Part shown: piece by piece, positions 1 to 46,869 of the stretch
Layout: each line of letters begins with the position of its first letter
How positions within the stretch are numbered: the stretch's first letter is position 1
Assembly: GCF_900112815.1 (NCBI RefSeq)
Contig: NZ_FOND01000030.1
Coordinates: 1-46,869, forward strand
DNA: 46,869 nucleotides
Direction of reading: 5' to 3'
Source of the DNA: Blastococcus tunisiensis
GTDB lineage: Bacteria > Actinomycetota > Actinomycetes > Mycobacteriales > Geodermatophilaceae
Notes under the pieces: generated by a model
The model's database searches: none
Seen by the model: the letters and a program-made list of their open reading frames with translations, nothing else
What the model was told of the DNA's origin: nothing
Made by a program: the position numbers and the translations under genes

Positions 1-586
1 AGGAGCAGGAGCAAGCCGACCCATCACAGACCTGGCTCGTATCGGGCACCGACGGGCAGCAGCGCGAGGGGCCGAACCGGCGATTGGGCTGTGAGCCACG
101 ACGCCGACCCACCAGTACGGTTCGACGAGCGTGACGCTCGACCTCAGACACGCCGAAGCGCCCCCCGCCGAACGCCGTCCTGCGGAACCAACCCGCGAAT
201 ATCAGCATCGACCGCGCGTCGCACCGACACGCTCACCCCGTCGCACCGCCGATCCGAGCCAGCACAAAAGCGAGGCGCCGCCAGAGCACCCAGCCCCGGC
301 GGCGCCTCGCCCTGCCCTCTTGACAGCGAGGGACTACATATCAGCCCAGCGACGCGATCAGCTCGCGGCAGGCCTGTTCGCAGCGCCGGCACGCTGCTGC
401 GCAGTCGAGATTGGTGCGGGTGCACCGTTCCGCCGCCCCCTACCCGGCCCGTGCGGCAGCTCACCGTCGTCCGACCCGCACGCCGTGGTGTGCCCGCGTG
501 TCGCGTCCGGCGGTCCGGGGCAGGGACGCACGGGCACGCGGTGCCGACGGTGACGACGGTGACGACGGGCGAGAGGAGCAGCGGCC
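1..586. other. Leading region without an intact gene
   Basis: No intact gene is recognisable before the antiporter start. Several open frames cross the stretch, but none has a recognisable family signature, a convincing ribosome binding site or a sensible protein composition. The one interpretable element is a short Cys-rich reading frame on the minus strand, listed separately as a remnant. The last 20 bases carry the purine-rich ribosome binding site of the antiporter gene. Confidence 0.5.
341..439 (-). pseudogene. Remnant of a four-helix-bundle copper-binding protein (DUF326/Csp-like)
   Basis: This minus-strand frame encodes 32 residues, bounded by a stop codon on each side and without a start codon. 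It reads ERCTRTNLDCAAAC followed by RRCEQACRELIASLG. From memory of the family, intact DUF326/Csp-like proteins are about 110-140 residues. They carry an RTNLDCA-type segment in the middle and a CRRCxxAC segment at the very end. Here those two parts are joined directly, as if the roughly 60 residues between them had been deleted in frame, and the N-terminal half is also gone. It looks like a decayed gene. Chance resemblance is possible because the piece is short, but the Cys spacing and the family-like ending argue against it. Confidence 0.5.
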
Positions 587-1825
587 GTGATCGACATCCT
601 GCTGGTGGGGGCCGGCGTGCTCGGGCTGGTCGTGGCCGCCCTGTCCGAGCGGCTGCGCCGGCTGCCGCTGTCCGAACCGGTCCTCGCCCTGGTGGCCGGT
701 GTCCTGCTGGGGCCGGCCGTCACGGGTGTGCTGGACCTGCGACCGGTGACCGAGGACTCCACCTGGCTGCACTCGGCCACGCGGGCGCTGCTGGCCATCT
801 CCGTCATGTCCGTGGCACTGCGGTACCCCTTCGGCGCCGCGCGGTCCCGGCTGCGGCCGGTCCTGCTCCTGCTGGCGGTCGCGATGCCGGTCATGGCGCT
901 GGTGACGGCGGGGCTCTCCGCCCTGGTCCTGGGCGTCGGGCTGGGGACCGCGGCACTGCTCGGCGCGGCGCTGTGCCCGACCGACCCGGTGCTGGCGTCC
1001 AGCGTGGTCACCGGTGGGCCGGCCGAGGAGGACCTGCCCGAGCGCGACCGCCAGGTCCTGTCGCTGGAGTCGGGCGCGAACGACGGCTTGGCCCTGCCAC
1101 TGGTGCTGATCGCGGTGGCGCTCGCCGGATCGGAGACGATCGGTGCGGCGGTGCTCGAGTCGCTCTGGCAGGTGCTGGGTGCGGTCGCCCTGGGCGCGGG
1201 GATCGGCTGGCTGGGCGGTCGCGCGCTCGCGGTCGGCGAGGAGCACGGCTCCACCGATACCGGGCCCCGCCTGCTGTTCACCGCGGTGCTGGCCCTCACC
1301 GTGCTCGGGTTGTCCGGGCTGGTGCACGTCGACGGCATCCTTGCGGTCTTCGTCGCCGGCCTGGCCTTCAACCTCGTCAGCACCGGCGCCGATCGCACCG
1401 ACGACGCCCCCATGGACGAGGCGGTGAACCGCTTCCTGGTGCTGCCGATGTTCGTGGCGTTCGGCGCCGTCCTGCCGTGGGAGGCGTGGGTGGACCTGGG
1501 CTGGCGCGGCCCGGCGCTGGCCCTGGCCGTCCTGCTGCTGCGGCGGCCGCCGGTCCTGTGGCTGCTGCGCCGGCCGCTGCGCCTGGGCCGGCCGGACGCG
1601 CTCTTCCTGGGCTGGTTCGGCCCGATCGGGGTGTCGGCGATCTTCTACCTCGTGCTCGAGGCCGAACGCCTCCGCCTCGACCCGGTCGTCCTCGCCGCCG
1701 GCACCCTGGTCGTCGCGGTCAGCACCGTGGTGCACGGGATCACCTCCACGCCCGGGCGGGTGCTGTACCGCCGGGCCACGTCCTCCGACGCGGCCGTCGA
1801 CCAGTCCCCGAGCCGGGCCCGATAG
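587..1825 (+). CDS. Cation:proton antiporter, CPA1/NhaP-like
   Basis: The 412-residue protein is almost entirely hydrophobic, with about eleven to twelve membrane segments, and belongs by pattern to the CPA1 sodium/proton antiporter family. The motif PTDP (131-134) and the block ESGANDG (161-167) contain the conserved acidic residues expected in the ion-binding core of NhaP-type exchangers. A GWFGPIG segment near residue 345 matches the usual C-terminal helix. The protein would exchange monovalent cations for protons across the cytoplasmic membrane. The GTG start is supported by GAGAGGAG about 9 bases upstream. There is no large C-terminal regulatory domain. The DUF421 gene follows 20 bases later on the same strand, so the two may be co-transcribed. 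Confidence 0.88.
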   Translation: MIDILLVGAGVLGLVVAALSERLRRLPLSEPVLALVAGVLLGPAVTGVLDLRPVTEDSTWLHSATRALLAISVMSVALRYPFGAARSRLRPVLLLLAVAMPVMALVTAGLSALVLGVGLGTAALLGAALCPTDPVLASSVVTGGPAEEDLPERDRQVLSLESGANDGLALPLVLIAVALAGSETIGAAVLESLWQVLGAVALGAGIGWLGGRALAVGEEHGSTDTGPRLLFTAVLALTVLGLSGLVHVDGILAVFVAGLAFNLVSTGADRTDDAPMDEAVNRFLVLPMFVAFGAVLPWEAWVDLGWRGPALALAVLLLRRPPVLWLLRRPLRLGRPDALFLGWFGPIGVSAIFYLVLEAERLRLDPVVLAAGTLVVAVSTVVHGITSTPGRVLYRRATSSDAAVDQSPSRAR

Positions 1826-1845
1826 CGAGCTGAGAGGAACGATCC

Positions 1846-2361
1846 ATGTGGTTCGACTCGTGGTCCGACCTGGGCCGGGTCCTGGTCATCGGGGCCAGCG
1901 CCTACGTCACGGTGCTGCTCATCCTGCGGCTGTCCGGGAAGCGGACGCTGGCCAAGCTGAACGCCTTCGACCTCGTCGTCACGGTCGCCCTCGGGTCCAC
2001 CCTGGCCACCATCCTGCTCAGCTCCGACGTGTCCTGGACCGAGGGCGCGGTGGCCCTCGCGGTCCTCGCGGGCCTGCAGACCGCCGTGGCGCTGCTGACC
2101 TCCCGCTGGCCCGTCGCGCGGAACTGGGTGACGGCACGTCCCACGCTGCTCCTGCGGAACGGCGAGGCGATCGAGTCGGCGCTGCGGGACGAGCGGGTGT
2201 CGATGGACGAGATCCGGCAGGCCGTGCGGTCCAACGGTTCCGGGGACGTCTCCTCGGTCGCGGCCGTGGTGCTCGAGAGCGACGGGACGATGAGCATCAT
2301 CTCGGCCCAGCAGTTCGGGAACGGCTCGAGCCTGTCGGGCGTGCGGGGCTACGGCGACTGA
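1846..2361 (+). CDS. DUF421 (YetF-like) membrane protein
   Basis: The protein has 171 residues. Three hydrophobic segments lie in the N-terminal half (about 10-30, 38-60 and 65-88), followed by a cytoplasmic part. The segment RLSGKRTLAKLNAFDLVVTVALGS is the typical DUF421/YetF signature, and the later stretch with RNGEAIE and SMDEIRQAVR is the usual soluble portion. The biochemical function is unknown; YetF-like proteins have been linked to spore and membrane physiology in Bacillus. The ATG start has GAGAGGAA 7 bases upstream. Its last 65 bases overlap, tail to tail, the end of the MFS gene on the opposite strand. Confidence 0.85.
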   Translation: MWFDSWSDLGRVLVIGASAYVTVLLILRLSGKRTLAKLNAFDLVVTVALGSTLATILLSSDVSWTEGAVALAVLAGLQTAVALLTSRWPVARNWVTARPTLLLRNGEAIESALRDERVSMDEIRQAVRSNGSGDVSSVAAVVLESDGTMSIISAQQFGNGSSLSGVRGYGD

Positions 2362-3589
2362 GCCGCCGTCGCCGGGCCGGTCGGCCGCGGGCGGAGCACC
2401 CGCCCAGCAGGAGCGCGCCGAGCCCGGCCGCGACCACGGTCAGCAGGGCCACGCGGAGGCTCGTGGCATCGGCGAGCACCCCGATCAGCGGCGGGGACAG
2501 CAGGAACCCGATGCGCAGCAGCCAGTTGATGACCGCCAGGCCGGTCCCGCGGCGCAACCCCGGGAGGTCGTCGGCGGCGGAGTAGACGGCGGGGATCAGC
2601 GTGGCGACACCGAGACCGGCGAGCGCGAAGCCGGCCAGCGTGCTCGCCACCGAGGGGACGGCGAGCGCCAGACCCATGCCGACGGCGATCAGGACGCCGC
2701 CCGCCTGGACGACCCGCCGCTGGCCGAACCGGTCGACCACCCGGTCCCCGGTGAGCCGCCCCACCGTCATGGCGCCCTGCAGCGCGACGAAGCCCAGCCC
2801 CGCCGTCGCGGCCCCGGCGGCCAGTTCGGTGCGCAGGTAGAGCGCGCTCCACGAGGCCCCGGCGTCCTCGACGAACGCGCCGCACGTGCCGAGGACGCCG
2901 AGCGCCGCCAGGGCGAGGACGGCGGTGCGGCGCCCGTCCCGCCGCTGGGCGGCGGCCACGAACTCGCCGACGGCGGGGGCGTCCACGGCCGCCCGGTCGT
3001 CGTCGTCGCCGCCGGGGAGGAGCGCGCGGGAGGCGAGCACCGCCACGGCGCCGAAGACGACGGCCGACGCACCGAGGTGGACGACGAGCGGGACGCCCAG
3101 CCCGGCGGCGGCCGACCCGAGCAGCCCGCCGCTGACGGCGCCGATGCTCCAGAGGCCGTGGAAGCCGTTGAGGATGGACCGCCGGTAGAGCCGCTGCACC
3201 CGGAGGCCGTGCGCGTTCTGCGCGACGTCGATCACCGCGTCGAGTCCACCGGCGACCAGCATGGCGGCGGCGAACGCGAACCAGTTGGGCGCCAGCGCTA
3301 CCGTCCAGAGCGAGAGGCCGAGCAGCACCAGCCCGCTGCTGGCCACGCGGGCCGAGCCGAACCGGCGGATGAGGGCGGCCGAGGAGAGCGCGGCCAGGAG
3401 AGCACCCAGCGGCATCGCGGCGAGCGCCGCGCCCAGCGAGGAGTTGCTGAGTCCCAGCTCCTCCTTGATCAGCGGCAGCCGCGGAACCAGGTTGGCGAAG
3501 AACACCGCGTTGAGGAAGAAGCAGGCGGCGACGGCCACCCGCGCGCGGCGCAGCTGCCGGGTCGGTGCCGGGGCGAGGTCGGACGGCAT
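2297..3589 (-). CDS. MFS transporter, YbjJ-like
   Basis: The 430-residue protein has twelve predicted membrane segments in two halves, consistent with the major facilitator superfamily. The motif NLVPRLPLIKEELGLSNSS after helix 1 and the IDVAQNAHG segment in helix 5 resemble the YbjJ branch, whose substrates are poorly known and may be sugars or sugar acids. I chose the ATG at 3589 because the helix-bearing sequence starts 20 residues later; the longer frame upstream is only arginine-rich, non-protein-like sequence. The gene lies 38 bases downstream of a DeoR regulator on the same strand, so the two are probably one operon. The C-terminal tail is Arg/Ser-rich and runs into the DUF421 gene on the other strand. 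Confidence 0.85.
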   Translation of the reverse strand: MPSDLAPAPTRQLRRARVAVAACFFLNAVFFANLVPRLPLIKEELGLSNSSLGAALAAMPLGALLAALSSAALIRRFGSARVASSGLVLLGLSLWTVALAPNWFAFAAAMLVAGGLDAVIDVAQNAHGLRVQRLYRRSILNGFHGLWSIGAVSGGLLGSAAAGLGVPLVVHLGASAVVFGAVAVLASRALLPGGDDDDRAAVDAPAVGEFVAAAQRRDGRRTAVLALAALGVLGTCGAFVEDAGASWSALYLRTELAAGAATAGLGFVALQGAMTVGRLTGDRVVDRFGQRRVVQAGGVLIAVGMGLALAVPSVASTLAGFALAGLGVATLIPAVYSAADDLPGLRRGTGLAVINWLLRIGFLLSPPLIGVLADATSLRVALLTVVAAGLGALLLGGCSARGRPARRRRLSRRSPARPTGSSRSRTAGPR

Positions 3590-3627
3590 GGGTGGTCCTG
3601 TCGGTGGTCGGGTCGCGGAGCCGGGGG

Positions 3628-4386
3628 TCAGGCGCGGAGGACGTCGACGCCGGCGTCGGTCAGCGCCGCCACCGCGTCGGCGGGGGCCTCCTCGTCGGTC
3701 ACGAGGACGTCGATCGAGCTGGCGGGGCACACGACGACCAGCGCGGAGCGGGCGAACTTGGCGGCCTCCGCCACCAGCACGACGCGGTCGGCGGACTCCA
3801 CGGCCGCGCGCTTCACCGCCGCGTCCTGCACGTCGTAGGCCATGACGCCGTCCCTGGCCGAGAAGCCGCAGCAGGTCAGGACGACGGTGTCGAACCGCAG
3901 GCCGCGCAGCGCGGCCTCGGTCATGGGGCCGACGAGGGACCCCTCTCCGAACCGTGCGGTGCCGCCGGGCACGAGGAGGGTCGTGGCGGGGTCGGCGGAC
4001 AGAGCCGGCAGGGCGTGCACCGACAACGGCATGACCGTCAGCCGGCGACCTGCGACCGCCCGGGCCACCGCGAGCCCGGTCGTCCCGCTGTCGACGACGA
4101 CGGCCTCGCCGTCGCGGAGCAGACCGGCCACCACGGCCGCCATGCGCCCCTTCGTGGCCGACGCCTCGACCGCGCGCAGCCCGAACGGCAGCTCCTCACC
4201 GCGGGTCATCAGGCTGATCGCGCCGCCCCGCACCCGCCGCAGCGCCCCGCTCTCGGCCAGCGTGTCCAGGTCGCGGCGGATGGTCATCTCCGACGTCCCC
4301 AGGGAGGTGGCCAGTGCCGCCACGTCGACGTGCCCGTCGACGCGGAGCCGGCCGAGGATCTCCGTCTGGCGGGTCGCGCTGTCCAC
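3628..4386 (-). CDS. DeoR/GlpR-type transcriptional regulator
   Basis: The protein has 252 residues. An N-terminal winged helix-turn-helix (about 6-57) contains TSEMTIRRDLDTLAESGALRRVRGGA, the DeoR family signature. A C-terminal sensor domain follows, with the phosphate-binding style segment VVDSGTTGLAVARA and a late KFARSALVVV segment. DeoR proteins usually repress sugar genes and respond to sugar phosphates. The gene is followed by the MFS transporter and is divergent from a small flavodoxin-like gene. The intervening 86 bases hold a palindrome and repeated GCGAAC elements that could be its operator. The inducer cannot be read from the sequence. Confidence 0.88.
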   Translation of the reverse strand: MDSATRQTEILGRLRVDGHVDVAALATSLGTSEMTIRRDLDTLAESGALRRVRGGAISLMTRGEELPFGLRAVEASATKGRMAAVVAGLLRDGEAVVVDSGTTGLAVARAVAGRRLTVMPLSVHALPALSADPATTLLVPGGTARFGEGSLVGPMTEAALRGLRFDTVVLTCCGFSARDGVMAYDVQDAAVKRAAVESADRVVLVAEAAKFARSALVVVCPASSIDVLVTDEEAPADAVAALTDAGVDVLRA

Positions 4387-4390
4387 GCCG

Positions 4391-4438
4391 GCGAACGTAC
4401 ACGGCCGGTGTTCTCGCGAACAGGATGCCTGTGCGAAA
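4391..4438. promoter_or_regulatory. Putative DeoR operator region
   Basis: The sequence contains the palindrome TGTTC-TCGC-GAACA at 4409-4422. The hexamer GCGAAC occurs at 4391 and 4416, with a one-base variant GCGAAA at 4433. The elements lie between the divergent DeoR regulator and the flavodoxin-like gene. Binding by the neighbouring DeoR protein is inferred from position. Confidence 0.4.
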
Positions 4439-4472
4439 CGCCCCGGAGCGAGGCAACGGGGAGGATGCTGGG

Positions 4473-4913
4473 GTGCCCCGGCTGCTCGTCGTCCACCACA
4501 CCCCGTCGCCGAACCTCCAGGCGCTGCTGGAGGCGGTTCGCGAGGGCGCCGCCATGGTGGAGGAGGCGGAGCTCGTGACCCGGCCGGCGCTGTCGGCCGG
4601 TGCCGCGGACCTGCTGGCGGCCGACGGCGTCCTGCTCGGCACCCCGGCCAACATCGGCTACATGTCCGGTGCGCTCAAGCACTTCTTCGACACCGTGTAC
4701 TACCCCTGCCTCGACGGCACCGTCGGGCTGCCCTACGGGGTCTACGTGCACGGCGGGGACGACACGGCCGGCGCGCTGACGGCGATCGGGCGGATCACCG
4801 GCGCGTTGCGCTGGAAGCAGGTCGCCGCACCGCTGAGCCTCACCGGTCCGCCGTCGTCCGCCGACCTGGACGCCTGCCGGGAGCTCGCCGCCACGGTGGC
4901 GATCAGCCTCTGA
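4473..4913 (+). CDS. Small flavodoxin-fold / NAD(P)H-dependent reductase-like protein
   Basis: The 146-residue protein opens with a beta strand and a Thr/Ser loop, LLVVHHTPSPNLQAL, that fits the phosphate-binding loop of flavodoxin-fold proteins. The segment GTPANIGYMSGALKHFFDT is typical of FMN-dependent reductases and flavodoxin family members. It probably binds FMN and takes part in a redox reaction; the substrate is unknown. I place the start at the GTG preceded by GGGGAGG; an in-frame ATG 48 bases upstream lacks as good a ribosome binding site. Its end overlaps the DUF2254 gene on the other strand by 11 bases. Confidence 0.75.
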   Translation: MPRLLVVHHTPSPNLQALLEAVREGAAMVEEAELVTRPALSAGAADLLAADGVLLGTPANIGYMSGALKHFFDTVYYPCLDGTVGLPYGVYVHGGDDTAGALTAIGRITGALRWKQVAAPLSLTGPPSSADLDACRELAATVAISL

Positions 4914-6270
4914 CGACGGAGCCCTCCGGCCGGGTGGGGACCCACCGGCCCGCGAGCGCGTCCGCGACCTCCCGCGTCCAGTCCTCGGTCTCCGACCGGG
5001 GCACCGACGTCGACTCCCGGGCCAGGTCGATCACCTGGCGGAGGTACTCCTCGACGACCTCGTCGACGGCCCCCCGGGGGGCGCGCCAGGCCACCTCGCG
5101 CAGGAGACCGGCCAGCCGGCGCAGCACGGCCGGCTGCCCGGAGGCGAACTGGATCGGTTCCTCGACCCCCAGTCGGACGAGGGTGGCGACGTCCCACTGC
5201 GGGACGACGAGGCGCAGCACGCCCTCGTCGTCGCGGAAGGCCGACGGACGCGGTGGCCGGGACACCAGCTCGCCGAGCAGCGCCGAGACGTGCGAGAGCC
5301 CGTGGACGGCGGTCGTCGGGTCGTTCGTCCCGGGGGAGAGCGCCCGGACGACGATGTCGACGACCTTCCGGAGGCTGTAGGCGATGTCCCGGTTCGGCGA
5401 GCGCTCGAACTCCAGCCGCACGGCACGGTTCACGGCCTTCTCCACGGTGTCGACGTCCACCTCCCCGCCCACCGCGGCCGGCCAGGCGGAGGCGAGCGGG
5501 GTGCCCTCCACGACCGAGTCGCCGATCCTCGCGGCGAGCAGCACCACCGCTCCGCACTCGGCCGCCGCGGCGACGACCGGATCCGGGTCCACGTCGACGA
5601 CGAATCCGCTGGACCGGGCGCGCAGCTGGGTGTCCGGCCCGTGCGGCAGCGCGGGAACGGGCTCCTCGTCCCGGTCCGGGAGTTCGCGGGCGTAGGTCTG
5701 CGTCGCCTCGTCGTGGACGTCCCGGTACATCGTCTCCACCCGCAGCGATCGGGCCAGGTGCCCGAGGAAGAGCACGAGGGCCACGACGCTGATCAGGGTG
5801 AGCGCGAACCCGACGGTGATCGACAGATGCGGCACGAAGGCGCTCTCGTCCTCCGTCGAGCTCTCCGACCGGACGGTCCGCAGCACGGTGAGGGCGTAGA
5901 CGAAGGTGGCCACGAGCTGGGCCAGCGTGAGCTGGACGACCCGGTCGGTGACGAACGTCTGCAGCAGCCGGGGCGAGTGCTGGCTGCTGCTCAGCTGGAG
6001 CGCGACGACGGTGAACGAGAAGGTCAGGCCGGTCACCGAGATCAGCGAGCCGGCGATGGCGGCGAGCAGGTCGCGCGCGGCCGACGGACCCCCGCCGAAC
6101 ACGAAGATCAACGGGTTGGCGCCGTCGCGGGCCAGCGCCTCGTCGAGCGCCGGCAGGCCGATGCCCAGACCGATCGCGAGGACGATGCCCAGCACGGGCA
6201 CCGGCCACAGGGAGCTGCGCATCCGCGCCATGATCGCGGCCCACGGGCCGCTCCGGGGGCTACCAGCCAT
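4903..6270 (-). CDS. DUF2254 membrane protein
   Basis: The 455-residue protein has four hydrophobic segments in the first 185 residues (about 21-40, 65-90, 113-130 and 155-178). The block FSFTVVALQLSSSQHSPRLLQTF is the recognisable DUF2254 signature. A long soluble C-terminal half includes RDIAYSLRKVVDIVVRALSPGTNDPTTA, also typical of this family. The function is unknown. Its ATG overlaps the stop of the DUF1330 gene by 11 bases on the same strand, suggesting translational coupling. Confidence 0.85.
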   Translation of the reverse strand: MAGSPRSGPWAAIMARMRSSLWPVPVLGIVLAIGLGIGLPALDEALARDGANPLIFVFGGGPSAARDLLAAIAGSLISVTGLTFSFTVVALQLSSSQHSPRLLQTFVTDRVVQLTLAQLVATFVYALTVLRTVRSESSTEDESAFVPHLSITVGFALTLISVVALVLFLGHLARSLRVETMYRDVHDEATQTYARELPDRDEEPVPALPHGPDTQLRARSSGFVVDVDPDPVVAAAAECGAVVLLAARIGDSVVEGTPLASAWPAAVGGEVDVDTVEKAVNRAVRLEFERSPNRDIAYSLRKVVDIVVRALSPGTNDPTTAVHGLSHVSALLGELVSRPPRPSAFRDDEGVLRLVVPQWDVATLVRLGVEEPIQFASGQPAVLRRLAGLLREVAWRAPRGAVDEVVEEYLRQVIDLARESTSVPRSETEDWTREVADALAGRWVPTRPEGSVVRG

Positions 6271-6622
6271 GGGTGGCTTGCAGGACCGCCTCGGTGAGCG
6301 CGCGGGTCCGCAGCTCGGTGACCTGCTGGTACTCGGGGTCGGCGACCATCCGGCTGAAGGCCTCGCGGGACGGGTAGCGCACGAGCAGCACGCTGTCCCA
6401 GGCCTGGCCGTCCTCGGCCACGAGCGAGGTCGACCCGTCGCCGGCGTAGAGCACCTCGCCGCCGTACCGCGGCAGGAAGGTGCTGCGCAGCGCCTCGGCG
6501 TACTGCGCGTAGAGCTCGCGGCCCCCCTCGGCGTAGCGCAGCAGGTTGAGCATCACCACCGGACCGCCGGGGTCCTCCTGGAGGTAGCGCTTGAGGTCGG
6601 CACCGCGGGGATCGACAGCCAT
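6260..6622 (-). CDS. DUF1330 family protein
   Basis: The 120-residue protein is predicted to form a ferredoxin-like dimeric alpha-beta barrel. Segments GPVVMLNLLRYAEGG, AEDGQAWDSVLLVRYPSREAFSRMV and DPEYQQVTELRTRALTEAVL are characteristic of DUF1330 proteins, which are small cytoplasmic proteins without an agreed function. I start it at the ATG at 6622 because homology-like sequence begins there and the open frame upstream is low-quality. It precedes and slightly overlaps the DUF2254 gene. About 157 bases separate it from the divergent patatin gene. Confidence 0.82.
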   Translation of the reverse strand: MAVDPRGADLKRYLQEDPGGPVVMLNLLRYAEGGRELYAQYAEALRSTFLPRYGGEVLYAGDGSTSLVAEDGQAWDSVLLVRYPSREAFSRMVADPEYQQVTELRTRALTEAVLQATHGW

Positions 6623-6778
6623 GGCGGCGAAGTTAGCAAGCGACGCCGGCCGCGGCCGGACAACCGGTCGACGATCGCCGGATCCCGGCCGCGTGCGATC
6701 CGCCCGACGTGCGGGGCGCTGTTCCGGCACGACCAGGTCCGGCCTGCTCGGGGGCGGGACGCGTGCCAGGCTCGAACG

Positions 6779-7756
6779 GTGACTCGGGTGGGCCTGGTGC
6801 TGGGTGCCGGCGGCGTCGTCGGACAGGCGTACCACGCGGCTGTGCTGGCCGTCCTCCAGCACGACGTCGGGTTCGACGCACGGACGGCCGACGTCATCGT
6901 CGGCACGTCGGCCGGGTCGATCACCGGGACCCTGCTGCGGTTCGGCGTCTCACCGGAGGATCTGGCGGCCTGGACGGTGAAGGCCCCGCTGTCCGGCGAC
7001 GACGGCGTCCTCAGGAGGCTGGCCGAGACGACGCCCCCCGAGCTCGACCCGTTCCGCCCGCTCTCCCTCCTCCGCCGTCCGCTGCGGCCGCCCGGTCGGC
7101 ACATGGTGGCGCGTGCGGTGACCCGTCCGCTGCGGTTCCGGCCCGTGGCCGCGGGCATGGCGCTCATGGCGCCCGGTCGGCACGACATCCTCGAGCAGCT
7201 GTCGGCGCTGCGGGAGATCGAGGGCCCCGGGTGGCCGACGCCGGACCTGTGGATCTGCGCCGTACGCCGCCGCGACGGCCGCCGTGTCGTCTTCGGCCGC
7301 CCCGAGGCGCCGGAGGCGCCGATCCACCGGGCCGTCGGGGCCTCCTGCGCCGTGCCGGGCTACTTCGCGCCGGTCTGGATCGGTCGGCACAGCTACGTCG
7401 ACGGCGGCGCGCACTCGCCGACGAACGCGGCGGTCCTGCGCGGTCAGGGCCTGGACGTGGCGGTCGTCGTCGCACCCATGAGCGGACCGGCCGGCTGGCA
7501 TCCCGGCGTCCTGTCCTCGGTCCGCCGGTACTCCGACCGCCTGTTGCGGCGTGAGGTGCGGGCGCTGGAGGCCGACGGGGTGCGGACCGTCGTCTTCGCC
7601 CCGGGACCCGGCGAGCAGCAGGCCATGGGCACCGACATGATGTCCCGCCGACGGCTGGACGAGGTGATGCAGCGGTCGTTCCTCGCCGCGGGCGCCCATG
7701 CTGCGAGCCCCGGGGCAGCTGCCCTGCTCCGCGAGGCCGCCGGCCGGGGGGAGTAG
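6779..7756 (+). CDS. Patatin-like phospholipase
   Basis: The 325-residue protein begins with VTRVGLVLGAGGVVG, the glycine-rich oxyanion element (9-15) of patatin-like lipases. The nucleophile elbow GTSAG places the catalytic Ser at 44. The second member of the catalytic dyad is Asp208 in YVDGGAHSPTNA. It should hydrolyse acyl esters of lipids in the cytoplasm or at the membrane; no signal peptide is present. The frame is open far upstream, but the GTG at 6779 is where family-like sequence starts, just before the first beta strand. Its 3' end faces mqo with only 18 bases between. Confidence 0.88.
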   Translation: MTRVGLVLGAGGVVGQAYHAAVLAVLQHDVGFDARTADVIVGTSAGSITGTLLRFGVSPEDLAAWTVKAPLSGDDGVLRRLAETTPPELDPFRPLSLLRRPLRPPGRHMVARAVTRPLRFRPVAAGMALMAPGRHDILEQLSALREIEGPGWPTPDLWICAVRRRDGRRVVFGRPEAPEAPIHRAVGASCAVPGYFAPVWIGRHSYVDGGAHSPTNAAVLRGQGLDVAVVVAPMSGPAGWHPGVLSSVRRYSDRLLRREVRALEADGVRTVVFAPGPGEQQAMGTDMMSRRRLDEVMQRSFLAAGAHAASPGAAALLREAAGRGE

Positions 7757-7774
7757 ACCGCTGGTCGGCCGACG

Positions 7775-9289
7775 TCAGCCGTTGAGCTCGAGCACCTGCA
7801 TGGTCTCGGCCCGCACCTCGGCGAGCAGCCGGGGTTCCTCGGACAGCCGGTGCCCGTAGGAGGGGATGACCTCCTGCAGCGCCGGACGCCAGGCCGGGAT
7901 CCGGTCGGGGAAGCACTGCTCCAGCAGGGTGAGCATCGCCGAGACCGCGGTCGAGGCGCCGGGAGAGGCGCCGAGCAGCCCGGCGATGGTCCCGTCCCCG
8001 CCGACGATCAGCTCCGTGCCGAACTGGAGGACGCCGCGGCCGGTGGCCGGGTCCCGCTTGATCACCTGGACGCGCTGCCCCGCGGTGATCAGGTCCCAGT
8101 CGTGCTGCTCTGCCAGCGGCACGAAATCGGTCAGCGTCGCGTGCCGGGCGGAGCGGGACTGCAGGACCTCCTTGACCAGGTAGCGCGTGAGGCCCAGCTC
8201 GGTCCGTGCGACGCCGAGCATGGAACCCAGGTTGCCGGGCGTGACGCTCGACGGGAGGTCGAACAGCGACCCGGACTTGAGGAACTTCGGCGAGAAGCCG
8301 GCGTAGGGGCCGAAGAGCAGGGAGTGGTCGCCGTCGATGAGCCGCAGGTCCAGGTGCGGGACCGACATCGGCGGCGCGCCGACGGCTGCCTGGCCGTAGA
8401 CCTTCGCCTGGTGGCTGCCGACCAGCTCCGGGGAGGTCGTGCGCAGGAACTGGCCGCTGACCGGGAACCCGCCGAACCCGCGGATCTCGGGGATGCCCGC
8501 GCGCTGCAGGAGCGGCAGGGCGCCGCCGCCCGCGCCGACGAAGACGAACCGGGTGCGGACGACCCGCGGCTCACCGGTGCGGGTGTCCCGGACGGTCACC
8601 TTCCAGCGGCCGTCGGACTCCTTGTCCAGGCCGGTGACGCGCTGGTTGCGGTGCACGGCCAGGCCGCGGGACTCGCCGTCCTGGAGCAGCAGCCGGGTGA
8701 GGGCACCGAAGTTCACGTCGGTGCCGGCCGACGAGCGGGTCGCCGCGACCGGCTCCGACGGGTCGCGGCCGGCCATCATCAGCGGCACCCACCCGGCGAG
8801 CTCGGCGGGGTCCTCGGTGTACTCCAGGCCCGCGAACAGCGGCTGTGCGGCGAGGGCCTGGTGACGGGCGCGCATGTACGCGCGGCCGGCCTCGCCGGTG
8901 ACGAAGCCGAGGTGGGGGACCGGGGTGATGAACTCCTTGGGGGAGCCGGTCATGCCGCCGCGCACCAGGGCGGCCCAGAACTGGCGGGACACCTGGAACT
9001 GCTCGTTGATCGTCACGGCCTTGGCCGGGTCGACGCGGCCGTCGGGGCCGGCCGGCGTGTAGTTCAGCTCGCACAGGGCGGCGTGGCCGGTGCCGGCGTT
9101 GTTCCACGCGTCCGAGCTCTCGGTCGCGACGTCGTCGGCGGACTCGAAGACGGTCACGCTCCACTGCGGCGCGACGACGTCGATCAGCGCGGCGAGCGTG
9201 GCGCTCATGATGCCGCCGCCGACCAGCACCACATCGGGGTTCGCGCTGTCGGGTACGCCGCCGGCTGCTACGCCGCTCTCGGATGTCAC
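7775..9289 (-). CDS. mqo: Malate:quinone oxidoreductase
   Basis: The 504-residue FAD flavoprotein oxidises L-malate to oxaloacetate and passes electrons to the quinone pool at the inner face of the membrane. The dinucleotide-binding element VVLVGGGIMSATLAALI sits near residues 19-35. The Mqo signatures SSDAWNNAGTGHAALCELNYTP and the C-terminal GASPGASTAVSAML are clear. The length is normal for the family. It appears to be a single transcription unit with its own 225-base upstream region, in which I see only a GC-rich 14-base palindrome at 9318-9331. Confidence 0.95.
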   Translation of the reverse strand: MTSESGVAAGGVPDSANPDVVLVGGGIMSATLAALIDVVAPQWSVTVFESADDVATESSDAWNNAGTGHAALCELNYTPAGPDGRVDPAKAVTINEQFQVSRQFWAALVRGGMTGSPKEFITPVPHLGFVTGEAGRAYMRARHQALAAQPLFAGLEYTEDPAELAGWVPLMMAGRDPSEPVAATRSSAGTDVNFGALTRLLLQDGESRGLAVHRNQRVTGLDKESDGRWKVTVRDTRTGEPRVVRTRFVFVGAGGGALPLLQRAGIPEIRGFGGFPVSGQFLRTTSPELVGSHQAKVYGQAAVGAPPMSVPHLDLRLIDGDHSLLFGPYAGFSPKFLKSGSLFDLPSSVTPGNLGSMLGVARTELGLTRYLVKEVLQSRSARHATLTDFVPLAEQHDWDLITAGQRVQVIKRDPATGRGVLQFGTELIVGGDGTIAGLLGASPGASTAVSAMLTLLEQCFPDRIPAWRPALQEVIPSYGHRLSEEPRLLAEVRAETMQVLELNG

Positions 9290-9514
9290 GTCTGCCTCTC
9301 CGGCCGTCCAGGGGGTCGCGCCCGCGGGCGCCGTCCTACTGATCGTCGGACGAAACCGGCACCGACATGCAGTCCGCGCGGTGTGAGGAATCCCAAGCCG
9401 GTGAAATCCGCCACGATCCGGGCGTCCGGGAGGCCGTTCCCGCAGGTCGGACGACCGGTGCGCGCCCGCGCGCGCCCCCCCGTCCGGGTGGTGGTGGCGG
9501 ACCGGCAGGACGGA

Positions 9515-9901
9515 TCAGCCGAGCGCGACGCCGTCCAGGTAGCACCACCGGCCGCCCTCGCGGAGGAACCGGCTGTTCTCGTGCTGCACGCCCCGCCTGC
9601 CACCCGCGACGTGGTGGGCCCGGAACTCGACGGTGCCCTCGGCGCTCAGCAGTGCGCCGCCGGTGGTGGCCAGCACCTCCAGGCCGGTCCACCGCAGGGC
9701 CGGGTCGAGCCGCAGGCTCCGCGGTCGCGTGCTCGGGTGCCAGGTGGCGAGCAGGTAGTCCGGGGCCGCGACGGCGAAGGCGCTGTACCGGGAGCGCATG
9801 AGCTGCTCCGCCGACGCCGCCGCCACCGTCCCGTCGTGCAGCCGGCCGCAGCACTCGGCGTACGTAAGACCATTGCCGCAGGGGCACGGACCGGGAGGCA
9901 C
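9515..9901 (-). CDS. YchJ-type SEC-C motif protein (UPF0225)
   Basis: The 128-residue protein opens with PPGPCPCGNGLTYAECCGRLHDG, a SEC-C zinc-binding motif (CPCG with CC). EQLMRSRYSAFAV and DYLLATWHPSTRP follow, which are signatures of the YchJ family. It ends with REGGRWCYLDG, the usual terminal strand. The function is unknown; SEC-C motifs bind zinc and can mediate protein contacts. Family-like sequence begins at the GTG at 9901. The open frame continues far upstream on this strand but is not protein-like there. An extended inverted repeat lies 18 bases upstream of the start. Confidence 0.85.
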   Translation of the reverse strand: MPPGPCPCGNGLTYAECCGRLHDGTVAAASAEQLMRSRYSAFAVAAPDYLLATWHPSTRPRSLRLDPALRWTGLEVLATTGGALLSAEGTVEFRAHHVAGGRRGVQHENSRFLREGGRWCYLDGVALG

Positions 9902-9918
9902 GGCTCCAGTCTCGTCGA

Positions 9919-9953
9919 TGGCAGGAACGCTGCGGCGGGCGGCGTTCCTGCCA
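9919..9953. promoter_or_regulatory. 12-bp perfect inverted repeat upstream of the YchJ-type gene
   Basis: The arms TGGCAGGAACGC (9919-9930) and GCGTTCCTGCCA (9942-9953) are exact complements around an 11-base spacer. It lies between the YchJ-type gene on the minus strand and the small membrane protein gene on the plus strand. It could be a dimeric repressor operator or a leader hairpin of the YchJ-type mRNA. Confidence 0.5.
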
Positions 9954-10027
9954 CTTGTCCGTCGCCTGGATGCGACGGAGGGTGGGTGCACGGACGACGG
10001 AGCTCGGAAGGCAGCGAGGTGGGGAAC

Positions 10028-10225
10028 GTGGGCACGGTGATCGTCCTGCTGCTCGGGGTCCTGGCCCTGCGGGCCATGGCGGCGCATCCCTCCGGTCCGC
10101 CGGTGTCCGGCTCCTTCGGCGAGGCCCTCCGGAGGTGGGGTGCCGACGTCGTGGACGGTGCGCGCACCCTCTCGCGGCTCGACGCCGCTCGCCGGAGCGG
10201 CCTCGACCGCCCGCCCTGGTCCTGA
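10028..10225 (+). CDS. Small single-pass membrane protein, hypothetical
   Basis: The short frame encodes 65 residues starting from GTG, with a purine-rich GAGGTGGGG a few bases upstream. The first 16 residues (GTVIVLLLGVLALRAM) form one hydrophobic helix, followed by a soluble tail rich in Arg, Asp and Ala ending in RRSGLDRPPWS. Composition and codon bias fit a real small membrane protein. I do not recognise a family. It is divergent from the YchJ-type gene and lies 120 bases ahead of the DUF2207 lipoprotein gene. Confidence 0.45.
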   Translation: MGTVIVLLLGVLALRAMAAHPSGPPVSGSFGEALRRWGADVVDGARTLSRLDAARRSGLDRPPWS

Positions 10226-10345
10226 GCGGACCTCGGGGGCGCGACCGCGCCGTCCCGGGCGAGCGACCGCGGGACGACGGGGACGGGTGCCATGATCGCC
10301 GGCGGTGGCCGGATCGGTACCGGCCCCGACGATGCGGGGGCAGGG

Positions 10346-12094
10346 ATGGCGCAGGGTGCCGCACGGCGGTGGACGGGGCGCCTGGTCGTGCTGGGCCTGT
10401 CGGGGCTGGCGCTCGCCGGGTGCACGGGGGAGGCGCGGGCCGAGGCCATCCGCTCCTACGAGGTGGACATCGCGGCCGACCGCGACGGCGGCCTCCTCGT
10501 CGAGGAGACGATCGACTACGACTTCGCCGGGGAGGCCCGGCACGGCATCGTCCGGATCCTGCCGGACCGTGCGCCGTACGAGCAGACCCGTGACCGCCGC
10601 TACCCGGTGAGCGACATCCGGGTCGACAGCCCCACCGGCGCACCGGACGCGACCGAGGTGACCGCCGAGAGCGGCGCGCTGACCATCCGGGTGGGCGACC
10701 CGGACGAGGAGATCAGCGGGCGGCACACCTACGTGCTGAGCTACCGGGTCGACGCCGTCGCCGACACCGGGGCGGGAACCGACCGGCTGGCGTGGAACGC
10801 CGTGGGCACCGGCTGGGAGGTGCCGATCGACGACGTGGAGGTGCTCCTGTCCGGTCCCGACGGCGCGCCGCCGGTGGACGCGGACTGCGCGGTCGGCGGC
10901 GAGGGGGACGCCGGACCCTGCCGGGTGGAGGCGCTCGCCGACGGCTCCGTCCGCTACGGCGCCACGGGCCTCGGTGCGGGGGAGGGGGTGACGGTCAGCG
11001 CCACCTTCCCGGCCGGCACGTTCCCCGGGGCCCGGCCGGTCTACGAGGACACCTTCAGCCCGGCCCGGGCGTTCCGCGCCAGCCCGGCGACGGTGGGGCT
11101 GGCCGTGGCCGGCCTGCTGGTGCTCGCCGCGCCCGCGGTGCTGCGGCTGCGGCGCACCCGCGCCCCGCGGGCCGGCGGGCCGGTCCCGCCCCAGTTCACC
11201 CCGCCGCAGGCCGGCCGGCCGGCGCAGCTCGGCACCCTCCTGGACGGCTACGCGCAGCGGCACGAGGTGACGGCCACCCTGCTCGACCTCGCCGTCCGGG
11301 GGTTCCTGCGCATCGAGGAGGTCGGGGACCCCGGCGCCGACGGCGGCACCCCGACGGACTGGCGGCTCGTCCGGGCGGCGCCACCGGCCGGGCTGCGGCC
11401 CTACGAGCAGCGGTTGCTCGAGGCCTTCTTCGCCGACGGGGACGAGGTCGTGCTCTCCGACGTGCAGGACCGGTTCGGCCGGATCGAGTCCGACGTGTGC
11501 GCGGCGATGTACGCCGACGTCGTGCAGCTGGGCTGGTTCCACTCCGACCCGGCCGCCATCCGCCGGCGCTGGTACGGCATCGGCGCCGCGGTCCTCGTGG
11601 CCGGCATCGTGCTCACCGTCGTCCTGGCGCTCACCTCCACCTGGGCGCTGGGCGCCACCGGCGTCGTCCTGGCCGGCCTCGTCGTCCTCGGCCTCGCCGG
11701 GCGGATGCCCCGGCGGACGCCGGCCGGCGAGGCGCTGCGCGACCAGGTGGCGGCCTTCCGCGAGCACCTCGCCGCGGCCGATCCGCGATGGCTGGCCGAG
11801 CACGGACGGGTGGACGACGTCGCCTCGGCCGCGCGCTCCGATCCCCGGATCCGCTACCTGCCGCACGCCGTGGCGCTGGGCGTGGCCGACGAGTGGGCCG
11901 GGCAGGTCGGCTCCGCCGCCGGCCCCATCCCGGACTGGTACGTGCCCTCGTCCCGGCGCGCGGCGGTGTGGCCGGCCCTCCTGGTGTTCTCCTCGGCCAG
12001 CAACCCCGCCCTGGCGCCGCCGGCGTCGGCGAGCGGGAGCGGCTCGACCTACGTCGGCGGCGGCGCGGGCGGCGGTGGCGGCGGCAGCTGGTGA
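10346..12094 (+). CDS. DUF2207 membrane lipoprotein
   Basis: The protein has 582 residues. The N-terminus is a lipoprotein signal ending in LALAGC, with the lipidated Cys at 26. A DUF2207 extracytoplasmic domain follows (about 32-240), including VEETIDYDFAGEARHGIVR. Then come a membrane helix (about 248-268), a cytoplasmic or linker part containing LLDLAVRGFLRIEEVG, two further membrane helices around 410-455, and a C-terminal tail of almost pure Gly ending in SW. This layout is typical of DUF2207 proteins of unknown function in actinobacteria. I chose the ATG at 10346 rather than the upstream ATG because it gives a compact signal peptide. Confidence 0.85.
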   Translation: MAQGAARRWTGRLVVLGLSGLALAGCTGEARAEAIRSYEVDIAADRDGGLLVEETIDYDFAGEARHGIVRILPDRAPYEQTRDRRYPVSDIRVDSPTGAPDATEVTAESGALTIRVGDPDEEISGRHTYVLSYRVDAVADTGAGTDRLAWNAVGTGWEVPIDDVEVLLSGPDGAPPVDADCAVGGEGDAGPCRVEALADGSVRYGATGLGAGEGVTVSATFPAGTFPGARPVYEDTFSPARAFRASPATVGLAVAGLLVLAAPAVLRLRRTRAPRAGGPVPPQFTPPQAGRPAQLGTLLDGYAQRHEVTATLLDLAVRGFLRIEEVGDPGADGGTPTDWRLVRAAPPAGLRPYEQRLLEAFFADGDEVVLSDVQDRFGRIESDVCAAMYADVVQLGWFHSDPAAIRRRWYGIGAAVLVAGIVLTVVLALTSTWALGATGVVLAGLVVLGLAGRMPRRTPAGEALRDQVAAFREHLAAADPRWLAEHGRVDDVASAARSDPRIRYLPHAVALGVADEWAGQVGSAAGPIPDWYVPSSRRAAVWPALLVFSSASNPALAPPASASGSGSTYVGGGAGGGGGGSW

Positions 12095-12098
12095 GCGG

Positions 12099-13262
12099 TC
12101 AGGCGATCCGGCGCGCGCCGGAGAAGCTGCCCATGGAGTCGATGGACGCCGTCTTGACCGGCACGCCGGCGGTCGAGGCGTGCACCATCTGGCCGTTGCC
12201 GATGTAGATGCCGACGTGGCTGACCGGGCTGTAGAAGAACAGCAGGTCACCGGGTTGCAGGGCGGCTCGCGACACCGCTGTGCCCATGGTCGACTGCATC
12301 CGGCTCGAGTGCGGCAGGCTGATCCCGGCCGCCGCATAGGCGTACTGGACCAGGCCGGAGCAGTCGAAGGCGTTCGGGCCGGCGGCGGCCCAGACGTACG
12401 GGTCGCCGATCTGTGCCATGGCGGTGTCCACCGCGGTCCGCGCGGCGCCGCTGCCGCCCCCGGCCGGGGCGGCGGCCGGGGCGGGCGCCGGGGCCGGTGC
12501 CGGCGCCGGGGCCTCGGCCCGGGGGGCCTCCCGGCGTGGCGCGGCGGGCTGTCCGGTCGCCTGCTCGGAGGCAGCCCGCTGGGCCGCGGCCTGCTCGGCC
12601 GCCGCCGCCTGGGCGGCCGCGTGCCGCTCGGCCTCGGCGCGGGCGGCCCGCTGCTCCTCGGCGGTCAGCCGCTCGTACGCGGCCTGGTAGACGGCGATCT
12701 CCCCGTCGAGCCGGTCGCGCTGCGCCGACACCCGGTCGACCTGCTCCTGCGCCTCGGCCGCGGCCCGCTCGGCCTCGGCCTTCGCCCGGTCGGCCGTCTC
12801 GTCGGCCTCCTCGGCGACGCCGAGCACGCCGTTGTTGTGGTCGGCGATCGACTGGAGGAGGGCGGCCCGGCCGAGCAGCTCGGTGGGGGAGCCGCTCGTG
12901 ACCAGCGCCTGGAGCGTGCCGAGCCGGTCGCCGGTGTAGGCGCTGCGGGCCACGGTCCGGATCCGGTCGCGGGCCTCGGTGAGGGCCGCCTCCGCGGCGG
13001 CGAGCTCGGCGCGGGCGGCGCCGGCCGCCTCCTGGGAGGCCTTGAGCCGTTCGCGGGTCTCGTTGAACTCCTCGGTGAGGACCTCGAGGTCGTGTGCCCG
13101 CGCGGCGATCAGCTGCGCCGCCTCCTGCGAGGTGGCGGGGCCGGGAGCGGCCGATGCCGGGACCGAGGTGAGGACGACGCCCCCGGCGGCGAGCAGCGCG
13201 ACCACCGAACGGCGGCCGAGCGCGGGCACACGGGAACGGGCAGGGTTGAGCGAACTCGCCAC
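12099..13262 (-). CDS. NlpC/P60 cell-wall endopeptidase (C40 family)
   Basis: The 387-residue secreted protein has a signal peptide (1-38, cleavage after ASA) and a long coiled coil (about 45-230) rich in Ala, Glu and Arg. A Pro/Ala linker (about 235-265) leads to a C-terminal NlpC/P60 domain. Catalytic residues are visible: Cys301 in DCSGL, His349 in SHVGIYIG and His361 in MVHAS. It should cleave peptide cross-links or stems of peptidoglycan, like the RipA/Rpf-associated hydrolases of actinobacteria. The leader carries a c-di-AMP riboswitch, linking its expression to osmotic and wall signalling. The start is GTG, with GGAAGAAGGGA upstream. Confidence 0.92.
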   Translation of the reverse strand: MASSLNPARSRVPALGRRSVVALLAAGGVVLTSVPASAAPGPATSQEAAQLIAARAHDLEVLTEEFNETRERLKASQEAAGAARAELAAAEAALTEARDRIRTVARSAYTGDRLGTLQALVTSGSPTELLGRAALLQSIADHNNGVLGVAEEADETADRAKAEAERAAAEAQEQVDRVSAQRDRLDGEIAVYQAAYERLTAEEQRAARAEAERHAAAQAAAAEQAAAQRAASEQATGQPAAPRREAPRAEAPAPAPAPAPAPAAAPAGGGSGAARTAVDTAMAQIGDPYVWAAAGPNAFDCSGLVQYAYAAAGISLPHSSRMQSTMGTAVSRAALQPGDLLFFYSPVSHVGIYIGNGQMVHASTAGVPVKTASIDSMGSFSGARRIA

Positions 13263-13288
13263 GTCGGCGGGTGGTCCCTTCTTCCACG

Positions 13289-13445
13289 GCCGCCTACCGA
13301 GTTAGCTGACGGGTTCGGGCGGGAAGTCGCCCGGCCCACGATGGTCTGCTACTGGTGCGGCAGACCGTCGGGAGCTTCACCCCGGGAGTGCGATGGGTCC
13401 CCGGTCCGGGTGCCGGTGCACGTGCACCGGCGAGGGTTCGGCGGC
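13289..13445 (-). ncRNA. Cyclic-di-AMP riboswitch (ydaO-yuaA type)
   Basis: On the minus strand the leader of the NlpC/P60 gene carries the conserved 3' block CCGAACCCGTCAGCTAACTC followed by GGTAGGCGG, the hallmark of ydaO-type riboswitches. It also has the upstream elements GCCGCCGAACCC and GGGGACCCA, and GGGGTGAA further on. The ends pair: GCCGCC at 13445-13440 with GGCGGC at 13294-13289, forming the closing P1 stem. An internal perfect hairpin with arms GCCGGTGCAC and GTGCACCGGC fits a peripheral stem. The family binds cyclic di-AMP and is known to turn off wall-hydrolase genes in actinobacteria. The ribosome binding site follows directly. Confidence 0.9.
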
Positions 13446-13646
13446 GTCCGGACGGCGGTCGCGGGGGGCGACGGGGGAACCGCTCGGACCGGCCCCACGC
13501 TAGGTGCGTCCGGGCCCCTCGACCAGCGGATCGGACGCATCCGCCCCGGACTTCTCCGTACCCGCGCGCGCCGGTCACGGGAGGTGACGGGCGCGCCGGA
13601 CGACCGGCGGGCATGACCGGACGGCCCGTGGGGCAGCATCGGCGGC

Positions 13647-15005
13647 ATGTCGACGAGCGGTGCCCGCGAGCCGGGCTGGGTGCAGGACGCCATCTGGTGG
13701 CACGTCTACCCGCTCGGCTTCGTCGGGGCCGAGCGGTCGGCGACGCCCGGTCAGGCCGTCACCCACCGGCTCGACCGGCTGGTCGGCTGGCTGGACCACG
13801 CGGTCGAGCTCGGCGCGTCCGGGCTCGCCCTCGGCCCGGTGTTCGCCGCCGAGACGCACGGCTACGACACCACCGACCACCTCCGGGTCGATCCGCGGCT
13901 CGGCGACGACGCCGACCTCGACGCGCTGATCGCGGCCTGCCGCGCGCGCGGGCTCCGGGTGCTGCTCGACGGCGTGTTCAACCACGTGGGCCGCGGGCAC
14001 CCGGCTTTCCGCGCGGTGCTCGAGCAGGGCCCCTCGGCACCGACCGCGGGGTGGTTCCGGCTGCGGTGGCCGGGCGGGCCGGAGGCGTGGCGGCCCGGGA
14101 CCGAGCCGCAGTACGACGACTTCGAGGGGCACTCCTCGCTCGTCGCGCTGAACCATGACGCGCCGGCGGTCGCCGACCTGGTCGTCGAGGTCATGTGCCA
14201 CTGGCTCGACCGCGGGGTCGACGGCTGGCGGCTCGACGCCGCCTACGCCGTCCCGACCTCCTTCTGGGCCGGCGTGGCCGACCGGGTCCGCGCTCGGCAC
14301 CCGGCGGCCTATCTCATGGGCGAGGTGATCCACGGCGACTACGCCGGCTTCGTCGCCGAGGCGCACGTCGACGCGGTCACCCAGTACGAGCTGTGGAAGG
14401 CCGTCTGGAGCGCGCTCAACGACGCGAACTTCTTCGAGCTCGACGCGGCGCTGACCCGGCACGGCGGGTTCCTCGACGGCTTCGTGCCGTACACGTTCCT
14501 GGGCAACCACGACGTCACCCGCATCGCCAGCCGGCTCACCGACGACCGCCACCTCGCCCACGCCCTGGTCGTGCTGCTCACCGCCGGCGGCACGCCCTCG
14601 GTCTACGCCGGTGACGAGCACGCCTTCCGCGGGGTCAAGGAGGACCGGGCCGGTGGGGACGACGCCGTCCGCCCGCCGTTCCCGGCCTCGCCGGCGGAGC
14701 TCTCGCCGCTAGGGCTGCCCACCTACTCCCTGCACCAGGAGCTGATCGGCCTGCGCCGCCGGCACCGCTGGCTGCACACCGCCCGGACCAGGACCCTGCA
14801 CCTCGCCAACGAGCAGTTGGTCTACGAGGTCCGGGCCGAGGACGAGCGGGTCGACGGCGGGCGGCTCGTCGTCGCGCTGTCGGTGGGGGAGCAGCCGGTC
14901 GAGGTGCCGGTGCCCGGGGCCGGCGGGCTGCTGGTCGGGGCCGCCGACCTGGCGGGGGACCGGGTGCGGCTGCCCGCCCACGGCTGGGCCGTGCTCGAGG
15001 GCTGA
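13647..15005 (+). CDS. GH13 alpha-amylase-family glycoside hydrolase
   Basis: The 452-residue cytoplasmic protein has a complete GH13 catalytic triad: nucleophile Asp197 in GWRLDAAYAV, acid/base Glu226 in LMGEVIHGDY and Asp289 in LGNHDVTR. The first conserved region, LLDGVFNHVGRGHPAF, is also present. A short C-terminal beta domain follows (about 390-452). The substrate is likely a small alpha-glucan or oligosaccharide, but the subfamily cannot be decided by eye. It is shorter than trehalose synthase or GlgE. The mug-like gene follows with a 2-base gap, so both share a transcript. It is divergent from the riboswitch-controlled wall hydrolase. Confidence 0.88.
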   Translation: MSTSGAREPGWVQDAIWWHVYPLGFVGAERSATPGQAVTHRLDRLVGWLDHAVELGASGLALGPVFAAETHGYDTTDHLRVDPRLGDDADLDALIAACRARGLRVLLDGVFNHVGRGHPAFRAVLEQGPSAPTAGWFRLRWPGGPEAWRPGTEPQYDDFEGHSSLVALNHDAPAVADLVVEVMCHWLDRGVDGWRLDAAYAVPTSFWAGVADRVRARHPAAYLMGEVIHGDYAGFVAEAHVDAVTQYELWKAVWSALNDANFFELDAALTRHGGFLDGFVPYTFLGNHDVTRIASRLTDDRHLAHALVVLLTAGGTPSVYAGDEHAFRGVKEDRAGGDDAVRPPFPASPAELSPLGLPTYSLHQELIGLRRRHRWLHTARTRTLHLANEQLVYEVRAEDERVDGGRLVVALSVGEQPVEVPVPGAGGLLVGAADLAGDRVRLPAHGWAVLEG

Positions 15006-15007
15006 GC

Positions 15008-15508
15008 GTGGAGGACAAGCCGCTGCCGGACGTGATCGCCCCGGATCTCGACGTGCTGTTCTGCGGGATCAACCCGTCCGTGCTGTCCGCCGAGCGCGGG
15101 CACCACTTCGCCCGGCCGGGCAACCGCTTCTGGCCGGCGATCCACCGGGCGGGGTTCACGCCGCGGCTCTTCACCCCGGACGAGGACCGGCAGCTGCCCG
15201 GGCTCGGGCTCGGCATCACCAACGTGGCCTCCCGGCCGACGCGGACGGCCGCCGAGCTGACCCGTGAGGAGCTGCGGGAGGGCGCGGAGGCCCTCGCCGA
15301 CCTGGTCGCGGAGTACCGCCCGCGGGTGCTGGCCGTCCTGGGGATCACCGCCTACCGGACCGGCTTCGCGCGGCCCAAAGCGGTCATGGGCCTGCAGCAG
15401 GAGCGGATCGGCGGGGCGACCACCTGGGTGGTGCCGAACCCCAGCGGGCTCAACGCCCACGTCCAGCTCCCGGACCTGGCCCGCCTCTACGCCCAGCTGC
15501 GCGCGTGA
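15008..15508 (+). CDS. mug: G/U mismatch-specific uracil-DNA glycosylase
   Basis: The 166-residue protein of the Mug/TDG family excises uracil or thymine opposite guanine as the first step of base-excision repair. The active-site loop LFCGINPSVLSAERGHHFARPGNRFW and the block LGLGITNVASRPT match the family. The DNA-insertion loop VVPNPSGLNAH is also visible. The GTG start lies 2 bases after the GH13 stop, so translation is probably coupled. The length is normal. The 3' end converges on the DUF3068 gene. Confidence 0.92.
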   Translation: MEDKPLPDVIAPDLDVLFCGINPSVLSAERGHHFARPGNRFWPAIHRAGFTPRLFTPDEDRQLPGLGLGITNVASRPTRTAAELTREELREGAEALADLVAEYRPRVLAVLGITAYRTGFARPKAVMGLQQERIGGATTWVVPNPSGLNAHVQLPDLARLYAQLRA

Positions 15509-15556
15509 GCGCTGTGCATCGACCGGTCGCAGCGGTCCCGCACCGCGGCCTGCGCG

Positions 15557-16612
15557 TCAGACCCGTGCCGGCGCCGGGAGATCGGGCCTCGTGACCCCCG
15601 GGCTCCCGCTTCCCCGGCCGGCCCGCACGGCCAGCAACGCGGCGGCCCCGAGGAGCGCCAGCCCTAGCACCGCGAGCGCGACCGGCAGGACCGTGCCCAT
15701 CAGGTTCAGCGTGCCGGCCTTGCCGGCGGTGTCGTCCGCCATCGCCTGCTCGGATTCGTCGGTGCTGGTCAGCACGATGGTCGAGAACGGCACCGCCACC
15801 GTCGCCCCCAGCGCCAGCTGTGCGGTGATCTCCTGGGTGCTGCCCGCCCCGATGGGCGCACCGATCTCGGAGTCGGCGAACACGGTCGAGGTCGTCTCGG
15901 ACGTGTACGTCACCGGCACGTCGTCGGGCAGCTGCGCGAGGACGGCGGGCAGCTGGGCGAGGACCGCGGGGGGCAGCTGGCGGGCGAGCACCGGCTGCAG
16001 CGCGACGAGTTGCGCCTTGGTCACCGATGTCGGCAGGTCCAGGGCCGCCGGATCGGCGACGGGCCCGTCGGCCACCGAGCGGTACTCGCGCACCGTCCGG
16101 CCGGCCAGCGTCGACGTGCCCTCGTAGCTGAGCGGGTACGCGGCGGCGGTCGTCTGGTCCCAGAGCCGGTAGTCGGCGTCGGTCTCCGGATCCAGGGGCA
16201 GGGTGAAGACCAGTCCCTCGCTGGGCACGACATCCGCGATGCCCGACGGCGCTGACGTGGACCGGAAATCGGTCCGGTCGACCGCGTACCGGATCGTCGT
16301 CGCGGGATCCGGCTGCCCGCCGATGGTCCGCTCGACGGTGCGGGTGATCACGGCGGTGTCGCCGTCGGTGGAGTCGACCGTGTACGTGCGGCTGGCGGTC
16401 ACCGGGACGTCCTGGAGGAGGAGGTCACCCGCACCGCCGGCCAGGGCGGCCGGGTTGAGTCCGGAGTACGTGCCCTCGAAGTCCTGGCCGGTCTCCAGAT
16501 CCGCGGGCAGCCTGCTGGCCGACGGCACCACGACGAAGCGGACCACCGCCGCCCCGGCGATGAGCAGGACGCCGAGTACGGCGAGGACGACGGATGCGCG
16601 GGTCAGTCTCAC
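15557..16612 (-). CDS. DUF3068 (PorA-family) protein
   Basis: The 351-residue protein has an N-terminal membrane anchor (8-30), a large extracytoplasmic domain and a C-terminal membrane helix (about 305-333) ending in a short basic tail. The pattern VVRFVVVPSASRLPADLETGQDFEGTY after the first helix is typical of DUF3068, a family often annotated as PorA-like in actinobacteria. Whether it forms pores is not established. It is monocistronic, with 116 bases to the next gene on the same strand. Confidence 0.8.
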   Translation of the reverse strand: MRLTRASVVLAVLGVLLIAGAAVVRFVVVPSASRLPADLETGQDFEGTYSGLNPAALAGGAGDLLLQDVPVTASRTYTVDSTDGDTAVITRTVERTIGGQPDPATTIRYAVDRTDFRSTSAPSGIADVVPSEGLVFTLPLDPETDADYRLWDQTTAAAYPLSYEGTSTLAGRTVREYRSVADGPVADPAALDLPTSVTKAQLVALQPVLARQLPPAVLAQLPAVLAQLPDDVPVTYTSETTSTVFADSEIGAPIGAGSTQEITAQLALGATVAVPFSTIVLTSTDESEQAMADDTAGKAGTLNLMGTVLPVALAVLGLALLGAAALLAVRAGRGSGSPGVTRPDLPAPARV

Positions 16613-16728
16613 GATGGTCTCCCTCGGGTCGGCGTGCCGGTCTCAGGGTGACCGCCGGATGGTGCCCGCCCGAGGGGCGTTGGTCATCAGGAGGCACCCC
16701 TTCCGGCTCGATCCGGCACCGGCTGCTC

Positions 16729-17496
16729 TCAGACGAGGACGACCTCGACACCGGACTTCTCGAGCCCGGCGAGGACGTCGCGGTCGGCGCCGTCGTCGGT
16801 GACGAGCACGTCGACGTCCTCGGGAGCGGCGAACCGCACGAGGGTCTCCTGCTCGAGCTTGCTGGAGTCGGCGAGCACGACCACCCGCTGCCCCGCGTGC
16901 ACCATCGCGCGCTTCACCAGCGCCTCGTCCTCGTCCGGGGTGGTGAACCCGTAGGTCGAGGTGATCCCGTTGGTGCCGAGGAAGGCGACGTCGACGCGCA
17001 GGTTGCCCAGCGTCCGGACCCCGGCGTCACCGACGGCGCACTGCGTCACGCCGCGCACCCGGCCGCCCAGCAGGTGCACCGTGATGCCCGGCGCGGTGGC
17101 GAGCCGGGCGGCGATGGGCACCGCGTTCGTCACGGTCAGCAGCTGCCGGTCGGTGGGCAGCAGCTCGGCCAGGGCGGCCGTCGTCGTCCCGCCGTCCAGG
17201 ATGATGCTGCCGTTCATGCCGGGGAGGAAGTCCAGCGCCGCGGCCGCGATCCGCGCCTTCTGCTCGGCGAGCCGGCCCGTCCGCTCGCCGAGCCCGAGCT
17301 CGACCAGCGCCACCGCGTGCACGGGCACGGCCCCGCCGTGGACCCGGCGCAGCATGCCGGCGCGCTCCAGGACCGCGAGGTCGCGCCGCACGGTCTCGGT
17401 GGTCACCCCGAACTGCTCCGCCGTCGCGGTCACGCTCAGCCGGCCACGCTGGCCGACCAGCTGGGCGATCGCCTGCTGCCGTTCCTCGGGGTACAC
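16729..17496 (-). CDS. DeoR/GlpR regulator of the hexitol PTS locus
   Basis: The 255-residue protein has the DeoR winged helix-turn-helix at about 5-55, including TTETVRRDLAVLERAGMLRRVHGG. The C-terminal sensor domain includes the GTTTAAL loop and DSSKLEQE. It is divergent from mtlA, so it most likely represses the hexitol genes and is relieved by a sugar phosphate. I place the start at the GTG at 17496, which has GGAGGAGG upstream; a longer frame adds 15 residues without family character. Two direct repeats in the divergent region are good candidate binding sites. Confidence 0.88.
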   Translation of the reverse strand: MYPEERQQAIAQLVGQRGRLSVTATAEQFGVTTETVRRDLAVLERAGMLRRVHGGAVPVHAVALVELGLGERTGRLAEQKARIAAAALDFLPGMNGSIILDGGTTTAALAELLPTDRQLLTVTNAVPIAARLATAPGITVHLLGGRVRGVTQCAVGDAGVRTLGNLRVDVAFLGTNGITSTYGFTTPDEDEALVKRAMVHAGQRVVVLADSSKLEQETLVRFAAPEDVDVLVTDDGADRDVLAGLEKSGVEVVLV

Positions 17497-17526
17497 GGAG
17501 CCTCCTCCTGGCGCCGACGCATGCCC

Positions 17527-17610
17527 GGTTCTGTGGCACACGCTCGTGGTTCTGTGGCTTCACGTGGGATTCCGTTGACAAGATACCCGCCCGTGCGTGA
17601 CTCTGGTCAC
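17527..17610. promoter_or_regulatory. Divergent control region of the hexitol PTS locus
   Basis: The 11-base sequence GGTTCTGTGGC occurs at 17527-17537 and again at 17548-17558, 21 bases apart, that is on the same face of the helix. A TTGACA hexamer at 17575-17580 could be the -35 of mtlA, though no strong -10 follows. At 17597-17610 the palindrome GTGAC-TCTG-GTCAC matches the CRP-like pattern GTGA-N6-TCAC. Direct repeats are usual DeoR sites, and a CRP-like site suggests carbon-source control. Both assignments are inferred from position and pattern. Confidence 0.5.
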
Positions 17611-17749
17611 GTCGCGACGAGCTGATGCCGTGAGATCCCCACGACGAGTGCGTACCAGGTGGATGTGGGCCTCTGCGGCCGGCGCACGCCTCGGCCGGCC
17701 CGGCCGAGCGCGACCCGGGTGTCCGTCCGTCCCATCGGGAGGAAAGCCA

Positions 17750-19291
17750 GTGAGTGCATCAACGACAGCACCGACACAGCGATCAGGCGCCCGGGTGGCG
17801 GTGCAGAAGGTCGGCACGTTCCTGTCCGGGATGATCATGCCGAACATCGCAGCCTTCATCGCCTGGGGCATCATCACGGCGCTGTTCATCGAGAAGGGCC
17901 CGTTCCCCGTCGGGGGCATCGGGGGCTTCGGCGAGAACGACGCCGGGGAGCCGAACATCGGCCTCGTCGGCCCGATGATCCGGTTCATGCTCCCGCTGCT
18001 CATCGCGGCGCAGGGCGGGCGGATGGTCTACGGCGTGCGCGGTGCCGTCGTCGCCGTCGTGGCCACCATGGGCGTCATCGTCAGCACCGACCAGCCGATG
18101 TTCCTGGGTGCGCTGATCATGGCGCCACTGTCGGCGTGGGTGATGAAGCAGATCGACAAGCTCTGGGACGGCAAGATCAAGCCCGGCTTCGAGATGCTGG
18201 TGAACAACTTCTCCGCCGGCATCGTCGCGGCCGCCCTCGCCGTCGCCGGCTTCTTCGCCTTCGGGCCGGTGATCGAGGCGATCTCCCGCGGGCTGGGCAA
18301 CGGGGTGGACTGGCTCGTCGACAACGGGGTGCTGCCGCTGGCCAGCATCATCATCGAGCCGGCCAAGGTGCTGTTCCTCAACAACGCCATCAACCACGGG
18401 GTGCTCACCCCGCTCGGCGTTCAGCAGGCCGCGGAGAGCGGCGCCTCGATCCTCTTCCTGCTCGAGGCCAACCCCGGTCCCGGTCTGGGCCTGCTGCTGG
18501 CCTACACGTTCTTCGGCAAGGGGATGGCGCGGGCCACCGCGCCGGGGGCGGCGGTCATCCACTTCTTCGGCGGCATCCACGAGATCTACTTCCCGTTCGT
18601 CCTCATGAAGCCGGTCCTGCTGCTGGGCATGATCGCCGGCGGCATGGTGGGCATCGGGACGCTCGTCGTCTTCGACGCCGGCCTGCGCGCACCGGCCGCC
18701 CCGGGCTCGATCATCGCCGTGCTGGCGCAGACCCCGGGCGACAGCTTCGTCGGCGTGATCCTGTCCGTGACCCTGGCCGCCGCGACCTCCTTCGTCGTCT
18801 GCGCCTTCCTGCTCAAGGTCACGCGTGACAAGGACGGCGACCTCGCGGAGGCGACCGCCGAGATGGAGGGCCTGAAGGGCCGGAAGAGCTCCGTCGCCGG
18901 ATCGCTCACGACGGCCGAGGCGGCCGCCGGGGACGAGGTGGAGGCCGCCGGGGTCGCACCCCGCGACGCCGCTGCCCGCGCGCCGATCAACCGCATCCTC
19001 TTCGCCTGCGACGCCGGCATGGGGTCCAGCGCGATGGGCGCCTCGGTGCTCCGCAACAAGATCAGGAAGGCGGGCTTCGCGGAGGTCGAGGTGCAGAACG
19101 TGGCCATCGCCAACCTCACCGACGACGTCGACCTGGTGGTCACCCACCAGGACCTGACGCCCCGGGCGCGGTCGATGGCGCCGTCCGCGCAGCACGTGTC
19201 CGTGGACAACTTCATGAACAGCCCCCAGTACGACGCCATCGTCGAGGAGCTGAGGACGACCAACGCCCAGGACGTCCCGTCCCCGCGTTGA
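17750..19291 (+). CDS. mtlA: PTS mannitol transporter, IICB subunit
   Basis: The 513-residue protein combines a membrane IIC domain (about 15-355), which translocates the hexitol, with a cytoplasmic IIB domain (about 415-500) that phosphorylates it. IIC signatures include SGMIMPNIAAFIAWGIITALF, LVNNFSAGI and the GGIHEIYFPFVLMKP segment. The IIB phosphorylation site is Cys420 in FACDAGMGSSAMGAS. The linker (about 365-410) is rich in Ala and Glu. The IIA domain is encoded separately just downstream. The GTG start has GGGAGGAAA 6 bases upstream. No EI or HPr gene lies in this window. Confidence 0.93.
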   Translation: MSASTTAPTQRSGARVAVQKVGTFLSGMIMPNIAAFIAWGIITALFIEKGPFPVGGIGGFGENDAGEPNIGLVGPMIRFMLPLLIAAQGGRMVYGVRGAVVAVVATMGVIVSTDQPMFLGALIMAPLSAWVMKQIDKLWDGKIKPGFEMLVNNFSAGIVAAALAVAGFFAFGPVIEAISRGLGNGVDWLVDNGVLPLASIIIEPAKVLFLNNAINHGVLTPLGVQQAAESGASILFLLEANPGPGLGLLLAYTFFGKGMARATAPGAAVIHFFGGIHEIYFPFVLMKPVLLLGMIAGGMVGIGTLVVFDAGLRAPAAPGSIIAVLAQTPGDSFVGVILSVTLAAATSFVVCAFLLKVTRDKDGDLAEATAEMEGLKGRKSSVAGSLTTAEAAAGDEVEAAGVAPRDAAARAPINRILFACDAGMGSSAMGASVLRNKIRKAGFAEVEVQNVAIANLTDDVDLVVTHQDLTPRARSMAPSAQHVSVDNFMNSPQYDAIVEELRTTNAQDVPSPR

Positions 19292-19297
19292 CCCGAC

Positions 19298-19335
19298 CCG
19301 GCCGGCCGGCGCCCGCACGGGCGCCGGCCGGCCGG
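19298..19335 (+). other. Strong intercistronic hairpin between mtlA and mtlF
   Basis: The arms 19298-19315 and 19318-19335 are perfect complements over 18 bases, leaving a 2-base gap in sequence and probably a 4-base loop in practice. Nearly every pair is G-C. No T-run follows, so a classical rho-independent terminator is unlikely. A hairpin here could stabilise the mtlA message, reduce read-through to mtlF, or direct RNA processing. Confidence 0.75.
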
Positions 19336-19356
19336 CACCATCCCCAGGGGGTTTGC

Positions 19357-19791
19357 ATGAGCGACGTACTGACCCGGTCCCAGATCTCGGTCTCCGGCGC
19401 GGCCACCAACAAGGACGACGCCATCCGGGAGGCCGGCCAGATCCTGGTGGACGCCGGGGCGGTGGCACCCGCCTACGTGGACGCCATGTTCGAGCGCGAG
19501 AAGTCGGTGTCCACCTACATGGGCAACTACCTCGCCATCCCGCACGGCACGAACGAGGCCAAGGACGCCATCGGCCGGTCGGCCATCTCCGTCGTCCGGT
19601 ACGACGCGCCCATCGACTGGGACGGCAAGGAGGTGCGCTTCGCCGTCGGGATCGCCGGCGTCGACAACGGGCACCTGGAGATCCTCGGGAAGATCGCCAT
19701 CGTCTTCTCCGACGCCGACGAGGTCGACAAGCTGCTCGCCGCCGGCTCGGCCGACGAGCTGTACGACCTGCTGCAGGCCGTCAACGAGTAG
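19357..19791 (+). CDS. mtlF: PTS mannitol transporter, IIA subunit
   Basis: The 144-residue cytoplasmic phosphocarrier passes phosphate from HPr to the IIB domain. The active histidine is His63 in YLAIPHGT, followed by the family segment KDAIGRSAISVVRYDAPIDWDG. The C-terminal part, KIAIVFSDADEVDKLL, matches IIA of the mannitol/fructose type. The ATG at 19357 is preceded by an AGGGGG stretch. The upstream extension of the frame falls within the hairpin and is not coding. Confidence 0.92.
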   Translation: MSDVLTRSQISVSGAATNKDDAIREAGQILVDAGAVAPAYVDAMFEREKSVSTYMGNYLAIPHGTNEAKDAIGRSAISVVRYDAPIDWDGKEVRFAVGIAGVDNGHLEILGKIAIVFSDADEVDKLLAAGSADELYDLLQAVNE

Positions 19792-19795
19792 CACC

Positions 19796-19842
19796 GGCCA
19801 CCGTCCGTCCGCGCCCCGCACGACCGGCGCAGATCGGTGGCC
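19796..19842 (+). other. Inverted repeat between mtlF and the dehydrogenase gene
   Basis: GGCCACCG at 19796-19803 pairs perfectly with CGGTGGCC at 19835-19842, with one more flanking pair on each side and a 31-base interior. It sits in the 87-base gap between the two genes. It may be a weak mRNA structure; no T-run follows. Confidence 0.35.
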
Positions 19843-19878
19843 GTCCGGAGAACGTCACCAGGAGAGGAACACGAGCAC

Positions 19879-20919
19879 ATGAAGGTCCTGCGCTTCTACG
19901 CGCCGAAGGACGTCCGTATCGAGGACGTCCCCGAACCCGAGTGCGGGCCGGACGAGGTGAAGCTCCGGGTGCGCAACTGCTCCACCTGCGGCACCGACGT
20001 GAAGATCTTCAACAACGGGCACCAGAACATCACCCCGCCGCGGATCATGGGCCACGAGGTCGCCGGGGAGGTCGTCGAGGTCGGGGCGGAGGTCAGCGGC
20101 TGGTCCGTCGGTGACCGCGCCCAGGTGATTGCGGCGGTGCCCTGCGGGGTCTGCTACGAGTGCCGGAAGGGCTGGATGGCGGTCTGCCAGAACCAGACGT
20201 CGGTCGGCTACCAGTACGAGGGCGGGTTCGCCGAGTACCTGATAGTGCCCCGGCAGGTGCTGCAGGTCGACGGGCTCAACCGGATCCCGGACGACATCGG
20301 CTTCGACGAGGCGTCGGTGGCCGAGCCGTTCGCCTGCGCCATCAACGCGCAGGAGCTGATCTCGGTGGGCGACGGCGACACCGTCGTCGTCTTCGGGGCC
20401 GGGCCGATCGGCTGCATCCACATCCGGCTGGCCCGGGCCAACGGCGCGAGCCGGGTCTTCCTCATCGACGTCAACGCCGAGCGGCTGAAGATGTCCGCCG
20501 ACGCCGTCCAGCCCGACGAGGTCATCAACGGCAGCGAGGTCGACGTCGTCGACCACGTGATGCAGCTGACCGACGGCCGCGGGGCGGACGTCGTCATCAC
20601 GGCCACCGCCGCGAACGTCGCCCAGGAGCAGGCGATCCGGATGGCGGCGCGGCGGGGGCGGATCTCCTTCTTCGGCGGCCTGCCGAAGACCAACCCCTAC
20701 ATCCAGTGCGACTCCAACCTGGTCCACTACCGGGAGCTGATGATCATGGGGGCGAACGGGTCGGCACCCGAGCACAACAAGCGGGCGCTGGAGTACATCT
20801 CCACCGGCAAGGTGCCCGTCAAGGACCTGATCACCGCCCGCCTGCCGCTCGACCGGGCGCTGGAGGCCTTCGACATCGTCGCGAAGGGCGAGGCGATCAA
20901 GGTCACCATCGAACCCTGA
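19879..20919 (+). CDS. Zinc-dependent polyol (phosphate) dehydrogenase, MDR family
   Basis: The 346-residue protein is a medium-chain dehydrogenase/reductase. Catalytic zinc ligands are Cys37 in CSTCGTD with His59 and Glu60 in MGHEVAGEV. Four structural-zinc cysteines lie at 89, 92, 95 and 103. The NAD(P) Rossmann motif is VVVFGAGPIGCIHI. It belongs to the sorbitol, threonine and galactitol-1-phosphate dehydrogenase group. Its place after mtlA-mtlF suggests that it oxidises the imported hexitol phosphate to a ketose phosphate, in place of the unrelated MtlD. The ATG has AGGAGAGGA upstream. The substrate is inferred from context only. Confidence 0.85.
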   Translation: MKVLRFYAPKDVRIEDVPEPECGPDEVKLRVRNCSTCGTDVKIFNNGHQNITPPRIMGHEVAGEVVEVGAEVSGWSVGDRAQVIAAVPCGVCYECRKGWMAVCQNQTSVGYQYEGGFAEYLIVPRQVLQVDGLNRIPDDIGFDEASVAEPFACAINAQELISVGDGDTVVVFGAGPIGCIHIRLARANGASRVFLIDVNAERLKMSADAVQPDEVINGSEVDVVDHVMQLTDGRGADVVITATAANVAQEQAIRMAARRGRISFFGGLPKTNPYIQCDSNLVHYRELMIMGANGSAPEHNKRALEYISTGKVPVKDLITARLPLDRALEAFDIVAKGEAIKVTIEP

Positions 20920-20951
20920 GCCGATCGGTTGCCTCGCGCAACGCCGGGTAG

Positions 20952-20975
20952 CCCCGACCCGGAACGTGGTCGGGG
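20952..20975 (+). promoter_or_regulatory. Hairpin overlapping the ribosome binding site of the DHA2 transporter
   Basis: CCCCGACC at 20952-20959 pairs with GGTCGGGG at 20968-20975 around an 8-base loop. The last four G of the right arm are also the start of the GGGGAGAGG ribosome binding site for the GTG at 20987. When folded, the stem would partly hide that site. It may act as a translational attenuator. Confidence 0.4.
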
Positions 20976-20986
20976 AGAGGGACTCG

Positions 20987-22462
20987 GTGGCAGGAACGCA
21001 GCAGGTCTCGGACGGGCACGCCCGCGACGGGGGTGAGGACCAGCCGGACCCGCGGCGGTGGAAGGCACTGGCGGTCTGTCTCGTCGGCGGCTTCATGGTG
21101 CTGCTCGACGTCTCGATCGTGAACGTGGCCCTGCCGTCCATCCGCGACGGGCTGCAGGCCTCGGAGAGCGAGCTGCAGTGGGTCGTGTCCGGCTACGCGC
21201 TGACCTTCGGGCTGCTGCTCGTGCCGGCCGGCCGGGTCGGGGACGTCCGTGGCCGGCGCACCATGTTCATCACCGCCCTGGCCCTGTTCTCCCTGGCGTC
21301 GCTGGCCTGCGGTCTGGCGCCGACCAGCCTGACCCTGGTGATCGCCCGGTTGGTCCAGGGCCTGGCCGGCGGGCTGCTCACCCCGCAGATCAGCGCGCTC
21401 ATCCAGCAGCTGTTCCGCGGCCGGGAACGCGGGACGGCCTTCGGGCTCTTCGGCACGGTCATCGGTGTGTCGACGGCGGTCGGCCCGCTGCTCGGCGGGG
21501 CGCTGATCGCCGTCTTCGGGCCCGACCAGGGCTGGCGGTGGGTCTTCTTCATCAACCTGCCGATCGGCCTGGCCGCGATCCCGCTCGCGTGGCGGCTGCT
21601 GCCGGAGCCGGATCCCTCGCGGGAGCGGCACGACTACGACCCGCTGGGCGTCGTCCTGCTGGGTGCCGGCATCGTCGCCCTCCTGCTGCCGCTGGTGCAG
21701 GAACGGCAGTGGCAGGGCTCGGCGAAGTGGCTGCTGATCCCGCTGGCCCTCCTGCTGCTCGCGGCGTTCGTCGCCTGGGAGATCCGCTACGCACGGCGCG
21801 GCAGGGAGCCGCTGGTCGACCTCGTGCTGTTCCGGCTGCGCTCCTGGTCGTTCGGGGCGGCGATGATCACGCTCTTCTTCGCCGGCTTCACCCCGCTGTT
21901 CTTCGTGTTCACCCTGTTCCTCCAGACCGGCCTCGGCTACAGCGCCCTCGAGGCCGGGCTCGCGATCACCCCGTTCGCCGTGGGCTCGGCGGTCGGCGCC
22001 GCCTTCGGCGGGCGGATCGTGCACCGCTTCGGACGGGCCCTGGTCGCGTCCGGGCTGCTGCTGGTGGTGATCGGCTTCGTCGGCGCCGTGGTCGCGGTGT
22101 GGCTGGTGCCCGAACGCGGCACCGGCTGGGCGACCCTGGCGCCGCTGCTGATCGGCGGGCTCGGCGCCGGTCTGGTCATCTCGCCCAACCAGGCGCTCAC
22201 GCTCTCGCAGGTGCCGGTGGCGCGCGCCGGCACCGCCGGAGGTCTGCTGCAGGTCGGCCAGCGCATCGGCGCGGCGGTGGGCATCGCCGCCGTGGGATCG
22301 GTCTTCTTCGCCCGGGTCGCCGCCACCGACGGCGATTTCGCCAGCGCCTTCGACCACGGGATGCTCGTCGCCACCGGTTTCGTCGTCGCGGCCCTGGTGA
22401 TCGCGGTCGTCGACGTCGTGGTCGACCGGCGGGTGCACCGGCGAGGGACGGAGGCCCCCTGA
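20987..22462 (+). CDS. MFS transporter, DHA2 (EmrB/QacA) family
   Basis: The 491-residue protein has about fourteen membrane segments. The motif LDVSIVNVALPSIRDGL in helix 1 and the WVVSGYALTFGLLLVPAGRVGDVRGRR loop are the classic DHA2 signatures of proton-driven drug or metabolite exporters. I prefer the GTG at 20987 with GGGGAGAGG upstream over the GTG 21 bases earlier. It follows the PTS locus by about 67 bases and precedes the ROK regulator. Its substrate is unknown, and it may belong to neither cluster. Confidence 0.87.
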   Translation: MAGTQQVSDGHARDGGEDQPDPRRWKALAVCLVGGFMVLLDVSIVNVALPSIRDGLQASESELQWVVSGYALTFGLLLVPAGRVGDVRGRRTMFITALALFSLASLACGLAPTSLTLVIARLVQGLAGGLLTPQISALIQQLFRGRERGTAFGLFGTVIGVSTAVGPLLGGALIAVFGPDQGWRWVFFINLPIGLAAIPLAWRLLPEPDPSRERHDYDPLGVVLLGAGIVALLLPLVQERQWQGSAKWLLIPLALLLLAAFVAWEIRYARRGREPLVDLVLFRLRSWSFGAAMITLFFAGFTPLFFVFTLFLQTGLGYSALEAGLAITPFAVGSAVGAAFGGRIVHRFGRALVASGLLLVVIGFVGAVVAVWLVPERGTGWATLAPLLIGGLGAGLVISPNQALTLSQVPVARAGTAGGLLQVGQRIGAAVGIAAVGSVFFARVAATDGDFASAFDHGMLVATGFVVAALVIAVVDVVVDRRVHRRGTEAP

Positions 22463-22568
22463 CGCGCCCGGGACCCGTCGTCGGCCATCTCGGCGAGACG
22501 GTGTGCTGCCTCGAGAAAGATGGGGCGGATTGCCCCCGTCGCGTGCATGAAGGCCACGCAAACCCGTA

Positions 22569-22585
22569 ACTTATGTCCTGACGGC
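22569..22585. promoter_or_regulatory. Putative ROK operator, copy 1
   Basis: The 17-base element ACTTATGTCCTGACGGC lies 38 bases before the ROK regulator gene. It matches the element in front of the ABC transporter operon at 13 of 17 positions. This suggests autoregulation of the ROK gene and shared control of the transporter. Confidence 0.5.
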
Positions 22586-22622
22586 GCACAAGCGCCCCCA
22601 TCGACGCCTTTGGGAGACCGAC

Positions 22623-23882
22623 GTGACGGCGATCACCTCGCCCCAGGAGGCGTTCATCCACGGGCGGCTGATCAACCTCGTCCGGACCGGACGGGCCGTG
22701 ACCCGGCCGGCGCTGGAGCAGGAGACCGGCCTCGGGCGGAAGCTGGTGGCCCAGCGGGTGCAGCAGGCCATCGACGCCGGGCTGCTCGAGGACGGTGAGC
22801 TCGCCCCGTCGGCGGGTGGGCGGCCGTCCCGGCTGCTGCGTTTCCGCTCGGAGGCGGGACACGTCTACGCCGGGATGATCGGTGCCACCGAGATGACGGC
22901 CGCCGTCGCGACTCTCGACGGCACGCTGATCGCCTCGCTGCACGAGGACTGGAACGCCGCGGAGCGGCCCGAGGAGACCCTCGAGCTCCTCGATGCGCTG
23001 TTCGTCCGCCTCGCGCGGAAGACGCGCACCGAGCCGTGGGCCTTCGGCATCGGCGTGGCCGGGCCGGTCGACTTCGCGACCGGCCGCCTGGTCGACCCGC
23101 CGATCATGCCGGGCTGGGACGGCTGCAGCGTTCGGGCCTGGCTCCGGGACCGGTACGACGCGCCCGTCTGGGTCGACAACGACGTCAACCTCATGGCGCT
23201 CGGCGAGTGGCACAAGGGCACACCCCGGGACGGCCGTGACCTGCTCTACGTCTTCGTGGACGAGGGTGTCGGGGCCGGACTGGTGTCGAAGGGCACGGTC
23301 TTCCGCGGCGACACCGGCGCGGCCGGGGACATCGGCCACATCCAGGTCACCGACGACCCGTCCGTCGTGTGCCGGTGCGGTCAGACCGGGTGCCTGGAGG
23401 CCGTGACGGGCGGCTGGGGCCTGGTCCACCGGCTCACCGCGCGCGCCGCCGAGAGCCCCGTCCTGGCTGCCCGCCTGGCCCAGCGAGGCCACCTGACCTC
23501 CCAGGACGTCGGCCTGGCGGCCCGGGACGGCGATCCACTCGCGTCGGCGGAGACGCTGCGCGGCACCCGGGTCATCGGCACCACTGTGGCCGGCGTCGTC
23601 AACTTCCTCAATCCGGGGACGGTGGTCCTCGGCGGCGGCGCCCTCCGGGTCGGGGAGTCGGTCGTGCGCGCCTTCGAGGAGACGGTGCGCGGCCGCGCCA
23701 CCAAGCTGGCCCGGCAGCGGCTGACCGTTCGGCCGGCGTCGCTGGATTTCCGCGAGGGCGTGACCGGTGCCGCGATCCTCGCCATCGAGCAGCTGTTCGC
23801 CCCCGAATCCGTGGGCATCTGGATCGAGGACGGGTCGCCCGTCGGGCACGCCGCGCCTCTGCAGCGTGCGCTTGCGATGTGA
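22623..23882 (+). CDS. ROK-family transcriptional regulator
   Basis: The 419-residue protein has an N-terminal winged helix (about 8-75, with TRPALEQETGLGRKLVAQRVQQAI) and a sugar-kinase-like ROK domain. ROK signatures include IGVAGPVDFATGRLVDPP, WVDNDVNLMALGEW, AGDIGHIQV and the zinc site CRCGQTGCLE. It probably senses a sugar or glycoside released from the imported substrate and represses the glycoside island that follows. A 17-base element is shared by its own promoter region and the ABC operon promoter. Intrinsic kinase activity is unlikely for a DNA-binding ROK protein but cannot be excluded by eye. Confidence 0.9.
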   Translation: MTAITSPQEAFIHGRLINLVRTGRAVTRPALEQETGLGRKLVAQRVQQAIDAGLLEDGELAPSAGGRPSRLLRFRSEAGHVYAGMIGATEMTAAVATLDGTLIASLHEDWNAAERPEETLELLDALFVRLARKTRTEPWAFGIGVAGPVDFATGRLVDPPIMPGWDGCSVRAWLRDRYDAPVWVDNDVNLMALGEWHKGTPRDGRDLLYVFVDEGVGAGLVSKGTVFRGDTGAAGDIGHIQVTDDPSVVCRCGQTGCLEAVTGGWGLVHRLTARAAESPVLAARLAQRGHLTSQDVGLAARDGDPLASAETLRGTRVIGTTVAGVVNFLNPGTVVLGGGALRVGESVVRAFEETVRGRATKLARQRLTVRPASLDFREGVTGAAILAIEQLFAPESVGIWIEDGSPVGHAAPLQRALAM

Positions 23883-23885
23883 GGG

Positions 23886-23913
23886 TTGACATATGTGCCA
23901 ACGGCACTAAAGT
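23886..23913 (+). promoter_or_regulatory. Promoter of the ABC operon with embedded ROK operator, copy 2
   Basis: A consensus -35 TTGACA (23886-23891) and a -10-like TAAAGT (23908-23913) are spaced by 16 bases. The element ACATATGTGCCAACGGC (23889-23905) covers the spacer and contains the palindrome ACATATGT. It matches the element upstream of the ROK gene at 13 of 17 positions. A bound regulator would block RNA polymerase directly. Confidence 0.65.
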
Positions 23914-24044
23914 CATCCCCAGGGCGTGACCCGCCCCACAGAACCACCGTGTGCTCCAGACCGGAGCCTCCTGCTCGTTCCTCCGCCACTGCGGCCTGCG
24001 CCGCCCCGGGACCCACAGCCGGTCCCGACGTCTCTGGAGTTCCC

Positions 24045-25583
24045 ATGCGAAGGTCCCTCGTCGCGGCCACGGCCGCCTCCGCCCTGCTCCTCACCGCCGC
24101 CTGCGGCGGGTCCTCCGACGGTGCCACCGGCTCCGGCGGCGGCAGCACCGACGACCTCACGCTCGCCGCCATCACGCCGCCCGCCTCGTTCGCCATCGGC
24201 GAGATGGCCAGCAGCGGCCCGGAGGACCACTACTACCAGGCGGTCTACGACAAGCTGCTCAACCTCGACGCCGACGGGCAGCCGGTCCCGAACCTCGTGA
24301 CCGAGTGGAGCTACGACGAGACCGGTACCCGGCTGAGCCTCACGCTCCGGGACGACGTCACCTTCACCGACGGCGCCGCGTTCGACGCCGAGGCGGTCAA
24401 GGCCAACCTCGAGCTGGCCAAGACGAAGACCGGCGAGGCCGGTTCGGCGCTCCGCGCCGTCGAGAGCGTCGAGGTCGTCGACGCGACGCACGCCGACATC
24501 GTGCTCAGCCGGCCCGACCCCTCGCTGCCGCAGGCGCTGGCGCGCAGCACCGGCTACATGGCCAGCCCCGACGCCCTGGGCAACGCAGACCTCAGCACCA
24601 ACCCGGTCGGCTCCGGCCCTTACGTGCTGGACCAGGACGCCACGACGCCGGGCAGCACCTACGCCTACACGCGCAACGAGGACTACTGGAACGCCGAGGA
24701 GTACCCGTACGACTCGCTCGAGATCCGGTTCCTCGACGACACCACGGCCACCCTCAACGGGCTGCGATCCGGCGAGATCGACGGCATCGCGGTGTCCACG
24801 AGTGACGGGGTGTCCGGTGCGGAGCAGGCGGGCCTGGACGTGACCACCTACACGAGCGGCGGCATCGAGGGTCTCTACCTGTGGGACCGCGACGGCGCTC
24901 TGGTGCCGGCGCTCGGCGACGTCCGCGTCCGCCAGGCCATCAACCACGCCATGGACCGCGAGACGATCGTCGACGTGGTCAAGGGTGGCCTCGGGCAGCC
25001 CACCGTCCAGATGTTCGGCCCCAGCTCGCCTGCCTACGACGAGTCGCTGGAGGGCACGTACGAGTACGACGTCGAGAAGGCGGAGGAGCTCATGGCGGAG
25101 GCCGGCTACGCCGACGGCTTCACGATGAGCATGCCGGACGCCTCCCCGGTGGCTCCCGACGAGCAGGCTGCGCTCACCGAGGCGCTCGCCGCGATCGACA
25201 TCACGGTCACCTTCGAGCCGATCACCGGCGACCAGTACGTCGGCAGCATCATCGGCGGGCAGTGGCCGGTCAACTGGTTCAACCTGACCACCGGGTCGCC
25301 CTTCGAGATGATCGGGCTGGCGCTCACCCAGCAGTCGCCGTTCAACCCCTTCAAGACCGCGGACCCGGAGCTCGACGAACTCATCGCACGGGCCGGTAGC
25401 GCGACCGGTGACGAGCAGGAGGCGGCCCTCCAGGAACTGAACGCCTTCCTCGTCGAGCAGGCCTGGTTCGCCCCGTGGGTCGCCGGCGAGGTCGGATACG
25501 TCACGGGCGAGGGCATCGGGGTCGAGCCGGTGCAGGGCGTGAGCGTGCCCCCCCTGGCCAACATCGGGCCGTCGAGCAGCTGA
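24045..25583 (+). CDS. ABC transporter substrate-binding lipoprotein (family 5)
   Basis: The 512-residue protein has a lipoprotein signal peptide ending in LLLTAACGG, with the lipidated Cys at 20, followed by a Gly/Ser linker. The remainder is a family 5 (peptide/nickel, cluster C) binding protein, with LVTEWSYDETGTRLSLTLRDDVTFTDG and LGDVRVRQAINHAMDRETIV as clear signatures. Members of this class also bind oligosaccharides and plant glycosides. The location ahead of glycoside-processing enzymes points to such a ligand here. I start it at the ATG at 24045, where the signal peptide begins. A perfect hairpin follows the stop codon. Confidence 0.9.
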   Translation: MRRSLVAATAASALLLTAACGGSSDGATGSGGGSTDDLTLAAITPPASFAIGEMASSGPEDHYYQAVYDKLLNLDADGQPVPNLVTEWSYDETGTRLSLTLRDDVTFTDGAAFDAEAVKANLELAKTKTGEAGSALRAVESVEVVDATHADIVLSRPDPSLPQALARSTGYMASPDALGNADLSTNPVGSGPYVLDQDATTPGSTYAYTRNEDYWNAEEYPYDSLEIRFLDDTTATLNGLRSGEIDGIAVSTSDGVSGAEQAGLDVTTYTSGGIEGLYLWDRDGALVPALGDVRVRQAINHAMDRETIVDVVKGGLGQPTVQMFGPSSPAYDESLEGTYEYDVEKAEELMAEAGYADGFTMSMPDASPVAPDEQAALTEALAAIDITVTFEPITGDQYVGSIIGGQWPVNWFNLTTGSPFEMIGLALTQQSPFNPFKTADPELDELIARAGSATGDEQEAALQELNAFLVEQAWFAPWVAGEVGYVTGEGIGVEPVQGVSVPPLANIGPSSS

Positions 25584-25588
25584 TCGCC

Positions 25589-25624
25589 GGCCCGTGGCCG
25601 CGGAGCGATCCGCGGCCACGGGCC
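25589..25624 (+). other. Perfect 16-bp hairpin with GCGA tetraloop after the binding-protein gene
   Basis: Arms 25589-25604 and 25609-25624 are exact complements, closed by the loop GCGA, a GNRA-type tetraloop. It lies between the binding-protein gene and the permease gene. No T-run follows, so it is probably not a terminator. By analogy with stem-loops downstream of other binding-protein genes, it could protect the upstream message from 3' decay and allow excess binding protein. Confidence 0.8.
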
Positions 25625-25659
25625 TCCCGGTACCGATCCCGCTCAACCGGAGGCCGATC

Positions 25660-26601
25660 GTGCTCCTCTTCCTTCTCCGCCGCATCGGCGCCGGTATCGC
25701 ACTGGTGTGGGTCGCCGCGACGCTGGTCTTCTTCCTGACCACCCTGACCGGCTCGGATCCGGCGCGGCGGATCCTCGGTCCCCAGGCGGGCCCCGACGAG
25801 ATCGCGGCCAAGACCCGGGAGCTCGGTCTGGACCGCCCCGTCCTCGAGCGGTACTGGGACTGGTTCACGAGCGCGCTGCGGGGTGACCTCGGGGCCTCCT
25901 GGTTCACCAACCAGCCGGTGAGCCGGCTCGTCGCCGACGCGCTGCCCGTGTCGCTCTCACTGGTCCTCGCCGCCATCGTGCTGACCGCCGCGGTCAGCAT
26001 CGTCCTGGGCGTGGTGGCCGCCGTGCGCGGTGGCTGGCTGGACAGCCTGCTGCAAGGCGTCTCGATCGTCGCCTTCGCGGTCCCCAACTTCCTCATCGGC
26101 ATGGTGCTCGCCCTGGTCTTCGCCGTCCAACTGGGGATCTTCCCCGCGCTGGGCTACACGCCGTTCGGCGAGGACCCCGGGAGGTGGCTGGCCTCCATCA
26201 CGTTGCCGGCCGTCGCCCTGGCCATCGGTGCGATCGCGACCGTGGCCACCCAGACCCGCGGCTCCATGATCGACGTCCTCCAGCAGGACTACGTGCGCAC
26301 GCTGCGCAGCCGCGGCCTGCCGACGCGGAGCGTGCTGCTGAAGCACGCCCTCCGGAACGCCGCCCCCGCCTCGCTCACGGTGCTCTCCCTCCAGTTCATC
26401 GCGCTGATCAGCGGCGCCGTCGTGATCGAGAAGGTGTTCGGCCTCAACGGCCTCGGCGAGCGCGCCACGGCCGCCGCCGGGCAGGGCGACGTCCCGCTCG
26501 TCCTCGGCATCGTCGTCCTGGCCGTCGTGGTCGTGGTGGCGGTCAACCTGCTCCTCGACCTGGCCCTGGGCTGGCTCAACCCGAAGGTGCGTCTCGCATG
26601 A
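25660..26601 (+). CDS. ABC transporter permease, DppB-like
   Basis: The 313-residue membrane protein has six segments. LFLLRRIGAGIALVWVAATLVFFL forms helix 1, and the cytoplasmic coupling segment around 205-235 includes TRGSMIDVLQQDYVRTLRSRGL. It forms one half of the channel of the peptide/oligosaccharide-type importer. The GTG start with CCGGAGG 7 bases upstream gives a normal DppB length; the frame is open 22 codons further upstream without family-like sequence. Its stop overlaps the next start by 4 bases. Confidence 0.9.
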   Translation: MLLFLLRRIGAGIALVWVAATLVFFLTTLTGSDPARRILGPQAGPDEIAAKTRELGLDRPVLERYWDWFTSALRGDLGASWFTNQPVSRLVADALPVSLSLVLAAIVLTAAVSIVLGVVAAVRGGWLDSLLQGVSIVAFAVPNFLIGMVLALVFAVQLGIFPALGYTPFGEDPGRWLASITLPAVALAIGAIATVATQTRGSMIDVLQQDYVRTLRSRGLPTRSVLLKHALRNAAPASLTVLSLQFIALISGAVVIEKVFGLNGLGERATAAAGQGDVPLVLGIVVLAVVVVVAVNLLLDLALGWLNPKVRLA

Positions 26602-28442
26602 GCGTCCTCTCCGACAGCGGCCCGGCCGGCCCTGCGCCCGTCGACGCCGTCGCCTCGCCTCCCCGCCAGGGCGCCGTCCGGCGGCTCCTGCGGAGCCCCG
26701 TCGCGGTCGTCGCCCTCGTGTGGGTGCTGCTGGTCGCACTGCTCGCCGCGCTCGCGCCGCTGCTCACCTCGGCCAGCCCCACGGCGTCGCAGATCACCAA
26801 CGCGCTGGCGCCGATGGGCGGTGCCAACCTTCTCGGCACGGACGGGATCGGCCGGGACGTGCTCGCGCAGCTCCTCTACGGCGCCCGCACCAGCATCGTC
26901 GGCGGGGTCATCGTCGTGGTGGTGTCCCTCGCCCTCGGTCTGCCGGCGGGGATCGTCGCCGGCTACTACCGGGGCCGGTTCGACGCGGTCGCCAGTTGGA
27001 TCGCGAACCTGCTGATGGCGCTGCCGGCGATCATCGTCCTGCTGGTCGTGCTGGCCCAGTTCGGCCGCAGCACGGAGCTGGGCATGGCGGTGTTCGGCGT
27101 GATCATCGCGCCGGGTGTGTTCCGCCTGGTGCGCGCGTCGGTGCTGGCGGTCCGCGAGGAGCTGTTCGTCGACGCGGCGCGGGTCTCCGGGCTGAGCGAC
27201 GGTCGGATCATGCGGCGGCACGTCCTCCCCGTGGTGATCGCGCCGACCGTCATCCAGGCGTCGCAGTTGCTGGGCATCGCCATCGTCATCCAGGCGGGTC
27301 TGGAGTTCCTCGGGCTCGGGTCGCCCAACCAGGCGAGCTGGGGCGGGATGCTCAGTGACGCCTTCCAGAACATCTACGCCGAGCCTCGGCTCCTGCTCTT
27401 CCCCGGCCTGGCCATCGTGCTCACGGTCACCGCCTTCAGCCTGCTCGGCAACGCGCTGCGCGACGCCCTCGGCGTCGGCGGTCGGATGCCGCGCGTGCGC
27501 CGTCGCGCGACGGTCGTGGCGGCACCGGATTCGGACGTGCCCGCCCCGGTCGTGTCGGAGCCGCCCGGGGACGCGCTGCTCGCCGTGCAGGACCTCCGCG
27601 TGAGCTACCCGAAGGGCGACGGCAGCGTGAGCGAGGTCGTGCGGGGGGTCTCGCTGGCCCTCCGGCGCGGTGAGGTGCTGGGACTGGTGGGCGAGTCGGG
27701 GTCGGGCAAGTCGCAGACGGCGTTCGCCGTCCTCGGGCTGCTGCCGCCCACGGCGCGCACCTCCGCGGAGCGGCTGACCTTCGACGGGACCGATCTGCAG
27801 CGCCTGTCCCCGGCGGAGCGCAACCGGCTGCGCGGGCGGCGGATCGGCTACATCCCGCAGGAGCCGATGTCGAACCTCGTCCCGTCCTTCCGCATCGGCA
27901 GCCAGCTCACCGAACCCATGCGGCACCACCTGGGGCTGTCGCGGGCCGAGGCGCGCCGGCGTGCCCTGGACCTGCTGGCGCGGGTCGGCATCCAGGACCC
28001 GGGACGGGTGTTCGACTCCTACCCCCACGAGATCTCGGGCGGGATGGCGCAGCGGGTGCTGATCGCCGGCGCCGTCTCGTGCGACCCCGAGCTGCTCATC
28101 GCGGACGAGCCCACGACGGCGCTCGACGTCACCGTGCAGGCCGAGGTGCTCGACCTCCTGCGCAGCCTGGTCGCGGAGCGCGACCTCGGCGTGGTGCTGG
28201 TGACCCACGACTTCGGGGTGGTCGCCGACCTGTGCGACACCGTGGCCGTGATGCAGGAAGGGCGCATCGTCGAGGAGGCGCCGGCCGGCCGGCTCTTCGA
28301 CGCCCCTGAGCACGAGTACACCCGCATGCTGCTCTCTTCCACGCTCGAGAACAGCCCGTCGCGCCAGGACCTGCCGCCGGCGGTACCGGATCCCGACGAG
28401 CCCGAGCCGCTGCCCCTCTCCTCGTCCGGAGGCCCCCGATGA
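26598..28442 (+). CDS. ABC transporter permease-ATPase fusion, DppC-DppD type
   Basis: The 614-residue protein joins two subunits. Residues about 1-300 are a DppC-like permease with LLGTDGIGRDVLAQLLYGAR and the coupling segment FVDAARVSGLSDGRIMRRHVLP. Residues about 325-590 are a DppD-like ATPase with Walker A GESGSGKS (365-372), signature ISGGMAQRV and Walker B LLIADEP. A Pro/Val-rich linker of about 25 residues connects them. Permease/ATPase fusions of this kind are known in actinobacteria. It overlaps both neighbours by 4 bases (ATGA), so subunit production is coupled. Confidence 0.92.
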   Translation: MSVLSDSGPAGPAPVDAVASPPRQGAVRRLLRSPVAVVALVWVLLVALLAALAPLLTSASPTASQITNALAPMGGANLLGTDGIGRDVLAQLLYGARTSIVGGVIVVVVSLALGLPAGIVAGYYRGRFDAVASWIANLLMALPAIIVLLVVLAQFGRSTELGMAVFGVIIAPGVFRLVRASVLAVREELFVDAARVSGLSDGRIMRRHVLPVVIAPTVIQASQLLGIAIVIQAGLEFLGLGSPNQASWGGMLSDAFQNIYAEPRLLLFPGLAIVLTVTAFSLLGNALRDALGVGGRMPRVRRRATVVAAPDSDVPAPVVSEPPGDALLAVQDLRVSYPKGDGSVSEVVRGVSLALRRGEVLGLVGESGSGKSQTAFAVLGLLPPTARTSAERLTFDGTDLQRLSPAERNRLRGRRIGYIPQEPMSNLVPSFRIGSQLTEPMRHHLGLSRAEARRRALDLLARVGIQDPGRVFDSYPHEISGGMAQRVLIAGAVSCDPELLIADEPTTALDVTVQAEVLDLLRSLVAERDLGVVLVTHDFGVVADLCDTVAVMQEGRIVEEAPAGRLFDAPEHEYTRMLLSSTLENSPSRQDLPPAVPDPDEPEPLPLSSSGGPR

Positions 28443-29302
28443 CCGCCGTCCAGGAGCCGCTGCTCGTCGCCGACCGGGTGGTCGTCGACTACCCGGTCAA
28501 GGGGTGGCGGCAGCAGCCCATCCGCGTCCTCCGGGGCGTCTCGCTGGACATCGGCCCGGGGGAGACCGTCGGCCTGGTCGGCGAGTCCGGCTCGGGCAAG
28601 ACGACGCTCGGCCGGGCCATCCTGGGCCTCGCGCCGGTCACCGGTGGTGAGATCCGCTTCCAGGACCGGGACATCTCCCGCCTGGGCAAGCGGGAGCGCC
28701 GCGCGCTCAGCAAGGACATCCAGGTCGTCTTCCAGGACCCCTACTCCTCGCTGAATCCCGCCAAGACCGTCGAGGACATCCTCACCGAGCCGCTGCTGGT
28801 CACCGGCACCGCGCGCGCCGAGGCCGGTCGCCGGGTCAGGTCGCTCCTCGACGCGGTCCACCTCCCGGTCGACGCCGGGCAGCGCCTCCCGCGCGAGTTC
28901 TCGGGCGGTCAGCGGCAACGGATCGCCATCGCCCGTGCGCTGACCCGGGACCCGAAGCTCATCGTCTGTGACGAGCCGGTGAGCGCCCTGGACCTCTCGA
29001 CCCAGTCCCGGGTGCTCGACCTCTTCATCGAGATCCAGCAGCGCACCGGTGTCGCCTACCTGTTCATCACGCACGACCTGTCCGTGGTGCGGCACGTCAG
29101 CCATCGGGTCGCCGTCATGTACCGCGGCGAACTGGTGGAGACCGGCGACGCGACCCGGGTCACGACGACGCCCGAGCACGCCTACACGCGGCGGCTGCTC
29201 CTCGCCGCGCCGGTCCCGCACCCGCGCCGCCAGGCCGAGCGGCGCGCCGAACGTCACCGCTTCCTCGCCGCGCAGGCGGCTGCAGGCCCCGCCGGGTCCT
29301 GA
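28439..29302 (+). CDS. ABC transporter ATPase, DppF-like
   Basis: The 287-residue ATPase has Walker A GESGSGKT (about 43-50), Q-loop QDPYSSLNP, signature [15 protein letters not shown], Walker B LIVCDEP and switch histidine ITHDLS. The Q-loop sequence and the C-terminal [10 protein letters not shown] segment are typical of DppF/OppF. It pairs with the ATPase half of the fused subunit to power the importer. It starts within the stop of the fusion gene (ATGA). A 61-base gap precedes the Gfo/Idh gene. Confidence 0.93.
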
Positions 29303-29363
29303 TCCACGGGTCGCGCCGTCGCGGCCTTCCGTTCCCACCACGTCCACCACGAGAGGAGGACGC

Positions 29364-30443
29364 ATGTCCGATCGCGTCCGCGCCGGCATCGTCGGCACCG
29401 GATTCATGGGCACCGTGCACGCCCGCGCCGTCCGCCGCAACGGCGGAGTGGTCGCCGGGGTCGTCGGGTCGTCGCGGGAGTCCTCCCGCGCCGGCGCCGA
29501 GCAGCTCGGTGCCGAGCGCGCCGCCGACTCGGTCGAGGAGCTGCTCGCGGACGGCGGGGTGGACGTCGTCCACGTCTGCACGCCGAACGCCACCCACGCC
29601 CCTCTCGTCCGGGAGGTGATCGCCGCGGGGAAGCACGTCGTGTGCGAGAAGCCGCTGGCCGTCGACGCCGACGAGGCCCAGGAGCTCGTCCGGCTCGCGG
29701 CCGACGCGGGGGTGACGGCGACGGTCCCGTTCGTCTACCGCTTCTACCCGATGGTCCGCGAGGCCCGGGCCCGCGTCGCCGACGGGTCGTCGGGTCCGGT
29801 GCGCCTGCTGCACGGCTCGTACCTGCAGGACTGGCTCGCCGAGGACACCGACGACAACTGGCGGGTCGACGCGGCTGCCGGTGGGGCGTCCCGGGCGTTC
29901 GCCGACATCGGCGTGCACTGGTGCGACCTCGTGGAGTTCGTCTCCGGGCACCGGATCACGCGGGTCGCCGCGCGCACCGTCGTCGCGGTGCCCGAGCGCG
30001 GTGGCCGCCGGGTGACGACCGAGGACGCCGGCGTGGTGCTCTTCGAGACCGACGGTGGCGCAGTCGGCAACCTGACGGTCAGCCAGGTGAGCCCGGGTCG
30101 GAAGAACCGGCTGTGGTTCTCGGTCGACGGCAGCACCGAGTCCCTGTGCTTCGACCAGGAGAACCCCGAGTCGCTGTGGATCGGTGGCCGCGAGGTGAAC
30201 CGCCAGCTGCTGCGGGGCTCGAGCGAGCACTCCGGCGCTGCGCGGTACACCGTCGTCCCGGCCGGCCACCCCCAGGGCTACCAGGACTGCTTCGACGCCT
30301 TCGTGGCCGACACCTACGCCGCCGTCGCAGGCGACCGCCCCGACGGGTTGCCGACGTTCGACGACGGGCTCCGCGCCGCCCGGATCACGCAGGCGGTCCT
30401 CGAATCCTCCCGTTCCAGCACCTGGGTCGACGTCGCCCCGTGA
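29364..30443 (+). CDS. Gfo/Idh/MocA-family sugar oxidoreductase (first copy)
   Basis: The 359-residue NAD(P)-dependent enzyme begins with RAGIVGTGFMGTVHARAV, a Rossmann nucleotide-binding motif. The catalytic lysine motif is VVCEKPLAVDADEA, and the substrate-site motif is FADIGVHWCDLVEF. Family members oxidise or reduce a sugar hydroxyl or keto group, often at C3. Directly before the pyranose-oxidase-like gene, it could reduce a 3-keto sugar released downstream, or itself oxidise the glycoside. The ATG is supported by GAGAGGAGG. The frame is open further upstream inside the ATPase gene but is not coding there. Confidence 0.88.
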   Translation: MSDRVRAGIVGTGFMGTVHARAVRRNGGVVAGVVGSSRESSRAGAEQLGAERAADSVEELLADGGVDVVHVCTPNATHAPLVREVIAAGKHVVCEKPLAVDADEAQELVRLAADAGVTATVPFVYRFYPMVREARARVADGSSGPVRLLHGSYLQDWLAEDTDDNWRVDAAAGGASRAFADIGVHWCDLVEFVSGHRITRVAARTVVAVPERGGRRVTTEDAGVVLFETDGGAVGNLTVSQVSPGRKNRLWFSVDGSTESLCFDQENPESLWIGGREVNRQLLRGSSEHSGAARYTVVPAGHPQGYQDCFDAFVADTYAAVAGDRPDGLPTFDDGLRAARITQAVLESSRSSTWVDVAP

Positions 30444-30483
30444 CCACCTCGCCGACCGCTCCCCACAGGAAGACAGCAGCCCC

Positions 30484-32028
30484 ATGATCAGGACCTTTCC
30501 CGACTCCGTCGACGTGGCCATCGTCGGCAGCGGGCCGTGCGGGGCGGCGTACGCCCGGATCCTCAGCGAGCGGTGCCCCTCGGCGACGGTCGCGACCTTC
30601 GAGGTCGGACCGCTGCTGGCCGATCCGCCGGGCGTGCACGTCAAGAACATCGCCGACCCGGCCGAGCGGGCCCGCGCGCAGCGGCTCTCGGAGGGGCCGG
30701 CGCCGTCGGCCGATGCCACGTCGACCGACACGATGGACGGCTACGCGGACGAGGCGCCGCGGCTGGTCCGCCCCGGCACCTTCCTGCTCGCCGACGGCTA
30801 CCGGCAGGACGGCGAGGACGGCCTGCCCGGCGCGGCCATGTCGAGCAACGTCGGCGGCATGGGCGCCCACTGGACCGGGGCGTGCCCGCGCCCCGGCGGG
30901 AGCGAGCGCATCGGCTTCGTGGACGGGCTCGACGACCTGCTGGCCGTGGGGGAGCGGCTGCTGAACGTCGCGACGCACGCGTTCGACGACGCACCGTTCG
31001 CCGACGAGGTCAGGAAACGCCTGAGCGGCGCACTCGACGACGGCCGGGACGACGACCGCCGGGTCGCACCGATGCCGCTGGCCGTGATCCGCCACGAGGA
31101 CGGGCGGGTGACCTGGTCCGGGTCCGACGTCGTCTTCGGCGAGCCGACGCGCGCCAACCCGAACTTCACGCTCGTGCCCGAGGCCCTGGTCACGGAGGTG
31201 ATCGTCGTGGACGGCCGGGCCGGGGGTGTGCGCGTGCGGGATCAGCGGACGGGTGACGAGCACGTCGTCCGTGCACGCTTCGTCGTCGTCGCGGCCGACG
31301 CCCTGCGCACGCCGCAGCTGCTGTGGGCGTCGGGGGTCCGGCCCCGTGCACTCGGCCGGTACCTGAACGACCAGCCGCAGACCGTCTACGCCGTCCGGCT
31401 GCGCGACGTGACGCCGGGGGCCGAGACGCAGGTCGACCCCCGCGACGAGCCGGAGATCGTGCCGCAGAGCGGCGTCAGCTGGGTGCCCTTCACCGACGAG
31501 GAACCCTTCCACGGGCAGGTCATGCAGCTGGACGCCTCACCGGTGCCGCTGGCCGACGACGACGAGCCCACTCCCGGGACGATCGTCGGGCTCGGCTGGT
31601 TCTGCGCCAAGGACGTCCAGGAATCCGACCGCGTCGAGTTCGACGAGGCCGACGTCGACCCCTACGGCATGCCGGCGATGCGCATCCACTACCGGCTGAC
31701 CGACGCCGACCACGCCTCCATCGCCGCGTCCCGCGAGGCGGTCAAGCGGGCGGCGGCCGCCCTGGGCGAGCCGCTGGACGACCGGGAGCCGCTGACCTTC
31801 CCACCGGGCGCATCCCTGCACTACCAGGGCACCGTCCGGATGGGGGAGGCCGACGACGGGACGTCGGTCTGCTCGCCGACCTCCCAGGTGTGGGACGTCG
31901 ACGGCCTCTACGTCGCCGGCAACGGCGTCATCCCCACCGCCATCGCCTGCAACCCGACCCTCACGTCCGTCGCGCTCGCCGTCGGCGGGGCCCGCGACAT
32001 CGCCGACCGCCTGACCGAGAGGAACTGA
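30484..32028 (+). CDS. Pyranose-oxidase-like GMC oxidoreductase, probable glycoside 3-oxidase
   Basis: The 514-residue FAD enzyme has the dinucleotide motif VGSGPCG (14-20). The block VGGMGAHWTGACP (123-135) contains His129, at the position of the histidine that carries covalent FAD in pyranose oxidases. The C-terminal active site reads SLHYQGTVRMG (catalytic His446) and IPTAIACNPTLTSVALAVGG (Asn490). Their spacing matches pyranose 2-oxidase. The closest functional analogy I know is CarA, the FAD-dependent C-glycoside 3-oxidase of Microbacterium. Its immediate partner here is the fused deglycosidase, as expected for the same pathway. No signal peptide is visible, so it acts in the cytoplasm. 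Oxidation at C2 of free sugars is the alternative. Confidence 0.88.
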   Translation: MIRTFPDSVDVAIVGSGPCGAAYARILSERCPSATVATFEVGPLLADPPGVHVKNIADPAERARAQRLSEGPAPSADATSTDTMDGYADEAPRLVRPGTFLLADGYRQDGEDGLPGAAMSSNVGGMGAHWTGACPRPGGSERIGFVDGLDDLLAVGERLLNVATHAFDDAPFADEVRKRLSGALDDGRDDDRRVAPMPLAVIRHEDGRVTWSGSDVVFGEPTRANPNFTLVPEALVTEVIVVDGRAGGVRVRDQRTGDEHVVRARFVVVAADALRTPQLLWASGVRPRALGRYLNDQPQTVYAVRLRDVTPGAETQVDPRDEPEIVPQSGVSWVPFTDEEPFHGQVMQLDASPVPLADDDEPTPGTIVGLGWFCAKDVQESDRVEFDEADVDPYGMPAMRIHYRLTDADHASIAASREAVKRAAAALGEPLDDREPLTFPPGASLHYQGTVRMGEADDGTSVCSPTSQVWDVDGLYVAGNGVIPTAIACNPTLTSVALAVGGARDIADRLTERN

Positions 32029-32031
32029 GCC

Positions 32032-33324
32032 ATGCTCGACCGCAACGTGATCCAGGGCCGGGGCTTCCGGAACGTCGTCGACGGTGGCCGGGTGACCGGC
32101 TTCCAGCTCCAGCTGCGCCAGCCCAACTACCGGGGCACCGCCGGCAGCCTGCTCGACGGCGTCGAGGTGGTCGTCGACGGCGAACGCGTCCCCGACCACG
32201 TGCCGCTGTGGACGATCCAGGGCCGAACTCTCACCCTCGACGAGCTCCGCGCCTCGACCGACGTCAGGTGGCAGCTCGATGAGCCCGTCGTCATCACCGT
32301 GCCGAAGCCCGGCGGGCTCACCACGGGGGTGCACCGGATCGAGGTGGTCGTGCACCTGCGTCGGCCCTACTTCCCGCCCGCGGTGTCCCGGACGACGTTC
32401 ACCGCGGCCGCGACAGGCGTCATCGTGCCGCCGGCGCCGGGGGGCGGATTGAAGTTCGGTGTCTCCACCTACAGCTACACCGGTGACATCTACACGCTGA
32501 TGACCCTCGAGGACGTGCTGGCCGATGTCGCGGACATGGGTGCCACCGGCATCGAGATCCTCGGCGAGGGCAACATCCCGAACTACCCCGAGCCCGATGC
32601 CGCGTGGGTCGACACCTGGCACGGCCTGCTGGAGACGTACGGCCTGACCGCCACGAACTACGGGTCCTGGGTGGACACCGAGATGTGGCGGGACCGGAGC
32701 CTCACCGCCGAGGAGGGCGCCGCGCAGATCCGGCAGGACCTGCGCCTGGCCAAGGAGCTCGGGTTCAGCTCGGTGCGGCCGAAGTTCGGTGTCGTCTCCT
32801 GGGACCTGGAGCCCCATCCCATCTGGCAGGAGGCGGTCGAGCGGTCCCTCGACCTGGCCGCGGAACTCGACGTCGTCATCTGCCCGGAGATCCACGCGCC
32901 GACCCCGATCAAGCACCCGGTCACCCAGGCCTACGTCGACTTCATCGAGAAGAGCGGCACCGAGCACTTCAAGCTGCTCGTCGACACCGGGATCTTCAAC
33001 ACCGCACCGGTCCTCGAGCTGTCCGAGGAGATCGAGGTGGAGGACGGCGAGATCCCCATGCACCTGCGTCCGCTTGCCGTGCCGATGTCGGACCTCGTCG
33101 AGGTGCTGCCGCACGTGCACTTCATCCAGGCGAAGTTCGCCGAGGTCGACGACGACCTGCACGACCTGCACGTCCCCTGGGCCGAGATCATCACGACCCT
33201 GCAGGACAACGGCTGGTCAGGCTGGCTGTCCAGCGAGTACGAGGGACGGCGGGACGCCTACCGCGGAGCGGACCAGGTCCGCCGGCAGCACGCGCTGATC
33301 CGCTCTCTCGCGGCCCGCCGGTGA
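32032..33324 (+). CDS. Fused C-glycoside deglycosidase: beta-type domain plus TIM-barrel alpha-type domain
   Basis: The protein has 430 residues in two parts. Residues 1-130 (RGFRNVVDGGRVTGFQ, PNYRGTAGSLLDG, DVRWQLDEPVVITVPKPGGL) resemble CarC/DgpC, the small beta subunit (DUF6379) of C-glycoside deglycosidases. A short Pro/Gly linker (131-139) leads to a sugar-phosphate-isomerase/epimerase TIM barrel (140-430), the alpha-subunit fold of CarB/DgpB. Likely metal and catalytic residues are Glu286 and His288 in CPEIHAP, Asp318 in LLVDTGIF, His363 and Lys368, and Glu402 in SSEYEG. Known enzymes are two-gene heterodimers that break the C-C bond of 3-oxo-C-glycosides; here both halves are one chain. 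It lies 3 bases after the 3-oxidase gene. Action on 3-oxo O-glycosides is an alternative. Confidence 0.85.
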   Translation: MLDRNVIQGRGFRNVVDGGRVTGFQLQLRQPNYRGTAGSLLDGVEVVVDGERVPDHVPLWTIQGRTLTLDELRASTDVRWQLDEPVVITVPKPGGLTTGVHRIEVVVHLRRPYFPPAVSRTTFTAAATGVIVPPAPGGGLKFGVSTYSYTGDIYTLMTLEDVLADVADMGATGIEILGEGNIPNYPEPDAAWVDTWHGLLETYGLTATNYGSWVDTEMWRDRSLTAEEGAAQIRQDLRLAKELGFSSVRPKFGVVSWDLEPHPIWQEAVERSLDLAAELDVVICPEIHAPTPIKHPVTQAYVDFIEKSGTEHFKLLVDTGIFNTAPVLELSEEIEVEDGEIPMHLRPLAVPMSDLVEVLPHVHFIQAKFAEVDDDLHDLHVPWAEIITTLQDNGWSGWLSSEYEGRRDAYRGADQVRRQHALIRSLAARR

Positions 33325-34970
33325 CCGGGACCCGGCCCGTGCCGACGCTGCGCAGCACGGAGCGGCGGGCGCAACTGGTGGTGGACGGCGAGCCGACCCT
33401 CCTGCTGGGCGGTCAGCTGCACAACTCGGCCGCGTCCGATCCCGAGCACATGCGGCGTGCACTCGACCACCTGGCCGGCATGGGGGTCGGCACGGTCATC
33501 GGCAGCGCGGGCTGGGCCCAGGTGGAGCCGGTCGAGGGAGAGCTGGACTTCTCGACCGTCGACGCCCAGATCGCGGCGGCTCGGGACCACGGCATGCACC
33601 TGGTCCTCATCTGGTTCGGCGCGTTCAAGAACGCCGCGTCCACCTATGCCCCGCGGTGGGTGCGGTCGGACACCGGGCGGTTCCCGCGCGCGGTCGTCCG
33701 CGGCGTCACCAAGGAGGCGTTCACCTACCCGGGCGCCATGCCGAAGCCCGTCCTCTCGGTCTTCAACCCGGACCTGCTGGCCGCCGACCGCGCCGCGTTC
33801 GTCGCCCTCGTGCAGCACCTGGCCGAGGCCGACCCCGACCACGTGGTCGTCATGGTCCAGGTCGAGAACGAGATCGGTCTCCTCGGCGACAGCCGGGACC
33901 GCTCGCCCGCTGCGGACGAGGCGTGGGTCCAGCAGGTACCGAAGGAGCTCCTGGCTCACCTCGAGGAGGTCTCCGACCGGCTGGGTGCCGTCCTCGCCGA
34001 GCTGTGGGAAGGGCACGGTCGGCGCACCAGCGGTACGTGGTCGGAGGTCTTCGGCACCGGCTGGGAGGCCGAGGAGGTCTTCATGGCGTGGGCGTTCGCC
34101 AGCTACGTCGAGGCGCTCGCCGAAGCGGGCAAGGCCGCGAAGGCCCTGCCCATGTACGTCAACGCCTGGCTGGGCCCCCAGCCGGGCCAGTCGCGGGCGG
34201 GGGAGTACCCGAGCGGCGGTCCGACGTCGCGGGTGCTCGACGTGTGGAAGGCGGCCGCCCCGTCGCTGGACCTGCTCGCCCCGGACATCTACGTGGACGA
34301 CGCGCAGTCGGCCATGGCGGTGTACGACCGCCCGGACAACCCCCTGTTCGTCCCGGAGACGAGGTTCCGGACCGGCAACCTGTTCTGGGCCCTGGGGCAC
34401 CACCGGGCCATCGGCTTCTCGGTGTTCGGCATCGAGGACGGCCGCGTGGACAGCCAGCTCGCCCGTGCCTGTGCGCTGCTCGGCCCGCTCACGCGGGACA
34501 TCGCGGTGGCTCAGGGCGATGGCCGGATCGCCGGCATCCTGCTCGACGACGACCCGGAGCAGTCCTTCCGGCTCGGCGGCCTCGACGTGACCGCCCGTGG
34601 ATCCCGCGAGCTCCTCGGTCGGATGCTCCTCGACGCCGGTGTGCAGCCCCCGCCTCCGCCGCCGCCCCCGCCCAGCGAGACGGGTGGAGCGGCAGGGCCG
34701 CCCGCGCCGCGGGACACCCGGCCGTTCGGCCTCCTCCTGGCCGAGGGGGACGACACCTTCCTGCTGATCGGTCAGGGCGTCACCGTCGACTTCGGCGCGC
34801 CCGGGGAGGCGGTCGAGGTGGACCAGGTCCAGGAGCTCCGGTTCGAGGACGGGCGCTGGACGCGCGGCCGGCTGCTGAACGGCGACGAGCGCCTGCACGT
34901 GGTCCCCCTCGACGAGATCGGCGCCGCCCGGATCACCGTGCTGCGCACAGCCGTGCGGGACGCGCGATGA
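33321..34970 (+). CDS. GH35-like beta-galactosidase with DUF5597-type C-terminus
   Basis: The 549-residue protein has a TIM-barrel catalytic domain with candidate acid/base Glu184 in VQVENEIGLLGDSRD and candidate nucleophile Glu346 in FVPETRF. WFGAFKNAASTYAPRWV is typical of the GH35/DUF5597 group. A run of nine prolines (443-451) separates the catalytic part from a small C-terminal beta domain. No signal peptide is present, so it should act on imported substrate. The exact sugar (galactosyl or related) is uncertain. It begins inside the stop of the deglycosidase gene (GTGA). Confidence 0.83.
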   Translation: MTGTRPVPTLRSTERRAQLVVDGEPTLLLGGQLHNSAASDPEHMRRALDHLAGMGVGTVIGSAGWAQVEPVEGELDFSTVDAQIAAARDHGMHLVLIWFGAFKNAASTYAPRWVRSDTGRFPRAVVRGVTKEAFTYPGAMPKPVLSVFNPDLLAADRAAFVALVQHLAEADPDHVVVMVQVENEIGLLGDSRDRSPAADEAWVQQVPKELLAHLEEVSDRLGAVLAELWEGHGRRTSGTWSEVFGTGWEAEEVFMAWAFASYVEALAEAGKAAKALPMYVNAWLGPQPGQSRAGEYPSGGPTSRVLDVWKAAAPSLDLLAPDIYVDDAQSAMAVYDRPDNPLFVPETRFRTGNLFWALGHHRAIGFSVFGIEDGRVDSQLARACALLGPLTRDIAVAQGDGRIAGILLDDDPEQSFRLGGLDVTARGSRELLGRMLLDAGVQPPPPPPPPPSETGGAAGPPAPRDTRPFGLLLAEGDDTFLLIGQGVTVDFGAPGEAVEVDQVQELRFEDGRWTRGRLLNGDERLHVVPLDEIGAARITVLRTAVRDAR

Positions 34971-36469
34971 CGCAGCGGCCGGTGATCCCCGGCTTCCATC
35001 CCGACCCGAGCATCTGCCGGGTGGACGACACCTACTACCTGGTGACGTCGAGCTTCGAGTACGCGCCCGGCGTGCCGATCTTCCGCTCGACCGACCTGCG
35101 GTCGTGGGAGCAGATCGGCAACGTCCTCGACCGGCCGTCGCAGCTCGACGTGTCGTCCGCCGGCCCGTCCGGCGGCATCTTCGCCCCGACGCTGCGTCAC
35201 CACGACGGCCGGTTCTGGCTGATCACCACGAACTGGTCCGACGAGGGCGGCCAGCTGATCGTGTGGGCCGACGACCCGGCGGGCCCGTGGTCGGAGCCGG
35301 TGCGCATCCCGTCGGCGATCGGCATCGACCCGGACCTCGCCTGGGACGACGACGGCACCTGCCTGATGTCCTACGCCGGGTTCGGGCCGAAGGGCGGCGA
35401 GGGGATCGTGCAGTCGGCCATCGACCCGCTGACCGGTGAGGTGCTCACCGAGCGCCGGTGGCTCTGGTCGGGGACCGGGGGCAAGTTCCCGGAGGGGCCG
35501 CACCTCTACCGGATCGGCGAGGAGTGGTACCTGCTCGTCGCTGAGGGCGGCACCGAGAAGGGGCACGCGGTGACCATCGCCCGTGGCCCGTCGCCGCAGG
35601 GCCCCTTCGAGGGGAATCCGGCGAATCCGATCCTCACCCACCGCAGCACCGATCTGCCGGTCCAGAGCACCGGCCACTCCGACCTGGTGCAGCGGCCGGA
35701 CGGCAGCTGGGCGCTCGTGTACCACGGCGTGCGCACTCGGGGTTCGAGCCCCGAGTGGCACGTGCTCGGCCGGGAGACCTTCGCCGACGACGTCGTCTGG
35801 GAGGACGGCTGGCCGGTGCTCGCCGGCCACGTCGAGCCGTCGACGGCGCCCGATGCGGCGGTGCGCGAGGAGCTGACGGGGACCGTCCTCCCGCCGACCT
35901 GGGTGGCGGCGTCCCGCTTCCCGTCGGAGGTCGTCGATCCGGCGGACGACGGCTGGTGCGTGACCGCTGCCGGTGCCCAGCCCGTGTTCGTCGGGCGGCG
36001 CCAGGAGCACCTGTTCGCCCGCGTCCGGGCACGGCTGGACGTGACCGGCACCGGCGGGCTGTCCGTCCGCATCGACCCGCGCCATGCCCTCGATCTGGAG
36101 GTCGTCGCCGGAACCGTGCGCGCGGTGTGGGCGGTGGGCGACGTCCGGCACGAGCTCGGCCGCGCCGAACTCGGCGGGCCGGCCGAGCTGGAGGTCCGCA
36201 TGCTGCCGACCGAGGGGCACGAGTTCTCCACCGCGCGCGGCCCGGACCGCGTCGTCGCCGGGCTCGTGCGCGACGGCGATTTCACCGAGCTGGGGCAGGT
36301 CGACGGGCGCTACCTCTCCACCGAGGTCGCCGGCGGGATGACCGGCCGCATGGTCGGGATCTGCTGCACGAGCGGCAGCGTGCTGGTGCGCTCCTTCGCG
36401 TACGAGGGCGCCGACGACCCGGCCGTGGTCGGCGGCGGACCCGCCGGGCCGCGGCCGTGGGCCGCGTGA
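34967..36469 (+). CDS. GH43 glycoside hydrolase, beta-xylosidase/arabinofuranosidase type
   Basis: The 500-residue protein has the GH43 triad: general base Asp13 in FHPDPSI, Asp123 in GIDPDL and acid Glu176 in KFPEGPHLYR. The five-bladed propeller (about 1-300) is followed by a C-terminal beta-sandwich (about 310-490), as in XynB-type enzymes. It likely removes xylosyl or arabinosyl units from an imported glycoside; there is no signal peptide. It starts inside the stop codon of the GH35-like gene (ATGA) and is followed by another 4-base overlap. Confidence 0.9.
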   Translation: MTQRPVIPGFHPDPSICRVDDTYYLVTSSFEYAPGVPIFRSTDLRSWEQIGNVLDRPSQLDVSSAGPSGGIFAPTLRHHDGRFWLITTNWSDEGGQLIVWADDPAGPWSEPVRIPSAIGIDPDLAWDDDGTCLMSYAGFGPKGGEGIVQSAIDPLTGEVLTERRWLWSGTGGKFPEGPHLYRIGEEWYLLVAEGGTEKGHAVTIARGPSPQGPFEGNPANPILTHRSTDLPVQSTGHSDLVQRPDGSWALVYHGVRTRGSSPEWHVLGRETFADDVVWEDGWPVLAGHVEPSTAPDAAVREELTGTVLPPTWVAASRFPSEVVDPADDGWCVTAAGAQPVFVGRRQEHLFARVRARLDVTGTGGLSVRIDPRHALDLEVVAGTVRAVWAVGDVRHELGRAELGGPAELEVRMLPTEGHEFSTARGPDRVVAGLVRDGDFTELGQVDGRYLSTEVAGGMTGRMVGICCTSGSVLVRSFAYEGADDPAVVGGGPAGPRPWAA

Positions 36470-37350
36470 GCCTCCGCGTCGGGCTGGTGGGCGCCGGTCC
36501 GTGGGCGAGGATGGCGACCGGGCCGATGCTCGCCGCCGGACCGGCCACGACACTGGCCGGCGTGTGGGCGCGACGCCCCGAGGCGGCGGCAGAGCTGGGA
36601 GCCGGCCTCGGGGTGCCCGTCGCGTCGTCGTTCGAGGCGCTCCTGTCGACCTGCGACGCCGTGGCGTTCGCCGTGCCACCCGACGTGCAGGCCCGGCTGG
36701 CCCCTGTCGCCGCCGCGGCCGGGCGGCACCTGATGCTCGAGAAGCCGCTCGCCTTCACGGTCGAGGAGGCGGAGCGGATCGCCGCGGCGGTGGACGAGGC
36801 CGGCGTCGTCACCCAGCTCATGCTCACCAACCGGTGGACCGACGCGGTGCGGACGTTCCTCGCCGATGTCTCCGGCGCGGTTCCGCGCGTCCTGACGGCG
36901 GAGTTCGTCGGCAGCCAGGCGAGCGCCGGATCGCCGTTCGCCACCCCGTGGCGGCGCCCCGAGATGGCGCTCTTCGACGTCGGTCCCCACGCGCTCGACC
37001 TGGTGGAGGCGGCGGGGGGACCGGCCACGGTGGTCCACGCCCGCCGGACCGGCGCGGCGACGGCCCTCACCCTCGAGCACGAATCCGGAGCGGTCAGCCA
37101 CGTCACGCTGTCCATCGCCACCCCGGGAGCCCGAGGACCGCTGCGGTGCGAGGCGGTCACGGACGCCGGACGCGTCGTGCTCGCCGACCCGGGTGCCGAG
37201 GACCGGGGCAGCCTCGGTTCGCGGATCACCACCGACTTCGCCGAGGCGGTGGCCGGGACGGCCTCGGACGCCCCGGACGTGCACCGCGGCGTACGGCTGC
37301 AGCGCCTGCTGACCGCCGCAGAACGAGAACTGGGGGAGCCGACGCGATGA
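36466..37350 (+). CDS. Gfo/Idh/MocA-family oxidoreductase (second copy)
   Basis: The 294-residue protein starts with SLRVGLVGAGPWARMATGP, a Rossmann motif. It carries the catalytic lysine motif HLMLEKPLAFTVEEAE and the DVGPHALDLVEA active-site segment. It is shorter than the first Gfo/Idh protein in this island and diverges strongly from it, so the two probably act on different substrates. It may interconvert keto and hydroxyl forms of a released sugar. It overlaps both neighbours by 4 bases (GTGA upstream, ATGA downstream). The GTG start is fixed by that overlap. Confidence 0.87.
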   Translation: MSLRVGLVGAGPWARMATGPMLAAGPATTLAGVWARRPEAAAELGAGLGVPVASSFEALLSTCDAVAFAVPPDVQARLAPVAAAAGRHLMLEKPLAFTVEEAERIAAAVDEAGVVTQLMLTNRWTDAVRTFLADVSGAVPRVLTAEFVGSQASAGSPFATPWRRPEMALFDVGPHALDLVEAAGGPATVVHARRTGAATALTLEHESGAVSHVTLSIATPGARGPLRCEAVTDAGRVVLADPGAEDRGSLGSRITTDFAEAVAGTASDAPDVHRGVRLQRLLTAAERELGEPTR

Positions 37351-38270
37351 CCGACGTGCAGGCGGGCGACCTGCTGGCCCGTTTCCTCCCGCCTCCGGTC
37401 CCGACCCGACGGGAGGACGGCGTCCGCCACTACGCCGGGGCGGTCTACGCCGCCGTCCCGGGATACCGGGCACTGGAGCTCGACCTGTGGGTGCCCGATG
37501 CAGGCGGTCCGGTGCCCCTGGTCGTGTGGGTGCACGGCGGCGCGTGGATGTCGGGGAACCGCAGATTCCTCCCACCCGTCCTGCGCCCCGGCCAGCTCTT
37601 CGACGAGCTGCTGGCCGCCGGCCTGGCCGTGGCGACGATCGAGTACCGCCACGCCCGGGAGGCGCGCTTCCCGGCGCAGTTGCACGACGCGAAGGCGGCG
37701 GTGCGCTGGCTGCGGCACCACGCGGACCGGTTGGGGCTGGACCCGGCCCGCGTCGGGATCGGCGGGGAGTCGGCCGGCGGTCACCTCGCAGCGCTCGTCG
37801 GACTCACCGCGCACCGACCCGACCTCGAGGGGGACGTGGGGGTCGTCGGTCCGTCCAGCGCGGTGGACGCCGTCCTCGACTGGTACGGGGTCGCCTCCGC
37901 CGAGACCATGCCCGAGGTCGACCTGCCTCCCGAGGTCGCGGCCCGGCTCTCGCCGGCGGATCTGGTCCCGCCGCTGGAGGTCCTCCTGGACGGTGCCGAT
38001 GCGGCGACCCGGGCGGCGGTGAGCCCGGTCGCGCACGTCCGTCCCGGCGCGCCACCGTTCCTGCTCGTCCACGGGACGGCCGACCCCGTGGTCCCGTACG
38101 CCCAGAGCGAGGTCCTCGCCGAGGCCCTCGTCGCCGTCGGTGCCGACGTCCAGCTGGTGCCCGTGCCGGACGCCGGGCACGGGTTCGACGGCTGCGCCGA
38201 CGTGGACGCCGTCGTCCGCCGGTCGGTCGGCTACCTGGCCGATGCCCTGGGCGGCCATGTCGCCCGCTGA
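37347..38270 (+). CDS. Alpha/beta hydrolase, HSL/acetyl-esterase type
   Basis: The 307-residue esterase has the oxyanion motif HGGAW (63-67), nucleophile Ser142 in GGESAGG, Asp246 in HGTADPVVP and His278 in DAGHGF. This is the hormone-sensitive-lipase-like arrangement. There is no signal peptide. In a glycoside operon it most plausibly removes acyl groups (acetyl, malonyl or aromatic) from sugar decorations. The ATG overlaps the preceding stop by 4 bases. The end overlaps the MFS start by 14 bases. Confidence 0.88.
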   Translation: MTDVQAGDLLARFLPPPVPTRREDGVRHYAGAVYAAVPGYRALELDLWVPDAGGPVPLVVWVHGGAWMSGNRRFLPPVLRPGQLFDELLAAGLAVATIEYRHAREARFPAQLHDAKAAVRWLRHHADRLGLDPARVGIGGESAGGHLAALVGLTAHRPDLEGDVGVVGPSSAVDAVLDWYGVASAETMPEVDLPPEVAARLSPADLVPPLEVLLDGADAATRAAVSPVAHVRPGAPPFLLVHGTADPVVPYAQSEVLAEALVAVGADVQLVPVPDAGHGFDGCADVDAVVRRSVGYLADALGGHVAR

Positions 38271-39708
38271 GACCTCCGCGCAGGTCGAGGTGCGGACGAC
38301 CGGCGGCGCGCAGCACAAGCCCGCGGTGCTGGTCATCGCCTGCGCCGTCGCGCTCATGACGGTCCTCGACGTCTCCGTCGTCACCGTGGCCCTGCCGGCC
38401 ATCCGGGACGACCTGGGCCTCTCGACGACCGGGCTGCAGTGGGTCCTGAACGCCTACAGCCTCACCTTCGCGGGGTTCCTGCTGCTCGGCGGGCGCGCGG
38501 CGGACCTGCTGGGCCGCAAGCGGGTGTTCCTGTGCGGCCTGGTGGTGTTCACCGCCAGCAGCCTCGTCGGCGGCCTCGCCCAGGAGAGCTGGCAGCTGAT
38601 CGCGGCCCGGGCGGTGCAGGGGCTCGGCAGCGCGATCCTCGCGCCGGTCACGCTGAGCCTGCTGACGACGACCTTTCCCGAGCCGGACGAGCGCGCGCGG
38701 GCGCTGGGCGTGTGGGCCGGGGTCGCGGGGCTCGGCGGCGCACTGGGCGGTGTGGTCGGGGGTGTGCTGACCGGCCTGCTGAACTGGCGATGGGTCCTCA
38801 TCGTCAACGTCCCGATCGGGGTGGTCCTCGTCGCCGCGTCGGTCTGGGCACTCACCGGGACCCCTCGCCGGCCGGTGCGCGGGCAGCTGGACCTGCCCGG
38901 CTCGCTGACGGTCACGCTGGGCACGGCCGGGCTGGTCGCGGGGATCATCGCGGCCGAGGAGAGCGGTTGGACCTCCGCGCGCACGGTCGGGCTCCTCGCC
39001 GCTGCCGCCACCTGCCTCGTCCTGTTCGTCCTGATCGAGCGCCGGGCCGTCGTGCCGATCGTTCCGCTGTCGCTGTTCCGGATCCGACCGCTCGCTCTCG
39101 CCGACGGCATCTCGCTGCTCACCGGCGGCGTGCTGCCGGCCACCTTCTACTTCCTGTCACTGCACCTCCAGGAAGTGCAGGGCATGACGGCTCTGACGGC
39201 CGGCCTGGCGCTGCTGCCCCCGGCGGTGGGCATCACCCTGGGCGCCCAGCTGGCCCCGCGTCTCATGCGCCGGTTCGCGCACCGGACGGTGTACGTCATC
39301 GGCGTCGGGCTCACCGTGGGTGGGCTGGCGTGGCTGTCCCGCCTCGATGCCGACGGCAGCTACACGGTGCAGATCCTCGTCCCGTCCTTCCTCGCGATGG
39401 CCGGCTTCGGCATCTCCGGGCTCCCGGTGACGGTCGCCGCCATGTCGGATGTCGGCGACGAGCGCACCGGGGTGGCCTCGGCGCTGCTGAATGCGTCCCG
39501 GCAGATCGGGGGAGCCGTGCTGCTCGCCGTCCTGGTGTCGGTCGCCTCGGCGGTGACCGCGGGCGCCGACGGGGCTCCTCCCGACGCCGTCACGCACGGG
39601 TTCGGCGTCGCCCTGCTCGTCGGCGCCGGGATGGTGGCCGTGGCCGGCGTCCTCGGCCTGGGTCTCCCGCAGCGGGCCCGCCCCGTCCCCCTCGTCGGGC
39701 AGCCGTGA
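38257..39708 (+). CDS. MFS transporter, DHA2 family, within the glycoside operon
   Basis: The 483-residue protein has about fourteen membrane segments. LDVSVVTVALPAIRDDL in helix 1 and WVLNAYSLTFAGFLLLGGRAADLLGRKR mark it as DHA2 family. This class usually exports hydrophobic or aromatic compounds in exchange for protons. Inside a deglycosylation operon that already has an ABC importer, export of the aglycone is a plausible role; uptake is the alternative. Its ATG lies 14 bases before the end of the esterase gene, and its stop overlaps the rhamnosidase start (GTGA). Confidence 0.88.
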   Translation: MSPAETSAQVEVRTTGGAQHKPAVLVIACAVALMTVLDVSVVTVALPAIRDDLGLSTTGLQWVLNAYSLTFAGFLLLGGRAADLLGRKRVFLCGLVVFTASSLVGGLAQESWQLIAARAVQGLGSAILAPVTLSLLTTTFPEPDERARALGVWAGVAGLGGALGGVVGGVLTGLLNWRWVLIVNVPIGVVLVAASVWALTGTPRRPVRGQLDLPGSLTVTLGTAGLVAGIIAAEESGWTSARTVGLLAAAATCLVLFVLIERRAVVPIVPLSLFRIRPLALADGISLLTGGVLPATFYFLSLHLQEVQGMTALTAGLALLPPAVGITLGAQLAPRLMRRFAHRTVYVIGVGLTVGGLAWLSRLDADGSYTVQILVPSFLAMAGFGISGLPVTVAAMSDVGDERTGVASALLNASRQIGGAVLLAVLVSVASAVTAGADGAPPDAVTHGFGVALLVGAGMVAVAGVLGLGLPQRARPVPLVGQP

Positions 39709-42700
39709 GCGACCCGGAGCTCGAGCGGCTCTGGCGCGGCTTCTGCTCGCCTCCCGACGACGCCCGCCCCCGGGCGTGGTGGCACTGGATGGACGGCAAC
39801 GTCGATCCTCAGGGCATCCGGCTCGACCTCGAGTGGCTGCAGCGGGTCGGGGTGCGCGGCGTCCAGCTGTTCGACGGCGGGATGGGGACGCCGCTGGTCG
39901 TCCCGGAGCGGGTGGCGCACGGTTCGGCGGCGTGGTCGGAGGCGGTGCGCCTCGCGGCGGACACCGCGCGGGAGCTCGGCCTGGAGTTCGCCGTCGCCAC
40001 CTCGCCGGGGTGGAGCGCCGCCGGCGGGCCGTGGGTCGAGCCCGCGGACGCCATGAAGAAGGTCGTCTGGTCCGAGACCGTGGTTGAGGGCGGCCGGGCG
40101 GTGGAGCAGCAGCTGGCACCGCTGCCCGATGTCGCGGGCCCCTATCAGGACTGCCCCCGGTGGGACGCTGACCCCGGGGTGCACCGGTACGCGCAGGACT
40201 GGGCGGCGGTCGCCGTGCCCGCCGACGACGTGCCCGGCGCACTGCTGCCGTCGGCGGTGGCGGCCTCCGCGTCCGTGCCGGACTGGCGTGCGCTGGTCGA
40301 CGGCAGCTTCGACGGTGCGGTGTCCCTGCCGCGCAACCCCGACGGCCCCTCGACCGCGTGGATCGAGCAGATCTTCGACCGACCGGTGTCGGCCGCCGCC
40401 GTCACGGTCGGGTTGCCCGGTCCCCGCGGTTTCGGGGCGGCACCGCCGCCGTCCGCGCACCTGGAGGTCTCGGACGACGGGGTGCACTACCGCCGAGTGG
40501 CCGACCTGGAGGTTCTCGAGAACCCGGCCGGCAAGGCGGTGCCGGTCCGGACCGTGGCGTTCCCGCCCGTGACGGCTCGCCGCTTCCGGCTCGTGCTGAC
40601 GGGTGATGCCGCGGCCGGCCCACCGGGCCTGGCGCCGGGCGTGCGGCCGCTGCCGGTCTTCCAGCGGATGGCCGAGTTCCTGGTGTCGGAGTTCGCGCTC
40701 TACCCCGGCGGTCGGGTGCACCAGGCGGAGGTCAAGGCGGGGTTCGCCGCGGCCCCCGACTACTACGCGCTCGATGCACCCGGGCCTACGTCCGTCATCG
40801 ACCCGGAGCGGGTGCTGGAGCTGACGGACCACGTGGACCGCGACGGCGTCCTGCGGTGGGAGGCGCCGCAGGGGAGATGGCGGATCCTCCGCTTCGGGGC
40901 GTCGCTCACCGGTCAGACCAACGGGCCCGCGGCTCCGGACGCGACCGGGCTGGAGGTGGACAAGCTCGACGCGGCGGCGGTCCGCCGGTACCTGGACACC
41001 TACCTCGGCTTCTTCGACGACGCCGGGCTGGACGCCCTGCTCAGCGACAGCATCGAGTCCGGGCCCCAGAACGCCACCGACCGCTTGCGGGAACGGTTCA
41101 CCGAACTGCGCGGCTACGACCCGGTGCGATGGCTGCCGGCGCTGGCGGGACTGGTCGTCGGGGACGCCGAGCGCACGGACCGGTTCCTGTGGGACCACCG
41201 GCGGACGATCGCCGACCTGGTGGCGTCCGAGTACTACGGCACGGTGGCGGCCGAGGCGCACGCCCGCGGCCTGGCGTACTACGCCGAGGCGCTCGAGGAC
41301 CACCGACCGCAGCTCGGTGACGACCTGGCGATGCGCAGCCACGCTGACGTCCCGATGGGCGCGATGTGGGTCTTCGACGCCGGGACCGAAGCGCCGAGGT
41401 CCACCTTCCTGGCCGACCTCAAGGGCGCGTCGTCGGTGGCGCACGTGCACGGCAAGGCGTTCACCGGCGCGGAGTCGATGACCGCGTTCCACCGGCCGTG
41501 GAGCTACACGCCGCGGCGGCTCAAGCACGTGGCGGACCTGGAGCTCGCGCTGGGGGTCACCCGTTTCTGCATCCACACGTCACCGCACCAGCCGGTGCAG
41601 GTGCCGCCGCCCGGCATCGGGCTCGCCCCGCAGCTCGGCCAGGCGTTCATCCGCACCGAGCCGTGGGCCGAGCTGGCGGGGCCGTGGATCGACTACCTGG
41701 CGCGATGCTCGTGGCTGCTCAACCAGGGCCTGCCGGCCGTCGACGTCGCCGTGTTCGTCGGCGAGGAAGCGCCGGTGACCTCGATCTTCGGCGAGGCGCC
41801 GGACGGGACGGTGCCTCCCGGATTCGACGTCGACTACGTCGACCTCGCCGGCCTCGAGTCGGCGGTCACCGTGGAGGACGGTGACCTGGTGGCAGGCGGG
41901 GCGCGCTACCGCGTCCTCCTCCTCGGCGGCTCCAGCTCCCGCATGACGGTGCGGGCGTTGCGCCGTCTCCAGGAGCTGGTCGACCAGGGGGCCACCGTCG
42001 TGGGAGCCCGCCCCTCGTCCTCGCCCTCGCTCGCCGACGACGACGACGAGCACGCGCGACTCTGCGAGCGGTTGTGGGGTGCTCCCTCCGGGGCCGTCCG
42101 GGACACCGATCTGGCGACGACCCTGACCGACCTGGGCCTGGAACCCTCGCTCACCGTCGAGGGCGCGCGGCTGCTCCGGATCGGGCGGCGGACACCGGCC
42201 GGCGAGGTGGCCTTCCTGGCCAACCCGCTGCCGGAGCCGGTGTCAGCGACCCTGCGCGCCCAGGACGGGGCCTCCCTGCTCGTCTGGGATCCCGTCGCAC
42301 TGCTCCGCCGACCGCTGCCCCGGGCCGGCAGCGGTCACGCGCTCACGGTGCCCGCGCTCGGCTCGGTGTTCGTGCTGCGAGGGGAGACTGCGCAGGACCA
42401 GCCCCCCGAGCCGGTGGCGGAGCTGCCGCTCGACGGCGAGTGGCGGCTGCGTCTGCCCGGGGTCCTGGAGACGGCCCTCGACGGCGGACCGGTGCCCTGG
42501 ACCTCGCTCGGCCCGGCCGCTGCCGGCTTCGCCGGTGTCGGCACCTACGCGACGGACATCGACCTGGACGAGGATCCGGGCGACTCGGTGGTCGTACTCG
42601 ACCTCGGCGCCGACGTCGGCGACCTGGCCCGGGTGCGGGTCAACGGCGCCGACGGCGGCGTGGTGTGGACCGAACCCTGGCGGGTCGATCTGACGGGCGC

Positions 42701-42884
42701 CCTGCGCGGTGGCGCCAACACCATCGAGATCGACGTGGCCAACGCCTGGATGAACCGGCTGATCGCCGAGGCCGGGACGCCGACGGGGGAGATCTTCGGC
42801 CCCGTGGCGACGGTGTACGAGCCCGACGCCCCGGTGCGGACGTCGGGGCTGAGCGGCCCGGTCGTCCTGCGCGTGCCCGGGTGA
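39705..42884 (+). CDS. GH106 alpha-L-rhamnosidase
   Basis: The 1059-residue enzyme starts with the GH106 signature RAWWHWMDGNVDPQGIRLDLEWL, followed by ATSPGWSAAGGPWVEPADAMKKVVWSET. Candidate catalytic carboxylates include Glu451 in LLSDSIESG and Glu590 in FTGAESMTAFHRPW. I cannot assign them firmly by eye. The C-terminal region (about 910-1055) is a GH2-like beta-sandwich with VRVNGADGG and ANTIEIDVANAWMNRL. It should release terminal L-rhamnose from flavonoid-type glycosides or pectic fragments. There is no signal peptide, so the substrate must be imported. It is the last gene of the overlapping series and converges on the ABM gene 13 bases on. Confidence 0.9.
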   Translation: MSDPELERLWRGFCSPPDDARPRAWWHWMDGNVDPQGIRLDLEWLQRVGVRGVQLFDGGMGTPLVVPERVAHGSAAWSEAVRLAADTARELGLEFAVATSPGWSAAGGPWVEPADAMKKVVWSETVVEGGRAVEQQLAPLPDVAGPYQDCPRWDADPGVHRYAQDWAAVAVPADDVPGALLPSAVAASASVPDWRALVDGSFDGAVSLPRNPDGPSTAWIEQIFDRPVSAAAVTVGLPGPRGFGAAPPPSAHLEVSDDGVHYRRVADLEVLENPAGKAVPVRTVAFPPVTARRFRLVLTGDAAAGPPGLAPGVRPLPVFQRMAEFLVSEFALYPGGRVHQAEVKAGFAAAPDYYALDAPGPTSVIDPERVLELTDHVDRDGVLRWEAPQGRWRILRFGASLTGQTNGPAAPDATGLEVDKLDAAAVRRYLDTYLGFFDDAGLDALLSDSIESGPQNATDRLRERFTELRGYDPVRWLPALAGLVVGDAERTDRFLWDHRRTIADLVASEYYGTVAAEAHARGLAYYAEALEDHRPQLGDDLAMRSHADVPMGAMWVFDAGTEAPRSTFLADLKGASSVAHVHGKAFTGAESMTAFHRPWSYTPRRLKHVADLELALGVTRFCIHTSPHQPVQVPPPGIGLAPQLGQAFIRTEPWAELAGPWIDYLARCSWLLNQGLPAVDVAVFVGEEAPVTSIFGEAPDGTVPPGFDVDYVDLAGLESAVTVEDGDLVAGGARYRVLLLGGSSSRMTVRALRRLQELVDQGATVVGARPSSSPSLADDDDEHARLCERLWGAPSGAVRDTDLATTLTDLGLEPSLTVEGARLLRIGRRTPAGEVAFLANPLPEPVSATLRAQDGASLLVWDPVALLRRPLPRAGSGHALTVPALGSVFVLRGETAQDQPPEPVAELPLDGEWRLRLPGVLETALDGGPVPWTSLGPAAAGFAGVGTYATDIDLDEDPGDSVVVLDLGADVGDLARVRVNGADGGVVWTEPWRVDLTGALRGGANTIEIDVANAWMNRLIAEAGTPTGEIFGPVATVYEPDAPVRTSGLSGPVVLRVPG

Positions 42885-42897
42885 GCAGCCTCCCGAC

Positions 42898-43206
42898 TCA
42901 GCCGGCTGCGGTCGGCGCGGCCTCCGCGACGTCGTGGAACGACATGACCGGTTCGCCGGCCAGCAGGCCGGGCGCAACCCGGAGGAACTCCCGCGTGTGG
43001 TGGTGGGTCATGTGGTCGTCCAGAGCGGCCCGGTCCGCCCACACCTCGATGCTCAGGACGCGGTCCTCGTCGTCCAGGTCGGCGGCGAAGGAGTAGGACA
43101 GGCAGCCCCGGTCAGTCCGCGTGGCTGCCGCGATGGTCCGGGCCGTCGCCACGAGTTCGTCGCGGCGGCCCGGTGCGGCGGTGGCGCTGCCGATGACAAT
43201 GAGCAC
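42898..43206 (-). CDS. ABM-domain protein (YgiN-like, putative quinol monooxygenase)
   Basis: The 102-residue dimeric alpha-beta-barrel protein opens with MLIVIGSATAAPGRRDELVATARTI and contains CLSYSFAADLDDEDRVLSIEVW. DDHMTHHHTREFL follows, a strong match to the antibiotic biosynthesis monooxygenase (ABM) domain. Such proteins oxidise quinols or aromatic intermediates, or degrade haem in some branches. It lies 3 bases after the FAD monooxygenase on the same strand, so the two are co-transcribed and may act on the same aromatic compound. Confidence 0.87.
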   Translation of the reverse strand: MLIVIGSATAAPGRRDELVATARTIAAATRTDRGCLSYSFAADLDDEDRVLSIEVWADRAALDDHMTHHHTREFLRVAPGLLAGEPVMSFHDVAEAAPTAAG

Positions 43207-43209
43207 GGT

Positions 43210-44415
43210 TCAGTCCTCGATGAGGGCGAGCTGCTTGTTGATCTCGCGGGGATTGGAGTCGCCGGCCATCTTCTGCAGGAACGGGGTGTGGTCGAAGACG
43301 AAGTCGCGGATCGGCCGCAGCGGCGCCGGGGCGTGGTGGAACACCTTGCCGAGCACGTAGGCCATCTGCACCTGTTTGGCGGTGTGCGGCTTGCGCGGGT
43401 CCTCGTAGGACTGCAGCGCCTGCTGCACCGCAGCCGGGTCGGTGAGGTCGGCCCCGCGCAGGGCGACGCCGAGGAAGTAGCCGTCCTCGATGGACATCCC
43501 GGCTCCGTAGGCCGCGTACGGGGACGTGGGGTGCGCGGCGTCGCCGACCAGCGTGGCCCGGCCCTTCGACCACTGCTTCAGGGCCGGCCGGTCGCGGAGC
43601 ACCCAGCGCTGGACGTCCTGCGGCTCGGTCGCGGCGATCAGTCCGGGGAGCGGCGCGGGGAACCCTTCCGCGAGTTCGGCTGCCGTGGACCTGAGGTCGG
43701 CCGGTGCGGGGGCGTCGGGATCGGTCGACGTCAGCACCCACCACTGGTGGCCGTCGCGGCCCTTGTTGCGGATCGACGTCCAGCTGCCCTGGACGGTCCG
43801 GCTGTGCGTGAGGACGCACTTGTTCGGCACCGTGCCGGCGACGTCCTCGAAGGTGAACCCGCCGAAGATGTGCAGTCGGTGCTCCCGCTTGGGGGCATCG
43901 CCCCACAGGGTCCGGCGGACCAGCGAGTCGATGCCGTCGGCCCCGACCAGGACGTCGTGCTCGGCGCTCGTGCCGTCGGTGAAGTGCAGGGTGACCGCGC
44001 GCTCGTCCTGCTCGATCCGCTCCACCCGCGCGTTGAACCTGATCGTCCCCGCGGGGATGGCGGCGAGCATCCGCTCGTACAGCTCGGGCCGCAGCAGTCC
44101 GATGAAGCCGCCCCCGAAGGCCGCCTTCACCTCCTCGTCGAGTTTGACGTCGACCCGGATCTTTCCCTGCAGGTTCCGGAACTCCGAGTGCGTGGGCGCG
44201 CCGAGGTCCTCGGTGTCCACGCCGAGCGCGGCCAGCGCCTTCAGCGGTGGCGGCCAGAGGTTGAGGATGTTCCCGGCGGGCCGGGCCTCGCGGTACCGCT
44301 CGTAGACGACGACGTCGTGCCCCGCCTTGATCGCGCCGAGCGCGGCGGCCATGCCGGCCGGGCCGGCCCCGAGGACGGCGACGCGTCCGCGGCGAGGAGA
44401 GGGAGCAGAAGTCAC
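43210..44415 (-). CDS. FAD-dependent aromatic-type monooxygenase
   Basis: The 401-residue class A flavoprotein monooxygenase has GxGxxG in AVLGAGPAGMAAA (16-21), the DG motif GADGIDSLVRRTL, and the GD motif LVGDAAHPTSPYAAYGAGMSIEDG. Enzymes of this class hydroxylate phenolic rings or related compounds using NAD(P)H and oxygen. The start is placed at the GTG at 44415, with GAGGTG 5 to 10 bases upstream. An upstream ATG would add 13 residues and run into the operator. It is divergent from a TetR gene with a clear palindrome between. Hydroxylation of the aglycone released by the neighbouring island is inferred from location only. Confidence 0.88.
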   Translation of the reverse strand: MTSAPSPRRGRVAVLGAGPAGMAAALGAIKAGHDVVVYERYREARPAGNILNLWPPPLKALAALGVDTEDLGAPTHSEFRNLQGKIRVDVKLDEEVKAAFGGGFIGLLRPELYERMLAAIPAGTIRFNARVERIEQDERAVTLHFTDGTSAEHDVLVGADGIDSLVRRTLWGDAPKREHRLHIFGGFTFEDVAGTVPNKCVLTHSRTVQGSWTSIRNKGRDGHQWWVLTSTDPDAPAPADLRSTAAELAEGFPAPLPGLIAATEPQDVQRWVLRDRPALKQWSKGRATLVGDAAHPTSPYAAYGAGMSIEDGYFLGVALRGADLTDPAAVQQALQSYEDPRKPHTAKQVQMAYVLGKVFHHAPAPLRPIRDFVFDHTPFLQKMAGDSNPREINKQLALIED

Positions 44416-44439
44416 GGGGCACCTCGACGGAGTGAGTGA

Positions 44440-44478
44440 AACTGTAGCGAGCACTACTGTTAGACGAGAACTGTAGTG
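44440..44478. promoter_or_regulatory. TetR operator between monooxygenase and TetR genes
   Basis: CACTACTGTT (44452-44461) and AACTGTAGTG (44469-44478) form an inverted repeat with one mismatch and a 7-base spacer. A further half-site, AACTGTAGCG, lies at 44440-44449. The element is AT-richer than its surroundings and sits between the two divergent genes, as expected for a TetR-type repressor controlling its own gene and the monooxygenase operon. Confidence 0.72.
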
Positions 44479-44538
44479 GGCGTCACGGTGCTGTCAAGCA
44501 GCCCCGTCGAGGGACGCCAGAGGGGAGAGGATCAGCGG

Positions 44539-45204
44539 GTGAGCGACGTCGAGGCCGCGGTGCCGCACGAGCTGCAGGTTCGCCCGCCCAAGCAGCGGCG
44601 TAGCCGGGAAGCCTGGGAGCGGGTGCTCGACGCGGGCGTCGCGATCCTCGAGGACGGTGGCTACGACGCCTTCACGATCGCGGCGGTGTGCGAGCGCGCG
44701 CAGGTGGCGCCCCCGGCCATCTACGCCCGCACCACCAGCAAGGACGCTCTGTTCCTCGCCGTCTACGAGCACGGCATCGGGCGCCTGCGGACCGAGCAGG
44801 ACGTGTTCGCGGACGACGGTCGCTGGGAGGGCCTGGCGCCGGCCGACCTGGTGCGTGCGGCGGTCGCCGAGATGGTCGCCATCTCTCTGCGGCACGAGCG
44901 CTTCCTGCGCTCCGTCGTCCTGATCTCGGCCGCGCATCCGGAGGTGCGCGAGCGTGGTTCCCGGTACAGCAGGGAACTCGGGGAGCGGTTCGGGCAGGTG
45001 GTCCTCCGGGTGGCCGGGAGCTTCACTCATCCCGACCCCGGACCGGCGGTCCGCTCGTGCTTCGGCACCGTCTTCTCGGCGTCCATCATCCGCGTGGCGT
45101 ACGGCCCCGCCTTCGCGACGGCGCAGCCCGTCGACGACGACGCCTTCGTCGCCGATCTCGGGGAGGTCGCGGTCCGCTACCTGCTCGGTGCATCCCGCGA
45201 CTGA
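44539..45204 (+). CDS. TetR-family transcriptional regulator
   Basis: The 221-residue protein has the N-terminal TetR helix-turn-helix (about 20-65), with AWERVLDAGVAILEDGGYDAFTIAAVCERAQVAPPAIYARTTSKDAL. The ligand-binding C-terminal domain is variable. I start it at the GTG at 44539, with AGGGGAGAGG upstream, not at the earlier GTG that lies inside the operator. It most likely represses the divergent monooxygenase-ABM operon and responds to an aromatic ligand. Confidence 0.88.
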   Translation: MSDVEAAVPHELQVRPPKQRRSREAWERVLDAGVAILEDGGYDAFTIAAVCERAQVAPPAIYARTTSKDALFLAVYEHGIGRLRTEQDVFADDGRWEGLAPADLVRAAVAEMVAISLRHERFLRSVVLISAAHPEVRERGSRYSRELGERFGQVVLRVAGSFTHPDPGPAVRSCFGTVFSASIIRVAYGPAFATAQPVDDDAFVADLGEVAVRYLLGASRD

Positions 45205-45337
45205 ATGTGCGATCGCCCTCCACATCGCGACCGGGGCGAAGCCGAGGCCCGGGTCTGCCGCGCGTCACGACGACGTCGACCCTGTGCTTCGACGGAGGCT
45301 CGCCGAAACTGTCGGTGGTCGTACGTATGTTCGGTTC

Positions 45338-46869
45338 ATGCAGTCGACGGCGCAGGCTCCCTCCCGGGTGGAGGGGCTGTTGGCCGACTGGCTGGGCACC
45401 TGCTCGGAGCCGACCCCGGTGTTGCCGGTCTCGGCCCTGGATGACGCGCAGGTGGCCGCCGAGCTGGGCCGGATCGAGCGCAACCGGGCGCGGGAGACCG
45501 CCCGGGAGGCCGAGCTGATCCTGCGGCTGGCCCAGCTGCGCCCCGACGTCGACGACCCGCCGGCCGGGTCCCGGGGTGGGCGCAGCCGCACCTGGCGGCG
45601 CACCGCGCCGGAGTTCGCCGGGGTGAGCGAGTTCTTTCCCGACGAGCTGGCCCACGCGCTGAACCTGGGGCGGGGGACGGCGGCCTTCCGGGCCCGCCGC
45701 GCCTTCGTGTGGCAGCAGGGGCTGCCGGGCACGTTCGCCGCGCTGCGCCGCGGCGAGCTCGATGAGCGCCGCGCCGGCGTGCTGGCCGATGCCCTGCAGC
45801 ACGCCGCCCCCGAGCTGGCCCGGGCCGTGGAGGCCGGGCTGTTGGGCGAGGCCAGGGATCTGTCGTTGGCCCGGCTGCGGGCCCGGGCGCTGGAACTGCT
45901 GGCCGAGCTCGACGCCGAGGCGATCGGGCAGCGGCACGAGGAGGCCAAGGCCGCCGCCGACGTGCGCTGCCGCGAGGCCGCCGATGGCATGGCGACCCTG
46001 GCCGCGGACATGACGGCGGAGGAGGCGGCGGCCTGCTACGACGTGATCGACCAGCTGGCCGCGATGGCCAAGGCCGACGGGGACCCGCGCCCGATCGGGG
46101 CGATCCGGGCCGCGATCATGGGGATGCTCATCCTCCGCCCGGCCGATTCCGGGCTGCCCGGGGTGACGGTGAACCTCGCCGTCACCGCCGCCCTCGACGG
46201 CCTAGAAGGCACCTCCACCCGGGGCGGGGAGGTCAACGGGTTCGGCCTCACCGCCGCCCATCTGCGCGACCTGCTCACCCGAGTGGGCGCCCTCGGCCTC
46301 AACACGCCCGAGGGCGGCACCCTCACCTTCGCCCTCACCGACGCCGACGGCCGGCTGCTGGCCACCGCCACCGCCACCGAACTCACCCGCCTGGCCCGAC
46401 GGGGCTGCCCCCACCACCCCCACGGCCCCACCGACGGCGACCCCGCCACCGGCCGCGACGCCACGGGCGATTCCGTTGGCGATTCCGCGGCGGGGTGCGG
46501 CTGCCCGGTGCTGGGCATGCCACCGGCCACCGACGCCTACGAACCCACCGCCGCCCAGCACCGGTTCACCAGCACCCGCGACCGACGCTGCCGCACCCCC
46601 AACTGCGGGCAACGCGCCGGCTGGGCCGACCACGACCACGTCATCCCGCACGCCGACGGCGGAGCCACCACCTGCACCAACCTCTGCTGCCTGTGCCGCT
46701 CCCACCACCGGCTCAAGACCTTCGCCCGCGGCTGGACCTTCCGCATGGACCCCGACGGCACCCTGCACGTGACCAGCCCGTCCGGCATCACCCGCACCAC
46801 CCGACCACCCGGCCTCCGCCCACCCCCACAGCCGGACCCCGACCCACCACCGGACGACCACCCCGACGA
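45338..46869 (+). CDS. DUF222/HNH endonuclease-domain protein (truncated by window end)
   Basis: The open frame runs from the ATG at 45338 to the window edge without a stop, so about 510 residues are visible. The N-terminal and middle parts (about 20-330) are the DUF222 region, with ERNRARETAREAELILRLAQL and DELAHALNLGRGTAAFRARR. The C-terminal part carries an HNH nuclease motif: CRTPNC, then ADHDHVIPHADGGATTCTNL and LCRSHHRLKT, with zinc-binding cysteines. Proteins of this type are multicopy in many actinobacteria; their role is unclear. Third codon positions become much richer in C after about 46180, possibly reflecting exchange with a paralogue. Confidence 0.9.
   Translation, partial: MQSTAQAPSRVEGLLADWLGTCSEPTPVLPVSALDDAQVAAELGRIERNRARETAREAELILRLAQLRPDVDDPPAGSRGGRSRTWRRTAPEFAGVSEFFPDELAHALNLGRGTAAFRARRAFVWQQGLPGTFAALRRGELDERRAGVLADALQHAAPELARAVEAGLLGEARDLSLARLRARALELLAELDAEAIGQRHEEAKAAADVRCREAADGMATLAADMTAEEAAACYDVIDQLAAMAKADGDPRPIGAIRAAIMGMLILRPADSGLPGVTVNLAVTAALDGLEGTSTRGGEVNGFGLTAAHLRDLLTRVGALGLNTPEGGTLTFALTDADGRLLATATATELTRLARRGCPHHPHGPTDGDPATGRDATGDSVGDSAAGCGCPVLGMPPATDAYEPTAAQHRFTSTRDRRCRTPNCGQRAGWADHDHVIPHADGGATTCTNLCCLCRSHHRLKTFARGWTFRMDPDGTLHVTSPSGITRTTRPPGLRPPPQPDPDPPPDDHPD

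Follow-up and report, generated by a model that had tools for sequence, protein, structure and literature searches.

A predicted one-chain C-glycoside deglycosidase from Blastococcus tunisiensis and its fused and split relatives

The fused gene and its surroundings

The window, that is, the whole stretch of DNA analysed here, comprises 46,869 nucleotides from the soil bacterium Blastococcus tunisiensis. Positions 32032 to 33324 of its forward strand (stop codon included) encode one protein of 430 amino acids in which a beta domain precedes an alpha domain. The reading frame, Pfam, matches to the PDB and a structural model all point to a single-chain C-glycoside deglycosidase (CGD). CGDs break carbon-carbon bonds between a sugar and its aglycone, which ordinary glycoside hydrolases do not. 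The frame is intact, running from ATG at 32032 to TGA at 33322-33324 with a GC3 of 0.95, and a Shine-Dalgarno-like GAGAGGAA can be read from the sequence 5' of it on the same strand (32017-32024).

The beta domain (residues 2-113; 32035-32370, forward strand) is assigned to CGDB (PF19906) by Pfam, with 128 bits against a cut-off of 27.6 and an E value of 1.8e-37, and the genome search returned the same span. In known CGDs, beta is reported to be the substrate-binding subunit (PMC8563793). The alpha domain (residues 139-430; 32446-33321, forward strand) is a TIM barrel of the xylose isomerase type, recognised by Pfam and by its active-site residues; AP_endonuc_2 (PF01261) covers residues 164-424 with 65.5 bits against a cut-off of 31.1. 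The linker VPPAPGGGL (residues 132-140; 32425-32451, forward strand) was located from the model and the sequence between model strands 120-131 and 141-145, and the mean pLDDT of the whole-chain model is 88 over residues 131-140.

The original prediction, that the two CGD subunits are joined in a single chain, is thus borne out by one frame of 430 residues carrying CGDB, the linker and the barrel domain. When the halves were scanned apart, each scored above the Pfam cut-off for its own family only; an NCBIfam scan of the fused protein returned no family. On their own, the first 140 residues match seven beta-subunit sequences with solved structures, with E values between 3.4e-19 (DfgB) and 0.0011 (AgCarC2), as well as the N-terminal part of 8qrz. 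The separate search of the halves, which had been proposed as a check, therefore places the N-terminal half in the CGD beta family. The predicted order of the halves, beta then alpha, was also right, but the labels given to them, 'CarC/DgpC' and 'CarB/DgpB', mix the two subunits: as described in PMC8563793, the dgp cluster has DgpC as its alpha and DgpB as its beta subunit.

The single frame is no sequencing accident, since the same architecture is found in 22 further loci at 52-87% identity. The genome search returned no second CGD match; alpha and beta lie on one reading frame and not on separate polypeptides. An internal start that would yield a free alpha chain was considered at codon 140, a TTG preceded by a G-rich stretch, and set aside because this codon is CTG in the Klenkia relative L002.

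Only 3 nucleotides separate the fused gene from the stop codon of a GMC oxidoreductase gene upstream (30484-32028, forward strand), which Pfam and PDB matches identify as a close relative of chains 7dve (699 bits) and 7qf8 (692 bits). The second of these we take to be the glycoside 3-oxidase PsG3Ox. PsG3Ox and its CGD-containing cluster have been described (PMC10646112). By analogy, the oxidoreductase of the window would supply a 3-oxo substrate to the fused enzyme. The position beside a glucoside 3-oxidase or 3-dehydrogenase gene, a CGD trait, is thus found here, with the activity of the oxidase itself predicted. The genome holds one CGD and one full-length oxidase, the sole other oxidase match being a short stretch of 29 bits. 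The original prediction of a natural beta-alpha CGD fusion next to a 3-oxidase-like gene accordingly agrees with Pfam, the PDB, the model and the oxidase matches.

Downstream, a GH35/42-like gene with DUF5597 would overlap the fused gene by 4 nucleotides if it starts at the GTG at 33321. Besides this gene, the region 22623-42884 contains an SBP_bac_5 dipeptide-type ABC transporter, a ROK protein, two Gfo/Idh/MocA oxidoreductases, a GH43 enzyme, a BD-FAE-like esterase, MFS transporters and a GH106 rhamnosidase. This looks like a cluster for glycoside use, perhaps of decorated plant glycosides.

Fold and active site

The best sequence match in the PDB is 8qrz_A/8un2, a single chain of 435 residues that aligns with residues 1-429 of the window protein (E 1.4e-138). 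The next matches of the full-length query are DfgA (alpha, E 3.1e-61) and DfgB (beta, E 3.3e-18). The predicted whole-chain model superposes on 8QRZ with 2.2 Å over 422 residues; its weak spots are residues 34-37, with pLDDT below 50, and the blocks 31-40 and 331-340, which average 57 and 58. The superposition bears only indirectly on whether the N-terminal half lies near the metal site of the barrel. The window protein resembles 8QRZ in being one chain, in the order beta then alpha, in the full-length match and in the arrangement of the domains. Among the TIM-barrel proteins matched by fold are a 3-keto-glucoside 4-epimerase and ketose 3-epimerases.

In AgCGD2 the metal ligands are reported to be Glu147, Asp179, His269, Lys271 and Glu305, and the catalytic pair to consist of the base His149 and the supporting Glu307 (PMC8563793). 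The counterparts of the ligands in the window protein are Glu286, Asp318, Gln366, Lys368 and Glu402, four of the five being identical, and the pair is kept as His288 and Glu404. The exception is Gln366 (33127-33129), which stands in place of His269, a correspondence obtained by aligning the window protein to chains in which this site reads HAK or HGK, not by superposition. Replacement of the His269 counterpart by Ala dramatically reduced the activity of PuCGD and MiCGD, as reported in PMC8563793.

This substitution is common among the relatives. The 107 alpha domains collected, counting those that span the profile, reduce to 85 unique ones, in which the seven active-site letters occur in two combinations only, EHDQKEE (54 domains) and EHDHKEE (31 domains). 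The Gln occurs at the ligand position of both fused and split enzymes, and the remaining six positions are invariant. All 23 fused sequences of alignment A1 have it too, as does 8QRZ. Since 8QRZ is a CGD by its deposited title, the His ligand would not be strict for the CGD family.

Distribution and origin of the fused form

A single scan of the genome collection yielded 32 loci, 22 of them fused (L002-L022 and L033) and 10 split (L023-L032). The fused frame is open in all 22, which come from Actinomycetota in 21 cases and from Marinomonas in one (L033); the split loci have two genes in the order beta, alpha. Alignment A1 of the 23 fused sequences contains 123 invariant columns. The gene immediately upstream, no more than 50 nucleotides away, is an oxidase homologue in 12 of the 22 fused and all 10 split loci; in five of those fused loci (L008-L012) its identity to the oxidase of the window reaches only about 45-47%.

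Counting the genome studied here, CGDB was found in 5 of the 394 genomes sampled from the class and in 17 of the 112 sampled from the family; among the loci fetched, 14 of these 17 have a fused copy like that of the window. In a sample of another family, probably Microbacteriaceae (f39), 17 of 299 genomes have a match with an E value of 1e-20 or lower. The full profile matches 4 of 396 genomes of the phylum sample, own genome included, and the family is therefore rare across the phylum.

Genome G499 (loci L052 and L067), from the family of the window, contains eight CGDB matches, and two or more of these lie in fused genes like that of the window. The fused copy of Marinomonas spartinae (Pseudomonadota; L033, 6001-7284) sits on a long branch within an otherwise actinobacterial fused clade, a position that suggests transfer between phyla. 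Split CGD genes of a further group occur in the reverse order, alpha then beta, with the motif HIQAKF or HVQAKF (L009, 1-1547; L010, 1-1550; L012, 2-1521; L064-L066; and others).

In 22 of 23 distinct split rows, an alpha start codon is placed so that the beta and alpha genes overlap by 4 nucleotides (ATGA, GTGA or TTGA). In L037, L104 and L119 other in-frame alpha starts are possible besides the overlapping one, and in L126 the alpha start lies 5 nucleotides downstream of the beta stop.

A tree built from the beta and alpha columns has 61 distinct rows (37 fused and 24 split, counting 8QRZ and DfgA), each with an alpha domain that spans the profile. The clade of the window comprises 24 fused rows (100/99), and its sister is a group of 13 split rows, the two joining at 99/93. 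Outside both lie 13 fused rows that include 8QRZ (100/100), and beyond these only split rows. A smaller tree of 43 rows agrees; identical rows had been removed before both trees, 12 of them before the smaller one. The AU test rejects the grouping of all fused rows into one clade in three overlapping sets (p 0.041, 0.035 and 0.035), the last of which leaves out four long rows. The rejection is moderate, and the tested group was named after the tree had been seen.

A third fused lineage is formed by reading frames of about 500 amino acids in L018 (7259-8770), L019 (3950-5467), L020 (3347-4864), L021 (7306-8805), L041 (1090-2937) and L043 (346-1833). They form a separate clade in a quick alpha tree of 87 rows, which was used for this placement alone: its chosen outgroup does not fall on one side of a branch and its long branches meet in three places. 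Their linkers are longer, and both domains are found by Pfam in the three frames scanned (L018, L019 and L021). The best PDB match of the one frame compared, that of L018, is AgCarB2 (7dnm_A, 425 bits). In L018, L021, L041 and L043 the third-lineage gene directly follows an 8QRZ-like fused gene.

Two histories could connect the clade of the window with that of 8QRZ. Either the subunits were fused independently in each, or a single fusion preceded both clades and the split sister arose later by fission. Each history takes two changes, and the AU evidence against a single fused clade is no stronger than stated above. The fission, however, would have had to recreate the 4-nucleotide stop/start overlap at the same place as in the outgroups, which makes a single fusion followed by fission the distinctly less probable course. 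Two fusions are favoured because the overlap is common to the split sister and the split outgroups; it looks ancestral. Together with the third lineage, it seems reasonably probable that CGD subunits were fused at least three times, in the Geodermatophilaceae/Streptomyces clade of the window, in the Microbacteriaceae clade of the solved 8QRZ enzyme and in an AgCGD2-like lineage of Microbacteriaceae, and that the window enzyme is a convergent one-chain CGD outside the solved one-chain lineage. If so, its near split relatives would be a natural test of what fusing the lid subunit to the barrel does.

Proposed function and comparison with known CGDs

The window protein is, with good confidence, a one-chain, metal-dependent CGD, to judge from its sequence and predicted fold; it probably splits sugars off plant compounds. 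The upstream FAD oxidase, if it acts as its relatives do, would oxidise C3 of the glucosyl group. The alpha barrel would hold a divalent metal through Glu286, Asp318, Gln366, Lys368 and Glu402, and His288, aided by Glu404, would serve as the base that enables the bond between sugar and aglycone to break. The N-terminal beta domain may close over the mouth of the barrel, in cis, and help to bind the aglycone. As the fusion unites two proteins that relatives make from overlapping neighbouring genes, the two parts would always be present 1:1.

Some features speak against this assignment: the metal ligand His269 is replaced by Gln366, a change shared with near relatives and 8QRZ; parts of the model are weak, as given above; and the cluster holds genes for the O-glycoside hydrolases GH106 and GH43, so that 3-oxo O-glycosides could be the natural substrate. 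The enzyme might then act mainly on these, or on another 3-keto sugar by eliminase, hydratase or epimerase chemistry. The adjoining GH35/42-like and two Gfo/Idh/MocA genes likewise suggest the use of O-glycosides, and the epimerases in the fold search would fit. Nevertheless, the nearest relative with a solved structure, far ahead of the rest, bears the title of a C-glucosyl deglycosidase, the window protein retains both CGDB and the catalytic His and Glu, and oxidised O-glycosides are reported in PMC12724307 to lose their sugar without an enzyme. A main activity on O-glycosides or other 3-keto sugars is therefore unlikely, and the assignment as a CGD is very likely right. That the gene is a non-functional or unstable leftover, as its single copy in the genome might suggest, is highly improbable in view of the open frames here and in the 22 fused relatives, the invariant columns and the recurrent upstream oxidase homologue.

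The original prediction had held that characterised CGDs are heterodimers from two genes, which does not hold in general in view of 8QRZ/8UN2, a one-chain CGD by title with solved structures. It had also allowed for a different substrate scope of the fused form, for which the analysis gave no sign. The one-chain form is real but widespread, and the fused architecture is already known from that enzyme; what is new is that the window enzyme belongs to a different fused clade from the solved one and has close relatives of the split type. Among the literature matches listed, which leave most subscription papers outside their coverage, no paper on a fused CGD was found. No paper contains '8QRZ' or '8UN2' in the text searched, which does not show that 8QRZ is unpublished. 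The word 'fused' does not occur in the main text of PMC8563793, PMC12724307 or PMC10807413, and occurs once in PMC12141560, about other enzymes. A single chain would keep the subunit ratio constant and is expected to be simpler to express than a complex of two subunits. The two fused clades, the split sister and the AgCGD2-like fused lineage allow fused and split enzymes to be compared directly.

Among known systems, the Microbacterium testaceum C-glucosyl deglycosidase (8QRZ/8UN2, so named by deposited title) is most like the window enzyme, being one chain and about 50% identical. It falls into a different fused clade; the split group that is sister to the clade of the window branches between the two, and the linker sequences differ. 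The split CGDs of that sister clade (L023-L032, from Arthrobacter, Paenarthrobacter, Amycolatopsis, some Streptomyces and one Microbacterium) share the order beta then alpha, the position behind an oxidase homologue and the active-site letters, but are encoded by two genes with a 4-nucleotide overlap.

The closest two-gene CGD with a structure is EuCGD (DfgA-DfgB; 7BVS, 7DRE), whose beta subunit DfgB matches the N-terminal part of the window protein as given above. It differs in consisting of two proteins, in a complex reported as alpha4beta4 (PMC8563793), and in having His at the metal site where the window enzyme has Gln. EuCGD is reported to act on C6 compounds (PMC8563793); its identity of 36-38% over the alpha domain is too low to assign a C6 or C8 substrate class to the window enzyme. 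AgCGD2, PuCGD (DgpB-DgpC), the Deinococcus aerius CGD (8QVC, 8UMC) and MiCGD (CarB-CarC), the last with no PDB entry among the matches listed, have both domains and the catalytic residues in common with the window enzyme; they differ from it in consisting of two proteins and in having His as a metal ligand, and are 19-32% identical over the alpha part where a value is listed.
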